Positions 1-64,000 of a stretch of 64,000 nt of DNA are shown here, in pieces. The first letter of the stretch is position 1. Every line of letters begins with the position of its first letter. The stretch spans positions 223,100 through 287,099 of the forward strand of contig JAPPBY010000033.1 in the NCBI GenBank assembly GCA_026702615.1, in the 5' to 3' direction. Source of the DNA: Chloroflexota bacterium (lineage in GTDB: Bacteria; Chloroflexota; Dehalococcoidia; Tepidiformales; Tepidiformaceae). Below the pieces are notes generated by a model. That model saw only the letters and a list, made by a program, of their open reading frames with translations. It did no database searches and had not been told where the DNA came from. Both the position numbers and the translations under genes were made by a program.

Positions 1-103
1 TCTCGGCGTAGGTCCGGCGCACGTCACCATCGATGACGGCGGGGCGGTCGCCGTAGAGGAGGACGCTGCGTTCGAGGATGTCGCCGACGAGCCACTGGCC
101 CAT
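1..103 (-). CDS. AMP-dependent acyl-CoA synthetase/ligase, N-terminal fragment
   Basis: Only the first 34 codons are inside the window; the gene runs off the left edge. The reading begins MGQWLVGDILERS and continues with a 'GDRPAVIDGD' block followed by 'TYAE', which is typical of the start of class I adenylate-forming (AMP-binding) acyl-CoA ligases. The ATG lies one base after the thiolase stop (TGA-C-ATG), so the two genes are almost certainly co-transcribed and translationally coupled. A ligase here would activate a carboxylic acid to its CoA ester for the thiolase pathway. The substrate cannot be told, and the catalytic motifs are outside the window. Confidence 0.75.
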   Translation of the reverse strand, partial: MGQWLVGDILERSVLLYGDRPAVIDGDVRRTYAE

Positions 104-104
104 G

Positions 105-1289
105 TCAGGCGACCTCGAACAGACCCGCGGCGCCCATGCCGCCTCCGACGCACATGGTGATGACCGCGTAGCGAGCGCCGCGGCGCTTCCCCTCCATGAG
201 GGCGTGGCCGACCATGCGCGTGCCGCTCATGCCGTAGGGGTGGCCGATGGAGATGGCGCCGCCGTTCACGTTGAGGTTCTCGTCGGGGATGCCGAGCTGG
301 TCGCGACAGTAGACGACCTGGCAGGCGAAGGCTTCGTTCAGCTCCCAGAGGTCGATGTCGTCCATGGAGAGGCCAGTGCGCTCGAGCAGCTTGGGCACAG
401 CGTAGATGGGCCCGATGCCCATCTCGTCGGGCTCGCAACCGGCGACGGCCATGCCGCGGTAGTAGCCGAGCGGCTGGAGGCCGCGCTTCTCGGCGGCGGA
501 CGCCTCCATGAGGGCGCAGGCGGCGAAGCCGTCGGAGAGTTGGCTGGCGTTGCCGGCGGTGATGTACCCGTCCTCGCCCATGACGGGCGGGAGCTTGGCG
601 AGACCCTCGGCGTTGGTCGAGGGGCGGTTGCACTCGTCCATGTCGATGGTGACGTCCTGTTTGCTCGTCTCGCCGCTCTCGCGGTCGACGACGATCTTGG
701 TGACGCTGCTGGGGACGATCTCGTCGGCGAAGAGGCCGGCGTCCTGGGCGGCGGCGGTGCGGCGCTGGCTCTGGAGGGAGTACTCGTCCTGGGCCTCGCG
801 GGAGATGTCGTAGCGCTTCGAGACGACCTCGGCGGTCGTGATCATGGGCATGTACATGTCGGGGGTGGCCTCGAGGACGTTGGGGTCCTGGGCGCGGAAG
901 GAGTTCTGGTTCTTGTTCTGGACGAGGCTGATGGACTCGATGCCACCGGCAATCACGGTCTCCATGCCGTCGATCATGATCTGCTTGGCGGCGGCGGAGA
1001 CGGCCATGAGCCCGGAGGAGCACTGGCGGTCGATGGACTGGCCGGAGACGCTCACGGGGAGGCCGGCGGCCATGGCGACCTGGCGGCCTACGTTGAACCC
1101 CTGCGTTCCCTGCTGGAGCGCGGAGCCGACGATGACGTCATCGACCTCGGCCGGATCGATGCCGGCGCGGGCGACGACCGCCTCCATGGCGGGGGCGGCC
1201 ATGGTGGGGGCGGAGGTGTCGTTGAAGGCGCCGCGGTAGGCCTTGCCGATGGCGGTGCGGGCGGTGGAAACGATGACGGCTTCTCGCAT
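105..1289 (-). CDS. Thiolase family protein (acetyl-CoA C-acyltransferase)
   Basis: The protein has 394 aa, the usual length for degradative or biosynthetic thiolases. Visible motifs are the acyl-accepting Cys90 in 'DRQCSSGL', the 'NEAFA' loop, His350 in '[14 protein letters not shown]' and the second catalytic Cys380 in 'CVGGGMG'. It should carry out CoA-dependent cleavage or condensation of 3-oxoacyl-CoA in the cytoplasm. It lies in a minus-strand run after a P450 and a Rieske oxygenase and directly before an acyl-CoA ligase, which suggests side-chain or ring-fission beta-oxidation of an oxygenated substrate. Chain-length preference cannot be judged. Confidence 0.93.
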
Positions 1290-1343
1290 GGCGGTGGACC
1301 TCCGGCGGGCGGCCGTGGCGGGCTCGTCCGCAGCGAGGCGAGC

Positions 1344-1538
1344 CTACCAGAAGCCGGGGCGGTAGCGGACGCCGCGGTGCTCGTGGCCCCTGTCGCCCGC
1401 CTTCCGCAGGCGAACGAGGTGTTTGCGGCAGAGCTTGATGGTGTCGCGGCGCAGGTCGGAGGGGTCATCCGTCCACATGGAGACGGCGACCTCCTCCAGG
1501 GGAGGCTGGGTACAGAACTTGCAGCGCCGCAGGGGCAC
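1344..1538 (-). CDS. Small Cys-rich putative zinc-binding protein
   Basis: The reading frame has 64 codons and starts 22 bp after the Rieske gene on the same strand. The protein opens with 'CKFC' (Cys6, Cys9) and later has 'CRKHL' (Cys37, His40), giving a CxxC-x27-CxxH arrangement like a treble-clef or zinc-ribbon site. The rest is basic and charged with no membrane segment. I do not recognise a named family. Its position between oxygenase and thiolase genes suggests an accessory factor such as a metal or protein-interaction subunit, but that is only inferred from context. The Cys/His spacing argues against a random frame. Confidence 0.6.
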   Translation of the reverse strand: MPLRRCKFCTQPPLEEVAVSMWTDDPSDLRRDTIKLCRKHLVRLRKAGDRGHEHRGVRYRPGFW

Positions 1539-1560
1539 GGGTGCGGGCTTGCCTCAGGCC

Positions 1561-3201
1561 CTACTCGCCATCGTCGTAGGCGACCCACTGGTCGTAGAGG
1601 TGGTGGAAGTGGCGGACCTTCCCCTCCTCGTAGGCGGCCAGGTAGATGTACGGGTCCTGCTTGGTCTTGAGGCCCTTCTGGACCTTGGGCAGGTTGTAGC
1701 TGTCCTGGTTGAGGACGCGGGCGAGGCCACCCATCTCGGGGGCCTCGGTCCAGTGCTCATCGGGCCCGAGCCAGTGTATCTGGGCGGCGGGGGGCTTCGG
1801 CTTGCCCTCGGGCCAGGGGGCGAGGTAGATGACCTCCATGATGCTCATGTCGGGGTTGTCGCCGTAGGGGCGGAAGCGGTAGACGATGCGGCTGAACGAG
1901 CCCCAGGGGTGGAAGTTGGGGAAGAGGTTGTTGTACTGCCCGTCGATGAGCTCGGCGTCGCAGTAGGTGTCGACGCGGTCGCCGATGGTCTCGCGCAGGG
2001 TCTCGCGCATCATGTCCGCCATCCGGTGGCGCGTCGCGAAGATCTCGTCGCGGTCGGGGTGGATGTTGCGGTGGGCGCTCGTGCGGGCGGCGACGGTGAC
2101 GGCGCGGGACCAGTTGCCGAACGAGTCGTACTGGTGGTTGGCGCCATCGCCGCCGTAGATCATGAGCTGCGGGTGGGTGGCGATGATGTGGTAGCCCTCC
2201 ATGAAGGCTTCCTGGTTGGCCTTCCAGTTGGCTCGCACGATCTTCGCCACGTGCATCTGCTTGTACTTCTTCTCGTAGTCGTACTTCTCGTAGTGCTTGG
2301 GGAGATCGCCGAGGTAGTCCTCGAACGACTCGCTGTCGGGGTCGGGGTTGATGAAGACGAAGCCGCCCCAGGTGCCGATCTTCGCCTCACGCAGGTGGCT
2401 GGCGTCCTCGCGCACCTCGGGGAAGTCCCACTCCGAGGGGATCTCGCGGAGGGAGCCGTCGATCTCCCAGCACCAGCCGTGGAAGGGGCAGCGGAACTCG
2501 GTCGCCTTCTTGCCGTCGAACTCGCGCAACTGGCGGCCGCGGTGGAGGCAGGCGTTGTTGTAGGCCTTGAACTCGTTCTCGCCCGTGCGGACGACGATCC
2601 AGGAGAGGTGGGCGACGTCGTAGACGATGTAGTCGCCGACCTCGGGGATATCGTCGACGTGGCAGGCCATCTGCCAGACGCGCTTCCAGAGGCGCTCGAC
2701 CTCGAGGTCGTGCCACTTCTTCTGCGTGTAGCGCTCGGTGGGAACCCTGCGGACTCCGCCTTCGAGGGAGTTCTCCATGCGCAGCGTCTCGGGGATGCGC
2801 TCGGGGTACTGGTCGCCGTCGAGGAGCTCCATGAAGGAGATGCCGGAGGAGCGGCGCCCGGCGGGGGTATCGCGGCCGGGGTCGCCGGTGTAGCGCGTGA
2901 AGGTGTCGTCGATTTCGCCGGCGAGGGCGGTGCCGCCGGTGTACTGGGCCTCGGCGGCGGCCGCGTCGCGATTGGCGAGCATGCGGGAGGAGCGGCGGGG
3001 GTCGTTCTCGACGAACTCGGGGGGCAGCTCGGGGCCGCCGACCCACTGGAGGAGGTGGGGGTCGGCGTACTTCAGGTCACCCTCGAGGTGGTGGCCGTCC
3101 CACTGGAAGATGCCGTACTTCTTCGCCTTCTCGACGCGGACCCTGCCATCGCCGAGCTCGGTATAGGTGGCGCCGCTGAGGGGATGGACTTCGGACTTCA
3201 T
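1561..3201 (-). CDS. Rieske (2Fe-2S) aromatic ring-hydroxylating oxygenase, alpha-type subunit, with long N-terminal extension
   Basis: The protein has 546 aa. The Rieske motif is Cys218-x-His220 ('CLHRG') and Cys238-x2-His241 ('CPFHGW'). The mononuclear iron site is in 'NWKANQEAFMEGYH', with His338 and His343. Family members are usually 380-460 aa. This one has about 150 residues ahead of the Rieske fold, including 'YGIFQWDGHHLEGDLKYAD', that are not part of the standard enzyme. The product should hydroxylate or demethylate an organic substrate using electrons from a reductase, but no ferredoxin or reductase gene is nearby. It starts 30 bp downstream of the P450 gene and is probably in one operon with it. 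Confidence 0.92.
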   Translation of the reverse strand: MKSEVHPLSGATYTELGDGRVRVEKAKKYGIFQWDGHHLEGDLKYADPHLLQWVGGPELPPEFVENDPRRSSRMLANRDAAAAEAQYTGGTALAGEIDDTFTRYTGDPGRDTPAGRRSSGISFMELLDGDQYPERIPETLRMENSLEGGVRRVPTERYTQKKWHDLEVERLWKRVWQMACHVDDIPEVGDYIVYDVAHLSWIVVRTGENEFKAYNNACLHRGRQLREFDGKKATEFRCPFHGWCWEIDGSLREIPSEWDFPEVREDASHLREAKIGTWGGFVFINPDPDSESFEDYLGDLPKHYEKYDYEKKYKQMHVAKIVRANWKANQEAFMEGYHIIATHPQLMIYGGDGANHQYDSFGNWSRAVTVAARTSAHRNIHPDRDEIFATRHRMADMMRETLRETIGDRVDTYCDAELIDGQYNNLFPNFHPWGSFSRIVYRFRPYGDNPDMSIMEVIYLAPWPEGKPKPPAAQIHWLGPDEHWTEAPEMGGLARVLNQDSYNLPKVQKGLKTKQDPYIYLAAYEEGKVRHFHHLYDQWVAYDDGE

Positions 3202-3231
3202 GAGTACTCCTGATGTGGTGCTGCGTCGCGC

Positions 3232-4557
3232 CTAGGCGACGTCGAACTGGACCCAGAGCTCGCGGGGGGCGCGGAAGCCGCCCTCGTTGATGTTGGGTCC
3301 GGTGATGCCCTCGTGGGTGGGGAACTTGGGACGGGGGTTCTTCATGGCCTCGCAGAGGCGCGTGCTCGCGATGATGGCCTCCTGGCGGGCCATGGCGTAG
3401 CCCATGCAGAAGTGCTGGCCCATGCCGAAGCCGAGGTGGCCGGCGCGGCCATCGGGGTAGCGTCCGGAGCGGAGTTCGCGGCCCATGTGCAGGTCGTCCC
3501 GGAAGACATCGTAGGTGTCCGGGTCCTTGAACACACGCTCATCGCGGTTCCCGGCCCCGAGCAGGAGGGAGACGGAGGCGCGCTCGGGGATGACCTCGCC
3601 GTACATCTCGATCTCGCAGGTCGTGCGCCGCCCCTGCCCGTGGACGACGGGGTCGTAGCGCATCATCTCGGTGAAGACGTTGGTCCAGAGGGAGTGGTCG
3701 CCCTGGACCTCCTCGAACTGGTCGGGGCGGGTGTAGAGCATGTGGTACCACATGTTGGCGATGGCCTTGTCGGTGGTGTCGCCGCCGGCGGCGAGGAGAA
3801 GGGCGACGAAGCCCTTGACCTCCTCGACGTTCATGCGCTTGCCCTGCAGCTCGGCGGTGACGATGCGGGAGACGAGGTCCTCGCCGGGATTCTTCATGCG
3901 CTCTTCGATGATCGGTTCGAGGTAGTCCCAGATCTCGTCGCGGGCGTGGATGCCGTCGACGTAGTACTGGCCGGAGCCCATGCCGGAGATGAGGCGCTGG
4001 TACCAGCTGACGAAGGTGTCCTCGTCGTGGCGGGGGAGGCCAAGCATGTTGGAGATGACGCGCACGGGGAACTGGTTGGTGAACTGGCTTACCAGCTCGA
4101 CCTCGCCCGTGTCGGAGAAACCCTTCGCGATGTCGTCGGCGGCCTTCTGCGCGATCTTGTCGAGGAGTTCGCGGGCGATCATCTCGATGTAGGGGATGAA
4201 GGCCCCGAGGCGGTTGCCGACGAACTGGTCGGCGACGATGTTGCGCATCCAGCGGTGCCGCTGGCTGTTGCCGTACTCGAGGATGTTGGGGCCGAAGACG
4301 GAGCGCTCGCCGAACTTGTAGGGGCCTTCGGGGTTGTAGGTAGCGCGGTCGTAGTGCTCGTTGTCCTGGAAGACGCCGACGATGTCGTCGTAGCGGCTCA
4401 GCACCCAGCGTCCGTGGAACCCGTCGCGGAAGAGGGGGCGGTGGTCGCGCAGGCGCTTGTAGACGGGGAAGGGATCCTTGCGATATTCGGGAGAATCGAA
4501 CTCGCGCGGGTCGATCTCGGTCTTGAGGCGTTCAGCCGCCTTCTCTCCTGCCCTCAT
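3232..4557 (-). CDS. Cytochrome P450
   Basis: The protein has 441 aa and is soluble, of bacterial class I type. The I-helix oxygen-activation motif is 'AGGDTT' (257-262), the K-helix ExxR is 'EMMR' (297-300) and the heme loop is 'FGMGQHFCMG' with the thiolate ligand Cys384. It is closely related to the P450 at 53713-54984, sharing 'FTEMMR', 'HLGFG.G.HFC.GY' and 'GNRDERVF'. It should hydroxylate a hydrophobic substrate. The next genes are a Rieske oxygenase, thiolase and ligase, so it probably performs an early oxidation step in that pathway. A redox partner is not encoded next to it. Confidence 0.95.
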   Translation of the reverse strand: MRAGEKAAERLKTEIDPREFDSPEYRKDPFPVYKRLRDHRPLFRDGFHGRWVLSRYDDIVGVFQDNEHYDRATYNPEGPYKFGERSVFGPNILEYGNSQRHRWMRNIVADQFVGNRLGAFIPYIEMIARELLDKIAQKAADDIAKGFSDTGEVELVSQFTNQFPVRVISNMLGLPRHDEDTFVSWYQRLISGMGSGQYYVDGIHARDEIWDYLEPIIEERMKNPGEDLVSRIVTAELQGKRMNVEEVKGFVALLLAAGGDTTDKAIANMWYHMLYTRPDQFEEVQGDHSLWTNVFTEMMRYDPVVHGQGRRTTCEIEMYGEVIPERASVSLLLGAGNRDERVFKDPDTYDVFRDDLHMGRELRSGRYPDGRAGHLGFGMGQHFCMGYAMARQEAIIASTRLCEAMKNPRPKFPTHEGITGPNINEGGFRAPRELWVQFDVA

Positions 4558-4630
4558 GGTTCGGCTCCCGTTGAGCGCACGGCTCGCTGTGAGCGATCAG
4601 GATACGCCTATGGGGAGGGGTGGCGGGCGT

Positions 4631-5557
4631 TCAGGCGAAGGCGCTGAGGACCTCGTCGTTGAGGCGCTGGTAGAGGCGGGGGTTGTTGGGCATGCGGGCG
4701 AAGATGGCCTCCTCGACTCCCACCTCCTCGTAGCGCCGGAGCACCTCGACGATGCGCTCGGCCGGGCCGATGGCGAGGTCGCGCTCGCGCTCCTCGGGCG
4801 TGAGGTGGCCGCCGTAACGCTCGCGCCACATCGCGGCCTTCTCGGGGTCGTCCTGGAGGACGCAGGTGAGCTGGATGCTCTTCTTGATCTCGGCAGGGTC
4901 GCGGCCGATGTCAGCGCAGTGCTGCTCCAACACCTCGATCTTGCGGCGGACGAATTCGGGCGGGCCGTCGACGTTCATGATGTCGCCGTAGCGGGCGCAG
5001 GTGCGGAGGGTGCGCTTCTCGCCGCCGCCGCCAACCATGATGGGGGCGTGCGGCTGCTGGATGCACTTGGGCTCGAAGGGGGTGTCGTCGAGGGAGTAGT
5101 ACTCCCCCTCGAAGGTGACGGGGCCCTCGGTGTCGAACAGGAGGCGGATGACCTGAACGGCCTCCTCGAGGCGGTCGAGGCGCTCCTTGAGGGAGGGGAA
5201 CTGCCAGCCGAAGGCGGTGTGCTCACGCTCGAACCAGGCGGCGCCGATGCCGACGTTCATGCGGCCGCCGCTCATGTCGTCCATGGTCGCGATCATCTTC
5301 GCGACGAGGGCGGGGTTGCGGTACGTGTTGCCGGTGACGAGCGTGCCGAGACGGACGCGCTCGGTGGTGGCGGCGAGGCCCGCGAGGAGGGCGTAGGCCT
5401 CGAAGGTGGGGATCTCGTTGCCGAGGTTGGGGACGGGCGGGAAGAAGTGGTCGTAGACCCAGAGGCTGGACCAGCGGCCCGCATCGACGGTGCGGGCGAC
5501 GGCGGTAATGTCCTGCCAGCTGGTTGAGTTGTTGTGGAGCTGGGCGCCGATCTGCAT
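4631..5557 (-). CDS. LLM-class F420-dependent oxidoreductase
   Basis: The protein has 308 aa with a luciferase-like (beta/alpha)8 fold. Signature segments are 'TLVTGNTYRNPALVAKM', 'SGGRMNVGIGAAWFERE' and 'PIMVGGGGEKRTLR', as in the TIGR03560-type F420 subgroup. It would use reduced or oxidised coenzyme F420 (or FMN) on an organic substrate. The start is preceded by AGGAGA with a spacer of 6-7 nt. A TAGACT -10-like box lies about 28 bp upstream in the 5558-5668 divergent gap. It is the first gene of the minus-strand run leading to the P450, 73 bp away. It is one of six LLM oxidoreductases in the window. Confidence 0.9.
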   Translation of the reverse strand: MQIGAQLHNNSTSWQDITAVARTVDAGRWSSLWVYDHFFPPVPNLGNEIPTFEAYALLAGLAATTERVRLGTLVTGNTYRNPALVAKMIATMDDMSGGRMNVGIGAAWFEREHTAFGWQFPSLKERLDRLEEAVQVIRLLFDTEGPVTFEGEYYSLDDTPFEPKCIQQPHAPIMVGGGGEKRTLRTCARYGDIMNVDGPPEFVRRKIEVLEQHCADIGRDPAEIKKSIQLTCVLQDDPEKAAMWRERYGGHLTPEERERDLAIGPAERIVEVLRRYEEVGVEEAIFARMPNNPRLYQRLNDEVLSAFA

Positions 5558-5668
5558 ATCGCTCTCCTGTGGAGTGGGGCGAGTCTACAGCGGGTCCGAG
5601 GGGCGTATGCTCGCGGCCATCACGAGGCGGGCCAGGGCGCTCCGCGGTCCGCCGCAAGGAGGATCGCC

Positions 5669-6382
5669 ATGGGCGTCTCCCACACCGTTTTCATGAGCTT
5701 CAAGGAAGGGGCCGACGAGGCCCTCATCCAGGAGTTCTGGGACAAGCTCGACGAGTTTCCGTCGAAGAAGCCGGGCCTGCGCCGCTGGATCTCGGGGAAG
5801 CCGGGGAACTACTACCCGATCTCGAGCGAAGACTACGACCTCGCCTTCTCGGTGGAGGTGGATTCGCCGGCGGCGATGGTCGACTACGCAAAGCACCCGT
5901 TCCACATGGACGCGGCGGCGTTGATGGGGCCGATCATCGAGGACGTGCTGGTGGTGGACTTCGAGTTCACGGCCGTGCAGCAGAGCGCCGTGGCCTACAA
6001 GGCGCCGCGCGAGGGCGACGACAACGTCGCGATTGCGCACGTGACCTGCCTGGCCTTCAAGGACGACGCGAGCGAGGAGGACATTGAGGAATTCACGCTC
6101 GCGCTCGATCGCTTCCCGCGGCAGAAGCCGTTCATCCGGCGCTGGATCCTGGGGAAGCCGGGGCCGTACTACGGCTCGGCGACGGATCGGTTCGACCTGG
6201 TCTTCATCGCGGAGGTCGATTCGATCGAGGCGATGGAGGAGTACGCCGCGCATCCGTACCACACCGAGGTGGTCGGCCCGATGCTGGGGCCGATCATGAA
6301 AGACGTGCTGGTGGTCGATTACGCCTACTCGCGGGTGATCGAGAGCGCCGTCGACTACGCCCAGATCATCCCCTACCGGTAG
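5669..6382 (+). CDS. Two-domain Dabb (stress-responsive alpha/beta barrel) protein
   Basis: I chose the ATG at 5669 (237 aa) because it has GGAGG in 'AAGGAGGATCGCC' just upstream and begins the first domain; the open frame extends further upstream without homology. The protein is an internal duplication. Residues ~1-115 and ~118-237 both follow the pattern of a beta strand, 'F...A.E..I.EF...LD.FP..KP..RRW..GKPG.YY', then 'D......EVDS..AM..YA.HP.H', then 'GP...DVLVVD'. Single Dabb domains dimerise, so this is a covalent dimer. The family is ferredoxin-like and includes polyketide- and resorcylic-acid-type cyclases. The function here is unknown. It is divergent from the LLM gene and convergent with the MFS gene. 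Confidence 0.8.
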   Translation: MGVSHTVFMSFKEGADEALIQEFWDKLDEFPSKKPGLRRWISGKPGNYYPISSEDYDLAFSVEVDSPAAMVDYAKHPFHMDAAALMGPIIEDVLVVDFEFTAVQQSAVAYKAPREGDDNVAIAHVTCLAFKDDASEEDIEEFTLALDRFPRQKPFIRRWILGKPGPYYGSATDRFDLVFIAEVDSIEAMEEYAAHPYHTEVVGPMLGPIMKDVLVVDYAYSRVIESAVDYAQIIPYR

Positions 6383-6391
6383 CGGTCCGGC

Positions 6392-7654
6392 TCAGGGGTA
6401 GCGGTACTCGCGGAGGGGGCGCCAGAGCCTCCAGATGAGGAGCGTGGCGCCGAACGCGAGGAAGGCGCCGAGCATCATGGTGGCTCGCTCGCCGATCCAG
6501 GCGGACCAGAGGCCCACCCAGAGCGTGCCGATGTTATTCGCGGTTACGGCCGCGAGCACGAGGAAGGCGGAGGCGCGCCCGCGCATGTCGTCGGGTGTCG
6601 TGAGCTGCACGGTCGTCTGGCGGACGGCAACGGTGACGGCATCGGCGAGGCCGAGGAGGGCGATGGTGATGGCGCCTGCCCAGAGGGCGGTCACGTTCGA
6701 GAAGAGGAGGAGGACGACGGCGTAGCCCAGGGAGGCGTAAATCACCAGCATCCCCTTGGAGCGGTAGCCCGCGAAGAAGAGCGCGCCAAAGGAGCCGGCT
6801 ACCGCCCCGGCGCTGTTGGCGGAGCCGAGCACGCCGACGGCCCCGGCGCCGCCCTTGAAGAGGCCCTTCGCGATGACCGGGAGTATCTCGCGGTAGAAGG
6901 AGACGACGGTGATGCCGATATCGAGGAGGAAGAGGCCGGGAAGGATGGGGTGGCGGATGACGAAGAGGAAGCCCTCCCAGACGCGGCGCACGGTCGAGCC
7001 CTGGGCGACCTGCTCGACCTGGCCGCGGGCGCGGATGAGGAGGGGCAGGAGGGCGGCGGGGGCGGTGGTGCCCGCGGCGACGAAGAAAGCGGCGGTGAGC
7101 CCGACGCCCTCGGCGACGCCAGCGAAGAGAAGCGGCGCGAGGATGGAGCCGGCATTCATGGTGGCGGTCTCGCCGGTGATCGCGAGCATGAGGTGGCGTC
7201 GGGGGACGACGGTGGGGGTGAGGGCGGCGGCGGCGGGCTGCGAGATGACCTGGGTCGCGGCGGTGATGCCGATGGCGATGTACACCTGCCAGACGGTGAG
7301 CGTCCCGGAGGCGGCGAGGAACCCCAGCGCCAGCAGCACGCCGAATGTGACGGCGTGGGCAGCCGCCACGAGGTGCTTGCGGTTCATGTAGTCGGCGAGG
7401 GCGCCTCCCCAGAGGAGGGCGGGGATCTGGACAACGAGCTGGACGGCGCCGATGAGGCCGAGCTGGGCCGGGGAACCGGTCGTCTCGAAGAGCCACTGGG
7501 CGGTGACGAGGATGCGCATCCAGCGGGAGACGACCGTGGCAAGGCCGGCCGCCCAGAGGTAGCGGTAGTCGCGGAAGGTGAAGGCCGCCCAGGGCCGCAG
7601 GCTCTGCGGCCCTTCGTCCTCGATCTCGACCTGGTCGGTGGGCGGCTGCGTCAG
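6392..7654 (-). CDS. MFS transporter (MFS_3/EntS-like exporter), probable CTG start
   Basis: The first ATG in frame (7519) would cut the protein inside its first membrane helix. The frame continues upstream to a CTG at 7654, which has GGGGAG 9 nt before it and follows an in-frame stop. It adds a charged N-terminus and 'FRDYRYLWAAGLATVVSRW', the usual opening of MFS_3 proteins ahead of TM1. With this start the product has 420 aa and about 12 hydrophobic segments. The 'GGALADYMNRKHLV' loop matches the conserved 2-3 loop. It is probably an exporter of a small molecule; the substrate is unknown. It sits 44 bp after the nuclease-like gene on the same strand. Confidence 0.8.
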   Translation of the reverse strand: MTQPPTDQVEIEDEGPQSLRPWAAFTFRDYRYLWAAGLATVVSRWMRILVTAQWLFETTGSPAQLGLIGAVQLVVQIPALLWGGALADYMNRKHLVAAAHAVTFGVLLALGFLAASGTLTVWQVYIAIGITAATQVISQPAAAALTPTVVPRRHLMLAITGETATMNAGSILAPLLFAGVAEGVGLTAAFFVAAGTTAPAALLPLLIRARGQVEQVAQGSTVRRVWEGFLFVIRHPILPGLFLLDIGITVVSFYREILPVIAKGLFKGGAGAVGVLGSANSAGAVAGSFGALFFAGYRSKGMLVIYASLGYAVVLLLFSNVTALWAGAITIALLGLADAVTVAVRQTTVQLTTPDDMRGRASAFLVLAAVTANNIGTLWVGLWSAWIGERATMMLGAFLAFGATLLIWRLWRPLREYRYP

Positions 7655-7698
7655 GCTTCAGAACTCCCCGGGACCGCCGCGCTGACCGCCCCGTGTAG

Positions 7699-8877
7699 TC
7701 AAGGCTGCCCGGCTTCCCCTGCGGGCTCCAAGGCCTTTAGGCCGGTGAGCACCCGCCTGAGTCTCGCGATCAGCGTGTCAACGTGCCGAGCGGCATCATC
7801 GGGTTCGGCATACGAGGCGACAACGCCCTTGCTGGACGCGTCATGTGTGTACGAGTCATTTTCGAACTCCCTTGCGTACTGCTGAAGCAAGTCACGCAAC
7901 CCCGCCGGTGGCGGTGGGTCGTAGTCGAAGATGGCCGCGCCGAAGGAGAAGTGTCTGGTCTTCATCCAGCCGCTCGTCACGGAAGGCGGATACAGCCAAG
8001 CCACGGTGACCGGCTGCGGCCAGACCGAACACTTCATGCGGATACTGAATCCCCGTGATCCCGGCTCGAACGTGGCGCCAGCATCGCGAGCATGCTTGAT
8101 GAGCTGTTGGACAGCCTCTCGGACCGAGCCATCAGGAAACCGAGCGACGATCTCATCCATCGTCAGAATGCCGCCTGCGCCTCCCGACGAGGCACCCGGT
8201 TTCGCCGAACGACCAATGACCCTCGGGACGAATGTTTCGCGACGCCCACCCATGTAGCGCTTGACTTCGACTGCAAGCACATCAACGTCGCGCATCTGCT
8301 CGTTCAAGAATTCGACTACGCGGGTGAGCGAGTCAGGGATTTCGTCCGACACGATGAGGAGACGAAGGTTCGAAGCGCGGAGGTTCGTGCCTACTTCCTG
8401 CCAAAACTCGTCGGCCGTCGGTCCCAGGTCGTCGGCGTCCGAGGCGTCGCTAGCATCCAGTAGCCCACGGAGTTCGTTCTCCCAGCCATCGCGTGCCTCG
8501 AAGGTGCGACGCAGATCGTCAATGTCCCAGCTGCGGCGAGCATGGGCAGCGTACTCAAGCAACTGACCGACCACCGCCCGCCTAACCTCGGGGTTCTTGC
8601 GCCGTTTCACCTCAACCAGGGTGGGACGAGCGTCCTGGTCGATCAGTAGGTGGTCCACCGCCCAGCGGTTGCCGACCCCTAACTCCTCAGCAATGCCTTG
8701 TTCACGAGTAATCAGGATCCAGCGGAGGGGGTTCTCGGGGCGAATCTGACCACCACTCACAAGGTCCGGATGTTCCGCGATTAGCTTCTGAAGCACATCC
8801 TCCTGCTCATCGTCGAAGGACTTGGCCATCAACACCTCCATTTTCCCGTCCGTGCGGACGTAGATGCGGTCGCTCAC
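7699..8877 (-). CDS. PD-(D/E)XK nuclease-like protein (NucS/DUF91-like N-domain)
   Basis: The protein has 392 aa. The N-terminal ~120 residues contain a candidate restriction-endonuclease-fold site: Asp75 in 'RWAVDHLLID', Glu89-Val-Lys91 in 'LVEVKRRKN' and Gln105 in 'VGQLLEYAA'. A charged linker follows. The C-terminal half (~250-392) has no motif I can name. Codon choice looks less GC-extreme than its neighbours, which hints at an accessory or transferred gene. The start is GTG, and its GTGA overlaps the stop of the DUF6295 gene, so it is translationally coupled to that gene. A role in DNA repair or defence is possible, but only the fold is supported. Confidence 0.7.
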   Translation of the reverse strand: MSDRIYVRTDGKMEVLMAKSFDDEQEDVLQKLIAEHPDLVSGGQIRPENPLRWILITREQGIAEELGVGNRWAVDHLLIDQDARPTLVEVKRRKNPEVRRAVVGQLLEYAAHARRSWDIDDLRRTFEARDGWENELRGLLDASDASDADDLGPTADEFWQEVGTNLRASNLRLLIVSDEIPDSLTRVVEFLNEQMRDVDVLAVEVKRYMGGRRETFVPRVIGRSAKPGASSGGAGGILTMDEIVARFPDGSVREAVQQLIKHARDAGATFEPGSRGFSIRMKCSVWPQPVTVAWLYPPSVTSGWMKTRHFSFGAAIFDYDPPPPAGLRDLLQQYAREFENDSYTHDASSKGVVASYAEPDDAARHVDTLIARLRRVLTGLKALEPAGEAGQP

Positions 8878-9143
8878 GCTGGGCCGGTCTCGACTTCGGC
8901 GCCCTCATCGAGGAGGCGGAGGATGGTGGTGGCGAGCTCGCGCGCGTCCTCGGGCGTGAGCTCGACGGCGACGCGGGCGCCAGTGCCGAGCTCCTCGTTC
9001 ACGAAGTCGAGGTTGAGGGCGTGCTCGCGCTGGAGGTGGAAGGGGTGGTCGAAAGAGACGTAGGTCTGGGCGATGGGGAACCAGCGGTCGCGCGACTTGC
9101 CGCTACCGGCGATCTGGACCTTCTCGGCGATCATGGTGCACAT
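8874..9143 (-). CDS. DUF6295-type small protein
   Basis: The protein has 89 aa and begins MCTMIAEKVQIAGSGKSR. The N-terminal 'MCT...EK..VAGS.K...WFP' pattern and the 'FDHPFHLQ..HALNLDFVNE' segment match a small conserved family that I recall as DUF6295; that name is from memory. It has no signal peptide or membrane segment, and its function is unknown. It starts 12 bp after the dienelactone hydrolase stop, with AGGGAGGGAACGCC before the ATG, and its stop overlaps the next GTG start. It therefore belongs to the unit hydrolase, DUF6295, nuclease-like, MFS. Confidence 0.75.
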   Translation of the reverse strand: MCTMIAEKVQIAGSGKSRDRWFPIAQTYVSFDHPFHLQREHALNLDFVNEELGTGARVAVELTPEDARELATTILRLLDEGAEVETGPA

Positions 9144-9155
9144 GGCGTTCCCTCC

Positions 9156-9917
9156 CTAGCCCAGTTTCCGCTCGAGGAAGTCCCAGATCTTCTCCCAACC
9201 GTCGACGGCGGCCTCGGCGGCGTAGGCCTGGGGGTAGTGGTAGTAGAAGAACCCGTGCCCGGCGTTCGGGTACATGTGGAACTCGTAATCCTTTCCCTCG
9301 CGCTGAAGGGCGGCCTCGTGCTCGGCGACCTGATCGGGCGTGGGGCTGAAGTCGTTCTCCCCGAACAGGCCGAGGAGCGGGGCGGCCAGGTCCGCGGTGT
9401 AGTCGATGGGGGCGACGGGCTGTCGCTCGGAGAGGTTCTCCGGGGGCATGACCACGTTCCCGCCCCAGCAGTCGACGACGGCGTCGACGCCCTCGCTCGA
9501 GCGGCAGCCGACGAGGAAGGAGTGGCGTCCGCCGGAGCAGGTGCCCATGACGCCGACCTTGCCCGTCACGTAGGGGAGGGAACGGAGGTAGGCGATACAG
9601 CCGTCGGCATCGCCGACGACGCGGTCGTCGGGGGCGCCGCCCTCGGCGCGGACCTTGGCGGCAACATCCTCGGGTTCTCCGTGGCCGTCGCGGTAGTAGA
9701 GGTCGGGGCAGATGGTGACGTAGCCGTGGTGGGCGTAACGGCGGGCGGTCTCCCGGTACCACTCGTCCCAGCCGGGAATGTGGTGGAGGAGGAGCATCGC
9801 GGGGAAGGGGCCCTCACCGAGGGGGCGGGCGAAGTAGGCGTAAATGGAGTCGCCGCCATCGCCCTGAACGGTGATGGTCTCGGCGATCAGGCCTTCGTAG
9901 GCGCGGGTGTCGGTCAT
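9156..9917 (-). CDS. Dienelactone hydrolase family protein
   Basis: The protein has 253 aa with an alpha/beta-hydrolase fold. The triad is Cys127 in 'GTCSGG', Asp189 in 'GENDFSP' and His221 in 'AGHGFF'. The nucleophile is Cys, as in true dienelactone hydrolases, rather than Ser. The enzyme hydrolyses lactones or activated esters, for example in chlorocatechol-type ring fission. The gene has a clear AGGAGG Shine-Dalgarno sequence, and a TAGGAT box about 30 bp upstream is a plausible -10. It is first in a four-gene minus-strand unit. The natural substrate is not known; it could be a generic carboxylesterase. Confidence 0.9.
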   Translation of the reverse strand: MTDTRAYEGLIAETITVQGDGGDSIYAYFARPLGEGPFPAMLLLHHIPGWDEWYRETARRYAHHGYVTICPDLYYRDGHGEPEDVAAKVRAEGGAPDDRVVGDADGCIAYLRSLPYVTGKVGVMGTCSGGRHSFLVGCRSSEGVDAVVDCWGGNVVMPPENLSERQPVAPIDYTADLAAPLLGLFGENDFSPTPDQVAEHEAALQREGKDYEFHMYPNAGHGFFYYHYPQAYAAEAAVDGWEKIWDFLERKLG

Positions 9918-10027
9918 GGGGAGCCTCCTGCAGTGGTGGGGCGAATCCTACGGCGCGGCGAGCCGCGTGGGGAGCGCGCGGCGGCGTCCGTTTCGGGTAG
10001 GCTGCGCGAGCCAGCGAGGAGGACGAC

Positions 10028-10462
10028 ATGGGAGCACCGACGGTTGAGGACTACACCGCCCTGCGACAGGTGGCGGAGCGCTACGTGGATGCGGTCAACC
10101 GCTTCGACCCGGAGGCCTGGGGCTCGACCTGGGCGCCGGACGGGCAGTGGATCACGAGCACCACGCGCACGGGCCGCGAGGAGGTCGTGGCCGACTGGAC
10201 GCGGATCATGGCGAGCATCCCGAACGTCTACATGCACGTGTACTCGGGCGTCATCGACGACGTGACGGGCGACACGGCCACGGGTCGCTGGTATATGGGC
10301 GAGTTCCTGAACCGCGAGGCGGGCCGCACGATGAACTCGCTCTGCTACTTCGATACGTACACGCGCATCGACGGGCAGTGGTACATCCAGACGCGGCGCC
10401 TGGAGGCGCTGTACCGCGGCCCGGCGGACCTGAGCGGAGACTGGGGCAAGCTCTCGATGTGA
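10028..10462 (+). CDS. SnoaL/NTF2-like domain protein
   Basis: The protein has 144 aa. It opens with 'LRQVAERYVDAVNRFDPEAW', the 'WAPDGQWIT' strand and a final 'DGQWYIQTRRL' strand, the typical cone-shaped NTF2/SnoaL_4 layout. Members include polyketide cyclases, ring-hydroxylase beta-like subunits, isomerases and dehydratases. The substrate is unknown. The start has GAGGAGG at about 7 nt, and a TAGGCT box about 25 bp upstream could be its -10. It is divergent from the dienelactone hydrolase gene and is followed 39 bp later by the HTH-anchored protein gene, which has its own promoter-like box. Confidence 0.85.
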   Translation: MGAPTVEDYTALRQVAERYVDAVNRFDPEAWGSTWAPDGQWITSTTRTGREEVVADWTRIMASIPNVYMHVYSGVIDDVTGDTATGRWYMGEFLNREAGRTMNSLCYFDTYTRIDGQWYIQTRRLEALYRGPADLSGDWGKLSM

Positions 10463-10488
10463 CCGGGCCGGGCGGCCCTTGGCTCGCC

Positions 10489-10494
10489 TAGAAT
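10489..10494 (+). promoter_or_regulatory. TAGAAT -10 box for a leaderless start at 10502
   Basis: TAGAAT matches the sigma70 -10 consensus at five of six positions. It lies 7 nt before the ATG at 10502, and there is no Shine-Dalgarno sequence between them. Transcription would begin at or next to the A of the ATG, giving a leaderless mRNA. No convincing -35 is visible. Confidence 0.5.
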
Positions 10495-10501
10495 CGATCC
10501 C

Positions 10502-12316
10502 ATGGCCGAAGGGGAGCAACCCAGGGATCTCCGCCCGACGGAGGGCGCGGACGCGACCTCGCGGCTGCTCGAGGAGTTGCTGGCAGAGGGGAAGCCGGTC
10601 GCGGAGATTGCGGTGCGGCTCGGCATCAGCGTTCCCGATGCACACGCGCGCATCAGGGGTGTCCCGCCGGGCCGGGACATGGAGGCGGGAGGGCTGCCGC
10701 CCCTGCCACCGAGCCTTGCGCAGCAGGGTCAGCCCGGGGGCGGCGAGGGACGCACCCCTCTCGCTTCGGGAGGGGGTGGTGGAGGGCCGGAGCCGAGACG
10801 GCCGAGCGCCCCGGAGCCGGGACGGGGCCTCTCGCGGCGGGCGTTCCTGGGTCTGGCGGCGGCAGGGATCGCGGGGCTGGCCACGGGAGGAACGTTCCTG
10901 GCGATGCGCGGGGGCGAGGAAGAGGACGACATCGTGCGTCCACCGCGACCCATCCCGGTTCCGCCCACGCTCACGCCCGTGCCGCCAGCGCTCGCGGCGC
11001 TGCAGCCGGCGACGGGCATCTTCAAGGAGCTGACCCTTGAGCCGGGGCAGCCGCTGACCGAGGACCACGGCATCTTCTTCCTGCGGACGCGGGGCGAAGG
11101 GGCGGGGAGCGTGACGGGCTGGCAGGTCGCCGAGCCGGGCGGCGACCCGCCCGTCTACAAGGCGGGCGCGGGCAGGCGGTTCATTGCAACGACGAACGCG
11201 CTCCACGAGCGGACAACGGGGCGATCGTGGACGTGGCCGGAGGATCGCCTGCGGCTGCTCGGCTTCTCCGATTACGGAGCGCTCTTCGAGGTAGTGGAAG
11301 AGGAGCTGGGGCCGCACCTGATCAAGCGGGCGCGGTACGTGCTCACGAACGGACGGCTGGAGGAACGGGCGGAGTTCGAGCTGACGGGGACGCTCCTTCC
11401 CTCCATTCCACCGTTCTTCGACCCCATCGGGCGGCGAGTGTTCCTGGCGCTCCAGCAGCCACAGGAGTACCCCTCGCTGTTCATGCTGGACGGGGCCACG
11501 GGATGGGTAACAAGCGTGTTCTCGCCCCAGCGGCAGTCGACCCTCCAGCGGATCCTGTTCCACGCGACAACGCCGGCGAGCGATGGGGAGTCGTTCCTGC
11601 TGCCGTTTTCCTACTGGCCCACCCGGCCTCCGCTCACGCTGGGGTACGGGATTTTCGCGACCTTTGTGGCGCGTCTCGGCTGGGCGGGCGATCATCAGGG
11701 GATGACACGCGTGCGGGTGGACCGCGCGTTTGTCTCCCCGGACGGGTCGCTGGCAGCAGGTGAACGCGTCCTGGCGGTCCCAGGGACCGATCCACCCCTG
11801 TTCGAGGAGACGAGTACGGTGCTGGTAATCGACGGAACGACGGGGCGGAACCTTTTCCGTGTCCGGTCGGCCAGACTCAACTACGGCGACGAGCTCGGCG
11901 GCGCCCGCTGGCTCGCCGACTCATCGGGGCTGGTGATGCAGACGAAGATTGGGGGAAGGGTGGGGTACAGCTTCGTGAGCAGGGACGGATCGCGGCTGGA
12001 GCCGCTTCCCGATCCGCCGGGGCCTTCCGGCGAGTGGTTCCAGCACCCAGACATGCGGGGCGCCGCGCCATCGCCTGACGATCCGTCGCTGATCGCGTTC
12101 GGGCGGACGGATGTCTACGACCGCGCATCCGGCCGCTGGATGGGCATGAACCCAACGGGGGCGGCTCCGGCGCACGTTGGGCCGTGGAGCGGCGACGGGA
12201 GCAACGAAGTGGTGCTGGCCCTTCCGCACCAGCCCCACCGCATGCTCCCCTTGCTGGCGGACCTTGACGAGACCCGCATCGAGCACAACCTTCCCACGGA
12301 AGGTGACGATGCGTAA
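10502..12316 (+). CDS. Membrane-anchored protein: putative N-terminal HTH, Tat/TM segment, large extracytoplasmic domain
   Basis: The protein has 604 aa. Residues ~15-55 read like a small HTH ('GKPVAEIAVRLGISVPDAHA'). A Gly/Pro-rich linker leads to 'LSRRAFLGLAAAGIAG' at ~112, which is both a Tat-like twin-arginine motif and a single hydrophobic span. An acidic and proline-rich stalk follows, then ~430 residues with repeating 'D..TG' strand-turn blocks ('MLDGATGWV', 'VIDGTTGRN', 'VYDRASGRW'), suggestive of a beta-propeller. The layout resembles membrane-bound one-component regulators, but it could be a Tat-exported protein with an unusual N-terminus. The stop overlaps the next gene by 8 bp. 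No family recognised. Confidence 0.75.
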   Translation: MAEGEQPRDLRPTEGADATSRLLEELLAEGKPVAEIAVRLGISVPDAHARIRGVPPGRDMEAGGLPPLPPSLAQQGQPGGGEGRTPLASGGGGGGPEPRRPSAPEPGRGLSRRAFLGLAAAGIAGLATGGTFLAMRGGEEEDDIVRPPRPIPVPPTLTPVPPALAALQPATGIFKELTLEPGQPLTEDHGIFFLRTRGEGAGSVTGWQVAEPGGDPPVYKAGAGRRFIATTNALHERTTGRSWTWPEDRLRLLGFSDYGALFEVVEEELGPHLIKRARYVLTNGRLEERAEFELTGTLLPSIPPFFDPIGRRVFLALQQPQEYPSLFMLDGATGWVTSVFSPQRQSTLQRILFHATTPASDGESFLLPFSYWPTRPPLTLGYGIFATFVARLGWAGDHQGMTRVRVDRAFVSPDGSLAAGERVLAVPGTDPPLFEETSTVLVIDGTTGRNLFRVRSARLNYGDELGGARWLADSSGLVMQTKIGGRVGYSFVSRDGSRLEPLPDPPGPSGEWFQHPDMRGAAPSPDDPSLIAFGRTDVYDRASGRWMGMNPTGAAPAHVGPWSGDGSNEVVLALPHQPHRMLPLLADLDETRIEHNLPTEGDDA

Positions 12317-12974
12317 CGACCAACCGACCGGCCCCCACCGCGCGTGGAGCTGGTTGAAGCGGCGGCTGCCCTTCCTGCTGGTGACCGTAAGCCCGCTGGC
12401 GACGGTACCGCTTGCCGCCCTGCTGCTGTTTACGGCGGGGGGCGAGCACAGCGCGGAGGTGCTGGGCCTGCCGGAGAACGACCTCTGCAAGTTCGACGGG
12501 TTCATCGCCCAGAAGTGCTACTACTACTTCGACTTCTGGCGGACCGGGCTGCTGCTGGCGGTGCCGGGCGCTCTGAACCTGCTGGTCCTGCTCTGGTTCC
12601 TCAACCGCAACGGCTACGTGCGGGTAGCCGCGGTGGTAGCGCTCACGCTCGGGCTGGTGCGGACGCTCATCGTGCCGTTGGCGACCGTCGCCATCTCCCA
12701 GATCGCCGTCGTGAACGACGGCGGGCTGTTCCTGCGGGTCGAGGTCGGAGCGACGGGCGTCGTGACCGACATCACCTCGCCCACGGAGGGGACGGCGATC
12801 CGGAGGATCCTCGTGGCGGCCTGGGTCGGCGGCGCCATCTTCTGGGGGATCACGGTGTTGGTGTGGCGGGCGTACGAGCCGCTGATGGCGCGCTTCTGGC
12901 GCAACCTCGACCCGCCGGGAGGACCGCGCCTCGACGCACCGAAGCGCTGGACCGGCTTCCTGACGCGGCGCTAG
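12309..12974 (+). CDS. Four-helix integral membrane protein, tandem paralog 1
   Basis: The protein has 221 aa, starting at the ATG inside the end of the previous gene, so it is translationally coupled to it. Four hydrophobic segments lie at ~24-46, ~77-98, ~103-128 and ~163-185. The hallmark is 'YYYFDFWRTGLLL' leading into TM2, followed by 'PGALNLLVLLWFLNRNGYV', and a C-terminal 'RFWRNLDPP' to 'RWTGFLTRR' tail. The same motifs recur in the next three genes. It is the most divergent copy in the first extracellular loop, where it has two Cys ('DLCKFDGFIAQKCYY'). The family is not one I recognise. Confidence 0.85.
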   Translation: MRNDQPTGPHRAWSWLKRRLPFLLVTVSPLATVPLAALLLFTAGGEHSAEVLGLPENDLCKFDGFIAQKCYYYFDFWRTGLLLAVPGALNLLVLLWFLNRNGYVRVAAVVALTLGLVRTLIVPLATVAISQIAVVNDGGLFLRVEVGATGVVTDITSPTEGTAIRRILVAAWVGGAIFWGITVLVWRAYEPLMARFWRNLDPPGGPRLDAPKRWTGFLTRR

Positions 12975-12992
12975 CGGGCTCCGGGCGAGCAC

Positions 12993-13646
12993 GTGGTGGA
13001 CGGTGCAGCGGTGATCGGGAGCCTCCGGAGCCGGCTAGGGACGCGATCTCCGTTCGAGTGGCTCCAGGTAGCGCCGGCGGTGACCCTGCCGCTGAGCGCC
13101 CTGTTGATCTTTACCGTCGGCGGCACCCTCGATGCGCAGGCGCTGGGACTGGTCGAGGTGGAGTGGACGCGGGAAAACCGCCAGCTCGACCGGACGCACT
13201 ACTTCTACTACGACTTCTGGGTCACCTGGGCGGTGCTGACCGTGCCGGGGGTGGTGAACCTGCCCGTCGCCTGGTGGTTGCGCCACGAGCTGACCTACGT
13301 GCGGATCGCGGCAGTGCTCGCACTAACGCTCGCCCTGCTGCGCACGTTCGTCGTGCCGGTGGCCTCCGTCCTCTGGCTGACGGGCGATCTGATGCGCGAG
13401 GACGGACTCATCCTCCGCATCCCCATCGGGGAGGCGGGCGCATCCTCGGCCCCCTCGCCGTCGTTCGCGACGCTGAGCATCCTGATGACGGCGTGGATGG
13501 GCGGACTGGGGATGTGGGTGCTCACACTCGTGATCTGGCAGGGGTACGAGCCACTCATGTCGCGCTTCGTCCCACATCTCGCGCCGCCCCGCGAACGCTC
13601 CCAGGGGGAACCGGGGCGCTGGGGCGGCTTCTTCCAGAGGCGGTAG
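12993..13646 (+). CDS. Four-helix integral membrane protein, tandem paralog 2
   Basis: The protein has 217 aa with a GTG start. It has the same plan as its neighbours: short basic N-terminus, TM1 'APAVTLPLSALLIFTVGG', loop, 'HYFYYDFWVTWAVLTVPG' into TM2, TM3 'VRIAAVLALTLALLRTFVVP', an exposed beta-rich loop, TM4 and the tail 'RFVPHLAPP' to 'RWGGFFQRR'. It begins 18 bp after paralog 1. No catalytic residues are obvious. The conserved YYxDFW and the C-terminal WGGFF-x-RR suggest a packed oligomer or a cytoplasmic partner-binding tail; that is inference. Confidence 0.85.
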   Translation: MVDGAAVIGSLRSRLGTRSPFEWLQVAPAVTLPLSALLIFTVGGTLDAQALGLVEVEWTRENRQLDRTHYFYYDFWVTWAVLTVPGVVNLPVAWWLRHELTYVRIAAVLALTLALLRTFVVPVASVLWLTGDLMREDGLILRIPIGEAGASSAPSPSFATLSILMTAWMGGLGMWVLTLVIWQGYEPLMSRFVPHLAPPRERSQGEPGRWGGFFQRR

Positions 13647-13652
13647 GGGACT

Positions 13653-13680
13653 GGTGATCGGTGGTCGGTGATCGGTGGTC
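13653..13680. repeat. Perfect 2 x 14-bp tandem direct repeat
   Basis: The unit GGTGATCGGTGGTC occurs twice without a gap, followed by a further partial GGT. It sits between membrane paralogs 2 and 3, ending 15 bp before the TAGACT box of paralog 3. It could be a pair of direct operator half-sites or a simple intergenic repeat left by slippage. Confidence 0.7.
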
Positions 13681-13695
13681 GGTCCTCCACCCCGC

Positions 13696-13701
13696 TAGAC
13701 T
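13696..13701 (+). promoter_or_regulatory. TAGACT -10 box for a leaderless start at 13708
   Basis: TAGACT lies 6 nt before the ATG at 13708, with no Shine-Dalgarno sequence in between. This is the same spacing as at 10489 and 14434, so the third paralog probably has its own leaderless transcript. Confidence 0.45.
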
Positions 13702-13707
13702 GCCGGC

Positions 13708-14415
13708 ATGGGAACGACTCCCTCTCCATCTGCCCCGGACGACTCAGGCGCCTTCGGCGTGATCGAGAGGGCGTGGCGCCGTATGGGGAGGTACTCGCCG
13801 CTGGCGTGGCTGGTGGTGACGCCGGTCGTGACAGCGCCCCTGACCGCCGTGCTCGTGTTCGGCTTCGCGCAAGAGCTCAGCGCGAGGGAGCTGGGGCTGC
13901 CCGTCTGGCGAAACGAGCTGATCCCGGCCACGCTCCACTACTTCGATTTCTGGCTGACCGCGCTGCTGCTGATCGGGCCGGGGCTGGTCCTGAACCTGCT
14001 GGTCGTGTTGTGGTTCTTCCAGCGCAACGGGTACCTGCGGGTGGCGGCGGCTCTTGCCCTTGTGCTGGCGCTGGTGCGGACCGTGGGCGTCCTGTTCCTG
14101 TTCTTCGCGATCGCGCAGTCCGACCTGATCATCCACGACGGGCAACTGCTGATGCGCATCGAGGTGGAGCGAACGGGTTTCCTGGCGCTTGAGCCTCGAG
14201 CATCGACGCGGGAGGCACTGGTTCGCCTGCCTCTGATGATGTGGTTGTTCGGAGCGTTCGCGTGGGGACCGAGCGTCCTGGCCTGGGGGCTCTTCAACCT
14301 CGGGATGGAACGATTCCTGCCCCACCTGAAGCCCCCGCAAGGGCGGCGATCCGGGGAGCCGCAGGGCTGGGGCGGCTTCTTCGAGCGGCGCCAGCGCTCC
14401 TCGGACATGGCGTAG
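13708..14415 (+). CDS. Four-helix integral membrane protein, tandem paralog 3
   Basis: The protein has 235 aa. It has a longer Ser/Pro-rich N-terminus than the other copies, then TM1 'TPVVTAPLTAVLVFGFAQEL', the block 'LHYFDFWLTALLLIGPG', 'LNLLVVLWFFQRNGYLRVA', the conserved loop 'SDLIIHDGQLLMRIEVE', TM4 and the tail 'RFLPHLKPP' to 'GWGGFFERR'. It is most like paralog 4, with which it shares the 'HDG.LLMR' loop and 'RFLPHLKPPQ'. It is preceded by the 14-bp direct repeat and a leaderless-type -10 box. Confidence 0.85.
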   Translation: MGTTPSPSAPDDSGAFGVIERAWRRMGRYSPLAWLVVTPVVTAPLTAVLVFGFAQELSARELGLPVWRNELIPATLHYFDFWLTALLLIGPGLVLNLLVVLWFFQRNGYLRVAAALALVLALVRTVGVLFLFFAIAQSDLIIHDGQLLMRIEVERTGFLALEPRASTREALVRLPLMMWLFGAFAWGPSVLAWGLFNLGMERFLPHLKPPQGRRSGEPQGWGGFFERRQRSSDMA

Positions 14416-14433
14416 GTCGCTCATTCGCGGGGC

Positions 14434-14439
14434 TAGAAT
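14434..14439 (+). promoter_or_regulatory. TAGAAT -10 box for a leaderless GTG start at 14446
   Basis: TAGAAT is 6 nt before the GTG at 14446. No ribosome-binding sequence fits in that space. It is the third occurrence of this arrangement in the 10.5-14.5 kb cluster. Confidence 0.5.
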
Positions 14440-14445
14440 CCGGCC

Positions 14446-15114
14446 GTGCACGGCGAACGGGGAACGGAACCGACGGGAGCGCTGAGGAAGGTGCTCGCCG
14501 GGCTGGGCAGGCGCTCGCCGTTTCTGTGGCTGGTGCTGACGCCGCTCCTGACCGCACCCCTGAGCCTCGCACTGATCTACGGGTTCGCCGAGGAGCTCGA
14601 CGCACGTTCGCTGGGCCTTCCCACCACAAGGATGGAAGCGAACCTGCAGGCGACCCTCTACTACTACGACTTCTGGCCGACCTGGCTGCTGCTGACGATC
14701 GCGGGCCTGCCCAACCTGCTGGTAGCCCTGTGGTTCCTGCACCGCAGCGGCTACGTGAGGGTGGCGGCGGGGGCGGCGCTCGTGGTGGCGGTGCTTCGGA
14801 CCTTCGTCGTGCTGTGGGTGTTCTTCGCCACCTCGCAGACGAATGTAATCTCCCACGACGGCGAGCTGCTGATGCGCGTCGCGCTGGAGGCGAAGGGCTA
14901 TCTCGCGAGCGTAGGCGACCACTCGCCCGGGTTCGCCAAGATGCGCATGCTGCTGACGTTGTGGCTCTACGGCGCCTACACGTGGGTGGCATCCCTGGCG
15001 CTCTGGCCGCTGTGGAACCTCGTGATGGACCGCTTCCTGCCGCACCTCAAGCCGCCCCAGAAGCGGAAGCCCGGGGAACCGAGGACCTGGGGGAGCTTTC
15101 TCGAGCGGCGCTAG
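14446..15114 (+). CDS. Four-helix integral membrane protein, tandem paralog 4
   Basis: The protein has 222 aa with a GTG start. TM1 is 'TPLLTAPLSLALIYGFAEEL', the signature is 'LYYYDFWPTWLLLTIAG', followed by 'NLLVALWFLHRSGYVRVA', a 'THDG/SHDGELLMRVALEA'-type loop, TM4 and the tail 'RFLPHLKPPQ' to 'TWGSFLERR'. It closes the five-gene plus-strand cluster. Its TAG stop shares the palindrome CTAG with the stop of the convergent alcohol dehydrogenase gene. The function is unknown; four diverged copies kept side by side suggest subunits of one membrane assembly or dosage of a sensor/channel. Confidence 0.85.
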   Translation: MHGERGTEPTGALRKVLAGLGRRSPFLWLVLTPLLTAPLSLALIYGFAEELDARSLGLPTTRMEANLQATLYYYDFWPTWLLLTIAGLPNLLVALWFLHRSGYVRVAAGAALVVAVLRTFVVLWVFFATSQTNVISHDGELLMRVALEAKGYLASVGDHSPGFAKMRMLLTLWLYGAYTWVASLALWPLWNLVMDRFLPHLKPPQKRKPGEPRTWGSFLERR

Positions 15115-16142
15115 CGGGTCGGGTCGAGCATGACCTTGATCACGCCGTCTTCGCGGTTGTCGAACATCTCGTAGCCGCGGGGGCCATCGGACATCGGCAG
15201 GTGGTGGGTGAAGATGCGCTCGGGGTGGATCTTGCCTTCCTGCAGGAGGGGGACGAGCTCGGGCCAGGCGTACTGCGGCGAGACGAGCCCCACCCGGTAG
15301 GTGAGGTCCTTCGAGAAAAGGGCCATGAGGTTGATGGTCATCTCGGGGTCGGTGGTGGCGCCCACCTGGGAGAGCGTGCCGCCGTGGGCGAGCACGCCGA
15401 AGGCGATGCGCACGGTCGCCTGGGGGCCGGCGGCCTCGATGACGTGCTGGCAGCCCTTGCCGCCGGTCTGGTCGAGTACGGTCTCGACGGGGTCGACCTG
15501 GCTGGCGTCGATGGGGATGGCGCCGAGGCGTTCGGCCTCCTCGAGGCGGTAGGGCACCTGGTCGATGGCGAACACCTTCGAGGGACCGAAGAGGAAGGAG
15601 GTCTCGAGGGCCATCTGGCCCACGGGGCCGGCGCCGACGACGGCGACGGTGCCGCCGGGCTGGATATCGGCGCCGCGGACGCCCTTGTAGCCGGTGGGGA
15701 GGATGTCGGTGAGGAGAACGGCCTGCTCGTCGGTGACGCCGTCGGGGATCTGGAGGAGGGAGGAGTCGGCGGCGGGGACGGCGATGGCCTCGGCCTGGCC
15801 GAGATTGAGCACGCGGGTCTCGCTGTTGGCGCAGCGGGCGGTGATGAGGCTCTGGCATTGCTCGCAGCGACCGCAGCCGACGACGGCGGAAACGGCGACG
15901 TGGTCACCGGGGCGGATGCGTCGCACCTCGGGGCCGACCTCCACGACCTCGCCGATGGCCTCGTGGCCCATGGTGTTGCCGATGCGCTCCTCGTTGACGG
16001 GTCCGTGGTAGCCGTGGAGGTCGGAGCCGCAGATGGCGAAGTTGGTAGTGCGGACGAGGGCGCCGTCGGGAGCGGGGACCTGGGCGTCCGGCACGTTCTC
16101 GATCTCGACGCGCTTGTGGCCGCGGTAGACGAGGGCTCGCAT
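15111..16142 (-). CDS. Zinc-dependent alcohol dehydrogenase (MDR superfamily)
   Basis: The protein has 343 aa. Catalytic zinc ligands are Cys38 ('ICGSDLHGYHG') and His60-Glu61 ('GHEAIGEV'). The structural zinc lobe has Cys90, Cys93, Cys96 and Cys104. The Rossmann motif 'VVGAGPVGQMA' binds NAD(P). It oxidises alcohols or polyols, or reduces aldehydes. It is a single gene between two plus-strand units. The start has GGGAGG at about 6 nt, and a TAAGGT sequence about 40 bp upstream may be its -10. Substrate not predictable. Confidence 0.93.
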   Translation of the reverse strand: MRALVYRGHKRVEIENVPDAQVPAPDGALVRTTNFAICGSDLHGYHGPVNEERIGNTMGHEAIGEVVEVGPEVRRIRPGDHVAVSAVVGCGRCEQCQSLITARCANSETRVLNLGQAEAIAVPAADSSLLQIPDGVTDEQAVLLTDILPTGYKGVRGADIQPGGTVAVVGAGPVGQMALETSFLFGPSKVFAIDQVPYRLEEAERLGAIPIDASQVDPVETVLDQTGGKGCQHVIEAAGPQATVRIAFGVLAHGGTLSQVGATTDPEMTINLMALFSKDLTYRVGLVSPQYAWPELVPLLQEGKIHPERIFTHHLPMSDGPRGYEMFDNREDGVIKVMLDPTR

Positions 16143-16316
16143 GGCAGTCCTCCCGGCGCCGATGGAGGCGCGGAACGGTGTCGCGCAACCTTACCCCTTT
16201 GGGCGGGGCCTGGGAGCACCCCTGAACGGCGACCGGGAGGCTGCTCGTGTATCCTGCCTCGCGCCCCCATGAGGCCTCAGATGGCGGCGAACGCGGGGCC
16301 AAGAGGAGACGAGCGC

Positions 16317-17207
16317 GTGACAGACGAACTGACCTTCGGGTGGGTATCCCCCGTGATCGGCCTGCCGGACAGCGACAACGAGCCGATCGTGATGTACCAG
16401 GAGCGGAACATCCTGCCGACGGCATTCCAGCACTTCGACTGCGTGTGGCTCGCGGACCACTTCTACGGCTTCGCGAACGAGAACGACCCGTTCCTGGAGT
16501 CGTGGACGACGATGACGTGGCTGGCGGCGAAGTTCCCCACGGTGAAGCTGTGCCACCACGTGATGGGCCAGGGTTACCGCAACCCGGCGCTGACGGCGAA
16601 GATGGCGGCGACCCTGCAGACGCTCTCCGGCGGGCGCTTCATCCTCGGCATCGGGGCGGGCTGGCGCGGCGAGGAGTTTGAGCGCTACGGGTACGAGTTC
16701 CCCTCGACGGCAACGCGCATCCGGCAGCTGGAGGAGACGATCCAGATCTGCCGGCTGATGTGGACGGAGGAATCGCCGAGCTTCGAGGGGCGCTACTACA
16801 CGATCAAGGACGCGAAGGCGCCGCCACGGCCGGACCCGATGATCCCGATCATGGTGGGGGCGCAGGGCGAGCAGCTCTCGCTGCCGATGGTGGGACGCCA
16901 GGCCGACGGGTGGAACACGTTCTGGTGGCCGACGGATGAGTGGGAGGAGAACTGGACGCGGAAGCGCGACATCGTGCTCAAGTCGGCCGAAGAGGCGGGG
17001 CGCGACCCCTCCGACATCACGATTAGCGTGACCCGCGAGGTGGGGCTGCCGAACAACAGCCAGGAGTCGGAGGCGTGGCGCGAGGTGCTCGAGCGCTTCC
17101 GCGAGCTGGGCGTGCGGCACTTCACCTGCGACTTCGGGCACCCAACCTCGACGGAGCCAGTACTCCGCTTCGTGGAAGAGGTGATGAATCCGATGCGGGA
17201 GGCGTAG
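16317..17207 (+). CDS. LLM-class F420-dependent oxidoreductase
   Basis: I chose the GTG at 16317 (296 aa) because AGAGGAGA lies 7-8 nt before it and the family homology begins at 'TDELTFGWVSPV'; an ATG at 16269 in the same frame lacks a ribosome-binding site. Signature blocks are 'VMGQGYRNPALTAKM', 'SGGRFILGIGAGWRGEEF' and 'PIMVGAQGEQLSLPMV'. It is a flavin/F420-dependent TIM-barrel enzyme acting on an unknown organic compound. It is divergent from the alcohol dehydrogenase and convergent with the ABM gene. I see nothing definite in the 174-bp gap upstream. Confidence 0.9.
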   Translation: MTDELTFGWVSPVIGLPDSDNEPIVMYQERNILPTAFQHFDCVWLADHFYGFANENDPFLESWTTMTWLAAKFPTVKLCHHVMGQGYRNPALTAKMAATLQTLSGGRFILGIGAGWRGEEFERYGYEFPSTATRIRQLEETIQICRLMWTEESPSFEGRYYTIKDAKAPPRPDPMIPIMVGAQGEQLSLPMVGRQADGWNTFWWPTDEWEENWTRKRDIVLKSAEEAGRDPSDITISVTREVGLPNNSQESEAWREVLERFRELGVRHFTCDFGHPTSTEPVLRFVEEVMNPMREA

Positions 17208-17228
17208 CGCGAGCGCTACGCTGGCGGC

Positions 17229-17522
17229 CTAGCCGGTCTTGCTGAAGCGGCGCATGTCGGGTGGGCCGGCCATGTAGTCGCCGAGGCTGGGGCCGCCGCG
17301 GCTGCCGGCGTTGGCGAGGTGGGCGTTCAGGTCCTCGTCGCTCTCCCACTCCTCAACCATGGCGAAGATGGTGGGATCCTCGTTGTCCTGCCAGAGCTCG
17401 TAGCGGATGCAGCCCTTCTCTTGCTGGCTGGGGGCGACGATGAACTCGTTCGCGACACGGGCGAACTCATCGGTCTTGTCGGCCTGGATGGTGAAGCGGG
17501 CAACGACTCCGACGGTGGGCAT
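17229..17522 (-). CDS. Antibiotic biosynthesis monooxygenase (ABM) domain protein
   Basis: The protein has 97 aa. The pattern 'ARFTIQADKTDEF', 'PSQQEKGCIRYELWQDNEDP' and 'FAMVEEWESDEDLNAHLAN' is the dimeric ferredoxin-like ABM fold. Members include quinol monooxygenases (YgiN-like) and heme-independent oxygenases that need no cofactor. Which activity applies cannot be seen. The start has AGGAGA at about 7 nt. It lies between an LLM gene (convergent) and a Rieske gene (divergent), consistent with aromatic or quinone metabolism. Confidence 0.9.
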   Translation of the reverse strand: MPTVGVVARFTIQADKTDEFARVANEFIVAPSQQEKGCIRYELWQDNEDPTIFAMVEEWESDEDLNAHLANAGSRGGPSLGDYMAGPPDMRRFSKTG

Positions 17523-17675
17523 GGGTGCTCTCCTGCGTGTGGTTTCGGCGGGCGCATCGTAGAGGACAGGGATGGGGAAGCGCATCCGCCGTTGCGGCAT
17601 TGACGGGCGAGCGGGGCAATGCCACCATCGCGGCACGGAATATCCTGCAATCTCGAGCACGAGGGAGGGGACTGC

Positions 17676-19004
17676 ATGGTCACCCAGAATCAAGAAATGC
17701 CGATGACGCCGCTGGAGCGGGTGGACGAGCCCGACATGGGCACGGGCCTCATCGACCCCACGCGCTACACGGACCCCGAGTTCGCCAAGCTCGAGTGGGA
17801 GCGGATGTGGACGAAGACGTGGAACATCGCCGGAGGGATCTGCGACATCCCGGAGGTGGGCGACTACTTCACGCACACGCTGGGGCGGGAGTCGTTCATC
17901 TTCATCCGCACGGGCGAGGACGAGATCAAGGGCTACTACAACATCTGCCCGCATCGCGGCAGCCGCCTGCGCCCGAGTGTTGGCCTGGGCCACGCGGAGC
18001 AGCTGCAGTGCCCCTTCCACCTCTGGACGTTCGACATCGAGGGCCAGCTGAACACCGTTCCCGACCGGCAGCACTTCGTGAACGGCATTCCCGAGGACAA
18101 GCAGCGCCTGGCCGAGGTTCGGGTCGATACGTGGGGCCCGTTCGTGTTCTTCAACATGGACGACGAGGCGGAGTCGCTGACCGACTTCCTGGGCGTGATT
18201 CCCTCGCATCTGGACCCGTATCACTTCGAGGAATACCACCTGGTGCAGGACTACCAGCTGATCTGGGACTGCAACTGGAAATTCGCGGTCGACCAGTTCG
18301 CGGAGATCTACCACCTGCCGGCGTTGCATCCGCAGCTGATCGAGTGGTGGGACACGGCGGGCACGCCGCTGGACGTGTACGACGGAGGCCGGCACAGTCG
18401 CCAGCTCATCCGCCAGGGGTACCCGGACGGGGGCGCCTGGACGGACGACATGGCTCGCCGCCACGGCTACACGGACAAGGAGATGATTACCGACTCGCAG
18501 TGGCAGCAGCTTGCCGCGGTCGGGATCGAGCAGGACGAATTCGAGGGCGGCGTGAACGACGTCCGCCCCGCGATCATCGAGGCGCGCCGCGAGCTGTACG
18601 AGGCGATGGGCGTGGATGTCTCGGCGCTCCACGGCGAGCAGCTGATCGACGACTACCACTACATGATCTTCCCGAACATCACGCTGAACATCGGAGGCAC
18701 GTCGCTGACGTACTTCCGGGCGCGTCCGCATCCGACGAACCCGGACCAGTGCCTCTGGGACTACCAGACGTACGTGCGGCTGCCGGAAGGCACGCCGATC
18801 CCGCCACGTCCGGCGACGGTCCGGGGGACAGCGCACGACGTTGAGGTGTTCGAGGCGCTGGGGCAGGACATGGCGCAGGCGCAGATCGTGCAGGAGTCGT
18901 ATCACTCCCAGGGGTTCAGCGGCATCTTGCTGAACAGCGAGGAGCGTCGCGTCCGGGCGATGCACTACGCGCTGGAGCAGTACCTCTTCGGCCCGGACCG
19001 CTAG
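17676..19004 (+). CDS. Rieske (2Fe-2S) ring-hydroxylating oxygenase alpha-type subunit
   Basis: The ATG at 17676 (442 aa) is chosen over one at 17619 because GGAGGGG precedes it and similarity to the sister gene at 24771 starts here. Cluster ligands are Cys91-x-His93 ('CPHRGSR') and Cys112-x2-His115 ('CPFHLWTFD'). The residue after the last His is Leu, where most family members have Gly. The mononuclear iron site is in 'NWKFAVDQFAEIYHLPALH', with His213 and His218. It is a paralog of 24771-26096, with long identical blocks. No small subunit or reductase is adjacent. A strong terminator follows. Confidence 0.92.
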   Translation: MVTQNQEMPMTPLERVDEPDMGTGLIDPTRYTDPEFAKLEWERMWTKTWNIAGGICDIPEVGDYFTHTLGRESFIFIRTGEDEIKGYYNICPHRGSRLRPSVGLGHAEQLQCPFHLWTFDIEGQLNTVPDRQHFVNGIPEDKQRLAEVRVDTWGPFVFFNMDDEAESLTDFLGVIPSHLDPYHFEEYHLVQDYQLIWDCNWKFAVDQFAEIYHLPALHPQLIEWWDTAGTPLDVYDGGRHSRQLIRQGYPDGGAWTDDMARRHGYTDKEMITDSQWQQLAAVGIEQDEFEGGVNDVRPAIIEARRELYEAMGVDVSALHGEQLIDDYHYMIFPNITLNIGGTSLTYFRARPHPTNPDQCLWDYQTYVRLPEGTPIPPRPATVRGTAHDVEVFEALGQDMAQAQIVQESYHSQGFSGILLNSEERRVRAMHYALEQYLFGPDR

Positions 19005-19029
19005 GGTTCGAGACCGGCAGGAACGTCAA

Positions 19030-19059
19030 GGGGGCGGCCCAGTGGGCCGCCCCCTTTGT
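19030..19059 (+). terminator. Rho-independent terminator after the Rieske gene
   Basis: An 11-bp perfect GC stem (GGGGGCGGCCC with a 3-nt loop, 19030-19054) is followed by TTTGT. It lies 26 bp after the Rieske stop. Confidence 0.8.
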
Positions 19060-19077
19060 CGCCCTGCGGGTGTGCTA

Positions 19078-19092
19078 GGCTGACAGTCAGCC
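19078..19092. promoter_or_regulatory. 7-1-7 perfect inverted repeat, putative operator
   Basis: GGCTGAC-A-GTCAGCC is a perfect palindrome with a 1-nt centre. It overlaps a TGCTAGGCT extended -10-like sequence and ends just before the GGAGAG ribosome-binding site of the gene at 19106. Such a position suits an autoregulatory operator for the two-gene unit that follows. Confidence 0.45.
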
Positions 19093-19105
19093 TTGGAGAG
19101 CCTCC

Positions 19106-19348
19106 ATGAATGCAGTCCTTGACCGCCAGGTATCCGCCTACGAAGCACGGCGGGAGGAGATGGAGCGCGAGCACCTTGGCAGGTGGGTGGTCTTTCACGA
19201 CGAGGATCTGGCAGGAACCTACGACTCGTTTGAGGAAGCGGCCGAAGATGCAATCGAGCGGTTCGGAACCGGCCCATACCTAATCCGCGAGGTGGGCGCC
19301 TCCCGGATCGTCAGGTTCCCCGCCTCAGTTCAGGCCTACCTGACCTAG
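19106..19348 (+). CDS. Small hypothetical protein (DUF5678-like), partner of retropepsin-like gene
   Basis: The protein has 80 aa. The N-terminal half is charged and helical ('YEARREEMEREHLG'). It continues 'RWVVFHDEDLAGTYDSFEEA', which resembles the 'GKWV.i.d.e.vg...s..EA' pattern of short DUF5678-type proteins that often precede retropepsin-like genes; the assignment is from memory. The ribosome-binding site is GGAGAG. Its TAG stop overlaps the next GTG by one base (TAGTG), so the two products are made in fixed proportion. Confidence 0.7.
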   Translation: MNAVLDRQVSAYEARREEMEREHLGRWVVFHDEDLAGTYDSFEEAAEDAIERFGTGPYLIREVGASRIVRFPASVQAYLT

Positions 19349-19773
19349 TGCCAACCGCCGACTTTGGGTTCCCGGGTCAGCCTGAAAGGCTCGTCCTGTC
19401 AGGTCCGACGGCTTCCGTGCAAATAGGGGTGGGCCGCGACTCCGTCGAGAGTGCGGATGCTCGCCAACACCTTGCCCTTGTCGACACGGGCGCGCTCGAC
19501 AACTGCATCGACATGGACTTTGCGCGAGCCATTGGACTGAATCCCTCGGAGTATGTGACGGCCGCGGGAGTGGATGGTCTCTTCGAAACGGAGATGTATG
19601 CCGCCCACGTATACGTCCCAGCTCTTGAGCACTCCGTTTTGGGCAACTTCATGGGCGTCCGTCTCCTCTCAGGCGGACTGCCTTACGCCATCCTGCTAGG
19701 CAGAACGTTCCTGCGTCACTTCTCCATGTCCTACGACGGCCGCACAGGGGCGGTGACGCTTACGACTGCCTGA
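19348..19773 (+). CDS. Retropepsin-like aspartic protease family protein
   Basis: The protein has 141 aa with a GTG start overlapping the previous stop. The single catalytic motif is Asp46-Thr-Gly in 'LALVDTGALDNCID', followed by a strand-rich body and 'ILLGRTFLRHFSMSYDG', the second conserved element ('LLGR.fL'/'yd...g.v') of bacterial retropepsin-like proteins. With one DTG per chain it must dimerise to be active. Targets are unknown. Base use is less GC-rich than in the flanking metabolic genes, suggesting an accessory pair. It may process or be inhibited by the 80-aa partner. Confidence 0.8.
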   Translation: MPTADFGFPGQPERLVLSGPTASVQIGVGRDSVESADARQHLALVDTGALDNCIDMDFARAIGLNPSEYVTAAGVDGLFETEMYAAHVYVPALEHSVLGNFMGVRLLSGGLPYAILLGRTFLRHFSMSYDGRTGAVTLTTA

Positions 19774-19781
19774 CCCTCCTC

Positions 19782-21533
19782 CTAGCGCGGGATGACGGGG
19801 AGGGTGATGTGGGAGGGGTGCTGAGCGTCGTGCAGGATTGTCTGGGCGGCGGGCACGAGGTTGCTCTCGCTCTCCACGGGCGTGCCGGTGTTGGGGTTGC
19901 GATCGAAGCGCGGGAAGCACGACGAGCTGATCTCGATGCGGATCTGGTGTCCGGCGAGGAAGACGTGGCTCGTGGCCCACAGGTCGATCTCGTAGCGGTA
20001 AGCCTGACCCGGGGTCAGGAGGGTGGGGTTGCTGGCTGAATCCCGGTAGCGGGCGCGGATCATGCCGTCCTGCAGGTTCTGAGCGTAGCCGTCCGGGTAG
20101 ACATCGACGAGCTTGGCGGTGAAGTCGGTGTCGACGGCGGAGGTGGTGGCCCAGAGGGTGACGCGCAGGGGCCCGGTGACCTCGAGGTCCTCGGCGAGGA
20201 CCTCGCTGGAGTAGACGAGCACATCGTCGCGAACCTCGGCGGGGCGCTGGTCGAAGGCGCCGCGGGCGATGATGAGGTTGTTGCCGCCCAGGCTGGGGAC
20301 GGGGTCGTTGGGGTCGTAGACGTAGCGGTCGGGGGGCTCTGTGCCGGGCGCCTCGGGGCTAAGGGTGCCGTCGCCGTTGAGGCTGTTCGCGGAGCCGCCG
20401 CTGTGCAGGTACCAGGGGGTGTACTCGGTGCGGGCGAGGGGCCATTCCTGCTCGTCGCGCCAGCGGTTCTCGCCCATGACGAAGATGCGAACGGGGGGCT
20501 CATCCATGATTCCCGTGTCCTCGCCCTTGAGCCAGTGGCCGAACCAGCGCTTCTGCCACTCCATGAAGTCGATCTCGGCCTCGGGGCCGAAGTTGAGGTC
20601 GCCGGTGCCGCCGCTCTCCGGAAGGGAGTAGCCGATGTGTCCCCAGGGGCCGACGAGGAGGCGCTGCTTGCCCCGGGCGTTCGGCCCGCCGAGGGCATTG
20701 ATGCCCTCGAAGCCGGAGAGGGTGCCCTCCAGGAAGATGTCGTACCAGGAGCCGAAGTGGAGCATGGGCATGTCGACGGTGTGGAAGCCGCGTCGGCAGT
20801 TGATCTCGTGCCAGTAGGGGCCGTCGTCGGGGTTTTCGAGGTAGCCGGCGAAGTAGGGAGCGCTGTCCTTCATGCGCTCGATCCAGTCGGTGAGGGGCAC
20901 GTGCGCATATCCCTCGGGGGTGAGGGGCTGGGCGAAGAAGCCGTGCTCCTCAGGCGGATCGAGGTAGCCCTCAAGGGTGTCCATCTCCTCGCCCGTCAGG
21001 CCCTTGCGATCGAGGGTGTTGCGGCCCTTGAGGAGGGAGTAGGGCACCATCCAGCCGTGCTCGAGAGCGCCGCCGGCGTGGCGGGTCCAGCTCTGGCGGT
21101 GGTCGGCGGTGCCGGAGACGGGCGCCATCGCCTTCAAGTGCGGCGGGGAGTGGGGGGCGAGCTGGTACTGGTCCGCGCCGAGGTATGACTGGCCGATGGT
21201 GCCGATCTGGCCATCGCACCAGGACTGCTCGGCGAGCCATTCGACGGTGTCGTAGCCGTCGGGGCCCTCGTACAGGTGCGGGGTGTACTCGCCCTCGGAG
21301 CCGAAGCGCCCGCGGCAGTCCTGGGTGACGTAGGCGTAGCCGAGGGGCAGCCAGAAATCGATGCCGGTGCCTTCGCGGCCGGTGGTTCGCCCGTAAGGGG
21401 AACGCGTCAGGAGGGTGGGGAAGGGGCCGGGGCCGGCGGGGCGGAAGATGTCGCACTGCAGCTGCACACCGTCGCGCATCGGGATCATGACGTTCTCTTC
21501 GACGGTCACATCCATTCCAAACATCTCGGGCAT
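19782..21533 (-). CDS. CocE/NonD family alpha/beta hydrolase (X-Pro dipeptidyl-peptidase type)
   Basis: The protein has 583 aa. The N-terminal catalytic domain has the nucleophile elbow 'IGQSYLGADQ' and the 'SPYGR' and 'QDCRGRFGSEG' blocks typical of peptidase S15/CocE. The C-terminal jelly-roll domain is seen in 'DTDFTAKLVDVYPDG' and 'GHQIRIEISSSCFPRFDRN'. Family members hydrolyse esters, amides or acylated lactams. There is no signal peptide. It is convergent with the retropepsin gene. A Shine-Dalgarno AAGGGGGG is near the ATG. Confidence 0.93.
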   Translation of the reverse strand: MPEMFGMDVTVEENVMIPMRDGVQLQCDIFRPAGPGPFPTLLTRSPYGRTTGREGTGIDFWLPLGYAYVTQDCRGRFGSEGEYTPHLYEGPDGYDTVEWLAEQSWCDGQIGTIGQSYLGADQYQLAPHSPPHLKAMAPVSGTADHRQSWTRHAGGALEHGWMVPYSLLKGRNTLDRKGLTGEEMDTLEGYLDPPEEHGFFAQPLTPEGYAHVPLTDWIERMKDSAPYFAGYLENPDDGPYWHEINCRRGFHTVDMPMLHFGSWYDIFLEGTLSGFEGINALGGPNARGKQRLLVGPWGHIGYSLPESGGTGDLNFGPEAEIDFMEWQKRWFGHWLKGEDTGIMDEPPVRIFVMGENRWRDEQEWPLARTEYTPWYLHSGGSANSLNGDGTLSPEAPGTEPPDRYVYDPNDPVPSLGGNNLIIARGAFDQRPAEVRDDVLVYSSEVLAEDLEVTGPLRVTLWATTSAVDTDFTAKLVDVYPDGYAQNLQDGMIRARYRDSASNPTLLTPGQAYRYEIDLWATSHVFLAGHQIRIEISSSCFPRFDRNPNTGTPVESESNLVPAAQTILHDAQHPSHITLPVIPR

Positions 21534-21592
21534 GGCAGTCCCCCCTTACGGAACGAGGGGAGGGTACACGACCGGAGGGGAGGCCTGCGGGG

Positions 21593-21808
21593 TCAGGGGG
21601 CGGGGGCAGTTCCTTCGATGAACTCGTCCGGCGTGGCCATGAATGTGAGGCGGCATTCGAGGGAGCAGAAGTAGTACCAGCGGCCCTTGTAGAAGCGCTT
21701 GGCGCCCGTGCCGCTGGCCCGCTCGGGGGCGCCGCCGGGAACGTAGCCGGTGATGGCGTCGACGTCGCCCTCAGCGACCTCGCGGCCGCAGACGAGGTCT
21801 ACTGCCAG
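21593..21808 (-). CDS. YHS-domain metal-binding protein, start uncertain (CTG or GTG)
   Basis: The conserved part is 'VDLVCGREVAEGDV' followed later by 'FYKGRWYYFCSLECRLTF', a complete YHS/TRASH-like domain with Cys in 'VCG' and 'CSLEC'. There is no ATG or TTG upstream in frame. A CTG at 21808 (71 aa) has GAGG 7 nt before it; a GTG at 21850 would add an Arg-rich stretch unlike the family. The start overlaps the end of the acyl-CoA dehydrogenase gene by about 10 bp. YHS proteins bind copper or other metals or serve as small metallo-chaperones. It is last in the acyl-CoA dehydrogenase operon. Confidence 0.7.
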   Translation of the reverse strand: MAVDLVCGREVAEGDVDAITGYVPGGAPERASGTGAKRFYKGRWYYFCSLECRLTFMATPDEFIEGTAPAP

Positions 21809-22881
21809 GGCTGCACCTCGTCGAGCGTTTCGGCGGCGACGCGCAGGCACTCCTCGGTGCTGCCCCAGGCGAGGGCGCGCTCCTTGCCGTGACGGCTGAA
21901 GAAGTGGAGGTCGTACTCCTCGGTGTAGCCGATGCCGCCGAAGAGGATGTGGGCCTGCATGGTGACCTCGGTGCCGGCGCGTGAGGCGAGCGCCTTGGCC
22001 TTGGCGATCTCGCGGTCGGTGGCGATGCCCTGGTCGACGCACCAGACGGCCCTGTAGGTGAGGAAGCGAGCGGAGAGGGTCTGCGTGGCCATGTTCGCGC
22101 AGTGGTGCTGGACGGCCTGGAAGGAGCCGATGGGCCGGCCGAACTGGACGCGCATGCCGACGTATTCGACGGTCATGTCGAGGGCCTGCTGGGCGTTGCC
22201 GAGGCACTGAACGGCGCAGAGGGCGCGTCCGGCGCCGCCCAGGAACTGGAGCGCCTCGGCGCCACCAGCGCGACGGGCGGGGGCGCCGTCGTAGGAGCAG
22301 TGCGCGAGGGGCGTGCGCGCGATCGTGCTGAGCGACTCGGTCGCGACGCCCTCGCCGGCGGCGTCGACGAGGTAGAGGGCGGGTTCGCCGTCCTCGGTCG
22401 CCTCGACGAGGTGATGGGTGACCTCGGCGCCGTAGTCGACGAAGCGGCGCTCGCCGCTGAGGGCGCCGTCGACGACGCGGGGGGAGGCGCCGTTGGCGGG
22501 CGTGGCGCTCTGAAGCGCGGGCGCGATCGTGATCGCGCCGCTGATGACGCCGCGGACGACCTCGTCGGCGAGCGCCTCTTCGCCGTGGCGCTCGATGGCG
22601 AGGGCGGAGGCGGTCGTCTCGAGGAAGGGGATGACGCAGGCCCGGCGGGTCAGTTCTTCGAGGACGACGGCGGTGTCGGTGAGCTCGCCGCCTTCGCCGC
22701 CGTGGGCTTCGGCGAAGGGCAGGGCGAGGAAGCCGGCGCCCGCGAGGTACTCCCAGAGGGCCTGGTCGGCGCCCCCTTCGCGTTCGAGCTCGCGGATGCG
22801 ATCGAAGGGCACCTCGTTGCCGAGGTAGTCGCGGAGGGACTCGCGGAGAAGTCGCTGGGTTTCGCTGAGGGTGGTGTCCAT
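21799..22881 (-). CDS. Acyl-CoA dehydrogenase family protein (shorter, second subunit type)
   Basis: The protein has 360 aa and is acidic and Ala-rich. The C-terminal block 'HILFGGIGYTEEYDLHFFSRHGK' is the FAD/acyl-CoA dehydrogenase signature, and 'MRVQFGRPIGSFQAVQHH' is the conserved helix. The middle domain is poorly conserved, as in the smaller partners of heteromeric steroid or terpenoid side-chain FadE pairs. It starts 7 bp after the end of the full-length dehydrogenase gene. The two products probably form an alpha2-beta2 enzyme introducing a 2,3 double bond into a bulky acyl-CoA. Confidence 0.88.
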   Translation of the reverse strand: MDTTLSETQRLLRESLRDYLGNEVPFDRIRELEREGGADQALWEYLAGAGFLALPFAEAHGGEGGELTDTAVVLEELTRRACVIPFLETTASALAIERHGEEALADEVVRGVISGAITIAPALQSATPANGASPRVVDGALSGERRFVDYGAEVTHHLVEATEDGEPALYLVDAAGEGVATESLSTIARTPLAHCSYDGAPARRAGGAEALQFLGGAGRALCAVQCLGNAQQALDMTVEYVGMRVQFGRPIGSFQAVQHHCANMATQTLSARFLTYRAVWCVDQGIATDREIAKAKALASRAGTEVTMQAHILFGGIGYTEEYDLHFFSRHGKERALAWGSTEECLRVAAETLDEVQPWQ

Positions 22882-22888
22882 GTCGTGC

Positions 22889-24058
22889 TCAGTGACGGGG
22901 GAGGCCGAGGCCGCGCCTGGCGATGATGTCGCGCTGGACCTCGTTGGCGCCGCCGCCGAATCGCTGGATGGGGGAGGCGCGGTAGGTGCGTTCGAGCTCG
23001 CCGCCAAGGGGAGCGAAGCCGTCGGCCTCTTCCGTGAGGGCGCCCTCGTGGCCGAGCAGGTCCATGGCGACGTTGCTGATGTGGTAGCGCAGCTCGGAGG
23101 TCCAGATCTTGGACATGGAGGCCTCCATCGTGGGCGTATCGCCGGAGGCGACGATGGAGGCGTTCGTGAGGACGAGGCCCTCCATGACGTCGAGGTCGAG
23201 CTCCAGCTCGACGAGGCGGCGGCGAACGACGTCGTCCTCAAGGAGCTCGGGGCGCTTCTCGCGGATGTGCGCCATGAGGCGGTCGAAGATGTGGCGCAGT
23301 CCGCCGCCGGCGCCGATCCAGACGCGCTCGTGGTCGAGGGCGTTGGCGATGATGTACCAGCCCTGGTTGACCTCGCCGATGAGGGCGTCGCTGGGGACGC
23401 GCACGTCCTCGAAGAAAACCTCGTTCGTGCGGCCGCCCGACATCGTCATGATGGGGCGCACGGAGATGCCGGGCGTGTCCATCGGCACAATGAAGGTGGA
23501 GATGCCGCGGTGTTTGGGAGCGTCGGGGTCGGTGCGGCAGGCGAGCCAGACGTGCGAAGCCGTGTCGGCGGCGCTCGTCCAGAGCTTCTGGCCGTTGATG
23601 AGCCAGTCGTCGCCGTCCTTCACGGCGAGGGTCTCGAGGGCGGCGAGGTCGGTGCCGGCGTTGGGCTCGGAGTAGCCGAGGCAGAGGGTGATGTCGTTCG
23701 CCCAGATGCCGGGCAGGTACTTCTCGCGCTGCGCTTCGGTGCCGAAGCGGTGGATGGCAGGGCCGACCATGGTGCCGAAGCCGGAGCCGTAGGGGACCTC
23801 GCGCTTGGCGAACTCCTCGGTCATGACGAACTGGAACCACTGGGACTTGCCCTCGCCGCCGAGCTCCTCGGGCCAGCACATGCGCACCCAGCCGCGGTCC
23901 TCCAGAGCCTCGCGGAGGCGGGTCTGCTCGGGGCCGAGCTGGGCGGCCTCGCCGCGGTTGGCGAGCTCCGTGCGGAGGGCGGGGGTATCGAACTCCTGGA
24001 GGAACGCCCGCACCTCCTCGCGGAAGGCTTCGAGCTCCTCGTTCCAGCCGAACTCCAT
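22889..24058 (-). CDS. Acyl-CoA dehydrogenase (large subunit type)
   Basis: The protein has 389 aa. Visible signatures are 'LGYSEPNAGTDLAALET' (flavin/substrate loop), 'WLINGQKLWTSAADTA' and the C-terminal 'NEVQRDIIARRGLGLPR', characteristic of actinobacterial-type FadE large subunits. It follows the SnoaL-like gene by 20 bp and is coupled to the smaller dehydrogenase. The substrate is likely a branched or polycyclic acyl-CoA rather than a simple fatty acyl-CoA, judged by the paired organisation. Confidence 0.93.
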   Translation of the reverse strand: MEFGWNEELEAFREEVRAFLQEFDTPALRTELANRGEAAQLGPEQTRLREALEDRGWVRMCWPEELGGEGKSQWFQFVMTEEFAKREVPYGSGFGTMVGPAIHRFGTEAQREKYLPGIWANDITLCLGYSEPNAGTDLAALETLAVKDGDDWLINGQKLWTSAADTASHVWLACRTDPDAPKHRGISTFIVPMDTPGISVRPIMTMSGGRTNEVFFEDVRVPSDALIGEVNQGWYIIANALDHERVWIGAGGGLRHIFDRLMAHIREKRPELLEDDVVRRRLVELELDLDVMEGLVLTNASIVASGDTPTMEASMSKIWTSELRYHISNVAMDLLGHEGALTEEADGFAPLGGELERTYRASPIQRFGGGANEVQRDIIARRGLGLPRH

Positions 24059-24078
24059 GCTGATCCCTTCGCCGGGCG

Positions 24079-24579
24079 CTAGTAGCGCCAGGCCCCGGTG
24101 CCGGGGAAGCTGTGGTCGATGGCGTCGTGCACGGTCTGCTCGCCCGTGCCGATGATGCGCTTGTGGACGAAGCGCCAGCGGCCGTCGTCCTCGCGGCGGA
24201 GGCGCTCCTGGTAGATGCCTCCGCCGGGCGCGACGCCGGGCTTCGGTCCCGTGCCGACCTCCAGGTAGCTGATGACCGTGGCCTCGTCGCCGTCGATCTC
24301 GATGTGGACGTTGGTGGTGCTGTGCTTACCCGAGAAGATCCCGCCCTCTTCGAGGCGGCGGTAGAGCTCGCCGATCTTCTCGCGTCCGACGAGCCTGCCC
24401 TCGAGCGATTCGCCGTAGCCGCTGATATCGAGGATGGCGTCCTCGGTGAAGAGGGAGATGAGGGTCTCGACTACGTTGGGGATATCGTGCATGAGGAGGT
24501 ACTCGTAAACGGTCCGGCGCACCCCTTCGACCGCCTCCAGGTATTCGACTCGCGCTTCGAGCTCTTCAATCGTGGCCAT
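24079..24579 (-). CDS. SnoaL/NTF2-like domain protein
   Basis: The protein has 166 aa. It begins with a coiled 'EELEARVEYLEAVEGVRRTVYEYL' helix, then 'SLFTEDAILDISGYGESLEGRLVG', 'HSTTNVHIEIDGDEATVISYLEVG' and 'DGRWRFVHKRI', the usual SnoaL_4 order. Potential roles are dehydratase, isomerase or ring-hydroxylase small-subunit-like. The gene starts the minus-strand acyl-CoA dehydrogenase operon and is divergent from the Rieske oxygenase at 24771 across a 190-bp promoter region. Confidence 0.87.
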   Translation of the reverse strand: MATIEELEARVEYLEAVEGVRRTVYEYLLMHDIPNVVETLISLFTEDAILDISGYGESLEGRLVGREKIGELYRRLEEGGIFSGKHSTTNVHIEIDGDEATVISYLEVGTGPKPGVAPGGGIYQERLRREDDGRWRFVHKRIIGTGEQTVHDAIDHSFPGTGAWRY

Positions 24580-24706
24580 CTGTTCCTCCGTGGGCTGCAG
24601 GGGCGGTTTCGCCCGCCGGTGATGCTGGTGGAAGACGCATGCTTCACTGCCGCACGCGGCCTGTCAACGTCGGCGCCGAGGAGGTCGCCGGGCACCCCGG
24701 TACACG

Positions 24707-24736
24707 TTGACCGATCGTCTCGCAAAGCGCCATGAT
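24707..24736 (+). promoter_or_regulatory. Putative sigma70 promoter for the Rieske/CoA-transferase operon
   Basis: TTGACC (24707-24712) is separated by 18 bp from CATGAT (24731-24736). It lies 35 bp before the ATG at 24771, which has GGGAGGG as its ribosome-binding site. The -35 is a good match; the -10 matches at four of six positions. Confidence 0.4.
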
Positions 24737-24770
24737 GCGCGGGCATTTTTCTTGCAGGGAGGGCCGTTCG

Positions 24771-26096
24771 ATGGTGCTCGAGAACCGCCCCGCCCCAACG
24801 CCAACGGGGCGAACCGAAGAGCCCGACATGGGGACGGGCCTTATCGACACAGAACGGTACACATCCCCCGAGTTCGCGAAGCTCGAGTGGGAGCGGATGT
24901 GGACGAAGGTCTGGCTGAACGCGGGACCGCTCTCCGACATCCCCGAGGTGGGCGACAACTTCGTCCACGAGATCGGGCGGGAGTCGTTCATCTTCATCCG
25001 CACGTCCGAGGACGAGGTGAAGGGCTACTACAACATCTGCCCGCACCGCGGCAGCCGCATTCGCCCGAGCGTGGGCATGGGCCACGCGGAGCAGCTGCAG
25101 TGCCCCTTCCACCTCTGGACGTTCGACATCGAGGGCCAGCTGAACACGGTTCCCGACCGGCAGCACTTCGTGAACGGCATTCCCGAGGACAAGCAGCACC
25201 TGACCGAGGTTCGCGTGGAGACATGGGCCGGCTGGGTCTGGTTCAACATGGACGACGAGGCGGAGTCGCTGCACGAGTACCTGGGCGTGATGCCCTCGCA
25301 CCTCGACCCGTACCGGCTGGACCAGTACCACGTGGTGGACGACTACGTGCTGGAGTGGTCGTGCAACTGGAAGTTCGCGGTGGACCAGTTCGCCGAGATC
25401 TACCACCTGCCGGCGCTGCACCCGCAGCTGCTGGAGTACTTCGACCACCTGGCGACGCCGCTGGACGTGTACGACGAGGGCAAGCACAGCCGCCAGCTGA
25501 TCCGCATGGGCCTGCCCGATCCGAGCTGGACGGACGACCTGGCGCAGCGCTTCGGCTACGAGAACCAGGACGAGCTGACCCGCCAGCAGCGCCAGAACCT
25601 GGAGGACTGCGGGGTCGATCCGGACACGTTCGACGGAAAGTCGCGCGACTTGCCGCCGTTCCTGGCACAGGCCCGCCGCGAGTGGGGGAAGCGGATCGGC
25701 ATGGACATGGACCTGCTGGTCGATGAGCAGCTGGTGGACAACTTCCACTACATGATCTTCCCGAACCTGACGTTCAACTTCACCTACGGGTCGTTCCTGT
25801 TCTTCCGACCGCGGCCGCATCCGACGGACCCGAACAAGTGCTACTGGGACTACCAGGTGTACGCGCGGGTGCCCGAGGGGGCGCCGCCGCCGCGACGCCC
25901 GGCAACGGTATACGGAACGGCGCGGAACCATCCGGAGCTGTTCGAGGCGCTGGAGCAGGACATGGCGCAGGCGCAGATCGTGCAGGAGTCGTACCACTCC
26001 AAGGGGTTCAGCGGCATCCTGCTGAACAGCGAGGAGCGGCGCATCCGGGCGATGCACTACGCGCTGGATAACTACCTCTACGGTCCCGACCGCTAG
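24771..26096 (+). CDS. Rieske (2Fe-2S) ring-hydroxylating oxygenase alpha-type subunit
   Basis: The protein has 441 aa; the ATG at 24771 is preferred to 24732 because of the adjacent GGGAGGG and the match to the sister gene. Cluster ligands are Cys90-x-His92 and Cys111-x2-His114, again with 'CPFHLW' rather than 'HGW'. The iron site in 'NWKFAVDQFAEIYHLPALH' gives His212 and His217. It is a paralog of 17676-19004. It heads a plus-strand operon with a 172-aa helical protein and two CoA-transferases, so its product is probably handled as a CoA ester. No reductase partner is nearby. Confidence 0.92.
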   Translation: MVLENRPAPTPTGRTEEPDMGTGLIDTERYTSPEFAKLEWERMWTKVWLNAGPLSDIPEVGDNFVHEIGRESFIFIRTSEDEVKGYYNICPHRGSRIRPSVGMGHAEQLQCPFHLWTFDIEGQLNTVPDRQHFVNGIPEDKQHLTEVRVETWAGWVWFNMDDEAESLHEYLGVMPSHLDPYRLDQYHVVDDYVLEWSCNWKFAVDQFAEIYHLPALHPQLLEYFDHLATPLDVYDEGKHSRQLIRMGLPDPSWTDDLAQRFGYENQDELTRQQRQNLEDCGVDPDTFDGKSRDLPPFLAQARREWGKRIGMDMDLLVDEQLVDNFHYMIFPNLTFNFTYGSFLFFRPRPHPTDPNKCYWDYQVYARVPEGAPPPRRPATVYGTARNHPELFEALEQDMAQAQIVQESYHSKGFSGILLNSEERRIRAMHYALDNYLYGPDR

Positions 26097-26137
26097 GCGG
26101 TCCGGAGACAGTCGACCCCAAAAGGAGACGAGGGCAG

Positions 26138-26656
26138 ATGGCACATCCAACGGACGCAACGGCGCCGGCCGCCGGCATGGTCAACATCCTCAGCGTGATC
26201 CGGCGCTACCGGCTGCGGGACTTCCCGCGACGGTTCAGCCCGGACGACCTGCACCACGTGGGGATCCCCTTCATCGACGTGGACCGCACGATGCACGCCC
26301 TGAAGCTGCTGGACCTGCTGACGCCCAACGAGACGCCGACCGAGCGGTTCCAGAAGATCCAGGACTGCGAGTCGGAGGAGGAGTACCACGCGGCGCTCGA
26401 GGAGCTGCTGCGGGACGTCTACGAGCCGGTCTTCGAGATGGTCCCGGACCCGGCAAAGGCGAGCGACATCAAGTTGCGCTCGGTCTTCCGCGAGTACGAG
26501 CCGCCGGAGGAGCGTGAACGCATGATCGCCCTGTTCCGCGCGCTCTGCGCGGAGGCGGGCATGATCGACCAGGCTTCGGGGCTGATCCCGCCGATCCTGG
26601 GTACGTCGTCACGCAACCGGCAGGTGATGCAGCAATACCAGAAGTCGGAATCGTAG
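26138..26656 (+). CDS. Hypothetical protein (DUF5343-like)
   Basis: The protein has 172 aa, is soluble and helical. The run 'SVIRRYRLRDFPRRFSPDDL' is followed by a small winged-helix-like segment ('DRTMHALKLLDLLTPNETPT', 'YHAALEELLRDVYEPVFEMV') that resembles DUF5343 proteins; this is a tentative recognition. It has AAAGGAGACGAGGGC ahead of the ATG and lies 41 bp after the Rieske gene and 9 bp before a CoA-transferase, so it is operon-embedded. It may be a regulator or a structural partner of the oxygenase; there are no metal- or cofactor-binding motifs. Confidence 0.65.
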   Translation: MAHPTDATAPAAGMVNILSVIRRYRLRDFPRRFSPDDLHHVGIPFIDVDRTMHALKLLDLLTPNETPTERFQKIQDCESEEEYHAALEELLRDVYEPVFEMVPDPAKASDIKLRSVFREYEPPEERERMIALFRALCAEAGMIDQASGLIPPILGTSSRNRQVMQQYQKSES

Positions 26657-26665
26657 TCGCAGGCG

Positions 26666-27904
26666 GTGGCGACCGGGGAAGGCGACACGGCTGACGGGGC
26701 CCTGAGCGACCTGCGCGTCGTCGAGTACGCGCAGGGAGTGACAGGGCCGTTCTGCGGGAAGGCGTTCGCCGACCTGGGCGCGGACGTGGTGAAGGTCGAG
26801 CCCCCCGGGGGAGACCGCAGCCGGACACACGGTCCCTTCCCGAACGACGAGCCGCATCCCGAGAAGAGCGGGCGCTTCCTCTACCTGAACACGAACAAGC
26901 GCGGGGTCACCCTCGACATCGAGGACGAGGCGGGTCGGGAGCTGCTGCGCGAGCTGGCGGCGAGCGCCGACATCTTCATCGCCGACCTGCCGCCCACGGC
27001 CTACGGGGAGCTCGGGCTCGACTACGAGACGCTGAGCGCGCGGAACGCGGGCCTGATCATGGTCTGCGCGAGCCCGTTCGGGCTCACGGGGCCGTACCGC
27101 GACTACCAGGGTTCCGCCTTCACGGCCTTCCACATCGGGGGCATGGGGCGGGAGACGCCATACAACGAGATCACGGATTCGGAGGCGTTCCCGCCACTCG
27201 TCGACGGCGGCGACCAGGGCGACTACCTGACGGGCTGGACGGCGGCGATCATGGCGCTGATCGCGGTCTTCCACCGGAGCACGTACGGCACGGGTCAGCT
27301 GCTTGATGTCTCGGCGATGGAGTCGGTGGCGGCGATGACGCGCATGCCCATCGCGAGCATCGGCTACGGACACGAGCCGAAGATCTCGCGGGAGAAGGCG
27401 AACTTCCCCTGGGTGATGCCGTGCAAGGACGGGCACGTCTCCTTCGCGCCGTTCCTGATGGACCACTGGTGGCGCGCGGTCGTCGACATGATGGGCAGCC
27501 CGGACTGGGCCGTGAGCGAAGCGTTCGCGACGACGATGGGTCGGGTCCAGAACGCGGACGTGGTCGAGCCGCTGACGGTCGAGTGGCTGATGGAGCACAC
27601 GAAGCAGGAGATCTACGAGATGGCGCTCACCCGCAACGTAGCCTGCTTCCCGGTGAACACGATGGAAGAGGTGCTCAATTCGCGGCAGTACGCGGCGCGC
27701 GACTTCTTCGTCGACGTGGAGCACCCGGAGGCGGGGACGCAGCGGCAGCCGGGGGCGGCAGGCATTTACTCGAGCACGCCCTGGGCCGTGCGGCGGCCCG
27801 CCCCGCTGCTCGGGGAGCACACGCGGGACGTGGTTTGCGGGGAGCTGGGCCGGTCGGAGGAGGAGCTGGCGGCGTCTGGGGCCACGGGGGAGGCGTCGGG
27901 ATGA
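26666..27904 (+). CDS. CaiB/BaiF CoA-transferase family protein
   Basis: The protein has 412 aa with a GTG start. The N-terminal 'DLRVVEYAQGVTGPFCGKAF', 'LGADVVKVEPPGGDRSR' and 'LNTNKRGVTLD' are family III CoA-transferase hallmarks. The likely catalytic Asp lies in 'LVDGGDQGDYLTGW'. It moves CoA between carboxylates, or acts as an acyl-CoA epimerase. It overlaps the next CoA-transferase by ATGA. Two different CaiB-type subunits encoded in tandem often form heteromers, for example succinyl-CoA:benzylsuccinate-type enzymes. Confidence 0.92.
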   Translation: MATGEGDTADGALSDLRVVEYAQGVTGPFCGKAFADLGADVVKVEPPGGDRSRTHGPFPNDEPHPEKSGRFLYLNTNKRGVTLDIEDEAGRELLRELAASADIFIADLPPTAYGELGLDYETLSARNAGLIMVCASPFGLTGPYRDYQGSAFTAFHIGGMGRETPYNEITDSEAFPPLVDGGDQGDYLTGWTAAIMALIAVFHRSTYGTGQLLDVSAMESVAAMTRMPIASIGYGHEPKISREKANFPWVMPCKDGHVSFAPFLMDHWWRAVVDMMGSPDWAVSEAFATTMGRVQNADVVEPLTVEWLMEHTKQEIYEMALTRNVACFPVNTMEEVLNSRQYAARDFFVDVEHPEAGTQRQPGAAGIYSSTPWAVRRPAPLLGEHTRDVVCGELGRSEEELAASGATGEASG

Positions 27905-29118
27905 ACAACCGTCCGCTGGAAGGCGTTCGCGTGGCCGACTTCGGCTGGATCCTGGCGGGGCCGTACGCGACGGCGTGGTTGGGGAGCCTGGGGGCGGAGG
28001 TGATCCGGATCGAGTCGCAGAGCCGGCTCGACTTCCACCGGCAGAACCTGGGAGCGGGGGCGGACGGGGAGCCGGGCATCAACCGCGGGGCGGTGTTCAA
28101 CTCGCTCAACTTCAGCCGCAAGAGCCTGCGGCTGAACCTCTCGACACCGCGCGGCCTCGAGCTGGCAAAGGACCTCGTGCGGCAGAGCGACATCGTGATG
28201 GAGAACTACGCAGCGGGCGTGATGGAGAAGATGGGGCTCGGGTACGAAACGCTGAAGGCGATCAACCCGGGCATCGTCATGATCGCGACCTCGCCGCTGG
28301 GGCAGGTGGGGCCGGACCACGCGGCCACGGGGTGGGGTCCGAACGTGCAGGCGTACGCGGGCCTGCCGCACCTGACGGGCTACGAGGGCGGGGCGCCCTC
28401 GGGGCTGGGCGGCCTCTACCCGGACTTCATGATTGGGACGGTGATGGCGTTCACGGCGCTCTCGGCGCTGCACGCGCGCAACCGCACGGGCGAGGGGCAG
28501 TACGTGGACCTCTCGATGGCGGCCATCGTCTCGACGATGATCCCGGAGGGGATCATGGAGTTCGCCATGAACGGGCGGGAGCCGCCGCGTCCGGGAAACC
28601 GCTCGCCGCAGAAGGCGCCCCGGGGCGTCTACCGCTGCTCCGGCGACGACAAATGGGCCTCTATCGAGGTGGAGAGCGACGAGGCGTGGCAGGGGCTGGC
28701 GAGCGCGATCGGCAGGCCCGAGTGGGTCGGCGACGAGCGCTTCGCGAGCGCGGAGGGGCGGCGCGGCACTCACGATGAGATCGACGCGGCGATCACGGCC
28801 TGGACGCGGGAGCGGTCGCACTACGACGTGATGCACACGCTGCAGGCGGCAGGCGTCGCGGCGACGCCCTGCCTCGACCCACACGAGCTGCTTGAGGACG
28901 AGGGCATGGCCGACCGCGACCTGTACGTGGAGATGGACCACCCCGAGGTGGGTCCCCGCACGATCGCGGGGCTACCGGGACGCTACAGCGACATCGAGAC
29001 GTACGACTACGGTCCGGCGCCGCTCTTCGGGCAGCACAGCGAGGAGGTCTGCACGGGCCTGCTGGGGCTGAGCACGGAGGAGTACGAGCAGCTGGTGGCG
29101 GAAGAGGTCATCTGGTAG
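27901..29118 (+). CDS. CaiB/BaiF CoA-transferase family protein, second copy
   Basis: The protein has 405 aa, starting at the ATG in the ATGA overlap with the previous gene. Hallmarks are 'GVRVADFGWILAGPYATAWL', 'LGAEVIRIE', 'NFSRKSLRLNL' and the probable nucleophile Asp in 'LYPDFMIGTVMAF'. It is clearly diverged from its neighbour, so the two are likely complementary subunits rather than a recent duplication. It ends the Rieske operon and overlaps the convergent 29108 gene by 11 bp. Confidence 0.92.
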   Translation: MNNRPLEGVRVADFGWILAGPYATAWLGSLGAEVIRIESQSRLDFHRQNLGAGADGEPGINRGAVFNSLNFSRKSLRLNLSTPRGLELAKDLVRQSDIVMENYAAGVMEKMGLGYETLKAINPGIVMIATSPLGQVGPDHAATGWGPNVQAYAGLPHLTGYEGGAPSGLGGLYPDFMIGTVMAFTALSALHARNRTGEGQYVDLSMAAIVSTMIPEGIMEFAMNGREPPRPGNRSPQKAPRGVYRCSGDDKWASIEVESDEAWQGLASAIGRPEWVGDERFASAEGRRGTHDEIDAAITAWTRERSHYDVMHTLQAAGVAATPCLDPHELLEDEGMADRDLYVEMDHPEVGPRTIAGLPGRYSDIETYDYGPAPLFGQHSEEVCTGLLGLSTEEYEQLVAEEVIW

Positions 29119-29557
29119 GTCGAGTCAGGATGGCAGCGACGGAACCGTACTCCTCCCCTTCGAGGGCCCGTAACGGATGGACGATGTCCCACTGTGTTCC
29201 CAGCTTGCTGGCCCAGCGACCGTCCTCTCGCTGAACCGCGATGTGCAACGTGCGGGCGCCCTTCGCGAACAGCGCCACCTTTGAACTGCCTTCGACAGAC
29301 TCCTCGCCATCGGCAACGGTGAAGCCCAGGGTGGCCAGCATGCCTGCAAAGGCTTCCACAGTCTCAGCGGGTGAAGCATCGGCGGGCCAGTAGGCACCTG
29401 AGGCAGGAAGGCGGAGGGGCCACCACCAGCGGTGGACTTCGCCCAGGGCGAACGCAACGCAGTTGTAGGTCGCGTCCTGCGGACTCGCAATCTCCCAAGC
29501 CACACCCGAGAGGCCGGGGAACACGAGCTCCAGCTCTTCCTCAGGCAGTGGCTGCAC
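29108..29557 (-). CDS. Hypothetical protein (DUF7689-like) with Cys/His papain-like pattern
   Basis: The protein has 149 aa. It contains 'YNCVAFALGEVHRWWWP', then 'LHIAVQREDGRWASKLG' and 'DIVHPLRALEGEEYGSV'. An 'NC..FA' Cys followed by 'H.A.Q...G.W.SK.G' is a recurrent family pattern, and the Cys-then-His order is like NlpC/P60 or papain-like folds, so a thiol hydrolase activity is conceivable. The family name is from memory. It overlaps the end of its partner gene by 17 bp on the same strand. Confidence 0.7.
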   Translation of the reverse strand: MQPLPEEELELVFPGLSGVAWEIASPQDATYNCVAFALGEVHRWWWPLRLPASGAYWPADASPAETVEAFAGMLATLGFTVADGEESVEGSSKVALFAKGARTLHIAVQREDGRWASKLGTQWDIVHPLRALEGEEYGSVAAILTRPTR

Positions 29558-29873
29558 GGAGCGGGATCAGTCCCTTGGCGCGACCCCAGCGCAGCCAGGC
29601 GTTCGCCATTGCCTCGACCTTGCCCGCTTCATCCGGATCAACAGGATCTTCGCCCGAGATAGCGCCAAGCGCCCAGAACCAATGCTCGGTCTGCCTGCCC
29701 AGGCGGTCGAGAATGAACGGAAGGGCTTCCGGACCCATGCCGATGATCTGCTGATAGGCAGGGTGCATCGCTATCTCAGTCGAAGACGACTGGAAGCGGG
29801 TTTCGTGTGCCCACTCATCGGCAAGCGCATCGAAACGCGCGCGGAGGGCCTTCCGTTCCTGTTGCGTCATCAC
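29541..29873 (-). CDS. Small helical partner protein of the DUF7689-like gene
   Basis: The protein has 110 aa. The core 'HPAYQQIIGMGPEALPFILD', 'TEHWFWALGAISGEDPVDP' and 'MANAWLRWGRAKG' is a pattern I have seen in short HEAT-like proteins encoded beside the DUF7689-type family. The start is GTG at 29873 or the adjoining ATG at 29870, with AGAGG just before. The two genes overlap and look like an accessory pair of the toxin-antitoxin or regulator-effector type. Their codon use is less GC-biased than the surrounding metabolic genes. Confidence 0.7.
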   Translation of the reverse strand: MMTQQERKALRARFDALADEWAHETRFQSSSTEIAMHPAYQQIIGMGPEALPFILDRLGRQTEHWFWALGAISGEDPVDPDEAGKVEAMANAWLRWGRAKGLIPLRAATA

Positions 29874-29904
29874 GTGACCTCTGCCTGCGACAACTACAAA
29901 TAGT

Positions 29905-30675
29905 CTAGCGCCCCGTGAACTCCGGCGGGCGGCGCTCGACGAAGGCCTTGCGGGCTTCGGCGGCGTCCTCGGTCTTCGTGAGGATGGCGGTGCGGGTCTG
30001 CTCGAAACGGTAGCCGTTCTTCACGTCCATGTTCTCGATCATGTGAAGGCTCTCCTTGGCGAGCCGGATGCCGAGGGGCATCTTGGACGCGATCAGGCGG
30101 GCGTCCTCCATGGCGGCCTCCATGAGCTGGTCGTGAGGCACGACCTTCACGACCATGCCGAGCTCAAGCGCCTCGTGCGCACTGAGGCGTTCGGCGGTGT
30201 AGTGGAGGCGGCGCACCAGGCCCCAGTTGGTCAGGAGCCGCATGAAGTGGCGGGCGCCGCCGAGCAGGCCGACATCGATCTCGGGGAGACCGAAGGTCGC
30301 CTTCTCCGAGGCGATGAGGTAGTCGCAGGAGGCGGCGAGGGCGAGGCCGCCGCCGAGGGCGGGGCCGTTGATGGCGCCGATGACGGGCACGGCGCACTCC
30401 TGGATCGAGTAGAGCATCTCGCGCATGCGGCGGTTGCCGGTGCCGCTGGGGGGCGGGGGCGCGTCGGGGTCGCGGTTCGCGCGGGCCTTGATGTCGGCGC
30501 CCGCGCAGAAGGCACGGTCGCCGGTGGCCGTGAGCACGGCCACGCGCACGTCGAGGTTGTCGGAAAGGGAATCGAAGATGCCCATGACGTCCCAGTCGGG
30601 CGCGAGGGCGTTCACCGGGGGGTTGTCCAGCGTCACGACGGCGATGTGGTCCTTGATGTCGACGGAAATGGGCAT
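29905..30675 (-). CDS. Enoyl-CoA hydratase/isomerase family protein
   Basis: The protein has 256 aa with a crotonase fold. Oxyanion-hole segments are 'AFCAGADIKA' and 'INGPALGGGLALA'; 'FGLPEIDVGLLGG' contains the conserved Glu132. The second catalytic Glu of classical hydratases is not evident, so hydratase activity is not assured; related enzymes are isomerases, hydrolases or decarboxylases. It is 24 bp downstream of an LLM oxidoreductase and probably co-transcribed with it. The ribosome-binding site is AGGAGC. Confidence 0.9.
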   Translation of the reverse strand: MPISVDIKDHIAVVTLDNPPVNALAPDWDVMGIFDSLSDNLDVRVAVLTATGDRAFCAGADIKARANRDPDAPPPPSGTGNRRMREMLYSIQECAVPVIGAINGPALGGGLALAASCDYLIASEKATFGLPEIDVGLLGGARHFMRLLTNWGLVRRLHYTAERLSAHEALELGMVVKVVPHDQLMEAAMEDARLIASKMPLGIRLAKESLHMIENMDVKNGYRFEQTRTAILTKTEDAAEARKAFVERRPPEFTGR

Positions 30676-30699
30676 GTCGTGCTCCTGCGAGGCGGGGGG

Positions 30700-31623
30700 C
30701 TAGGCCCCTTCGAAGGCGGCCTTGATGCGGGCGTACTTCTTGAGCTGCGGGATGACGTCGGTGGGCGTGCCGATGTGAAGCCACATGATGAGCCGGTCGA
30801 AGCCCATCTCGATGAGGCTCTCGGCGTGCTTCTCGTCGGTGACCGGGCCGAGCACGTTGAGGTCGATGGTGTCCATCGAGCGGCCCTTCTCGTCGGCGAT
30901 GCGGCGGATGCGCTCGATGCCCTCACGGAGCATGTCGGGCGTCCCGGGGGGAGCGAGCCAGCCGTCGCAGTACTCGACCACGCGGCGGTGGGCGGGCTTC
31001 GAGTTCGTGCCGAGGAGGAAGGGCGGGCCGCCACGCCGCATCGGCTTCATGTCCATCCAGCACTTGTCGAAGTCGACGAACTCGCCGTGGTACTCGCACT
31101 CCTTCTTCGTCCAGAGCACGCGCATGGCCTCGATGCGTTCGCGCGCGATCTGCCAGCGGTGCTCGAAGGGGATGCCGTGGTCTGCCATCTCGTCGGGGAA
31201 CCAGCCGCCGCCGAAGCCGATCGAGAGGCGTCCTTGCGAGATGCGGTCGAGGGACGCGAGCTCGCGGGCGAAGGTGATGACGTCGTGCTGGTTGATGAGC
31301 GAGATGGCCGTGCCGAAGTTGAGCTCGCTGGTGACGGCGGCAGCGTTGGCGATGGCAATGAAGGGGTCGTAGAGGCTGATGTACTCCTCGGCGAAGGTGA
31401 ACGTGTCGGAATCAGAGGGGCGGCCGTAGGGGCGGATGCCCTCGCGGTTGAGGGTGACGGTTCCGTAGCGGTCGGGGGGCTCGCCATTCCAGCGGCGCAT
31501 GGGGATGTGGGTGTGCTCGGGGAAGTAGAGTGACTCGAAGCCGAGGTCCTCGGCAGCGATCGCGAGCTCCGCGGGCTGCATCGTGTTTGCCGTGCAGAAC
31601 ATGAACACACCGAAGTTGACCAC
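30700..31623 (-). CDS. LLM-class F420-dependent oxidoreductase
   Basis: The start is GTG at 31623, immediately after AGGAGG-TATTCG (307 aa); the open frame goes further but has no similarity. It contains 'VVNFGVFMFCTANTMQPAEL', 'LGFESLYFPEHTHIP', 'GRLSIGFGGGWFPDEMADHG' and 'PPFLLGTNSKPAHRRVVEYC', the pattern of the TIGR03619-type F420 subgroup. It probably oxidises a substrate whose product goes to the enoyl-CoA hydratase-like enzyme. It is divergent from a SnoaL-like gene across 171 bp with no clear promoter hexamers. Confidence 0.88.
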   Translation of the reverse strand: MVNFGVFMFCTANTMQPAELAIAAEDLGFESLYFPEHTHIPMRRWNGEPPDRYGTVTLNREGIRPYGRPSDSDTFTFAEEYISLYDPFIAIANAAAVTSELNFGTAISLINQHDVITFARELASLDRISQGRLSIGFGGGWFPDEMADHGIPFEHRWQIARERIEAMRVLWTKKECEYHGEFVDFDKCWMDMKPMRRGGPPFLLGTNSKPAHRRVVEYCDGWLAPPGTPDMLREGIERIRRIADEKGRSMDTIDLNVLGPVTDEKHAESLIEMGFDRLIMWLHIGTPTDVIPQLKKYARIKAAFEGA

Positions 31624-31794
31624 CGAATACCTCCTGCGCCACCGGACGCCGTCGCGTGCTCGACCCGACCGGCTCCGGCGAACCTTACAGCACAGCCGGT
31701 TCGATTGACGGGCGGGGGGCGACCTGCGAGCATCGCGCTCCCCGGCGGGGACAGTCCGGTCTCTGCCGAAGCAGCATGACGAAAGAGGCAAGGA

Positions 31795-32169
31795 ATGCTC
31801 TCAGCGGAAGACAGACTGGCGATCATGGACCTGAGTGCGAGGTACTGCCACGCGACGGATTCGCACAACGCGGAGGCGTGGGCGGACACCTTCACAGCGG
31901 ACGGTGCGATCGAGGCGCCGCAGGGGGTCTCGCAGGGCCGGGACGCCCTCATCCAGTTTTCCCAGGGTGTGAACACGAACATGCCGACGGTGCGGCACCA
32001 CGTGAGCAACCTCGTGATCGACGGCGACGGCGACAGCGCCACGATGAGCTCGTACCTGAACCTGATCAACACGGACGGGAACGCGACCGTCTTCACCGCG
32101 ATGTACGAGGACCAGCTCTCGCGCGTCGACGGCGAGTGGAAGTTCGCTCACCGCAAGATCGTCGTCTAG
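31795..32169 (+). CDS. SnoaL/NTF2-like domain protein
   Basis: The protein has 124 aa. 'EDRLAIMDLSARYCHATDSH', 'FTADGAIEAPQGVSQGRDAL', 'VRHHVSNLVIDGDGDSATMS' and 'VDGEWKFAHRKIVV' follow the SnoaL_4 strand order. It is the third such protein in the window, each next to oxygenase or F420 genes. AAGGA at 31788 serves as ribosome-binding site. The role is a cyclase/isomerase/dehydratase-like one by fold only. An LLM oxidoreductase gene follows 76 bp later. Confidence 0.85.
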   Translation: MLSAEDRLAIMDLSARYCHATDSHNAEAWADTFTADGAIEAPQGVSQGRDALIQFSQGVNTNMPTVRHHVSNLVIDGDGDSATMSSYLNLINTDGNATVFTAMYEDQLSRVDGEWKFAHRKIVV

Positions 32170-32245
32170 CGCGGGCTCCGGCGGAGCCGGAACCGGCGAT
32201 GACCAGCAGGAACGAAGAACCGCACGAGCGCGCGGGAGGCGGAGC

Positions 32246-33178
32246 ATGGATGTCGGGTTGATGGTCGAGGGCCAGCACGGCCTGAACTGGCAGAACTGGC
32301 GGCGCATGCTCGCGACGGCGGAGCGGCTGGGGTTCCCGACGGTGTTCCGCTCGGACCACTTCTTCATGCTGCCGACGCACCAGCAGGACAGCCTCGACCC
32401 GTACCTCTCGTTCACGCTGGCGGCGGCGGAGACGGAGTCCATCCGCTTCGGTCCGCTGGTGACGCCGATTACGTTCCGTCACCCATCGAACCTGGGGCGC
32501 ATGGCGGCGCAGATCGACCTGCTCAGCGGGGGGCGCTTCGTGATGGGGATCGGCGCGGGCTGGAACGTGGGCGAGCACGCCGCCTACGGGCTCGACTTCC
32601 CACCCACGAAGGAGCGCTTCGACCGGCTCACCGAGGCGATCGAGGTGATGAAGGCGCTCTGGGCGGACGGGCCAGCCTCGTACGAGGGGACCCACTACCG
32701 GCTCGAGGGGGTGAACGCGCTGCCCAAGCCCGAGTCGGGACGGCCACCGATCCTGATCGGTGGCAGCGGGGAGCGGCGGACGCTGCGGCTTGTGGCGGAG
32801 TTCGCGGACGAGTGGAACACGCCCGCCATGCCGCTCGACGACTACCGCCACAAGTGCGAGGTGCTGGAGCGGCACTGCGAGGCGGTGGGGCGCGACCCGG
32901 CCAGCATCAAGCGTTCGATGATGAGCTTCGGCCTGGTGGGGCCGAACGAGGCCGCGATCCAGCGCATCGGGGCCGTGCTCACGAGCAAGGGTCTGGGCGG
33001 GGCCGCCGCCGGGCCCGCAGCGACGGTGGGAGGAACGACGGACGAAGTCATCGACACGCTCGGGCGGCTGGGGGAGATGGGGCTGGACGAGATCGAGTTC
33101 CAGCAGTTCGATTTCGACTCCGACGAGGTGCCTGAGTACCTCGCCGCCGAGGTGGCGGGGCCGGCGCGTAACCTGTAG
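32246..33178 (+). CDS. LLM-class F420-dependent oxidoreductase
   Basis: The protein has 310 aa. Blocks 'TPITFRHPSNLGRMAAQIDL', 'LSGGRFVMGIGAGWNVGEHA' and 'PILIGGSGERRTLRLVAEFA' place it in the TIGR03560-type subgroup with the 4631 gene. The C-terminus is slightly extended ('FQQFDFDSDEVPEYLAAE'). The start has GGAGGCGGAGC before the ATG. It lies in a plus-strand trio with a SnoaL-like gene and an unknown 170-aa gene. Confidence 0.9.
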   Translation: MDVGLMVEGQHGLNWQNWRRMLATAERLGFPTVFRSDHFFMLPTHQQDSLDPYLSFTLAAAETESIRFGPLVTPITFRHPSNLGRMAAQIDLLSGGRFVMGIGAGWNVGEHAAYGLDFPPTKERFDRLTEAIEVMKALWADGPASYEGTHYRLEGVNALPKPESGRPPILIGGSGERRTLRLVAEFADEWNTPAMPLDDYRHKCEVLERHCEAVGRDPASIKRSMMSFGLVGPNEAAIQRIGAVLTSKGLGGAAAGPAATVGGTTDEVIDTLGRLGEMGLDEIEFQQFDFDSDEVPEYLAAEVAGPARNL

Positions 33179-33199
33179 CGCGAAGCGGGGTACGGAACG

Positions 33200-33712
33200 G
33201 TGACGCTACTCGGAGAGCTGGAGGCAAGGCTGGAGGAGTCGGGCGGCGAGGGTGTGCTGGGCTTCCTGGAGGAGCGGCTGGGGGACGAGGCAGCGATGGG
33301 GACGGAGCTGGAGGACGCGGAGGCGGCGATCGAGGCGGCGGAGGTGGCGGAGGAGCGTTCGGAGTCGTGGATGATGGACGCGTTCGAGCGGTTCCCGATC
33401 GTGAACGCGCAGACGTTCCCGCACAGCTCGCACGTGGATCCGCGGGCGCACGCCGTGCTGGCGACGCACCGGCTAGCGCAGGGTTCGGGGCTCTACCTGC
33501 CTTCCGAGCTGCGGGCGATGCACGAGCGTGACGAGGTGTCGCGGGCGTGGCAGGCCCGCGAGGGCCTGCGCTTCCGCGTGTTCGCCACGATGATGCGGGC
33601 GGTAGGCGAGGCGATGGTGGAGGGCGGCGTGGGGGCCGCCGCCTACGTCTCGACCTGCCAGGAGACGGCGAAGGCGCTGGGCGGCATCGAGATCGCGGCG
33701 CCGCAGGCCTAG
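33200..33712 (+). CDS. Hypothetical protein, no family recognised
   Basis: The protein has 170 aa with a GTG start, 21 bp after the LLM gene. The N-terminal ~55 residues are rich in Glu and Ala and probably form a helical or coiled-coil region. The rest contains 'ERFPIVNAQTFPHSSHVDPRAH' (several His), 'LYLPSELRAMHERDEVSRAW' and a final small hydrophobic helix. There is no signal peptide. It may be an accessory to the LLM enzyme. Its TAG stop shares CTAG with the stop of the convergent LLM gene. Confidence 0.65.
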   Translation: MTLLGELEARLEESGGEGVLGFLEERLGDEAAMGTELEDAEAAIEAAEVAEERSESWMMDAFERFPIVNAQTFPHSSHVDPRAHAVLATHRLAQGSGLYLPSELRAMHERDEVSRAWQAREGLRFRVFATMMRAVGEAMVEGGVGAAAYVSTCQETAKALGGIEIAAPQA

Positions 33713-34593
33713 GCGATCAGCTTATCGAGGTCCTCGCGCATCTTCTCCATGGCGGAGGGAACGTCCTCGTCCTGGAGATTCCCGAGGAAGTCCTCGCGGC
33801 CCATCATCAGGCGAGTGACGCCGATCTCCTCGAGCTGGCCGAGGGGCATGCGGGAGAGGACCGCCGTGCTGCACTGGATCTGGGGCCTGGGCTTGCCCTG
33901 CTCCTCGGCCAACCGCTGGAGCTTGGCCGCTTCGTCGGCGAACTCCTCGATGGGGGTGAAGCGGCCGCGCAGGTCCTCGGTGAAGCGCATGTGGATAGCG
34001 GGCATCCAGCCGTCGCAGTAGTTGACGACGCGGTTGAGGACGGTCGGGCCGGCGCCGCCGAGGATGATGGGCGGGTGGGGGTCCTGCACGGGCTTGGGCC
34101 ACTGCCAGGTGGGGGGGAAATCGACCAGGCGGCCGTGGTACTCGGCAACCTCGTTCGTCCAGAGGGTCTTCATGGCCTCAACCTTCTCGCGCATGAGGCG
34201 GAAGCGGGTGTAGGGGTCGACGCCGTGCGCCTCCATCTCCTCGATGTTCCAGCCGGCGCCGATGCCGAAGACGACGCGCCCGTTCGAGATCTGGTCGAGC
34301 GTGGCGACTTCCTTAGCGGTGTGGATGGTGTCGCGCTGGGGGACGAGGGCGAGGCTGGTGATGACCTTGATCTTCTCCGTGACGGCGGCGGCCGCGGCCA
34401 GCGAGACGAAGGGGTCGAACATGCTCTTGTAGCCCATGGGCGTCTCCGCCGCGAGGGGGAAGTCCGTGGCGAGGGGCATGTGCGAGTGCTCGGGTACCCC
34501 GAGGCACTCGAACCCGACGCGCTCGGCCTCGCGGGCAACGTTGACGATGCTCGCGTTGAAGTGCATGGGGGCGTAGTTCAGGCCGAACTCCAT
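33709..34593 (-). CDS. LLM-class F420-dependent oxidoreductase, tandem copy A
   Basis: The protein has 294 aa, TIGR03619-type: 'MEFGLNYAPMHFNASIVNVA', 'ISNGRVVFGIGAGWNIEEME', 'PPIILGGAGPTVLNRVVNYC'. It is a clear tandem duplicate of 34636-35523, with long near-identical blocks ('TRFRLMREKVEAMKTLWTNE' against 'TRFRVMREKVEAIKTLWTNE'). The two are 42 bp apart on the same strand. The ATG has GGGAGG at 6-7 nt. The substrates of the two copies probably differ, since active-site loop residues differ near the C-terminus. Confidence 0.9.
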   Translation of the reverse strand: MEFGLNYAPMHFNASIVNVAREAERVGFECLGVPEHSHMPLATDFPLAAETPMGYKSMFDPFVSLAAAAAVTEKIKVITSLALVPQRDTIHTAKEVATLDQISNGRVVFGIGAGWNIEEMEAHGVDPYTRFRLMREKVEAMKTLWTNEVAEYHGRLVDFPPTWQWPKPVQDPHPPIILGGAGPTVLNRVVNYCDGWMPAIHMRFTEDLRGRFTPIEEFADEAAKLQRLAEEQGKPRPQIQCSTAVLSRMPLGQLEEIGVTRLMMGREDFLGNLQDEDVPSAMEKMREDLDKLIA

Positions 34594-34635
34594 GGGTGAC
34601 CTCCCGGTTTCTGGTGGCGGAGTGGACGGTGGCCG

Positions 34636-35523
34636 CTAGCCGGTCAGGGCGTCGACGCGCTCGCGGGCCTGCTCGAGGGCGGGCCGGACGCCGTCGTCGT
34701 CAACGGCATCGAGACCGCCTCCGCCGACGCCCACCATGAGACGGGTGACGCCGATCTCCTCGAGCTGCCCGAGGGGGATGCGCGTCAGGATCTCGGAGCC
34801 GCACTGGATGTGGGGGCGGGGGCGGCCCCGCTCCTCGGCCATCCGCTGCAGCTTCGCCACTTCGTCGGGGAACTCCTCGACGGGGGTGAACCGACCGCGC
34901 AGGTCCTCGGTGAAGTTCATGTGGACGGCGGGGAGCCACCCCTCGCAGTAGTTGACAACGCGGTTGAGGACGTTGGGGCCGGCGCCGCCCATGAGGATGG
35001 GCGGGTGGGGGTCCTGCACGGGCTTGGGCCACTGCCAGGTGGGCGGGACTTCGACGTGGCGGCCGTGGTACTCGGCCACCTCGTTCGTCCAGAGGGTCTT
35101 GATGGCCTCGACCTTCTCGCGCATCACACGGAAGCGGGTCTTCGGGTCGGTGCCGTGCGCCTCCATCTCCTCCTCGTTCCATCCGGCGCCGATGCCCAGA
35201 ACGACGCGTCCGTTGGATATCTGGTCCAGGGTGGCGACTTCCTTGGCGGTGTGGATGGGGTCGCGCTGGGGGATGAGGGCGATGGAGGTGCCGAGCCTCA
35301 GGTTCTCGGTGACGGCAGCGGCGGCGGCGAGCGCGACGAAGGGGTCGTACATGCTCTTGTAGATCATGGGCGTCTCGGGGGCGAGCGGGAAATCCGTCGC
35401 GAGCGGCATGTGCGAGTGTTCGGGAACGAAGAGCGACTCAAACCCGAGGCGCTCGGCCTCGCGGGCGACAACGACGGGGCTCGCGTTGTAGTGCGTCGGG
35501 GCGTAGCTCACGCCGAATTCCAC
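34636..35523 (-). CDS. LLM-class F420-dependent oxidoreductase, tandem copy B
   Basis: The protein has 295 aa and starts with GTG at 35523, 5 nt after AGGAGG; an out-of-frame ATG overlaps the site. It carries the same segments as copy A: 'MEFGVSYAPTHYNASPVVVA', 'ISNGRVVLGIGAGWNEEEME' and 'PPILMGGAGPNVLNRVVNYC'. It is the upstream member of the tandem pair. A TAGGCT-like box about 50 bp upstream in the gap may be the promoter. Together with copy A it makes a small minus-strand unit next to the DUF3179 gene. Confidence 0.9.
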   Translation of the reverse strand: MEFGVSYAPTHYNASPVVVAREAERLGFESLFVPEHSHMPLATDFPLAPETPMIYKSMYDPFVALAAAAAVTENLRLGTSIALIPQRDPIHTAKEVATLDQISNGRVVLGIGAGWNEEEMEAHGTDPKTRFRVMREKVEAIKTLWTNEVAEYHGRHVEVPPTWQWPKPVQDPHPPILMGGAGPNVLNRVVNYCEGWLPAVHMNFTEDLRGRFTPVEEFPDEVAKLQRMAEERGRPRPHIQCGSEILTRIPLGQLEEIGVTRLMVGVGGGGLDAVDDDGVRPALEQARERVDALTG

Positions 35524-35613
35524 ATGGACCTCCTGGGTGGCGGGCAGGGGAACCCCACGCCCGGATGCAGCGCGCCTAGCCTACCGGTTCGCGACCCCAG
35601 CCGCGCCGCGGGC

Positions 35614-36948
35614 TCAGGGGGATGGTTCCCAGATCATGCCGCGGGGGTTGAAGGCGGCCCAGGCGAACCAGAAGGGCGTGCCGTGGTTGACGGGCGCCAG
35701 GCGCGACCCTGCGAGGGGGCCGTCGAGGGCGAGGCCCGTCACATCCCAGGTCGAGCCGGTCTGGTCGTCCTCGAAGCGGCCGGGGGCCACGACCGTAAAG
35801 GTGAGGGCCCGGCCATCGACCTCGGCGAAGTAGGCGGCGGCGCTGCCGATGTCGCGGGAGGCCGCGATCTCGAAGTCATCGAGGGGGGACAGCGTCCCGG
35901 GCGCCCAGAAGACCACGACCTCGGTTCCGGCGAGGTCGACGGTCGCGAGTGCAAGCTCGGTGAGCGTCGACAAGGGGACGGCGATGGCGGTCTCTTCAGC
36001 GGAGAGGGCCACGACGCGTTCGAGAGCGGGGAGGCGGGAGTCGGGCCGCCGTTGGAAATAGCGGGAGAGACCGCCGCTGTCATAGTTGGGGAAGGGGTTT
36101 GTGCCGTAACGGAAGTTGAAGTCGGTCTCCTCGGTGAGGATGTCGGCATCGGGGAAGGATCGCTTGAAGTCGGCGAAGGAGAGGACGCTCATGGGGAGCG
36201 CGCGGAGATAGACGCCGGCGTGGCGTCCGACGATGCCCTCGCCGGTGGCCTGCTGCCACCAGGTCTCGGTCTGGCGGTCCCACATGATGAGGTCGGAGTG
36301 GCGCAGGTTGCCGGAGACGCCGAAGTCGAGCACCTCGCCGTCGACGCGGCGGTCGAATGCGAGAACGGTGTTGCAGAGCGGGCAGAAGGAGGCGATGACG
36401 GGCACGCCGTCGACGACGTCGTTGACGATCTCGTGGAAGGTGAGCACGTGGAGGGGGTAGCCGCGGACGACCTCGCCGACGCGCAGCACGCCAATGGGCA
36501 GGTTCCCGGCGTAGTCGACCTCGTCGAGGGGGGCGAAGCGGGCGACCCCGTAGGGTCCGTCGGTGGAGACGGCGCCGGGGGCGTCGAGGGCGACGATGCA
36601 GTCGCGGGCACCGCAGCCGCGGATGATCTGGCCGAAGGGCACGGTGTGGCGGGACCAGTCCTGGTCGGGCCAGTCGCGGCAGAAGTCGGGGGGCAGGCGG
36701 ACGATATCAACGTGGCCGGAGGGGTCGGTGTGGTGGGCGTAGGGGCACTCGACCTCGTCAGGCTCGGCAGGCGCCGCCGCGGGGGTGGGCGTGGGGACGG
36801 GGGTTGCGGGCGTTGGGGTGGCGGCGTCGGGAGTTGGGGTGGCAGCGTCGGGGGTTGCAGGGGTCTCGGGAATTGCGGGGGAATCGTTCCCGCAGGCAGC
36901 GGCGAGAACGAGGACGGTCGCGATGAACGGCAGGGCGAGGCGGTTCAC
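35614..36948 (-). CDS. DUF3179 domain lipoprotein
   Basis: The protein has 444 aa with a GTG start. The N-terminus is a lipoprotein signal: a hydrophobic stretch ending in 'VLAAAC' with the lipid-accepting Cys at ~20. A Pro/Thr/Ala repeat stalk ('TPDAATPTP' units) follows, then the DUF3179 core with 'SFCPLCNTVLAFDRRVDG', 'LDFGVSGNLRHSDLIMWDRQ' and 'TETWWQQATGEGIVG'. The function of DUF3179 is unknown; the CPLC pair and conserved Trp/Arg suggest a redox or binding role on the outer face. It follows the five binding-protein genes after a terminator and has its own leaderless-type -10 box. Confidence 0.92.
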   Translation of the reverse strand: MNRLALPFIATVLVLAAACGNDSPAIPETPATPDAATPTPDAATPTPATPVPTPTPAAAPAEPDEVECPYAHHTDPSGHVDIVRLPPDFCRDWPDQDWSRHTVPFGQIIRGCGARDCIVALDAPGAVSTDGPYGVARFAPLDEVDYAGNLPIGVLRVGEVVRGYPLHVLTFHEIVNDVVDGVPVIASFCPLCNTVLAFDRRVDGEVLDFGVSGNLRHSDLIMWDRQTETWWQQATGEGIVGRHAGVYLRALPMSVLSFADFKRSFPDADILTEETDFNFRYGTNPFPNYDSGGLSRYFQRRPDSRLPALERVVALSAEETAIAVPLSTLTELALATVDLAGTEVVVFWAPGTLSPLDDFEIAASRDIGSAAAYFAEVDGRALTFTVVAPGRFEDDQTGSTWDVTGLALDGPLAGSRLAPVNHGTPFWFAWAAFNPRGMIWEPSP

Positions 36949-36955
36949 CCGGACG

Positions 36956-36961
36956 ATGCTA
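36956..36961 (-). promoter_or_regulatory. TAGCAT -10-like box for a leaderless GTG start at 36948
   Basis: On the minus strand TAGCAT lies 7 nt before the GTG of the DUF3179 gene, with no Shine-Dalgarno sequence. It has the same geometry as the other leaderless candidates, but matches the consensus at only four of six positions. Confidence 0.35.
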
Positions 36962-36992
36962 CCGCTCTGGCGGAATCGAGTATGCGAAGGAG

Positions 36993-37025
36993 GTAAAGAA
37001 AGGCCCGCCCCAGCGGGCGGGCCTT
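36993..37025 (-). terminator. Rho-independent terminator after solute-binding protein 5
   Basis: A perfect 11-bp stem AAGGCCCGCCC with a 4-nt loop (37000-37025) is followed on the minus strand by TTCTTT. Confidence 0.8.
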
Positions 37026-37068
37026 CTGTGCTGGTCGAACGCCCGGAGGCGCCCAGGTGGCGAAGGGC

Positions 37069-38979
37069 CTAGGTCTCGTCGATCCACATGGACTCGCGAC
37101 GGAAGGCGTAGGCGTTGAGCCAGTCGTTGAGGCCGAAGTCCCGCAGGCGGGAGCTGAAGCCGTAGTACGACACGGAGCTGATGGGGAGCCCCCAGTTGCA
37201 CCAGTGGTTATCGAGGATCCAGCGCTGGACATCCGTGAGGATCTCGGCGCGGGCCTCGACGTCGCTCTCGGCTTCCTGCGCCTCCAGCATCCCGATAAGG
37301 GTGACCGAGTCCTCGGCGATCTCCTTGCGGGGTGAGTCGGCACGGTGGTTGAAGGCGACGTACCCGTAGACGCGGGGGTCGTAGTTGATGAGGTGGCTGT
37401 CGTTGGGGAGACCAGTGGTACCGCCGCTATCGCCGGTGCCGTAACTGAGGATGTCCCAGTCCTTCACATCCGAGCTCTGGTCGTTTGCGCGAGCCGCCCA
37501 GCTGTTGATGTCGACCGCCTCGACTTCGGTCTCGATGCCGAGCGAGGTGGCGATGGACTGCGCGACGAAGTCGCTGATCTCCTGCTGGAGAGGCGGACCT
37601 GTGTACTGGAAGACCTTGAGCTTCTCGATGGGGTGGATGAAGTCCGCCGCCGCCCAGAGGGCCCTGGCCTCTTGCGGGTCGTGGCGGTACCAGGTGGCCA
37701 GCTCTTGCTGGCTCAGCTTCTGGTAGTGGGGAAGGAGATCCGAAATGGGAGCGGCCAGCTGGCCGCCGCGCGGGCGAATGGCCGCGATGAAGCCCTCGTA
37801 GTCGAACGCCTTCTGGAGCGCCTGGCGGGAGCGCTTGTCGTGGAACTTGCCGCCGTCCATGCCCTGGGAGGCACGCCCGCCGGCGGGGACTTCGTACACC
37901 TTGACGTGGTCCTGACCGTCGAACTCGGGGAGCTCGAGGGGGTCGACCGACGAGAAGACGTCGAGGTCACCAGCGAGGAAGGAGGCCTTGGCCGCCGTCG
38001 TGTCGGGGATGATGCGCGTCTCCCACGCGTCGATGTAGGGCCCGTCCTCGACGAAGCCGTCGTCCGCCGGGGTGTGCTTGTGGTAGTCGGCCCAGCGCTC
38101 CAGCCGGGTGCCGGTGGCAGTTCGGCTGACAAGCCTGTAGGGGCCGCTCGTCGTGCCTTCGGGCAGGTCGTGGATGCTGTACATGTCTTCCGTCGTGCCG
38201 TCGGCCAGCTCGACCGAACTCTCGAACTTCCCGTGTTCCTCGACCATGCGGGGGTTGATGAAGGAGTAGTAGTGGCGTGCACGGTAGACGGTCGCGTCGG
38301 CGTTGGGGCGGCTCCAGTGCTCGACGATGGTGTTCTCGTCCGCCGCCTCGAATTCGTCGACGAAGTCGAACCCGGAGCTGGTGACGTGCGTACCACCCAG
38401 AGCCAGATACAGCTTGGGGAGGCGACCAAAGCTGAAGGCCACGGCCTCCGAGGTAACGGGGTCGCCGTTGTGGAACTGCATGCCCGGGCGGAGGCTCCAC
38501 ACGAGGGTCGTGGGGTCCACCTGCTCGAAGCCGGTCATCCCATCCATCGCGAAGAGGTTCTTCGTGGGCTGGTAGGTGTACGGCTGGGTCATGGTGGCAT
38601 GGGTCACTTCGGTGTTGAGCACGTGGAAGATGCCCGGGTCCATGCCGGCGTCCTCGCCGGTCTTCCACCACTTGAGCGTGCCGCCGTGCTTGTCGGCAGG
38701 GGCCTCGGTGGCCGCGGCAGCCTGCTCCTCGGCAGCGGCCTCGGTGGCCGCAGCGGCCTGCTCTTCGGCAGCAGCCTCAGTGGCGGCAGCGGCAGCCTGC
38801 GTCGCGGCGGCAGCCTGGGTGGCCGCGGGCGCAGCCGCGTCGTCGTCGTCATCGTCATCGCCGCAACCCGCGAGGATTGCGGCGGAGCCGGCCGCGGCAA
38901 CGCCGCTGCCAACAAGGAAACTGCGACGGCTCAGCGGCCGGCGGCGGAGTCTCTGCCAATAGTTCTCGTTGTCACGCAT
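37069..38979 (-). CDS. ABC transporter solute-binding lipoprotein (SBP_bac_5), tandem copy 5
   Basis: The protein has 636 aa. The N-terminus 'RRRPLSRRSFLVGSG' is a Tat motif, leading to lipobox 'ILAGC'. Seven Asp and an Ala/Thr/Glu/Gln-rich linker of about 60 residues follow the lipid Cys. The binding domain carries the family 5 signature 'LVWSLRPGMQFHNGDPVTSE'. It would bind peptides, nickel chelates, opines or other small solutes at the outer membrane face. It is the most diverged copy: 'RPGMQFHNGDPV' here against 'RPGMKFHNGD' in copies 1-4, and 'KLYLALGGTHVTSSGFDFV' against 'KLYRALDGTHTTRTG'. It has its own promoter, leader hairpin and terminator. Confidence 0.93.
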   Translation of the reverse strand: MRDNENYWQRLRRRPLSRRSFLVGSGVAAAGSAAILAGCGDDDDDDDAAAPAATQAAAATQAAAAATEAAAEEQAAAATEAAAEEQAAAATEAPADKHGGTLKWWKTGEDAGMDPGIFHVLNTEVTHATMTQPYTYQPTKNLFAMDGMTGFEQVDPTTLVWSLRPGMQFHNGDPVTSEAVAFSFGRLPKLYLALGGTHVTSSGFDFVDEFEAADENTIVEHWSRPNADATVYRARHYYSFINPRMVEEHGKFESSVELADGTTEDMYSIHDLPEGTTSGPYRLVSRTATGTRLERWADYHKHTPADDGFVEDGPYIDAWETRIIPDTTAAKASFLAGDLDVFSSVDPLELPEFDGQDHVKVYEVPAGGRASQGMDGGKFHDKRSRQALQKAFDYEGFIAAIRPRGGQLAAPISDLLPHYQKLSQQELATWYRHDPQEARALWAAADFIHPIEKLKVFQYTGPPLQQEISDFVAQSIATSLGIETEVEAVDINSWAARANDQSSDVKDWDILSYGTGDSGGTTGLPNDSHLINYDPRVYGYVAFNHRADSPRKEIAEDSVTLIGMLEAQEAESDVEARAEILTDVQRWILDNHWCNWGLPISSVSYYGFSSRLRDFGLNDWLNAYAFRRESMWIDET

Positions 38980-38993
38980 GGAGACCGATCCCT

Positions 38994-39020
38994 CCCCAGA
39001 TTTGGGGTTGCCCCAGTATA
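38994..39020 (-). promoter_or_regulatory. TATACT -10 box and RBS-proximal leader hairpin, copy 5
   Basis: On the minus strand TATACT (39015-39020) is followed by CCCCA-AATC-TGGGG (38994-39007), a 5-bp stem with a 4-nt loop. Its 3' arm is the first part of the GGGGAGGG ribosome-binding sequence. The start is at 38979. Confidence 0.5.
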
Positions 39021-39036
39021 CCCAGTGGCGACCGTA

Positions 39037-39072
39037 CGCAAGAACAAGGCCCGCCCCGGGGGGCGGGCCTTG
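39037..39072 (-). terminator. Rho-independent terminator after solute-binding protein 4
   Basis: A 13-bp stem (CAAGGCCCGCCCC pairing across 39045-39072) with a very small loop is followed on the minus strand by TTCTTGCG. The T-run is short, but the site is repeated after each copy. Confidence 0.7.
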
Positions 39073-39114
39073 CTGTGCTGGTCGAGCGCCGGAGGCGCCC
39101 GGTGGCCGGAAGGG

Positions 39115-41028
39115 TTAGGACTCCTGGAGCCACATGGACTCGCGGCGCCGGTCGTAGAAGTTCAACCAGTCCGCGATGCCCTGGTCCTGCAGCCTCGAGC
39201 TGAAGCCGTAGTAGGAGACCGTGCTGTTGGGCAGCTTCCAGTTGCACCAGTGATTGTCGAGGATCCAGCGCTGGACCTCGGTGAGCAGCTCGGCCCGGGC
39301 CTCGACGTCCGTCTCGGCCTCCTGGGCGTTCAGCATTTCGGAGATCGTGACCGAGCCCTCGGCGATCTCCTTGCGTGACGACTCCGCGTAGTGGTTGAAG
39401 GCGTTGAAGCCGTAGGCTCGCGGGTCGTAGTGGATGAGGTGGGTGTCGTTGGGCACGCCCGTCGTCCCACCGCTGGTGCCGGTACCGTAGCTGAGGATCT
39501 CCCAGTCCTTGACCGGCTCGTCGCGGTTGACGGCGCGAGCCGCCCAGGTGTTGACGTCGACGGCTTCGACTTCCGTCTCGATGTCGAGCGCCTTCGCCAG
39601 GGTCTGCGCCATGAAGTCGCTGATCTCGTGCATCAGCGGATCTCCGGTCGACTGGAAGACCTTGATCTTGTCGACGGGCACCTCGAAGTCGGCAGCCGCC
39701 CAGAGCTGGCGGGCTTCCTGCGGGTCGTAGCGAAGCCACTGCTTGAGATCCTCCTGGCCCAGCTTCTGGTAGGCCGAGAGGAGGTCGGAGATAGGAGCGG
39801 CGTAGGCGCCGCCGAGGGGGCGGATGGCCGCGATGAAGCCCTCGTAGTCGAAGGCCTTCTGCAGTGCCTGCCGCGAGCGCTTGTCGTGGAACTTGCCACC
39901 GTCCATGCCCTGCCCGGCGAAGCCGCCGGCAGGCAGCTCGACGATTTTGACATGGTCCTGGCCGTCGAACTCGGGAAGCTCGAGCGGGTCCACGCCGGCG
40001 TAGACATCAAGGTCGCCTGCGAGGAAGGCGGCCTTGGCGGCCACGTTGTCGGGGATGATGCGTGTCTCCCAGGCATCGATGTAGGGGCCGTCCTCGACGA
40101 ATCCATCGTCCGCCGGGCTGTGCTTGTGGTAGTCGGGCCAGCGCTCCACGCGCGTGCCGGTCGTGTCCCGCTTCGTGAGCGTGTAGGGACCGCTTCCGGA
40201 CCCGGGGGGAAGCGTCTGGATGCTGTAGATGTCCTCGATCGTCCCATCGGGATGCTCGTAGGAGCCCTCGAACTTGCCGTGCTCATCGACCATGCGGGGG
40301 TTGATGAACGAGTAGTAGTGACGGGCCCGATACACCGGCGCGTCCGCGTTGGGGCGGTTCCAGTGCTCCGTGACCGTCAACTCGTCCGAGGGTTCGAAGC
40401 TGTCGACGAAGACGAAGCCGGTTCGCGTGGTGTGCGTCCCATCCAGCGCGCGGTACAGCTTCTCCAGGCGGCCGAAGCTGAAGGCCACGGCCTCGGAGTC
40501 GACGGCATCGCCGTTGTGGAACTTCATGCCGGGGCGGATGCTCCACACGAAGGTCGTCGGATCGACCTGCTCGAAGCCCACCATGCCGTCCATCGCGAAC
40601 AGGTTCTTGGTGGGCTGGTAGGTGTAGGGCTGAGTCAACGTCGAGTACAGAACCTCGGTGTTGGCAACGTGGAACACGCCGGGGTCGAGACCCGCGTCCT
40701 CCTCTGTCTTCCACATCTTGAGGGTGCCGCCGCGCTTGTGGGAGTCGTCCGCCGCAGCAGCGGCAGCCTCGGTGGCGGCAGCCGTCGCAGCGGCGGCAGC
40801 TTCGGTCGCTGCCTCAGTGGCGGCGGCGGCAGCTTCGGTCGCGGCAGCCTCGGTAGCGGCGGCTGCCTGGGTGGCGGCGGCGGCGGGCTCGTCATCATCG
40901 TCGTCGTCGCCGCAACCCGCGAGGATGGCGGCAGAGCCAGCCGCAGCGACGCTGCTGCCGACAAGGAAACTGCGCCGGCTCACCGGCCGGCGGCGGAGCC
41001 TCTGCCAATAGTTCTCGTTATCGCGCAC
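39115..41028 (-). CDS. ABC transporter solute-binding lipoprotein (SBP_bac_5), tandem copy 4
   Basis: The protein has 637 aa with a GTG start, unlike the other four. The Tat signal 'RRRPVSRRSFLVGSS' and lipobox 'ILAGC' are followed by six Asp and an extended Ala/Thr/Glu linker with 'TEAA' units. The binding-domain signature is 'FVWSIRPGMKFHNGDAVDSE'. Sequence blocks such as 'KFHDKRSRQALQKAFDYEG' are identical with copies 1 and 5. Differences cluster in the ligand-cleft regions, for example 'KIVELPAGGFAGQGMDGG' against 'KVYEVPAGGRASQGMDGG' in copy 5, suggesting altered ligand range. It has its own -10 and terminator. Confidence 0.93.
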   Translation of the reverse strand: MRDNENYWQRLRRRPVSRRSFLVGSSVAAAGSAAILAGCGDDDDDDEPAAAATQAAAATEAAATEAAAAATEAATEAAAAATAAATEAAAAAADDSHKRGGTLKMWKTEEDAGLDPGVFHVANTEVLYSTLTQPYTYQPTKNLFAMDGMVGFEQVDPTTFVWSIRPGMKFHNGDAVDSEAVAFSFGRLEKLYRALDGTHTTRTGFVFVDSFEPSDELTVTEHWNRPNADAPVYRARHYYSFINPRMVDEHGKFEGSYEHPDGTIEDIYSIQTLPPGSGSGPYTLTKRDTTGTRVERWPDYHKHSPADDGFVEDGPYIDAWETRIIPDNVAAKAAFLAGDLDVYAGVDPLELPEFDGQDHVKIVELPAGGFAGQGMDGGKFHDKRSRQALQKAFDYEGFIAAIRPLGGAYAAPISDLLSAYQKLGQEDLKQWLRYDPQEARQLWAAADFEVPVDKIKVFQSTGDPLMHEISDFMAQTLAKALDIETEVEAVDVNTWAARAVNRDEPVKDWEILSYGTGTSGGTTGVPNDTHLIHYDPRAYGFNAFNHYAESSRKEIAEGSVTISEMLNAQEAETDVEARAELLTEVQRWILDNHWCNWKLPNSTVSYYGFSSRLQDQGIADWLNFYDRRRESMWLQES

Positions 41029-41041
41029 TCAGATACCCCTC

Positions 41042-41069
41042 CCCAGGAATTTGGGATTGGCACAGTATA
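41042..41069 (-). promoter_or_regulatory. TATACT -10 box and RBS-proximal leader hairpin, copy 4
   Basis: On the minus strand TGCG-TATACT (41064-41069) precedes CCCA...TGGG arms (41042-41055, 6-nt loop). The 3' arm overlaps GGGGAGGGG, the ribosome-binding site for the GTG at 41028. Confidence 0.45.
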
Positions 41070-41096
41070 CGCACCGGCGCAAGGGGGTAGAGGCCC

Positions 41097-41129
41097 AAAG
41101 GAAAGGGCCCGCCCAAATGGGCGGGCCCT
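41097..41129 (-). terminator. Rho-independent terminator after solute-binding protein 3
   Basis: A 12-bp perfect stem AGGGCCCGCCCA with a 2-nt loop in its tightest form (41104-41129) is followed on the minus strand by TTTCCTTT. Confidence 0.75.
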
Positions 41130-41177
41130 CTGCTGGCCAGTTGGGACGCTCAGCGAGCGCCCTGCTGGAAAGAACGA

Positions 41178-43100
41178 TTACCCCTTCTGGAGCCACATGG
41201 ACTCGCGGCGCCGGTCGTAGAAGTTGAGCCAGTCCGCGACTCCCTGGTCCTGCAGCCTCGCGCTGAAGCCGTAGTAGGACACGGAGCTGATGGGCAAACC
41301 CCAGTTGCACCAGTGGTTGTCCAGGATCCAGCTCTGGAGCTCGGTGAGGAGGACAGCACGGGCCTCGGGATCGGTCTCGGCTTCCTGGGCGTTCAACATG
41401 TCGATGATCGTCGCGGAACCCTCGGCAATCTCGGGGCGCGGCGACTCGAGGTAATGGTTGAACGCATTGAAGCCGTAGGCGCGCGGGTCGTAGTGGATGA
41501 GGCTTGAGTCGTTGGGGACACCCGTCGTGCCACCGGCAGCGCCGTCGCCGTAGCTGAGAATCTCCCAGTCCTTGATGTCGGTGCTGCGGTCGACTGCGCG
41601 GGCCGCCCAGGAGTTGCCGTCAACGGCCTCGACCTCGGCGGTAATGCCGATGGGTCCGAGCGCCTTCTCCAGCGACTGCGCCATGAAGTCGCTGATCTCA
41701 TGCTGCAGGGGCGAGCCCGTCGGCATGAACACCTTGATGTTGTCGACGGGAACGACGAAGTCCGCCGCCTGCCAGAGGGCCTGCGCCTCAGCGGGATCGA
41801 AGCGAAGCCACTGCTGGAGGTCCGACTGGCTGAGCTTCTGGTACGCCGGCAGAAGATCAGTAATCGGGGCCGCGTACTTGCCGCCGAGCGGGCGGATGGC
41901 GGCAATGAAGCCCTCGTAGTCGAAGGCCTTCTGCAGCGCCTGTCGCGCGCGCTTGTCGTGGAACTTGCCGCCGTCCATGCCCTGCGAGGAGCGGCCACCG
42001 GCGGGAAGCTCAACGATGTTGATGTGGTCGAGGCCGTCGAACTCGGGAAGCTCCAGCGGGTCGACAGGGGCAAACACGTCAAGGTCGCTCGCCAGGAACG
42101 CGGCCTTGGCTGCGGTCTGGTCGGGGATGACGCGCGTCTCCCAGGTGTCGATGTAGGGCCCGTCCTCGACGAAGCCGTCGTCCGCCGGAGTGTGCTTGTG
42201 GTAATCCGGCCAGCGCTCAAGGCGGGTTCCGGTGGCATCCCGCTTCACCATCGTGAAAGGACCGCTGCCCGAGCCGTGCGGGAGCTCCTGCACGCTGTAC
42301 ACGTCCTCGACGGTGCCATCGGCATGCTCGTAGGAACCCTCGAACTTGCCGAACTCATCGACGACGCGCGGGTTCAGGAAGGAGTAGTAGTGGCGCGCGC
42401 GGTACACGGGAGCGTCCGCGTTCGGCCGCGCCCAGTGCTCGGTCACCGTCAGGTCGTCGGTCGGCTCGAAGCTGTCGACGAAGGCGAAGCCGGTGCGCGT
42501 CGTATGCGTCCCGTCCAGCGCCCGGTAGAGCTTCTCGAGGCGGCCAAAGCTGAAGGCCACGGCCTCGGAGTCGACGGGGTCGCCATTGTGGAACTTCATG
42601 CCGGGGCGGATGCTCCACACGAAGGTGGTCGGGTCGACCTGCTCGAAGCCGACCATGCCGTCCATGGCAAAAACATTCTTGGTGGGCTGGTAGGTGTAGG
42701 GCTGGGTCATCGTCGAGTAGATGACCTCGGTGTTGTTCAGGTGGAACACGCCCGGGTCCAGGCCAGCGTCCTCTTCCGTCTTCCAGAGCTTGAGGGTACC
42801 GCCGTGCTTGTCGGGGCCGGCCTCCTCCTGGGCAGCAGCCTGCGTGGCTGCGGCCGCCTCGGTGGCTGCGGCGGCCTGCTCCTCGGCAGCAGCCTCGGTC
42901 GCGGCAGCGGCGGCCTGCGTCGCAGCGGCAGCCTGCGTGGCTGCGGGCGCAGCCGCATCGTCGTCATCGTCATCGTCATCGCCGCAACCCGCGAGGATTG
43001 CAGCGGAGCCGGCTGCGGCTACGCCGCTGCCTACGAGGAAGCTGCGCCGTGTCACAGGGCGGCGGCGGAGCCTCTGCCAATAGTTCTCGTTGTCGCGCAT
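41178..43100 (-). CDS. ABC transporter solute-binding lipoprotein (SBP_bac_5), tandem copy 3
   Basis: The start is the ATG at 43100 (640 aa), the common 'MRDNENYWQRLRRRP' beginning of all copies; the open frame extends upstream only by chance. Tat motif 'TRRSFLVGSG', lipobox 'ILAGC', eight Asp, and a linker of 'AAAATQ/TEAAAEEQ' units follow. The signature 'FVWSIRPGMKFHNGDPVDSE' is present. It is especially close to copies 1 and 2 ('ALGPIGITAEVEAVDGNSW'), so these three form the youngest subgroup. The cleft segment is 'NIVELPAGGRSSQGMDGG'. Confidence 0.93.
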   Translation of the reverse strand: MRDNENYWQRLRRRPVTRRSFLVGSGVAAAGSAAILAGCGDDDDDDDDAAAPAATQAAAATQAAAAATEAAAEEQAAAATEAAAATQAAAQEEAGPDKHGGTLKLWKTEEDAGLDPGVFHLNNTEVIYSTMTQPYTYQPTKNVFAMDGMVGFEQVDPTTFVWSIRPGMKFHNGDPVDSEAVAFSFGRLEKLYRALDGTHTTRTGFAFVDSFEPTDDLTVTEHWARPNADAPVYRARHYYSFLNPRVVDEFGKFEGSYEHADGTVEDVYSVQELPHGSGSGPFTMVKRDATGTRLERWPDYHKHTPADDGFVEDGPYIDTWETRVIPDQTAAKAAFLASDLDVFAPVDPLELPEFDGLDHINIVELPAGGRSSQGMDGGKFHDKRARQALQKAFDYEGFIAAIRPLGGKYAAPITDLLPAYQKLSQSDLQQWLRFDPAEAQALWQAADFVVPVDNIKVFMPTGSPLQHEISDFMAQSLEKALGPIGITAEVEAVDGNSWAARAVDRSTDIKDWEILSYGDGAAGGTTGVPNDSSLIHYDPRAYGFNAFNHYLESPRPEIAEGSATIIDMLNAQEAETDPEARAVLLTELQSWILDNHWCNWGLPISSVSYYGFSARLQDQGVADWLNFYDRRRESMWLQKG

Positions 43101-43113
43101 ACGAGATTCCCTC

Positions 43114-43139
43114 CCCAGATCTGGGATTCGCGGAGTATA
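43114..43139 (-). promoter_or_regulatory. TATACT -10 box and RBS-proximal leader palindrome, copy 3
   Basis: On the minus strand TGCG-TATACT (43134-43139) precedes the perfect 12-bp palindrome CCCAGATCTGGG (43114-43125), which runs into GGAGGG. The start is at 43100. Confidence 0.5.
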
Positions 43140-43159
43140 CGCAAACGCGCCGGGCGCAA

Positions 43160-43194
43160 CAGTAAAGGGCCCACCCTTGCGGGCGGGCCCTTTT
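43160..43194 (-). terminator. Rho-independent terminator after solute-binding protein 2
   Basis: A 13-bp stem with one G-U pair (minus strand AAAGGGCCCGCCC, loop GCAA, GGGTGGGCCCTTT; 43164-43193). Confidence 0.75.
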
Positions 43195-43239
43195 CCGTGC
43201 TGGTCGAGCGCCCTACGGGCACCCGGGGTTCGAAACGAA

Positions 43240-45162
43240 TTAGCCCTGCTCGAGCCACATGGACTCGCGGCGCAGACTGTAGCCGTTGAGCCAGTCGGCG
43301 CTGCCCTGGTCCTGCAGCCTGGAGCTGAAGCCGAAGTACGAGATGGAGCTGACGGGCAGCCGCCAGTTGCACCAGTGGTTATCGAGGATCCAGCGCTGGA
43401 GCTCGGTGAGGAGGACGCCACGGGCCTCGGGGTCCGTCTCCGCCTCCTGAGCGTTCAGCATCTCGATAATCGTGGCCGAGCCCTCGGCGATCTCGGGTCG
43501 CGGTGACTCGAGATAGTGGTTGAAGGCGTTGAAGCCGTAGGCGCGCGGGTCGTAGTTGATGAGGAAGCTGTTGTTGGGGATTCCGTCCGTGCCACTTCGG
43601 TCGCCTGTGCCGTAGCTGAGAATCTCCCAGTCCTTGACGTCGGTGCTGCGGTCGACCGCGCGGGCCGCCCACGAGTTGCCGTCAACAGCCTCCACCTCGG
43701 CGGTGATGCCGATCGGCCCTAGCGCCTTCTCGATCGACTGCGCCAGGAAGTCGCTGATCTCGTGCTGCAGGGGCGCGCCCGTCGACTGGAAGATCTTGAT
43801 GTTGTCGACGGGAACCTCGAAGTCGGCGGCCTGCCAGAGGGCCTGGGCCTCGGCCGGATCGAACCGGTACCACTCCTGCAGCTCCTGCTGGCTCAGCTTC
43901 TGGTAGGCCGGCAGGAGGTCGGTGATGGGGGCGGCGTACTGGCCACCGAGTGGGCGGATGGCCGCGATGAAGCCCTCGTAGTCAAGCGACTTCTGCAGCG
44001 CCTGCCGCGAACGCTTGTCGTGGAACTTGCCACCGTCCATGCCCTGCATGCAGAGCCCGCCATCGCCCTTGATCTCGACGATGTTGACGTGGTCCTGGCC
44101 CTCGAACTCGGGAACCTCGAGGGGGTCGACCGTCGTGAAGACGTCGAGGTCGCCGGCGAGGAAGGCGGCCTTGGCGGCCACCGCATCGGGGATGATGCGC
44201 GTCTCCCACGAGTCGATGTAGGGCCCGTCCTCGACGAAGCCATCGTCGGCCGGGGTGTGCTTGTGGTAGTCCGGCCAGCGCTCAATGCGCGTGCCGGTCG
44301 AATCCCGCTTGGTCATCGTGTAGGGACCGCTGCCCGAGCCGGCCGGGAGCTCCTGGACGCTGTAGACGTCCTCGACGGTTCCGTCGGCGCGCTCGTAGGA
44401 GCCCTCGAACTTGCCGAACTCGTCGACCATGCGGGGGTTCAGGAAGGAGTAGTAGTGGGCCGCGCGGTACACGGGAGCATCCGCGTTCGGCCTCGCCCAG
44501 CTCTCCGTCACCGTCAGCTCGTCGGTCGCGTCGAAGCTATCGACGAAGGCATAGCCGGTGCGCGTGGTGTGCGTGCCGTCCAGCGCCCGATAGAGCTTCT
44601 CCAGGCGGCCAAAGCTGAAGGCCACGGCCTCGGCGTCCACGGGGTCGCCGTTGTGGAACTTCATGCCAGGGCGGACGCTCCAGACGAACGTCGTCGGGTC
44701 GACCTGCTCGAAGCCCACCATGCCGTCCATGGCGATCAGGTTCTTGGTCGCCTGGTACGTGTACGGCTGGGTCATCGTGCCGTTGTGGATCTCGCGGTTG
44801 TTCAGGTGGAAGACGCCGGGGTCGAGACCCGCATCCTCTTCCGTCTTCCAGTTCAGCAGGGTGCCGCCGTGCCTGTCTGGGCCGGTATCTTCCTGGGCAG
44901 CCGCTTGCGTAGCTGCGGCGGCCTCGGTGGCTGCGGCTGCCTGCTCTTCGGCAGCAGCCTCAGTGGCGGCAGCGGCGGCCTGTGTCGCAGCAGCCTGTGT
45001 GGCTGCGGGGGCAGCTGCGTCGTCGTCGTCATCGTCGTCGTCGCCGCAACCCGCGAGGATTGCGGCGGAGCCGGCCGCGGCCAAGCCGCTCCCGACCAGG
45101 AAGCTGCGCCGGCTAACCGGTCGGCGCCTCAGCCTCTGCCAGTAGTTCTCGTTATCACGCAT
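43240..45162 (-). CDS. ABC transporter solute-binding lipoprotein (SBP_bac_5), tandem copy 2
   Basis: The start is the ATG at 45162 (640 aa). Tat motif 'SRRSFLVGSG', lipobox 'ILAGC', eight Asp and the Ala/Gln/Glu linker are as in copy 3. The signature is 'FVWSVRPGMKFHNGDPVDAE'. The cleft segment is 'NIVEIKGDGGLCMQGMDGG', which replaces the 'PAGG' turn of the other copies and introduces a Cys; this is a strong sign of changed ligand contact. It is flanked by its own promoter and terminator. Confidence 0.93.
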   Translation of the reverse strand: MRDNENYWQRLRRRPVSRRSFLVGSGLAAAGSAAILAGCGDDDDDDDDAAAPAATQAAATQAAAAATEAAAEEQAAAATEAAAATQAAAQEDTGPDRHGGTLLNWKTEEDAGLDPGVFHLNNREIHNGTMTQPYTYQATKNLIAMDGMVGFEQVDPTTFVWSVRPGMKFHNGDPVDAEAVAFSFGRLEKLYRALDGTHTTRTGYAFVDSFDATDELTVTESWARPNADAPVYRAAHYYSFLNPRMVDEFGKFEGSYERADGTVEDVYSVQELPAGSGSGPYTMTKRDSTGTRIERWPDYHKHTPADDGFVEDGPYIDSWETRIIPDAVAAKAAFLAGDLDVFTTVDPLEVPEFEGQDHVNIVEIKGDGGLCMQGMDGGKFHDKRSRQALQKSLDYEGFIAAIRPLGGQYAAPITDLLPAYQKLSQQELQEWYRFDPAEAQALWQAADFEVPVDNIKIFQSTGAPLQHEISDFLAQSIEKALGPIGITAEVEAVDGNSWAARAVDRSTDVKDWEILSYGTGDRSGTDGIPNNSFLINYDPRAYGFNAFNHYLESPRPEIAEGSATIIEMLNAQEAETDPEARGVLLTELQRWILDNHWCNWRLPVSSISYFGFSSRLQDQGSADWLNGYSLRRESMWLEQG

Positions 45163-45176
45163 GCGCGATTCCCCTC

Positions 45177-45203
45177 CCCAAGATTTGGGATTTGCGCAGT
45201 ATA
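45177..45203 (-). promoter_or_regulatory. TATACT -10 box and RBS-proximal leader hairpin, copy 2
   Basis: On the minus strand TCCG-TATACT (45198-45203) precedes CCCAA-ATC-TTGGG (45177-45189), followed at once by GGAGGGG, the ribosome-binding site of the ATG at 45162. Confidence 0.5.
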
Positions 45204-45229
45204 CGGACTTCCGTCTACTGCGGATATGC

Positions 45230-45264
45230 CAAGCCAAAGGGCCCACCCTTGCGGGCGGGCCCTT
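45230..45264 (-). terminator. Rho-independent terminator after solute-binding protein 1
   Basis: A stem of 12-13 bp with one wobble pair and a 4-nt loop (45236-45264). The downstream T-tract on the minus strand is short (TTTGGCTT). Confidence 0.65.
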
Positions 45265-45309
45265 CGCTGCGCTGGTCGAGCGCCCGTGAGCGCTCCGTGT
45301 TCGGAGTGG

Positions 45310-47226
45310 CTAGGCGTCCTTCTTGAGCCACATGGACTCACGGCGCCGGTCGTACAGATTGACCCAGTCGGCAACGCCCTGGTCCTGCAGCCTCGAGCTG
45401 AAGCCGAAGTAGGCGACGGAGCTCACCGGCAGACGCCAGTTGCACCAGTGCCGGTCCAGGATCCAGGTCTGCACCTCGGTGAGGAGGGCGGCGCGGGCCT
45501 CGGGGTCCGTCTCCGCCTCCTGCGCGTTCAGCATGTCGATGATCGTCGCGGAGTCCTCGGCGATCTCCTTGCGCGGCGATTCCAGATAGTGGTTGAACGC
45601 ATTGAAGCCGTAGGCGCGCGGGTCGTAGTCGATGAGGTACGAGTCGTTGGGGATGCCGGTCGTGCTTCCCCGGTCGCCCGTGCCGTAGCTGAGAATCTCC
45701 CAGTCCTTGACGTCGGTGCTGCGGTCGACCGCGCGGGCCGCCCACGAGTTGCCGTCGACGGCCTCGACCTCGGCGGTGATGCCGATCGGTCCGAGCGCCC
45801 TCGCCAGCGACTGCGCCATGTAGTCGCTGATCTCGTGCTGCAGGGGTGCGCCCGTCGACTGGAAGATCTTGATGTTGTCGACCGGAACCTCGAAGTCGGC
45901 GGCCTGCCAGAGGGCCTGGGCCTCGGCCGGGTCGAAGCGGTACCACTCCTGCAGGTCTTGCTGGCTCAGCTTCTGGTAAGCCGGAAGGAGGTCGGAGATG
46001 GGCGCCGCGTACATGCCGCCGAGCGGGCGGATGGCCGCGATGAAGCCCTCGTAGTCGAACGCCTTCTGCAGGGCCTGCCGAGAGCGCTTGTCGTGGAACT
46101 TGCCGCCGTCCATGCCTTGCATGGCGCGGCCACCGCCGGGAATCTCGACGATGTTGACGTGGTCCTGGCCCTCGAACTCGGGAACCTCGAGGGGGTCGAC
46201 CGTCGTGAAGACGTCGAGGTCACCGGCGAGGAACGCGGCCTTGGCCGCAACGGCGTCGGGGATGACGCGCGTCTCCCAGGCGTCGATGTAGGGCCCGTCC
46301 TCGACGAACCCGTCGTCCGCCGGGGTGTGCTTGTGGTAGTCCGGCCAGCGCTCGACGCGCGTGCCGGTGGCGTCGCGCTTGGTCAGCGTGTAGGGACCGC
46401 TGCCCGAGCCGTGCGGGAGCTCCTGCACGCTGTAGACGTCCTCGACCGTGCCATCGGCGTGCTCGTAGGAGCCCTCGAACTTGCCGTGCTCCTCCACGAC
46501 CCGAGGGTTCAGGAAGGAGTAGTAGTGGCGCGCGCGGTAGATGGGGGCGTCCGCGTTGGGCCGCGCCCAGTGCTCCGCCACCGTCAGCTCGTCGGTCGCC
46601 TCGAAACTGTCGACGAAGGCGTAGCCGGTGCGGGTCGTGTGCGTCCCGTCCAGCGCGCGGTAGAGCTTCTCCAGGCGGCCGAAACTAAAGGCCACGGCCT
46701 CGGAGTCGACGGCGTCGCCGTTGTGGAACTTCATGCCCGGGCGGATGCTCCACACGAAGGTCGTCGGGTCCACCTGCTCGAAGCCCACCATGCCATCCAT
46801 GGCGATGAGGTTCTTGGTGGGCTGGTAGGTGTAGGGCTGGGTCATCGTCGAGTAGATGACCTCGGTGTTGTTGAGGTGGAACACGCCGGGATCGAGACCG
46901 GCGTCCTCTTCCGTCTTCCACAGGTTCAGGGTGCCGCCGCGCTTGTCCGCGTCGGGATCGGCCTGGGCGGCAGCTTCGGTAGCGGCGGCGGCCTCGGTGG
47001 CGGCAGCGGCTTGATCGTCGTCGGCAGCCTCGGTGGCGGCGGCGGCCTGCGTCGCGGCAGCAGCCTGTGTGGCTGCGGGTGCAGCGGTGTCGTCGTCGTC
47101 GTCGTCGCCACAACCCGCGAGGATTGCGGCGGAGCCGGCCGCGGCGACGCCGCTCCCGACCAGGAAACTGCGCCGGGTGACCGGACGGCGCCGGAGCCTC
47201 TGCCAATAGTTCTCGTTATCGCGCAT
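45310..47226 (-). CDS. ABC transporter solute-binding lipoprotein (SBP_bac_5), tandem copy 1
   Basis: The start is the ATG at 47226 (638 aa). Tat motif 'TRRSFLVGSG', lipobox 'ILAGC', six Asp and a slightly shorter linker containing 'TEAADDDQ' are present. The signature is 'FVWSIRPGMKFHNGDAVDSE'. The cleft segment is 'NIVEIPGGGRAMQGMDGG'. It is the copy nearest the permease genes, 120 bp downstream of DppC, and probably the ancestral member of the array. Its leader differs from the others: the -10 is TATAGC, and a 6-3-6 inverted repeat replaces part of the common leader. Confidence 0.93.
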   Translation of the reverse strand: MRDNENYWQRLRRRPVTRRSFLVGSGVAAAGSAAILAGCGDDDDDDTAAPAATQAAAATQAAAATEAADDDQAAAATEAAAATEAAAQADPDADKRGGTLNLWKTEEDAGLDPGVFHLNNTEVIYSTMTQPYTYQPTKNLIAMDGMVGFEQVDPTTFVWSIRPGMKFHNGDAVDSEAVAFSFGRLEKLYRALDGTHTTRTGYAFVDSFEATDELTVAEHWARPNADAPIYRARHYYSFLNPRVVEEHGKFEGSYEHADGTVEDVYSVQELPHGSGSGPYTLTKRDATGTRVERWPDYHKHTPADDGFVEDGPYIDAWETRVIPDAVAAKAAFLAGDLDVFTTVDPLEVPEFEGQDHVNIVEIPGGGRAMQGMDGGKFHDKRSRQALQKAFDYEGFIAAIRPLGGMYAAPISDLLPAYQKLSQQDLQEWYRFDPAEAQALWQAADFEVPVDNIKIFQSTGAPLQHEISDYMAQSLARALGPIGITAEVEAVDGNSWAARAVDRSTDVKDWEILSYGTGDRGSTTGIPNDSYLIDYDPRAYGFNAFNHYLESPRKEIAEDSATIIDMLNAQEAETDPEARAALLTEVQTWILDRHWCNWRLPVSSVAYFGFSSRLQDQGVADWVNLYDRRRESMWLKKDA

Positions 47227-47255
47227 GGACTGAGTCCCTCCCGCATTCGGAATTC

Positions 47256-47270
47256 GCGCCACGATGGCGC
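47256..47270. promoter_or_regulatory. Inverted repeat between the -10 and RBS of solute-binding protein 1
   Basis: GCGCCA-CGA-TGGCGC is a perfect 6-3-6 inverted repeat. It lies between a TATAGC -10-like box (47280-47285 on the minus strand) and the GGGAGGG ribosome-binding site. It could be an operator or an early transcript hairpin. The other four copies lack it. Confidence 0.4.
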
Positions 47271-47346
47271 CTCCTGAGAGCTATACGCAGAAAAGGGTAC
47301 CGAGCGTTCCCACTGAGGCAACTTTTGGGAAAGACGCTTCGAAGGG

Positions 47347-48282
47347 CTAGATCCGGCCCCGGAGCCTCGGGTCGAGGGAATCGCGGAGCGAATCCCCGAA
47401 AATGTTGAACCCGAAGACGGTGATCGCGAGCGCGAGACCCGGGAAGACCGCCAGCCACGGCGCCACGCTGAAGAAGCGGCGGGAGCTGCCGGAGAGGTCG
47501 GCGCCCCACGACGGGACGGCATCGAGGCCACCGATGGGGACGCCCAGGCCGAGGAAGCTCAGGCTGGCTTCGGCCAGGATGGCGGCCGGGAGGGAGATGC
47601 TCGTGATGACGATCATGAGACCGAACATGTTGGGAGCGATATGCCGCCACATGATGCGGAAACTGCTCGACCCGACGACCTGGGCGGCCTCGACGTAGGT
47701 GGACTCACGCAGCTCGAGCACGATCCCGCGCATGATCCGGTAGGTGCCCGGCATGAAGAACAGGGAGATGGCTACCACCAGGTAGAGCTCTTCGCGTTGG
47801 AGCCCCGGTAAGTCGGGCAGGTCGGCGCTGATCGAAGAGTGCAGCACCAGTGCTAAGAGCAGACCGGGGATCGCGATGAACATGTCCGCGATTCGGCCGA
47901 CGGCGAAGTCGACGGCGCCGCCCGCGTAAGCGGAGAGGAGCGCGATAAGGGTCCCGCCGAGCGTGCCGAGGAGCACGGTGGCGACGCCGATCTTGAGGGA
48001 GATGCGTCCGGCGAAGAGCACACGGGACCAGACATCCTTGCCGCGCGCGGTCGTTCCAAACCAGTTTTCGGTGTTCGGGCCGGCAAGGGGCGGGCCCACC
48101 GCAAACTCGTTGGGCGGCGCGGTTCTGAGCACGGGCGCCGCCGCGGACATGAACACGATGAAGATAATGAGAGCGAAGCCGAAGGCGCCGAACGGTTCCC
48201 TACGCGCCCACTTGAGCGGATTGAAGCGCTGGCGTGGCGGAATCGCGTATTCGAGCTCGAGGGCTGACTGCTCCTGTGCCAT
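47347..48282 (-). CDS. dppC: ABC transporter permease (DppC/OppC-like)
   Basis: The protein has 311 aa with the usual N-terminal extension ('RFNPLKWARREPFGAFGF') and six predicted membrane helices. The ATPase-contact EAA loop is seen in 'YVEAAQVVGSSSFRIMWRHIAP'. 'FGTTARGKDVWSRVLFAGRIS' and 'EASLSFLGLGVPIGG' are DppC/OppC hallmarks. With DppB it forms the membrane channel of a peptide/nickel-type importer. It starts 2 bp after the DppB stop. The symbol reflects family only; the substrate is unproved. Confidence 0.93.
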   Translation of the reverse strand: MAQEQSALELEYAIPPRQRFNPLKWARREPFGAFGFALIIFIVFMSAAAPVLRTAPPNEFAVGPPLAGPNTENWFGTTARGKDVWSRVLFAGRISLKIGVATVLLGTLGGTLIALLSAYAGGAVDFAVGRIADMFIAIPGLLLALVLHSSISADLPDLPGLQREELYLVVAISLFFMPGTYRIMRGIVLELRESTYVEAAQVVGSSSFRIMWRHIAPNMFGLMIVITSISLPAAILAEASLSFLGLGVPIGGLDAVPSWGADLSGSSRRFFSVAPWLAVFPGLALAITVFGFNIFGDSLRDSLDPRLRGRI

Positions 48283-48284
48283 GG

Positions 48285-49235
48285 CTAGTACCGAATCCTT
48301 GGGTCAATGACCGTGTACAGGATGTCGACGAGGAGCGTCACGAGGACAAAGACGAAGGAGAAGACCATGATCGTGCCCAGCACGACCGGGTAATCCTGAT
48401 CCGTCACGCCTTCGAGAGAGAGTCTGCCGAGGCCGGGTACCGTGAAGAGCTGCTCCGCGATCACGACCCCGCCCAGCACCGCGCCGAGCTGCAGGCCGAC
48501 GAGCGTGATCACGGGGATGAGCGAGTTGCGGAACACGTGGCCCCAGATGACGCTGCGATCGCGGAGGCCCTTGGCGCGGGCCGTGCGCACGTAGTCGGAG
48601 AAGAGCACCTCAAGCATGGAGGTCCGGACGAAGCGCGCCATGCCAGCGGCGCTGGCGAGCGCGAGCGTCACTGCCGGCCAGACGGCGAGGGAGAGGTTGT
48701 AGATGGGGTCATCGGTGAACACGACCCATTGTCGGGCGGGGGTCCATCCCCACCAGAGGGCGGGCAGGTAGATGACGAGGATCGCGAACCAGAAGTTGGG
48801 GATCGAGATCCCCATGATGGTAATCCCCCGGAAGGCGTAGTCGAGGATGCTGTTTCTGCGAACGGCGGAGAGGACCCCCACGGAGATGCCGATGACGGCG
48901 GAGATGAAGATGGTGAGGAGGCCGATCTCAAGCGTGTTGGGCAGGACCTCAATGATGTCGCCCATCACGTCGTCGTGGGGCGGGGTGAGGCGCTCACCGA
49001 GGTCACCCTGGATGGCGCCCCACAGCCAGTCGCCGTACTGCTCCCACCAGGGGCGGTCCAAGCCGAAGCGTTCCTCGAACTTCTCGAACGCGCGCGGGTC
49101 GGCGTCGCCGACGGACCCGATGGCCGCGAAGGCAGCGCTGCCGGGGCGGATGTAGAGCAGCATGAAGAGCACGAAAGAGATGCCCAGCAGCATGAAGGGG
49201 ACAGCAATCAGCCTGCGGACGATGTAACGGGTCAT
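48285..49235 (-). CDS. dppB: ABC transporter permease (DppB/OppB-like)
   Basis: The ATG at 49235 (316 aa) begins the canonical 'MTRYIVRRLIAVPFMLLG'; the upstream open frame is not family-like. 'RFGLDRPWWEQYGDWLWGAI' is the DppB periplasmic block, and 'YVRTARAKGLRDRSVIWGHV' is the EAA loop. The C-terminus 'DILYTVIDPRIRY' is typical. It is the first gene of the transport locus: dppB, dppC, then five binding-protein genes. The DppD and DppF ATPases are absent here and must be supplied from elsewhere in the genome. The 209-bp gap upstream shows no clear promoter. Confidence 0.94.
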   Translation of the reverse strand: MTRYIVRRLIAVPFMLLGISFVLFMLLYIRPGSAAFAAIGSVGDADPRAFEKFEERFGLDRPWWEQYGDWLWGAIQGDLGERLTPPHDDVMGDIIEVLPNTLEIGLLTIFISAVIGISVGVLSAVRRNSILDYAFRGITIMGISIPNFWFAILVIYLPALWWGWTPARQWVVFTDDPIYNLSLAVWPAVTLALASAAGMARFVRTSMLEVLFSDYVRTARAKGLRDRSVIWGHVFRNSLIPVITLVGLQLGAVLGGVVIAEQLFTVPGLGRLSLEGVTDQDYPVVLGTIMVFSFVFVLVTLLVDILYTVIDPRIRY

Positions 49236-49444
49236 GAGCTTTGACCTGAGCGCCGGGAAGCGTGCCTCCCGCCGGTCTCGCCATCCCCCCTTGCGCGAAC
49301 GGGCCCGATCACAGCCCCCGCGCGATTCACGGGATTCTCGGCTATCCGTACTGCGATCGCAACCGTCGGGGATGGCGTTCTTTCCCAACGCGCAGCTTTG
49401 CCCGAGCCGTACACTCTGCGGAAGGCCAGCAGGGGAGCGGGCGC

Positions 49445-49702
49445 ATGGCTGAGAAACACACGAACGACGAAGCGGGCGAGAAGCTCGGCGAAATGGTGGC
49501 GGAGTGGGCGGAGGCGTACTGGGAGCAACAGGCGCCGGCCCTCCGCAGGCAGCCGGGCGGAGGTCAGGGCGAGCTGCGCGAGACCGTGACGAGGGCGTTC
49601 ATGGCGGGGGCAGTGACGGTATTCCAGCGCTGGGACGAAGTACGTCCGCTGGTGCCACGCCGGCGCGTCTCCTGGCGCGATTTGCCTTCCCACCACGGCT
49701 AG
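49445..49702 (+). CDS. Small hypothetical protein
   Basis: The ATG at 49445 gives 85 aa and follows CAGGGGAGCGGGCGC. The product is charged and helical: 'GEKLGEMVAEWAEAYWEQQA' then 'ETVTRAFMAGAVTVFQRWDE'. The frame continues upstream without a plausible protein, so the long version is rejected. It has no known domain or signal. A TACACT sequence about 30 bp upstream could be its -10. It is divergent from dppB and 40 bp ahead of an SDR gene. Confidence 0.6.
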   Translation: MAEKHTNDEAGEKLGEMVAEWAEAYWEQQAPALRRQPGGGQGELRETVTRAFMAGAVTVFQRWDEVRPLVPRRRVSWRDLPSHHG

Positions 49703-49742
49703 GGGCGAGCCGTATCATGCCGGCTGGCCGGAAGGGGGCGTC

Positions 49743-50510
49743 ATGAGCGAAGCGGCGGAGCTGTTCGACCTGAGCGGGAAGGTGGCGCTCGTGACGGGCG
49801 GAAGCCGGGGGCTGGGAGCGGCGATGGTGCGCAGCTTCGCGCGGGCGGGGGCGGACGTGGTGATCGCGAGCCGCAAGCTGGATTCGTGCGAGGCGCTGGC
49901 GAAGGAGGTGCGGGCGGAGACGGGGCAGCGGGCGCTGCCGGTGTCGTGCCACGTGGGGGAGTGGGAGCAGCTGGACGCGCTGGCGGAGAGGGCCTATGAG
50001 GAGTTCGGCAAGGTCGACGTGCTCGTCAACAACGCGGGGCTGTCGCCCCTCTACGACCACGTCAGCAACGTGAGCGAAGCGCTCTACGACAAGGTGCTGG
50101 ACGTGAACCTGAAGGGTCCGTTCCGGCTGACCGCGAACATCGCGACGCGCATGGCGGAGGGGGACGGGGGCTCGGTGATCATGGTGTCGAGCACGGCCTC
50201 CCAGAGCCCAGGTCCGAACGCGCTTGCCTACGGCGCCGCGAAGGCAGGCCTGAACAACCTGACGATCGGGTTCGCGCGCACGTTCGCCCCGAAAGTGCGG
50301 GTGAACTGCATCATCCCGGGGCCGTTCCTGACCGACATCTCGAAGGCATGGGACATGGAGGCGTTCGAGGAGCGGGCGGCGAGCACGATCCTGCTGGCGC
50401 GGGGCGGACAGGCGGAGGAGATCGTGGGGGCGGCGCTCTACTTCGCCTCGGAGGCGTCCAGCTTCACGACGGGGGCCCTGCTGACCGTTTCGGGAGGCTC
50501 GGCGAGGTAG
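49743..50510 (+). CDS. Short-chain dehydrogenase/reductase (SDR)
   Basis: The protein has 255 aa, classical SDR. The cofactor motif is 'TGGSRGLG' (18-25), 'NNAG' is at ~96-99, and the catalytic set is Ser150, Tyr163 and Lys167 in 'SSTASQSPGPNALAYGAAKAG'. The basic residues after the second strand ('ASRK') would favour NADP(H). It oxidises or reduces a hydroxyl or keto group. The start has GAAGGGGGCGTC before the ATG, and a TATCAT box lies about 25 bp upstream. Confidence 0.95.
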   Translation: MSEAAELFDLSGKVALVTGGSRGLGAAMVRSFARAGADVVIASRKLDSCEALAKEVRAETGQRALPVSCHVGEWEQLDALAERAYEEFGKVDVLVNNAGLSPLYDHVSNVSEALYDKVLDVNLKGPFRLTANIATRMAEGDGGSVIMVSSTASQSPGPNALAYGAAKAGLNNLTIGFARTFAPKVRVNCIIPGPFLTDISKAWDMEAFEERAASTILLARGGQAEEIVGAALYFASEASSFTTGALLTVSGGSAR

Positions 50511-50542
50511 CCGAATCGGCTCCAGGGGCCGTCATACTCGCT

Positions 50543-50551
50543 TGCTATAAT
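50543..50551 (+). promoter_or_regulatory. Extended -10 promoter (TGC-TATAAT) of the P450 at 50616
   Basis: TGCTATAAT is a perfect extended -10 element. There is no good -35 at the expected distance, as is common for extended -10 promoters. The 5' leader would be about 58 nt. Confidence 0.6.
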
Positions 50552-50615
50552 CTCCAGCACTTTCCAGCAACGGCAGGGCCGGAGCCTCCTGTGTCCGGCC
50601 CGAAAGGGACCAACG

Positions 50616-51956
50616 ATGGCCGCGAACCGAGAAGACTTCGAAGCGATGCCCCAGGCGGCGTGCCCGATGAGCGTGGGAGAGGTCGACCTCTTCGCGCCGG
50701 GCGCCCAGGAGCACTGGTACGACTCCTACAAGCTGCTTCAGGCGGAGGAGCCGGTGCTGCGGCTGCCCGGCCAGGGCTACGAGCCGGGCGCGGACGCCTT
50801 CGTGCTCACGAAATACGAGGACATCCGCAAGGTGGTGCGCGATCCGGACCTGTTCCCGTCGCGCACCGGGCCGGGCGCCTCGGGCACGAGCAAAATTCAC
50901 GATGAGATCTTCGAGGAAGAGGGTTTCGGCGAGGTGGTGACGGCGCGGGACCGGCTGCGGCCCGACATCGAGACCCACAAGCTGCACCGCGAGACGCTGA
51001 CGGAGCCGTGGGTGGGCGCCTCGGGGGCGCTCCAGCACCGCGACATGATCACGGCGCACGCCAACCGGCTGATGGACAACTGGATCGACAAGGGCGAGGT
51101 CGAGTTCGTGACCGAGTTCGCGGCGCCGCTGCCGCAGGCCGTGATCTCGACGATCCTCGGGTTCCCGCTTGAGGACATGCCGATGACGAAGAAGTGGGAA
51201 GAGGCGCAGGTGCGCCGCTTCGTCTACGGCTTCGGCCCGAAGAGCCAGATGGAGGACCCGGACGAGGAGGACAATGCCAAGGCCCTCGTCGCGTTCAACC
51301 GCTACATCCAGGAGCAGATCGACGAGAAGCGGCGCAACCCCAAGGACGACATGATCACGTTCCTGACGCAGGTCGAGTACCAGGGCCAGCCGCTGGCCGA
51401 CGGCGACATCATCAGCGTGGTCTCGGGGATGCACATCGGCGGGAACGAGACAACGCAGTACGCGCTCACCTCAGAGGCGATGTTGCTCGCCCAGCACCCC
51501 GAGATCGTCGAGGAGCTGCGGGCGGATCGCTCGAAGGTGCGCTTCTTCGTGGAGGAGGCGCTGCGGCTGTACGCGCCGACGCAGGGGCTCTCGGGCCGCA
51601 TGGTGGCGCGCGATACGGAGATCCGCGGCGTCAAGATCCCGGCGGGGTCGCTGCTGCACCTCCGCTGGGCCGCCGCGAACCGCGACCCGGAGCTGTGCGA
51701 GGCGCCGGACGAGATCCGGCTCGACCGCAAGAGCCCGGGCAAGCACCTGACGTTCTCGATCCGGCCGCGGGGCTGCCCCGGGGCGGGGCTCTCACGCCTG
51801 GAGCAGAACATCGCCGTGGACGTGATGCTGGACCGCATCGACGAGCTGAAGCTGGCCACGTCCAAGAACGACTTCAAGCACCAGCCGGGGATCATGCTGG
51901 GGCTGTACGAGCTGCACCTGGAGTTCACGAAGGCACGGGAGGCCGTGCCGGCTTAG
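50616..51956 (+). CDS. Cytochrome P450 with atypical heme-binding loop
   Basis: The protein has 446 aa. The I-helix motif is 'GGNETT' (275-280), ExxR is Glu314-Arg317 in 'EEALRLY', and the heme loop is 'FSIRPRGCPGAG' with ligand Cys387. The usual Gly at the fourth position of FxxGxxxCxG is Arg here, while the Cys and following Gly are kept. It is not close to the other two P450s in the window. It has its own extended -10 promoter and stands alone between an SDR gene and the convergent carboxyltransferase gene. Confidence 0.93.
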   Translation: MAANREDFEAMPQAACPMSVGEVDLFAPGAQEHWYDSYKLLQAEEPVLRLPGQGYEPGADAFVLTKYEDIRKVVRDPDLFPSRTGPGASGTSKIHDEIFEEEGFGEVVTARDRLRPDIETHKLHRETLTEPWVGASGALQHRDMITAHANRLMDNWIDKGEVEFVTEFAAPLPQAVISTILGFPLEDMPMTKKWEEAQVRRFVYGFGPKSQMEDPDEEDNAKALVAFNRYIQEQIDEKRRNPKDDMITFLTQVEYQGQPLADGDIISVVSGMHIGGNETTQYALTSEAMLLAQHPEIVEELRADRSKVRFFVEEALRLYAPTQGLSGRMVARDTEIRGVKIPAGSLLHLRWAAANRDPELCEAPDEIRLDRKSPGKHLTFSIRPRGCPGAGLSRLEQNIAVDVMLDRIDELKLATSKNDFKHQPGIMLGLYELHLEFTKAREAVPA

Positions 51957-51966
51957 GGACTCACAT

Positions 51967-53568
51967 TCAGGGGCGGACGGCGCGCTTGGGGCGGCTGGCG
52001 AGCCGCGCGAGGGCGGGCTGCGCGAGCTTCACGAACGTGCAGGCGAGACGGCGCGTATCGCGCGGGTCGATCAGATCGATGACATCGCCGCGGTGGGCGG
52101 CGCGGAAGGGGGAGCGGAGGCGGAGGAGGCGCTCCTCGATGGCCTCGCGGTGGGCGTCGGGATCGGTGGCGGCCTCGATTTCGCGGCGGTAGGCGGCGGC
52201 CACGCCGCCCTCGATGGGGATGCCGCCCCACTCGCCCGCGGGCCAGCCGAAGCGCAGGTTGAGTCCGTTGGGGATGCCCACACTGTTCGGGGCGTCGGCG
52301 GCGACGCCGTAAGACTTGCGCACGTTGAACTCGATCTTGGGCACGCCCGCCTCGGCGCTGGCGATGAGAGCACGCACGCCCCGGCGCATCGTCGCCTTGC
52401 GCTCGGCGTGGGAGCCGAGCATGAAGCCGGGCATATCGAGGAAGATGAGGAGGGGCAGGTTGAAGGTGTCGCAGAGGTCGACGAAGTGGGTGTACTTGTC
52501 GGCCACGTCCCCATCCATGGCGCCGGCGAGCTTCATCGGATCACTGGCGAGGACGCCGACGGGGTAGCCGTCGAGGCGGGCGAAGGCGGTGATGATGGCG
52601 CCGGCGTAGTGGCGGCGCATCTCGAAGAACTCGCCGTTGTCGACGACGTGTGAAACGAGGGTGCGCATGTTGTAGCCGCGCTTGCGGTTGGGCGGGATGA
52701 GGTTGAGCAGCGCCTCGGGGCAGCGGTCGGGCGGGTCGCCGGTCTCGACGCGGGGGGCGACGTCGCCGGTCGTGTTGGGGAGGTAGGAGAGGAAGCGCTT
52801 GATCTGGTCGAAGGCGTCCTCCTCGGACTCGGCCTCGTTGTCGACCTGACCACTCTCGTGGACGTGCATCTTCGCGCCGCCGAGGGCTTCCTTGTCGAGG
52901 TCCTCGCCGATGGCGCGGCGCACGACGGGCGGGCCGGAGGGGAAGATCTGGGACTGGCCCTTCACCATGACGGTGAAGTGGGACATGAGGGCGAAGGCGG
53001 CGGGGGCACCGGCGACAGAGCCCATGATGCCGGCGGCGACGGGGACGGTGCGCAGCATCTCGACGGCGCGCCACCACATGTCGCCGGCGGGGAGGCCCAT
53101 GTGGCCTTCGGCCTCGTCGGCCTTGGAGCTGTGGCCGACACCCTCGACGAGCTGGACGTAGGGGATGCCGTACTGGACGGCGAGCGGCTGCATGAAGTCG
53201 CGGGGGTGCTTGCGGACGTTGTGGGGGCTGCCGCCGGAGATGGTGAAGTCGTCGCCGCCGATGGCGACGGGGCGCCCGTCGAGCTCGGCGAGGCCCATGA
53301 CGTAGGCGCCCGGCGTGAAGCCGATGAGGTTGCCGTCTGCGTCGTACTCGGCGGCGCCGACCATGGGTCCGGCCTCGACGAAGCTGCCGGGGTCGACCAT
53401 CTTCTCGATGCGCTCGCGGACGGTGTAGCGGCCGCCCGCGTGCTGGCGCTCGATCCGCTCGGGCCCGCCCATCTCGCGACCGAGCCCGCGGATGTACTCG
53501 ATATCGGCGATGGCAAGCTCCCAGGGCATGCCGGGCTTCCAGCTTTCGCGGTTCGGATCGACAGGCAT
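51967..53568 (-). CDS. Acyl-CoA carboxylase, carboxyltransferase (beta) subunit
   Basis: The ATG at 53568 (533 aa) matches the family start; the longer frame is antisense to the next P450. The N-half has 'GGRYTVRERIEKMVDPGSF' and 'GGDDFTISGGS'; the acyl-CoA site is in 'MGSVAGAPAAFALMSHFTVM', with 'LGGAKMHVHESGQVDNEA'. The C-half carboxybiotin region is in 'DMPGFMLGSHAERKATMRRG'. It transfers CO2 from biotin to an acyl-CoA such as propionyl- or acetyl-CoA. The biotin carboxylase/carrier partner is not in the window. Confidence 0.94.
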   Translation of the reverse strand: MPVDPNRESWKPGMPWELAIADIEYIRGLGREMGGPERIERQHAGGRYTVRERIEKMVDPGSFVEAGPMVGAAEYDADGNLIGFTPGAYVMGLAELDGRPVAIGGDDFTISGGSPHNVRKHPRDFMQPLAVQYGIPYVQLVEGVGHSSKADEAEGHMGLPAGDMWWRAVEMLRTVPVAAGIMGSVAGAPAAFALMSHFTVMVKGQSQIFPSGPPVVRRAIGEDLDKEALGGAKMHVHESGQVDNEAESEEDAFDQIKRFLSYLPNTTGDVAPRVETGDPPDRCPEALLNLIPPNRKRGYNMRTLVSHVVDNGEFFEMRRHYAGAIITAFARLDGYPVGVLASDPMKLAGAMDGDVADKYTHFVDLCDTFNLPLLIFLDMPGFMLGSHAERKATMRRGVRALIASAEAGVPKIEFNVRKSYGVAADAPNSVGIPNGLNLRFGWPAGEWGGIPIEGGVAAAYRREIEAATDPDAHREAIEERLLRLRSPFRAAHRGDVIDLIDPRDTRRLACTFVKLAQPALARLASRPKRAVRP

Positions 53569-53712
53569 GGGGCGGGGCTCCTGCGCGGTTTCTCGAACGC
53601 TACGCGATAGGGGGCCGGGACGCACCGTCTGCGCGCCGCGGAACCGGCAAACGGCTACCATGACGCGCGAATCTGCTTGCGGCGCGCGGCGTCGGGGGCA
53701 GGAGGACGAGCG

Positions 53713-54984
53713 ATGACGATGACGAAACCGGAGATCGATCCGGAGATCTTCTTCAGCAGGGAGTACCAGGACGACCCGTACCCGACGCTGAAGCTGCTGC
53801 GCGACCACCACCCGGTCTACTACAACCCGATCGGGGACAACTGGATGATCACGCGCTACGACGACGTCTGTGCGGCTTTCCGGGACCTGGAGAACTACTC
53901 GGCGCAGCCGAACGCGCTCGGCATCGGCGCGGTCTTCGGGCCGACGCTAATGGAGTACGACGGGGAGCAGCACAACAAGCTGCGCAACATCGTGGCGCCC
54001 GAGTTCGTGGGGCGGAAGCTGGATGCGCTGCTGCCCATCATCGAGCGCAACTCGATCGCGCTCATCGAGAAGTACACGGAGAAGCACGCGCGCCGCATCG
54101 CCGAGGAGGCGGCGAAGACGGGGGTCATCGACATCGTCGACGACTTCGCCACGCGGCTGCCGCTGAACGTCATCCTCGACGTGCTGGACCTGCCACAGGA
54201 CGCCCACGACATGTTCCACAAGTGGTACCCGGCGATGATGAACGGCATCGGTGGACCACCCGACATCCGGGCAGCGGGGATCAAGGCGAACCAGGAGTAC
54301 CACGACTACCTGGAGCCGCTGCTGCAGGAGCGCAGCAAGAACCCCGGGGACGACCTCATCTCGCGCCTGTGCGTGGCGGAGGTGGACGGGCACCGGATGA
54401 CGTTCCAGGAGATCAAGTCGTTCGCGAGCCTGCTGCTGGTGGCGGGCGCAGAGACGACGGACAAGGCGATCGCGAACCTCTGGTACCAGATGCTGGCGAA
54501 CCCGGAGCAGTGGGAGCTGGTGCGCAACGACCCGTCGCTGCTCGACCGCGCTTTCACGGAGATGATGCGCGTGCATCCGCCCTCGGGCGGGCAGGCGCGC
54601 CGCGCGATCCACGACATTCCCTTCCCCGAGTACGGGGTGACCATCCCGGAAGGGGCGTACGTGAACCTCTCGATCTACGGGGGGAACCGGGACGAGCGCG
54701 TGTTCACGAACCCGGACAAGTTCGACGTCATGCGTTCCGACCTGTACGTGGGACGAGCGCTGCGGGCGGGGTACCACGACAACGGGCAGGCGAGCCACCT
54801 CGGCTTCGGGCTGGGGAAGCACTTCTGCGTGGGCTACCAGCTGGCGCAGACGGAGACGGTGATCGGCAGCCGCATGCTGATGGACGTGATGCGCAACCCG
54901 CGCTTCAAGCCGGGCTCCGACCCGAAGCCGATCGCGATCAGCCTCGATCCGTGGGAGCTCTGGATCGAGTTCGACCCGGCCTAG
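53713..54984 (+). CDS. Cytochrome P450
   Basis: The ATG at 53713 (423 aa) has CAGGAGG 7 nt before it. The I-helix is 'AGAETT' (244-249), ExxR is 'EMMR' (283-286), and the heme loop is 'FGLGKHFCVG' with Cys372. It is a paralog of the P450 at 3232-4557 ('GNRDERVF', 'HLGFG.G.HFC.GY'). It starts a plus-strand pair with the flavin/Fe-S dehydrogenase, whose ATG is 4 bp after its stop, so the two probably act on the same compound. Confidence 0.95.
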   Translation: MTMTKPEIDPEIFFSREYQDDPYPTLKLLRDHHPVYYNPIGDNWMITRYDDVCAAFRDLENYSAQPNALGIGAVFGPTLMEYDGEQHNKLRNIVAPEFVGRKLDALLPIIERNSIALIEKYTEKHARRIAEEAAKTGVIDIVDDFATRLPLNVILDVLDLPQDAHDMFHKWYPAMMNGIGGPPDIRAAGIKANQEYHDYLEPLLQERSKNPGDDLISRLCVAEVDGHRMTFQEIKSFASLLLVAGAETTDKAIANLWYQMLANPEQWELVRNDPSLLDRAFTEMMRVHPPSGGQARRAIHDIPFPEYGVTIPEGAYVNLSIYGGNRDERVFTNPDKFDVMRSDLYVGRALRAGYHDNGQASHLGFGLGKHFCVGYQLAQTETVIGSRMLMDVMRNPRFKPGSDPKPIAISLDPWELWIEFDPA

Positions 54985-54988
54985 GGCC

Positions 54989-57979
54989 ATGCCACCCGCC
55001 GGGACGGTCGCGGGGCGCACGATCGAGGGAGAAACGCCCTCGACGTTCGCGACGGTCACGCGCGCACGGGAGCTCCTGCACGGGGGTGAGGAAGCGCTGA
55101 CCCCGCTTGCGCGCGACCTGGCGGCGGGGCTGTCGGGCGGCGCGGGGGACGTCGAGGTCGACCGGTACCGTCGGCTGCTCTACGCGACGGACGCCTCGAT
55201 TTACGAGATGGAGCCGGTGGCAGTCGTCTACCCGCGCTCGACGGCGGACGTGCAGCACGCGATGCGGGTGGCGGGGAAGCACGGCGTGCCCGTGCTGCCC
55301 CGGGGCGGGGGCACGAGCCTCTCGGGGCAGGGGGTGAACCACGCCATCGTCCTCGACTTTACGCTGCACATGGCGGGGGTTCTCGGGATCGACGCGGAGA
55401 GCGGCACGGCGCGGGTGCAGCCGGGCGTTGTGCTCTCCGAGCTGAACAAAGCGCTGCGGCCGCACGGCCTGCAGTACCCCATCGACCCCTCGACGGCGAA
55501 TCGCGCCACGATCGGCGGGGGCGTGGGGAACAACTCGTGCGGGGCGCACTCGGGGGTGTACGGCAAGACCGTCGACAACGTGGTCGCGCTCGAAGTCGTG
55601 CTGGCGGACGGGTCGAAGGCGGCGCTGGAGGCGCTGAACGAAGACGAGGCGGCGGAGCGGGGCGGCCGCGAGGGGCTGGAAGGGGACATTTACCGGGGAG
55701 TACGGGCGATCGCGCGGGAGCACCGGGCGGAGGTAGAGAAGCGCTTCCCGAAGATCCTGCGGCGGGTCTCCGGGTACAACCTCGACGAGGTGGGGGAGGA
55801 CGGGCCGCTCAATCTCGCGAAGCTGGTGGTGGGGTCGGAGGGGACGCTCGCGACGGTGACCGAGGCGACGGTGCGGGTCGTGCCCATCCCGCCGGTGAAG
55901 ATGCTCACCGCGCTGCACTTCCGGACGGTCGTCGAGGCAGCTGCGGCGACGGTCCGGGCGAACGCGCACGGGCCTTCCGCGGTCGAGCTCGTGGACGACA
56001 CGATCATCGAGCGCTGCCGGGAGAGCGCCGGCTTCCGCAGCCTGGTCGAGTTCGTGGAGGGGGAGCCGGGGGCGCTGCTGCTGGTCGAGTTCGCGGGGGA
56101 GCGGGTAGAGGAGGTGGAGGGGAAGGTCGGGGAGTTGCGGGCGGACCTCGTGGGGGAGGAAGGGGCGTACGCGGCGGTGGTGGCGCGGGAGGCGGCGGAG
56201 CAGCAACGCATGTGGCGCATGCGGGAGGCGGGGCTGGGGCTGCTGATGAGTCTGCGGGGCGACGCCAAGCCGGCCTCGTTCGTGGAGGACACGGCGGTCG
56301 CGCCGGAGCGGCTGGCCGAGTACGTGGCGCGTTTCGACGCACTCGTGCGGGCGCGAGGGCTGCGTCCCGCGTACTACGGACACGCGAGCGTGGGCTGCCT
56401 GCACATCCGGCCGGTGGTCGACCTGAAGGACGCGGAGGGGCTGGCGAACGCGGAAGGGCTGGCGGAGGAGATCGCCGACCTCGTGCTGGAGTTCGGCGGG
56501 TCGCTCAGCGGGGAGCACGGGGACGGCATCGTGCGGGGGGTGTTCACGGAGCGCATGTTCGGCCCGGAACTCACGCGGGCGTTCCGCGAACTGAAGGCGC
56601 TGTGGGACCCGCAGGGGCTGCTGAACCCGGGGAAGATCGTCGACACGCCGCCCTTCGCCGACAACCTGCGGCTGAGCCCTTCGACCGTAAACGCGGAGTT
56701 GCACACTGACCTCGATTTTGCGTTCGAGGGTGGGCTGGCGCGGGCGGCGGAGCAGTGCAACGGGCAGGGCGCCTGCCGGAAGCTCGACGGCGGGATGTGC
56801 CCGTCGTTCATGGTGACGGGCGACGAGGAGCACTCGACGCGGGGACGGGCGAACCTGCTCCGCCAGGCGCTGAACGGGGCGCTGCCGCTCGAAGACCTGA
56901 CAAGCGAGCGCATGCACGAGGCGCTCGACCTGTGCGTCGAGTGCAAGGCGTGCAAGACGGAGTGCCCCTCGGGGGTCGACTTCGCGAAGCTCAAGTACGA
57001 GGTGCAGGCGCAGGCGAGCGCGGCGCATGGGGCGCCCGTGCGCGACCGCGCCTTTGCGCGCATCCGCAGCTTGAGCGCCCTCGCGAGCCCCTTCGGGCCG
57101 CTCGCGAACGCGGTCGCACGGCTGGGGCCGGCGCGGGCGCTGCTGGAGCGCGCGGGCGGTATCGACCGGCGCCGGCCGCTGCCGGCGTTCGCGGCGCAGC
57201 GGTTCGGGCGGTGGTGGTCACGGCGGACGGCCCCGCGGGGAGAGGCGCCCCGCGGGGAGGCCGTGTACCTGGCCGACACCTTCACGGAGTACTTCCACCC
57301 CGAGGTTGGGCGGGCGGCGGTGCGGGTACTGGAGGCGCTGGGGTACGCGGTAACGGTCGTGCCGAAGCTGGAGTGCTGCGGGCGTCCGGCGATCTCGAAG
57401 GGACAGCTGGGGCTGGCGCGGGGCTGGGCGGAGGCGAACGTGGCGCGGCTGGAGCCGTACGCGCGGCGGGGCGTCCCCATCGTCGGGACGGAGCCGTCCT
57501 GCCTGCTCACGCTTCGCGACGAGTACCGCGACCTGCTCGAGGGGGAGGGGGCGGAGGCGGTCGCGGGGCAGGCGGTGCTGCTGGACGAGCTGGTCGCGCA
57601 GGTGGCGCAGGAGGACGAGGGGGTTAGGGACCGCTTCACGGCAGGGGCGGGCGGTGAGGTGCTGGTCCATGCTCACTGCCACCAGAAGGCGCTGGCGGGT
57701 GCGGAGCCGTCGCTGCGAGCACTTGAGGCGGCCGGGTACGCGCCATCACTGGTGGAGTCAGGGTGCTGCGGGATGGCGGGGTCGTTCGGGTTCGAGCAGG
57801 AGCACTACGAGGTCTCGCGCGAGATGGGCGCGTACCGGCTCTTCCCGGCGGTGGAGGCGGCGGACGGGGCGGTCGCGGTAGCCGTCACGGGGGTGTCGTG
57901 CCGGCAACAGATCGGGCACTTCACCTCGCGCACACCGCGTCACGTCGCGGAGCTGCTGGCGGAGGCGCTGGGAGATTAA
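54989..57979 (+). CDS. FAD-linked oxidase fused to Fe-S/CCG domains (GlcD-GlcF/YdiJ-like 2-hydroxyacid dehydrogenase)
   Basis: The protein has 996 aa. Residues ~60-260 form the FAD_binding_4 (PCMH) domain ('RGGGTSLSGQG', 'GNNSCGAHSGVYGKTVDN'). FAD-oxidase C follows to ~560 ('GHASVGCLHIRP', 'GSLSGEHGDGIVRG'). Fe-S motifs are 'CNGQGACRKLDGGMCPSF' and 'CVECKACKTECPSG'. Two CCG motifs lie near the C-terminus ('LECCGRP', 'SGCCGMAGSFG'). It resembles YdiJ/D-2-hydroxyglutarate- or D-lactate-type dehydrogenases feeding electrons to quinone. Coupling to a P450 gene by a 4-bp gap is unusual and may mean it handles an oxidised product. Confidence 0.93.
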   Translation: MPPAGTVAGRTIEGETPSTFATVTRARELLHGGEEALTPLARDLAAGLSGGAGDVEVDRYRRLLYATDASIYEMEPVAVVYPRSTADVQHAMRVAGKHGVPVLPRGGGTSLSGQGVNHAIVLDFTLHMAGVLGIDAESGTARVQPGVVLSELNKALRPHGLQYPIDPSTANRATIGGGVGNNSCGAHSGVYGKTVDNVVALEVVLADGSKAALEALNEDEAAERGGREGLEGDIYRGVRAIAREHRAEVEKRFPKILRRVSGYNLDEVGEDGPLNLAKLVVGSEGTLATVTEATVRVVPIPPVKMLTALHFRTVVEAAAATVRANAHGPSAVELVDDTIIERCRESAGFRSLVEFVEGEPGALLLVEFAGERVEEVEGKVGELRADLVGEEGAYAAVVAREAAEQQRMWRMREAGLGLLMSLRGDAKPASFVEDTAVAPERLAEYVARFDALVRARGLRPAYYGHASVGCLHIRPVVDLKDAEGLANAEGLAEEIADLVLEFGGSLSGEHGDGIVRGVFTERMFGPELTRAFRELKALWDPQGLLNPGKIVDTPPFADNLRLSPSTVNAELHTDLDFAFEGGLARAAEQCNGQGACRKLDGGMCPSFMVTGDEEHSTRGRANLLRQALNGALPLEDLTSERMHEALDLCVECKACKTECPSGVDFAKLKYEVQAQASAAHGAPVRDRAFARIRSLSALASPFGPLANAVARLGPARALLERAGGIDRRRPLPAFAAQRFGRWWSRRTAPRGEAPRGEAVYLADTFTEYFHPEVGRAAVRVLEALGYAVTVVPKLECCGRPAISKGQLGLARGWAEANVARLEPYARRGVPIVGTEPSCLLTLRDEYRDLLEGEGAEAVAGQAVLLDELVAQVAQEDEGVRDRFTAGAGGEVLVHAHCHQKALAGAEPSLRALEAAGYAPSLVESGCCGMAGSFGFEQEHYEVSREMGAYRLFPAVEAADGAVAVAVTGVSCRQQIGHFTSRTPRHVAELLAEALGD

Positions 57980-57994
57980 GGGAGGTCGGGCCAA

Positions 57995-58447
57995 TCAGGA
58001 GCGGTCAGGCCGGGGCCGGGTGAGGCGGTCCCACTGCTGCTCATCCGTCACGACGGATGGGCTTACTGGCTGGGCGCGCAGCTGCTCCATCAGGCCCACC
58101 AGGCGACCTACATCGCCAATGCCGTCCTGGACGGAGACTTCCGGTTGCCAGTCCTCGTAGTAGTTTTGATGCAGGGAACTCGCGATGCTGAAGAGCCGCC
58201 GCAACTCAGGATTGCCGGCGTCGTCAGCAAGTTGGGCAGCGACAAGGAAGAGAAGCCCGTGGTTGTGGTGATTCCAGCCGCGACGCTCAGCGGCGGCCTT
58301 CATAGCGTGGGCGGCAGCGCCCCAGGCTTTTTCGGATGCCTGCAGGCGGTCGCCCTTGTCGAACTCCTCCTGCGCTTGCCCGAGCAGGCGCAGGCTCAGA
58401 CCGGCATACTTCTCTTCGTTTTCGCGCTGCTCGCTGGCCGTGACCAT
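57995..58447 (-). CDS. PaREP1-family (HEPN-like) protein
   Basis: I choose the ATG at 58447 (150 aa), because a good -35/-10 pair lies inside the slightly longer frame that begins at 58483. The protein is helical: 'LLGQAQEEFDKGDRLQASEK', 'AWGAAAHAMKAAAERRGWNH', 'FSIASSLHQNYYEDW'. This 'sWGAaaHa.Ka.Ae.RGw..H' pattern is that of PaREP1 proteins, first known from archaea and related to HEPN four-helix domains. The function is unknown. It is convergent with the flavin dehydrogenase gene, and its codon use is milder in GC than its neighbours. Confidence 0.8.
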   Translation of the reverse strand: MVTASEQRENEEKYAGLSLRLLGQAQEEFDKGDRLQASEKAWGAAAHAMKAAAERRGWNHHNHGLLFLVAAQLADDAGNPELRRLFSIASSLHQNYYEDWQPEVSVQDGIGDVGRLVGLMEQLRAQPVSPSVVTDEQQWDRLTRPRPDRS

Positions 58448-58465
58448 CTTTGTTTCCCGCCTGGG

Positions 58466-58494
58466 ATCATAAATGCTCCCCACAAGCAGATCAA
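58466..58494 (-). promoter_or_regulatory. Sigma70-type promoter of the PaREP1-like gene
   Basis: On the minus strand TTGATC (58489-58494), a 17-bp spacer and TATGAT (58466-58471) make one of the best two-box promoters in the window. Transcription would start just upstream of the ATG at 58447, which supports that start. Confidence 0.65.
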
Positions 58495-58517
58495 CATGCG
58501 CCTTCGGCTTGGGGCCG

Positions 58518-59741
58518 CTAGGGACCCTTGACCCCCTCGAACTCGGTCATGATCGCGCACTCGAGGATGCCGACGCCCGTGTCGCTGGGGTCGTCCATGT
58601 TGGTGTAGACGGTCGAGAGCTCGGCGTAGGAGCCGCCGCCGCTCATCTGCGGTATCTCGTTCCCGTCGTCGTCGAACACCTTCACGGGGTGGGAGACGTC
58701 CCAGACCTCGCCCTCGACGACGAGATCGCCACGGAAGACGCCCCGACCGAGGCGGTCGTTCCAGCCGTCGGCGTAGCCGCCGGCGCGCATGTAGACGGGC
58801 TCGCTGACGACCTCGAGCTGGAAGTTGTCGACGCCGCCGTCGGGGCGGGTGAGGTGGATCTTGCCGCGCTTGAAGCGGGGCAAGCCGTCTTCCCACTCGT
58901 GGTCGGAGATCCTGATGTCGGTGTAGGCGAAGCTCTCCTTGTCGGAGTCGTACCCGTACTCGACCCAGGAGTGGATGCCGACATCGGACTGGCGGCCGGT
59001 GCCGGAGGCGCGGTAGACGCCGTCCTCCCCGAGACGGAAGGCGTAGTAGAGGCAGCGGTCGGGCATGTTGACGACGGCCCAGTGGCGCATGCCGTCGGCG
59101 CGGAAGCTGCCCTGATCGGGAGGCGTGAGCGGCGGGGCGACGTAGGGGTTGGGCTTGGCGCCGGTGCCGGTACCCGCGCCGATGCCCCAGGAGTGGTCGC
59201 GCGTGCCGCCCCAGCCGTCGCCGAAGTCGAACTTCCACTCGCGGCCGTTGATCCTGATCCAGCCGGCGATGTCGGCGGCCTGGATGTAGTTGGAGCGCTC
59301 GGCGACGAGGCGGCCATCGAGCCGGTACTGGACGCCTGGGGCCTCGTCGTAGGCGGGCGCCTTGCTCTCCCAGAGAATGTCGAACTCGATGCCGTGGGCG
59401 TTGTCGTCGCAGCCGATGCGGAGGGTGCGCATGCCGCGGATGATCTCCTGCCAGAAGGGGCCGACGCGGAGCTCATCGATGCGGGGGCGGAGGCGGCGGC
59501 TGGCGCGCAGGTTGTACTGCTTGCCGTCATCGACGCTGACGATGGCGTAGGCGTCCATCACGTCGGTGTTGGGGTAGAGGCGGATGGCGGTGATCAGGTT
59601 CACCTCGCCCGCGGGGTCGCCGAAGCAGTGCCAGTAACCGTCACTCCACTCGGGACTGGCGGTCTGCACGGAGTTGAAGGTGTCGATGGTCTGGTGGCGG
59701 GGCCACTCGTCGAGCTCGGTGAGGACGCGCGGTCGGGGCAT
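58518..59741 (-). CDS. Two-domain lipocalin-like (AttH/CrtC-type, DUF7064/7065-like) protein
   Basis: The protein has 407 aa, is soluble and beta-rich, with many Trp, Asp and Gly residues. The key block 'GWGGTRDHSWGIGAGTG' contains the 'RDHSWG' motif of AttH/CrtC-type double-lipocalin proteins. 'WNDRLGRGVFRGDLVVEG' and 'GIHSWVEYGYDSDKESFAY' are further strand blocks. Some members hydrate isoprenoids or bind hydrophobic ligands; related unnamed proteins occur in terpenoid/steroid catabolic loci. The exact DUF number is uncertain. It is last in a minus-strand series after two Ddn-like genes, 30 bp from the nearer. Confidence 0.7.
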   Translation of the reverse strand: MPRPRVLTELDEWPRHQTIDTFNSVQTASPEWSDGYWHCFGDPAGEVNLITAIRLYPNTDVMDAYAIVSVDDGKQYNLRASRRLRPRIDELRVGPFWQEIIRGMRTLRIGCDDNAHGIEFDILWESKAPAYDEAPGVQYRLDGRLVAERSNYIQAADIAGWIRINGREWKFDFGDGWGGTRDHSWGIGAGTGTGAKPNPYVAPPLTPPDQGSFRADGMRHWAVVNMPDRCLYYAFRLGEDGVYRASGTGRQSDVGIHSWVEYGYDSDKESFAYTDIRISDHEWEDGLPRFKRGKIHLTRPDGGVDNFQLEVVSEPVYMRAGGYADGWNDRLGRGVFRGDLVVEGEVWDVSHPVKVFDDDGNEIPQMSGGGSYAELSTVYTNMDDPSDTGVGILECAIMTEFEGVKGP

Positions 59742-59771
59742 GGTCGTTCCTTTCGTGTTTCGGCCGCCGGG

Positions 59772-60203
59772 TTACGGGCGGGGGATGACGATGACGGGAA
59801 TCTCGCGGGTGGTCTTGGCCTGGTACTCGGCGAACGCGGGCATCTTCTCGGCCTGCTGGTCGAAGAGGCGCTGGCGCTCCTCGCCCTCGGGGATGATGGC
59901 GTTCACCGTAAACGTCTGATCCGGGAGCTCGATAGTGACCTCCGGATTGGCGCGGATGTTGTGGTACCACTGGGGGTGCTTCGGGTTCCCGGCGTACGAG
60001 GCGATGATGATGATGTTGTCGCCATCGGTGCTGTGGGCGAGCGGGGTGGTGCGCTTCTCGCCGCTCTTCGCGCCGGTGGTGGTGAGGAGGAGGAGGGGCG
60101 CATCGGCGAAGCGGCCCGTGACCTTCCCGCCATTGGCGCGGAACTGCTCGATGAGGTGGTTGTTGTAGGAGATCATCTGGGCGATGGGGTCTTCTGACGT
60201 CAT
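59772..60203 (-). CDS. Deazaflavin (F420)-dependent nitroreductase/quinone reductase family (Ddn-like), copy B
   Basis: The protein has 143 aa with a split-barrel fold. 'APLLLLTTTGAKSGEKRTTPL', 'IIIASYAGNPKHPQWYHNIR' and 'ANPEVTIELPDQTFTVNA' are hallmarks of the Ddn/FqrR family, which uses F420H2 to reduce quinones or nitroimidazoles. It is a near duplicate of the gene at 60272-60754. The start has GAGGAGACGCCT before the ATG. With six LLM genes it supports active F420 metabolism in the host. Confidence 0.9.
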   Translation of the reverse strand: MTSEDPIAQMISYNNHLIEQFRANGGKVTGRFADAPLLLLTTTGAKSGEKRTTPLAHSTDGDNIIIIASYAGNPKHPQWYHNIRANPEVTIELPDQTFTVNAIIPEGEERQRLFDQQAEKMPAFAEYQAKTTREIPVIVIPRP

Positions 60204-60271
60204 AGGCGTCTCCTCGGGTTGCGTCGGGAGAGTTTAGCCGCCCACGATTGCTAACGCTGCGCCCCCGGGTG

Positions 60272-60754
60272 CTACGGGCGGGGGATCACGACGACGGGAA
60301 TCTCGCGGGCAGTCATCGCCTGGTACTCGGCGAAGCGGGGCATCTGAGCGGCGTGCTGGTCGTAGATGCGTTGGCGCTCCTCCCCCTCGGGGATAAGGGC
60401 CTTCGACGTGAACGTCTCGCCCGGCAGCTCAATCGTGACCTCGGGATTGGCGCGGATGTTGAGGAACCAGGCGGGATGCTTCGGGGCGCCCCCGAACGAG
60501 GCGATGATGACGACCCGGTCGCCGTCCAGCGTGTGAACCAGGGGGTTGGTGCGCTTTTCGCCGCTCTTCGCGCCGGTGGTGGTGAGGAGGAGGAGGGGCT
60601 CGTTCGCGAACATGCCCGTGACCTTCCCGTCGTTCGCGCGGAACTCCTCGATGACCCTGCGGTTGAGGGCGAGCATCTCCTCGAGAGGCACGGGGGCGGC
60701 GGCGTTCCGGGCACGCATGTCGTCGAGGGATTTCGAAGTGGCGTCGGAGGACAC
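60272..60754 (-). CDS. Deazaflavin (F420)-dependent nitroreductase/quinone reductase family (Ddn-like), copy A
   Basis: The GTG at 60754 (160 aa) is chosen for the preceding AAGGGAG at 6 nt. It has an N-terminal 'VSSDATSKSLDDMRARNAAA' extension not in copy B; the bodies then align throughout: 'LLLLTTTGAKSGEKRTNPLV', 'FGGAPKHPAWFLNIRANPEV', 'EIPVVVIPRP'. The two genes are 68 bp apart. This copy lies 41 bp after the frameshifted alcohol dehydrogenase. Confidence 0.88.
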   Translation of the reverse strand: MSSDATSKSLDDMRARNAAAPVPLEEMLALNRRVIEEFRANDGKVTGMFANEPLLLLTTTGAKSGEKRTNPLVHTLDGDRVVIIASFGGAPKHPAWFLNIRANPEVTIELPGETFTSKALIPEGEERQRIYDQHAAQMPRFAEYQAMTAREIPVVVIPRP

Positions 60755-60795
60755 GGCAGGCTCCCTTTCTGGTCCGTCCGGCGAGTCTAGGGGAC

Positions 60796-61793
60796 TCAGT
60801 CGACGCGGAGGACGGCGGCGCCTTCGACCTTGCCGGATGCCAGGTCGGCGAGGGCCTGGTTGGCGTCGTCGAGGGGGTAGACCTCGGTCTCGGTGCGGAT
60901 GGGACCTCGGCGGCAAGGGCGAGGAACTCGCGGGCGTCCTGGCGGGTGAAGTTGGCGACGCTGCGGAGGCTGCGTTCCCACCAGAGGTGCTCGTAGGGGA
61001 ACTCGGGGATGCGATCGAGGTGGATGGCGTTGACGGCGACGGTTCCGCCGCGGTCAACGGCCTTGAGGGCGGCAACGACGACCTCGCCAGCGGGGGCGAA
61101 GGTGACGGCGGCGGCGAGGGGCGCGGGCGGGGCGTCGTCCGTGCCCCCTGCCCAGACGGCGCCGAGGTCACGGGCGCGTTGCTGGTCGCGGGGGGAACGG
61201 GTGGCGACAAAGACCTCGCAGCCCCAGTGCAGCGCCACCTGCAGGGCGAGCCGCGCGGAGGCGCCGAAGCCGTAGAGGCCGAGGCGGCCGCCGGGTGCGA
61301 CACCGGAGAGGCGCAGGGCGCGGTAGCCGATGATGCCGCCACAGAGGAGGGGCGCGGCCTCGACGGGGTCGAGGTCAGGCGGGAGGGGGACGGCGAAGCC
61401 TGCGCGCACGGTGACCCGCTCCGCGTAGCCGCCGTCGCGGTCCCAGCCGGTGAATTGTGCTGCCTCGCACAGGTTCTCGCGGCCGGAATCGCAGCGGGAG
61501 CAGGCGCCGCAGGCGCCCGCGAGCCAGGCGACCCCCGCCCGGTCGCCCACTTGCCAGCCGTCGACGCTGTCGCCGAGCGCCTCGACTGTGCCGACGGCCT
61601 GGTGGCCGGGAACGACGGGGAGGCGGCGGGCCTCGATATCGCCCTCGCAGATCTGGAGGTCGGTGCGGCAGACGGCACAGGCATCGACGCGCAGCAGGAG
61701 CTCTCCGGGAGCGGGGACCGGGTCGGGGCGGTTGGCGACGACGAGGGGTCCGTCGCCCGCGGGGGCGGTGCGTTCGAGCACGGCGGCGCGCAT
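60796..61793 (-). pseudogene. Zinc-binding alcohol dehydrogenase with a single-base frameshift
   Basis: Frame 1 encodes a normal MDR enzyme from the ATG at 61793: Cys42, His64 ('GHQAVG'), structural Cys95/98/101/109 and 'LYGFGASARLALQ', up to 'REFLALAAEVP'. The expected ending 'IRTETEVYPLDDANQALADL' to 'GAAVLRVD' is present in another frame, ending at 60796. Insertion of one C into the CCC at 60901-60903 (minus strand) would restore the full ~332-aa protein. This is either a recent inactivating mutation or a sequencing error in a homopolymer. A TAGGAT box 6 nt before the ATG suggests a leaderless start. Confidence 0.85.
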
Positions 61794-61799
61794 GGCGCG

Positions 61800-61805
61800 A
61801 TCCTA
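61800..61805 (-). promoter_or_regulatory. TAGGAT -10-like box for a leaderless start at 61793
   Basis: On the minus strand TAGGAT is 6 nt before the ATG of the alcohol dehydrogenase, overlapping the end of the upstream glycosylase gene. No Shine-Dalgarno sequence is present. Confidence 0.4.
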
Positions 61806-62369
61806 AGAGCGCAGGGACGGGGGCGGGGGGCCGAGCAGCTTCGCGAGATCCTTGAGCAGGTCCAGGCGCTCCGCCCTCCAGCGGCTGGCGAGCCCGCTGG
61901 AGGAGGGCACAACGTAGGGGACGGTCTCGCCGATGCGTTCGGGCTGTACGCCATCGGGGCGACCGGCAAGGGCGGCGCGGGGGAGGCCGAGGGCGTGGCG
62001 GGCGAAGTGAACGTAGATGCCGCGCCCGCTGAAAACGGCGTAGGCGGGCTGGTTCGCGTGGAGTTGGGCGTGGAGGCGACGGGCGCCTTCAGCGATCTCC
62101 TCGGACGTGAGCTCGTCGGCGCGAACGGTGGGGCGGGGGCAGAGGTCGACGAACCCGATACCGGCTTCATCCATCAGGGAGGCGTCGTCCTCGGGGTCTG
62201 CGGGGCGGGGGAGGAGGCCGCTCTCGTTGAGCTGCTTCCAGAAGACGTTGGCGCGGCGGGCGTAGTAGTGGCCGGCCTCGGCGGAGTAGATGGCGGGGTT
62301 GTAGCCGATGAAGACGATGCGGAGGCGGGGGCGGAGGTAGTGGGGCAACGTGGCGAGGTCGGCGGTCAA
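61803..62369 (-). CDS. mug: Mismatch-specific uracil/thymine-DNA glycosylase (Mug/TDG family)
   Basis: The protein has 188 aa. The active-site region 'IVFIGYNPAIYSAEAGHYYA' and 'ANVFWKQLNESGLLP' match the Mug/TDG pattern (GxNP, then 'GHyYa...N.FW'). The substrate loop is 'VVPSSSGLASRW', with the TDG-like PSSS form rather than the NPSG of E. coli Mug. It removes U or T from G mismatches and ethenocytosine. Its ATG overlaps the previous stop (ATGA), so it is coupled to a membrane-anchored protein gene. Confidence 0.92.
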   Translation of the reverse strand: MTADLATLPHYLRPRLRIVFIGYNPAIYSAEAGHYYARRANVFWKQLNESGLLPRPADPEDDASLMDEAGIGFVDLCPRPTVRADELTSEEIAEGARRLHAQLHANQPAYAVFSGRGIYVHFARHALGLPRAALAGRPDGVQPERIGETVPYVVPSSSGLASRWRAERLDLLKDLAKLLGPPPPSLRS

Positions 62370-62869
62370 TGGTCCTCCTCCGTGAGGGCGAAGCGGACTT
62401 TCGGCTCGGGGAGGCGGACGGCCACAGGCTCGGCTTCCCCGTCGGCGCCCGCGAGGGTGAAGCGCAGGACCAGCGTGCCCTGCGGCCCTACCTCAAACAC
62501 GTCGGGGGCGACGTACGACTCGAGGGGGACGTGGTCGCCCTCCGACAGCTCCATCTCCACCGCTGCCGGGTCGAACGCCCAGGGCTCAGCGGTGCGCAGC
62601 CCCAGCGTGACGGTCACGGCTCGGGGCGGCCCTTCGTCGACGTCGTAGGACTCGACCCAGATGGTGAGGCCGTCCTCGGTGTGGGCGCCGTTCACCGGGA
62701 CGGTCGGTTCGTCGAAGAAGACGTTGAGGAGCGGGGGTATCCCCAGAACCCCGAGCGGGATGCCGATGACTACGCCGAGGATAGCGGCGATGCGGAAGAA
62801 GCCCCGGCGTTCCTCGCGGACGCTCTGCTCGGCGGCGACGGGGACGCGGCGGCGGGGCGGTTCGGTCAC
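62366..62869 (-). CDS. Membrane-anchored hypothetical protein with DUF4352-like outer domain
   Basis: The protein has 167 aa with a GTG start. A basic N-terminus is followed by one membrane helix at ~25-50 ('FFRIAAILGVVIGIPLGVLG') and a beta-sandwich-like outer domain ('GLTIWVESYDVDEGPPRAVT', 'GTLVLRFTLAG'), reminiscent of immunoglobulin-like/DUF4352 domains. It is not assigned to a firm family. It starts 6 bp after the methyltransferase-like gene stop and overlaps the glycosylase gene. Confidence 0.7.
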   Translation of the reverse strand: MTEPPRRRVPVAAEQSVREERRGFFRIAAILGVVIGIPLGVLGIPPLLNVFFDEPTVPVNGAHTEDGLTIWVESYDVDEGPPRAVTVTLGLRTAEPWAFDPAAVEMELSEGDHVPLESYVAPDVFEVGPQGTLVLRFTLAGADGEAEPVAVRLPEPKVRFALTEEDH

Positions 62870-62875
62870 GCGGGG

Positions 62876-63535
62876 CTAGCGGATGCGGGCGGCGAGGACG
62901 CCCTCGAAATCGAGCCCGGTGCTGAGCAGGTAGCGCTCGTCGGCGGCGAGGAACGAGAGGAATCGGCGTAGGGCCTCGGCCTCGCGGCCCTCGGCGGCCG
63001 CGAGGGAGGCGGCATTAACGATGGTGAGGGAGCCGCCGATGCGGATGAGGCGCGTCAGGTCCTCCTCCATGCGCTCGTACTCGCGCCAGCGGCCCCCGAG
63101 CACGACGAGGTCGTAGGGTCCGTTGAGAGCGTGGACAACGGCTGGGGGCTTGCCGGAGTGGACGCGCACATGCTCGGCGAGGGCGTGGCGCTCGGCGGCG
63201 CGGCGGATGCCGTCGGCGACCTTGGGGCCGCGCTCGACGACCTCGATCTGGCCGGTGTGGCCGAACGCGCCCGCGATGTGGAGGGCGCGGTAGGACGCGA
63301 GGTTGGCGGCAAGCTGCTCGACCGCCTTCGCGTCAAGACCGTCGGCATCCGGCGGCGGTTCGCCTTCGACGAGGAGGACGTAGCTGGCGCGGGTCGCCCG
63401 CACGAGGGTCGCGAGCTGGCGCGCGGTCATGGCGGCGTCGAGCGCCATGGGCTCGGGCACGCCATCGAGCAGCGAGGCGAAGCGGTCGGCCTGCGCCTCC
63501 AGCAACTCGCGTGCGAACTCTTCGCCCGAAGCCAT
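62876..63535 (-). CDS. O-methyltransferase-like (class I SAM fold) protein
   Basis: The ATG at 63535 gives 219 aa. 'SYRALHIAGAFGHTGQIEVV', 'IRRAAERHALAEHVRVHSGK', 'YDLVVLGGRWREYERMEEDL' and 'IRIGGSLTIVNA' reproduce the order of motifs in small caffeoyl-CoA/catechol O-methyltransferases. The glycine-rich SAM loop and the metal-binding Asp (normally 'vFiDa') are not well kept, so catalysis is uncertain. A TACAAT box 6 nt before the ATG, without a ribosome-binding site, points to a leaderless transcript. Confidence 0.75.
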   Translation of the reverse strand: MASGEEFARELLEAQADRFASLLDGVPEPMALDAAMTARQLATLVRATRASYVLLVEGEPPPDADGLDAKAVEQLAANLASYRALHIAGAFGHTGQIEVVERGPKVADGIRRAAERHALAEHVRVHSGKPPAVVHALNGPYDLVVLGGRWREYERMEEDLTRLIRIGGSLTIVNAASLAAAEGREAEALRRFLSFLAADERYLLSTGLDFEGVLAARIR

Positions 63536-63541
63536 GCGGCA

Positions 63542-63547
63542 ATTGTA
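63542..63547 (-). promoter_or_regulatory. TACAAT -10 box for a leaderless start at 63535
   Basis: On the minus strand TACAAT (five of six matches) ends 6 nt before the ATG, and there is no Shine-Dalgarno sequence between. Confidence 0.5.
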
Positions 63548-63570
63548 GGAGGTGGAGACGCGGGTCGGGG

Positions 63571-63945
63571 TCAGGCGAGGGCGCGTTCGATCAGCGCGCG
63601 GTCCTCGGGCGCGAGGTCGGAGGCGAGGGCGAGCTCCCGGGCGGCGGGGCTGATCTTGCTCCAGGTCTTGCGGATGACGCTCGCCATCGTCTCCGGCTCG
63701 GTGCGGAGGGCGAAGTCGTGGAGCTGCGTTTCGAGGAAGACGAGGGTGAGGCCGTCCTCGAAGGCCTGGCCCTCGGGGTCGCGCTTCGGCGTCTCCTTGC
63801 GGATGAGGCGTTCGACGCGGGCGATCGTGTCCTCGTCGTAGCCGCACTCCTCGAGGATGGCGCGGGCATGGCCTGCGTGGCGGACCTGGAGGTCGCGGCG
63901 CCAGCGGAGGTAGCCGCGGCGTCCGGCGGCGAAGGTGTCGCGGGG
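63571..63945 (-). pseudogene. DUF4202 protein, 5'-truncated or interrupted
   Basis: The last ~124 codons read as the C-terminal part of DUF4202: 'RDTFAAGRRGYLRWRRDLQV', 'HAGHARAILEECGYDEDTIA', 'FEDGLTLVFLETQLHDFALR' and 'IRKTWSKISPAARELALA'. Just before 'PRD' there is an in-frame TAG (63946-63948). None of the three frames in the remaining 52 bp resembles the expected upstream part (the conserved His/Trp/'IPR' region), and there is no start codon. The gene is therefore broken here, or the sequence near the window edge is misjoined. Confidence 0.7.
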
Positions 63946-64000
63946 CTAACACCCTTCGCGTCGCGGAGCGGTGCTCTTTCGACCTCAGCACCGACCTCGG

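Follow-up and report, generated by a model that had tools for sequence, protein, structure and literature searches.

A predicted helix-turn-helix and beta-propeller membrane protein encoded beside tandem four-span membrane proteins in a Chloroflexota genus

FecR, reportedly a Tat-dependent single-span regulator, carries an anti-sigma domain and works with a TonB receptor. Membrane-tethered one-component regulators of the CadC/ToxR type (TTRs) place a DNA-binding domain inside the cell and a sensor outside it, joined by one span in a single chain, and a survey of these proteins names Chloroflexota for hybrid TTRs (PMC10269533). In the VtrA/VtrC-type systems covered by PMC9214523, the tethered protein works with a co-component, and overlap between the two genes has been reported (PMC9214523). 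The locus described here resembles each of these systems in part. Our preferred reading, which is tentative and stands somewhat short of an even chance, is that it codes for a membrane-tethered one-component regulator together with recently recruited and still expanding membrane co-components. The genes themselves, the paralogy of the small ones, the tandem order in eight of nine genomes, an 8-base overlap and an all-or-none cysteine pair can be read from sequence alone, and we infer the partnership, the DNA binding and the Tat export.

Gene order and predicted promoters

Five open reading frames, all on the forward strand and all under purifying selection, were confirmed at positions 10502-15114 of the window, the 64,000-nucleotide stretch of a Chloroflexota genome that we analysed. 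The first (10502..12316) codes for a 604-aa protein with a predicted helix-turn-helix (HTH, residues ~14-55), disordered linker, RR motif and span (~110-136), and outer beta-propeller (~163-598). It is followed by four genes for small four-span proteins: copy 1 of 221 aa (12309..12974), whose predicted outer loop 1 has two cysteines; copy 2 of 217 aa (12993..13646), which has a GTG start 18 bases after copy 1; copy 3 of 235 aa (13708..14415), which has its own predicted leaderless-type promoter; and copy 4 of 222 aa (14446..15114), a lineage-specific duplicate with a GTG start and likewise a predicted leaderless-type promoter. An earlier, sequence-only reading had placed five genes at these positions, where all are indeed present, and had described the first small gene as translationally coupled to the large one. 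Consistent with this, the stop of the 604-aa gene and the ATG of copy 1 overlap by 8 bases, with alternative copy 1 starts upstream in the same frame. The same overlap is found in 5 of 8 genomes of the genus, and a gap of 5-25 bases in G002, G007 and G008.

Three start codons are preceded by predicted leaderless-type -10 elements (PMC3160421) on the forward strand. These are TAGAAT at 10489..10494 (spacing of 7 bases to the 604-aa ATG), TAGACT at 13696..13701 (6 bases to the copy 3 ATG) and TAGAAT at 14434..14439 (6 bases to the copy 4 GTG). The TAGAMT motif and its spacing were picked after inspection of the locus, so the count of this motif is post hoc. TAGAAT ahead of the 604-aa gene is kept in all five genomes with a located start region, TAGACT ahead of copy 3 is seen in 5 of 7 genomes (not in G002 and G007, where copy 3 overlaps copy 2), and one or other hexamer precedes 5 of 6 fourth copies, being unclear in G001. 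Start regions of the 604-aa gene were located by text pattern in G000, G001, G003, G004 and G007; left out were G002, where the gene lies at a contig edge and is split over two contigs, G006 and G008, where the pattern was unmatched, and G005, where the gene is absent. Because TAGAMT elements stand 6-7 bases before three start codons, a single operon was dropped as a description of the cluster. The 'five-gene cluster' of the earlier reading thus holds as five adjacent genes but probably comprises several transcription units. Just upstream of the copy 3 promoter, a short direct repeat in which GGTGATCGGTGGTC occurs twice (13653..13682, forward strand) is a possible operator; it has no further site in the window, and its two matches overlap each other. 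A similar stretch is present in G003 and G004 and, more weakly, in G001. Given their own promoters, copies 3 and 4 would be the first candidates for targets of the regulator.

Predicted architecture of the proteins

The four small proteins are paralogues that can be aligned end to end. The others are 41-43% identical to copy 1, and 54, 43 and 40% identical to copy 4. With copy 4 as query, E values for the remaining copies run from 7e-67 to 8e-39, far beyond chance. The sequence-only reading had assigned them a shared plan with a C-terminal W..F..RR tail and treated them as an unrecognised family. This tail is invariant in all four copies, as are D-F-W, W186, M.RF and PP, and no Pfam or NCBIfam family matches them; DUF6404 and DUF6332 reach 8.8 and 14.2 bits against curated cut-offs of 27.6 and 25. 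Other motifs proposed at that stage hold in part. Specifically, the motif before helix 2 is present throughout, but its spacing needed correction and its invariant form is Y-[FY]-DFW; the 'NLLV.LWF' helix is found in three of four copies, whereas copy 2 reads NLPVAWWL; and 'GYVRVA' before helix 3 is found in two, whereas copy 2 has TYVRIA and copy 3 GYLRVA. The proposed four hydrophobic helices appear as four membrane-length helices in the copy 1 model; simple hydropathy gives three or four spans per copy.

The model of the small protein (pLDDT only 76.8) gave no solved-fold match by Foldseek and VIA comparison, with claudin not among the rows. It predicts the order TM1-bb-TM2-TM3-bb-TM4, with both ends inside and two acidic outer loops. 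Mean net charges are +2.8 for the N end, -3.1, +1.7 and -2.5 for loops 1 to 3, and +4.1 for the C end, from which the long loops are expected on the outer side of the membrane, the side of the putative propeller. Predicted outer loop 1 contains either no cysteine or two, never one, across 89 rows (67 + 22), and follows the pattern GLPxxDLC...C without the claudin tryptophans. Where helix 2 is predicted to meet the membrane edge, aromatic residues are conserved. Two distant family members have C-terminal TPR repeats, so a protein-binding module can be attached at this end. The alignments comprised the four window proteins plus 63 of 79 found (A2), P0001 plus 35 of 36 found and 14 locus proteins (A3), and 21 of 23 found plus one locus protein, with the two TPR fusions left out (A4).

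A DNA-binding-like N-terminus, one span and a large outer domain had also been proposed for the 604-aa protein, and this layout is backed by the structure model and by relatives. The outer domain is predicted to be a beta-propeller; its model matches solved beta-propeller (WD40-like) folds, with low Foldseek TM-scores for the whole 604-aa model (0.14-0.33 by query length among the matches listed). HTH and TAT matches of the protein itself fall below curated cut-offs, and the HTH helices are present in the model. A paralogue in the same genome matches GerE at E 2e-15 as well as SH3_3, and, at E<=0.1, 50 relatives include about 20 with weak HTH matches and 12 with a match to UCR_Fe-S_N, a TAT-anchor model. 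The HTH is the least diverged part of the protein: five pairwise comparisons of four close genomes, over only 42 codons, give dN of 0-0.022 against dS of 0.09-0.23. Its recognition helix reads VPDAHARI. Note that this includes an acidic residue which, together with the sub-cut-off Pfam score, indicates that DNA binding may be weak or lost. There is one hydrophobic segment at about residue 115, where model confidence is low, and directly before this span, at about residue 111, stands SRRAFLG. An RRx[FLVIM] motif precedes the span in 41 of 46 rows (32/33 genus-type, 9/13 others), and the genome codes for TatC (E 5e-56). The RR motif points to Tat insertion of the protein, with the anchor left uncleaved, as is reported for FecR.

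Linkage across genomes and competing explanations

Within the genus, eight of nine genomes carry the 604-aa gene, each with 2-4 tandem small genes behind it, and this linkage persists where the large proteins are only 59% identical. The ninth, G005, lacks the 604-aa gene and keeps a single small gene (copy 1), an absence that could be chance in a sample of nine related genomes. Copies 1-3 are orthologous by position across the genus, copy 3 being present in seven genomes, and the fourth copy (six cases) arose at least twice. A flanking SnoaL-like gene is retained in all eight of the nine genus genomes that are readable on that side, G005 included.

Outside the genus, longer relatives of the 604-aa protein were found in 10 of 27 other genomes searched in the same taxonomic family; nine of these ten gave no match to the small family, and the match in G031 is on another contig. 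Profile comparison joins the small family to solo proteins elsewhere in the class. A wider search matched 15 genomes, two of them weakly (G054, with stops within the frame, and G260). A first reading of the family as confined to the genus (10 of 60 relatives, one at 20.8 bits) was dropped after these distant class members were found. No 604-aa homologue lies beside a distant small gene at any of 13 loci, which come from 12 further genomes of this class (upstream side incomplete in five loci), and among those 12 genomes a full-length 604-aa relative is present only in G031, on another contig. Since distant loci lack the homologue and G005 has copy 1 alone, the four-span family is older than the proposed partnership. 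A neighbourhood search for multiple copies always accompanying the large gene thus bears this out in all eight genus genomes with that gene, but solo copies exist in G005 and at the 13 distant loci. A tie between the two everywhere is not supported, and large-gene relatives in other genera have no nearby small gene. In G112, the second gene after a distant solo copy codes for a PD40 propeller whose start is lipoprotein-like. Seven PD40-bearing ORFs are present in this 2-Mb genome, a rough estimate of 0.7% per locus and ~9% over 13 loci, so the propeller neighbour could well be chance and we keep it as suggestive only. A secreted phospholipase-type gene (PI-PLC-C1, E 1e-124) adjoins one distant small gene.

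The earlier suggestion of a sensor with a membrane assembly is partly supported: the HTH, span and outer domain and the four-span family fit it, the small family is not tied to the large gene everywhere, and a channel role for the small proteins is not backed. Under our preferred reading of a regulator with recruited co-components, the predicted outer propeller would sense something outside the cell, the predicted cytoplasmic HTH would act on transcription, and the protein would be held by the Tat-type anchor to which the RR motif points. The tandem four-span proteins would likely be its co-components in the membrane, with outer loops that contact the propeller close to the membrane surface. 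Here copy 1 would be the basic partner and copies 2-4 variants tuning ligand choice or assembly. A bolder version, which we regard as speculative and improbable, is a new signalling assembly in which a Tat-inserted HTH-propeller receptor is capped in the membrane by a hetero-oligomer of four-span subunits with claudin-like topology, repeated tandem duplication diversifying receptor specificity and the subunit set, not the receptor, evolving the input range.

Solo distant members (0/13 loci with the regulator) suggest that the small family works alone, as does the single copy retained in G005. The small proteins could then be effectors, duplicates of an old solo envelope family (stabilising, or handling lipids or solutes), and the HTH-propeller protein a local regulator that senses the envelope and sets the dose of each copy. 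We consider this possible, though rather unlikely. The leaderless-type promoters of copies 3 and 4 and the repeat before copy 3 are what regulated targets would have, and the phospholipase-type neighbour of one distant copy fits as well; however, copy 1 overlaps the regulator gene, so the two are probably produced together and copy 1 is less likely to be a switched target, and by eye no operator is shared ahead of the three promoters. The weak HTH score and acidic recognition-helix residue would also suit a vestigial HTH in a structural or enzymatic membrane complex, made of a Tat-exported propeller scaffold or binding subunit and hetero-oligomeric four-span subunits (channel, transporter or electron-transfer). 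Retention of the paralogues as distinct orthologous types, the conserved aromatics at the membrane edge of helix 2 and the Tat route, which is typical for folded domains, point the same way. That the HTH has diverged least argues against such a complex, as do the lack of a solved-fold match for the small protein, the lack of a recognised enzyme partner in the cluster and the lack of any cofactor motif noticed on an informal look, and we judge it unlikely. It is more doubtful still that the genes are neighbours only, with unrelated jobs, joined by short evolutionary time and shared transcription. Linkage is confined to one genus, and the SnoaL-like flank also stays in place, even in G005 without the 604-aa gene; yet all eight genomes with the large gene show the linkage, even where its product is only 59% identical, the genes overlap in five genomes, and more than one copy occurs solely where the 604-aa gene is present.

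Relation to known systems

Our literature search returned no paper joining LuxR HTH, beta-propeller, transmembrane one-component regulator and Chloroflexi, none joining most of Chloroflexota, transmembrane, helix-turn-helix, WD40 and Tat signal, and, among the matches listed for membrane-bound or CadC-type one-component regulators, none with a beta-propeller. The locus joins two uncatalogued things, a four-span family across one Chloroflexota class that has no Pfam model and a family of HTH-propeller membrane regulators whose anchors are Tat-like. Should the partnership prove true, the locus would show how a one-component regulator can acquire partners in the membrane, through recruitment of an old solo protein that is then multiplied. 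It also offers a concrete, testable set with which to ask if DNA-binding membrane regulators are inserted by Tat.

With claudin/PMP22 and tetraspanin-like proteins, the small proteins share predicted N-in/C-in topology, four spans, predicted strands in each outer loop and, in copy 1, a cysteine pair in loop 1. The claudin motif is W-GLW-C-C; unlike claudins, the small proteins lack it, have no Pfam claudin match at E<=10 and do not retrieve claudin among the Foldseek matches. Like FecR, the 604-aa protein has a cytoplasmic regulatory domain before an internal RR motif and one span, and unlike FecR it has an HTH and a propeller. It shares the single-chain layout of the TTRs in PMC10269533, but differs from those described there in its LuxR/sigma-r4-like HTH, RR (Tat-like) anchor and predicted beta-propeller sensor; LuxR, Chloroflexi, propeller, WD40 and twin-arginine are absent from the main text of that survey. 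As in VtrA/VtrC, ToxR/ToxS and TcpP/TcpH, a tethered HTH protein is followed by a downstream and often overlapping partner gene (PMC9214523). The regulator HTH class differs from that of the VtrA/ToxR/TcpP-type systems described in PMC9214523, and where the VtrA/VtrC-type partner is a periplasmic, mostly lipocalin-like sensor, the putative partner here is predicted to span the membrane four times and comes in as many as four tandem versions.

The five-gene locus within the genus

The sequence-only reading had placed five open reading frames here, a 604-aa gene (10502-12316) and four small genes in tandem behind it, copies 1 to 4 (12309-12974, 12993-13646, 13708-14415 and 14446-15114), and all five are borne out at these positions. 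It had also taken the small proteins for tandem copies of one unrecognised protein, which likewise holds, as the four are mutual paralogues with 40-54% identity and neither Pfam nor NCBIfam has a model that covers them. A search of the host genome, a 2.87-Mb draft in 38 contigs, returned four matches, all at this locus, and no fifth copy. Directly upstream of the 604-aa gene lies a gene for a SnoaL-like protein (10028-10462; SnoaL_4, E 1e-19). Another contig of the same genome encodes a paralogue of the 604-aa protein (L085:9402-11438) with a clear LuxR-type HTH, one span that lacks RR, a propeller-like domain and SH3_3 at its C-terminus. A group of long proteins resembling this paralogue, with no Pfam name of their own, is present in 10 of 27 other genomes searched in the taxonomic family.

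All nine genomes of the genus contain the small family (30 genes), with 4, 4, 4, 4, 4, 1, 3, 4 and 2 copies in G000 through G008, respectively. The 604-aa gene is found in eight of the nine, being split across two contigs in G002. The ninth genome, G005, lacks it and has one small gene, the copy 1 orthologue, flanked by the SnoaL-like gene on one side and a gene for a PMT_2 membrane protein on the other. The SnoaL-like gene is in place wherever that side is readable (8 of 9 genomes), including G005. In G005 the PMT_2-type protein has 777 aa (L071:6123-8456) and is encoded 3' of copy 1, and the stretch from the SnoaL-like gene to copy 1 holds no 604-aa gene.

In a tree of the 30 small proteins, copies 1, 2 and 3 group by position (main-fork supports of 100/99, 83/89 and 86/89, respectively). 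In G002 and G007 the fourth copy groups with copy 2, and in G000, G001, G003 and G004 it groups with copy 3, indicating that fourth copies arose at least twice, in a tree where several supports are below 95 and placement of the G001 fourth copy is loose. Pairwise dN/dS inside orthologous groups is 0.09-0.37; three comparisons involving the G001 fourth copy, at 0.69-0.80, are not between clear orthologues.

Promoter-like sequences and gene spacing

In G000, G001, G003, G004 and G006 the end of the 604-aa gene overlaps the beginning of copy 1 by 8 bases, provided that translation of copy 1 in G006 starts at the second of two GTG codons. The two genes are 25 bases apart in G002 and G007 and 5 bases apart in G008. 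A promoter-like TAGAMT stands 6-7 bases before the starts of the 604-aa gene (10489-10494), copy 3 (13696-13701) and copy 4 (14434-14439), and is conserved in 5 of 5 genomes read for the first, 5 of 7 genomes for copy 3 and 5 of 6 for copy 4. By a post hoc count, TAGAHT occurs six times on both strands of the 64 kb, three of these being the sites just named, where about 0.3 were expected by chance. A study of leaderless genes (PMC3160421) describes them as marked by TANNNT about 12 bases upstream; the sites at this locus fit that mark and suggest leaderless mRNAs in the genus. Given these three sites, there are likely at least three transcription units, comprising the 604-aa gene with copies 1 and 2, copy 3, and copy 4. 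A short direct repeat upstream of copy 3 (13653-13682) occurs nowhere else in the window.

The four-span family and its distribution

The predicted fold of copy 1 (model from 67 rows, pLDDT 76.8) runs TM1, two strands, TM2, TM3, two strands and a long TM4. Mean net charge is +2.8 at the N end, -3.1, +1.7 and -2.5 in loops 1 to 3, and +4.1 at the C end, which by the positive-inside rule predicts both ends inside and two long loops outside. Loop 1 has two cysteines in 30 of the 67 rows and none in 37, and two in 18 of 22 distant rows and none in 4; one cysteine is never seen. The simplest reading is an extracellular disulphide retained in copy 1 and gone from copies 2-4. Foldseek found no solved or viral relative of the small protein.

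The 67-row profile matched 15 of 393 class genomes at E<=0.01, one match reaching 60 bits. A protein search seeded with one distant copy gave 23 proteins, whose alignment matched the genus profile with 99.5% probability (E 8e-23, 182 columns). Two members (P0139 and P0141) are fused to TPR repeats, C-terminal in their sequences, and two are named for other phyla (Krumholzibacteria and Gemmatimonadota; MAG labels, unchecked). P0133 and P0136 each lie on a 3,207-base contig, perhaps the same one, and a tandem pair in the distant branch is possible. The distant profile matched 20 of the 393 class genomes, 9 of them of the genus, and 3 of 400 genomes drawn phylum-wide, all 3 of the same class.

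Each of 13 distant loci read, from 12 genomes, has a single four-span gene, and a profile search found no homologue of the 604-aa protein at any of them, five (L082, L118, L122, L157 and L158) having <2 kb readable upstream before the contig end. Three matches there score 12.7-13.8 bits, far below the main control members (380-889 bits). Across these 12 whole genomes a full-length 604-aa relative occurs in G031 only; other matches span a single end, at either the HTH or the SH3 side, and no match shares a contig with a small gene. Thus, the small family predates the proposed partnership. At L119 (8047-10267) a 77-aa two-span gene comes after the four-span gene, and next in the row is a 364-aa PD40 propeller (E 7e-39) with an RR and lipobox-like start, whose proximity may be chance; at L118 a PI-PLC-C1 gene lies 3' of the four-span gene.

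Beyond the genus, 10 of 27 genomes from its taxonomic family encode a relative of the 604-aa protein, and none of 24 from other families of the class does. The expectation that multiple copies always accompany the large gene stands inside the genus, where all eight genomes with the 604-aa gene have 2-4 copies, but is not supported outside it, where 9 of the 10 genomes lack a small-family match and the tenth, G031, has the two on different contigs.

A possible regulator with four-span partners

The sequences themselves establish the genes and the paralogy of the small ones, along with the linkage, the overlap, the loop 1 cysteine pattern and the promoter-like sites; the folds and membrane topology are predicted. 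We tentatively read the locus as a one-component regulator with four-span co-components, a possible reading in which we infer that the locus proteins would contact one another, signal, use the Tat route and bind DNA. That the small proteins are instead effectors is somewhat unlikely, and stands close behind because their family occurs alone elsewhere. A literature text search of limited reach found nothing on the combination seen here. With its predicted tethered HTH and outer propeller and its overlapping putative partner gene, the proposed regulator with co-components recalls transmembrane transcription regulators (CadC/ToxR-like) and co-component systems of the VtrA/VtrC type.
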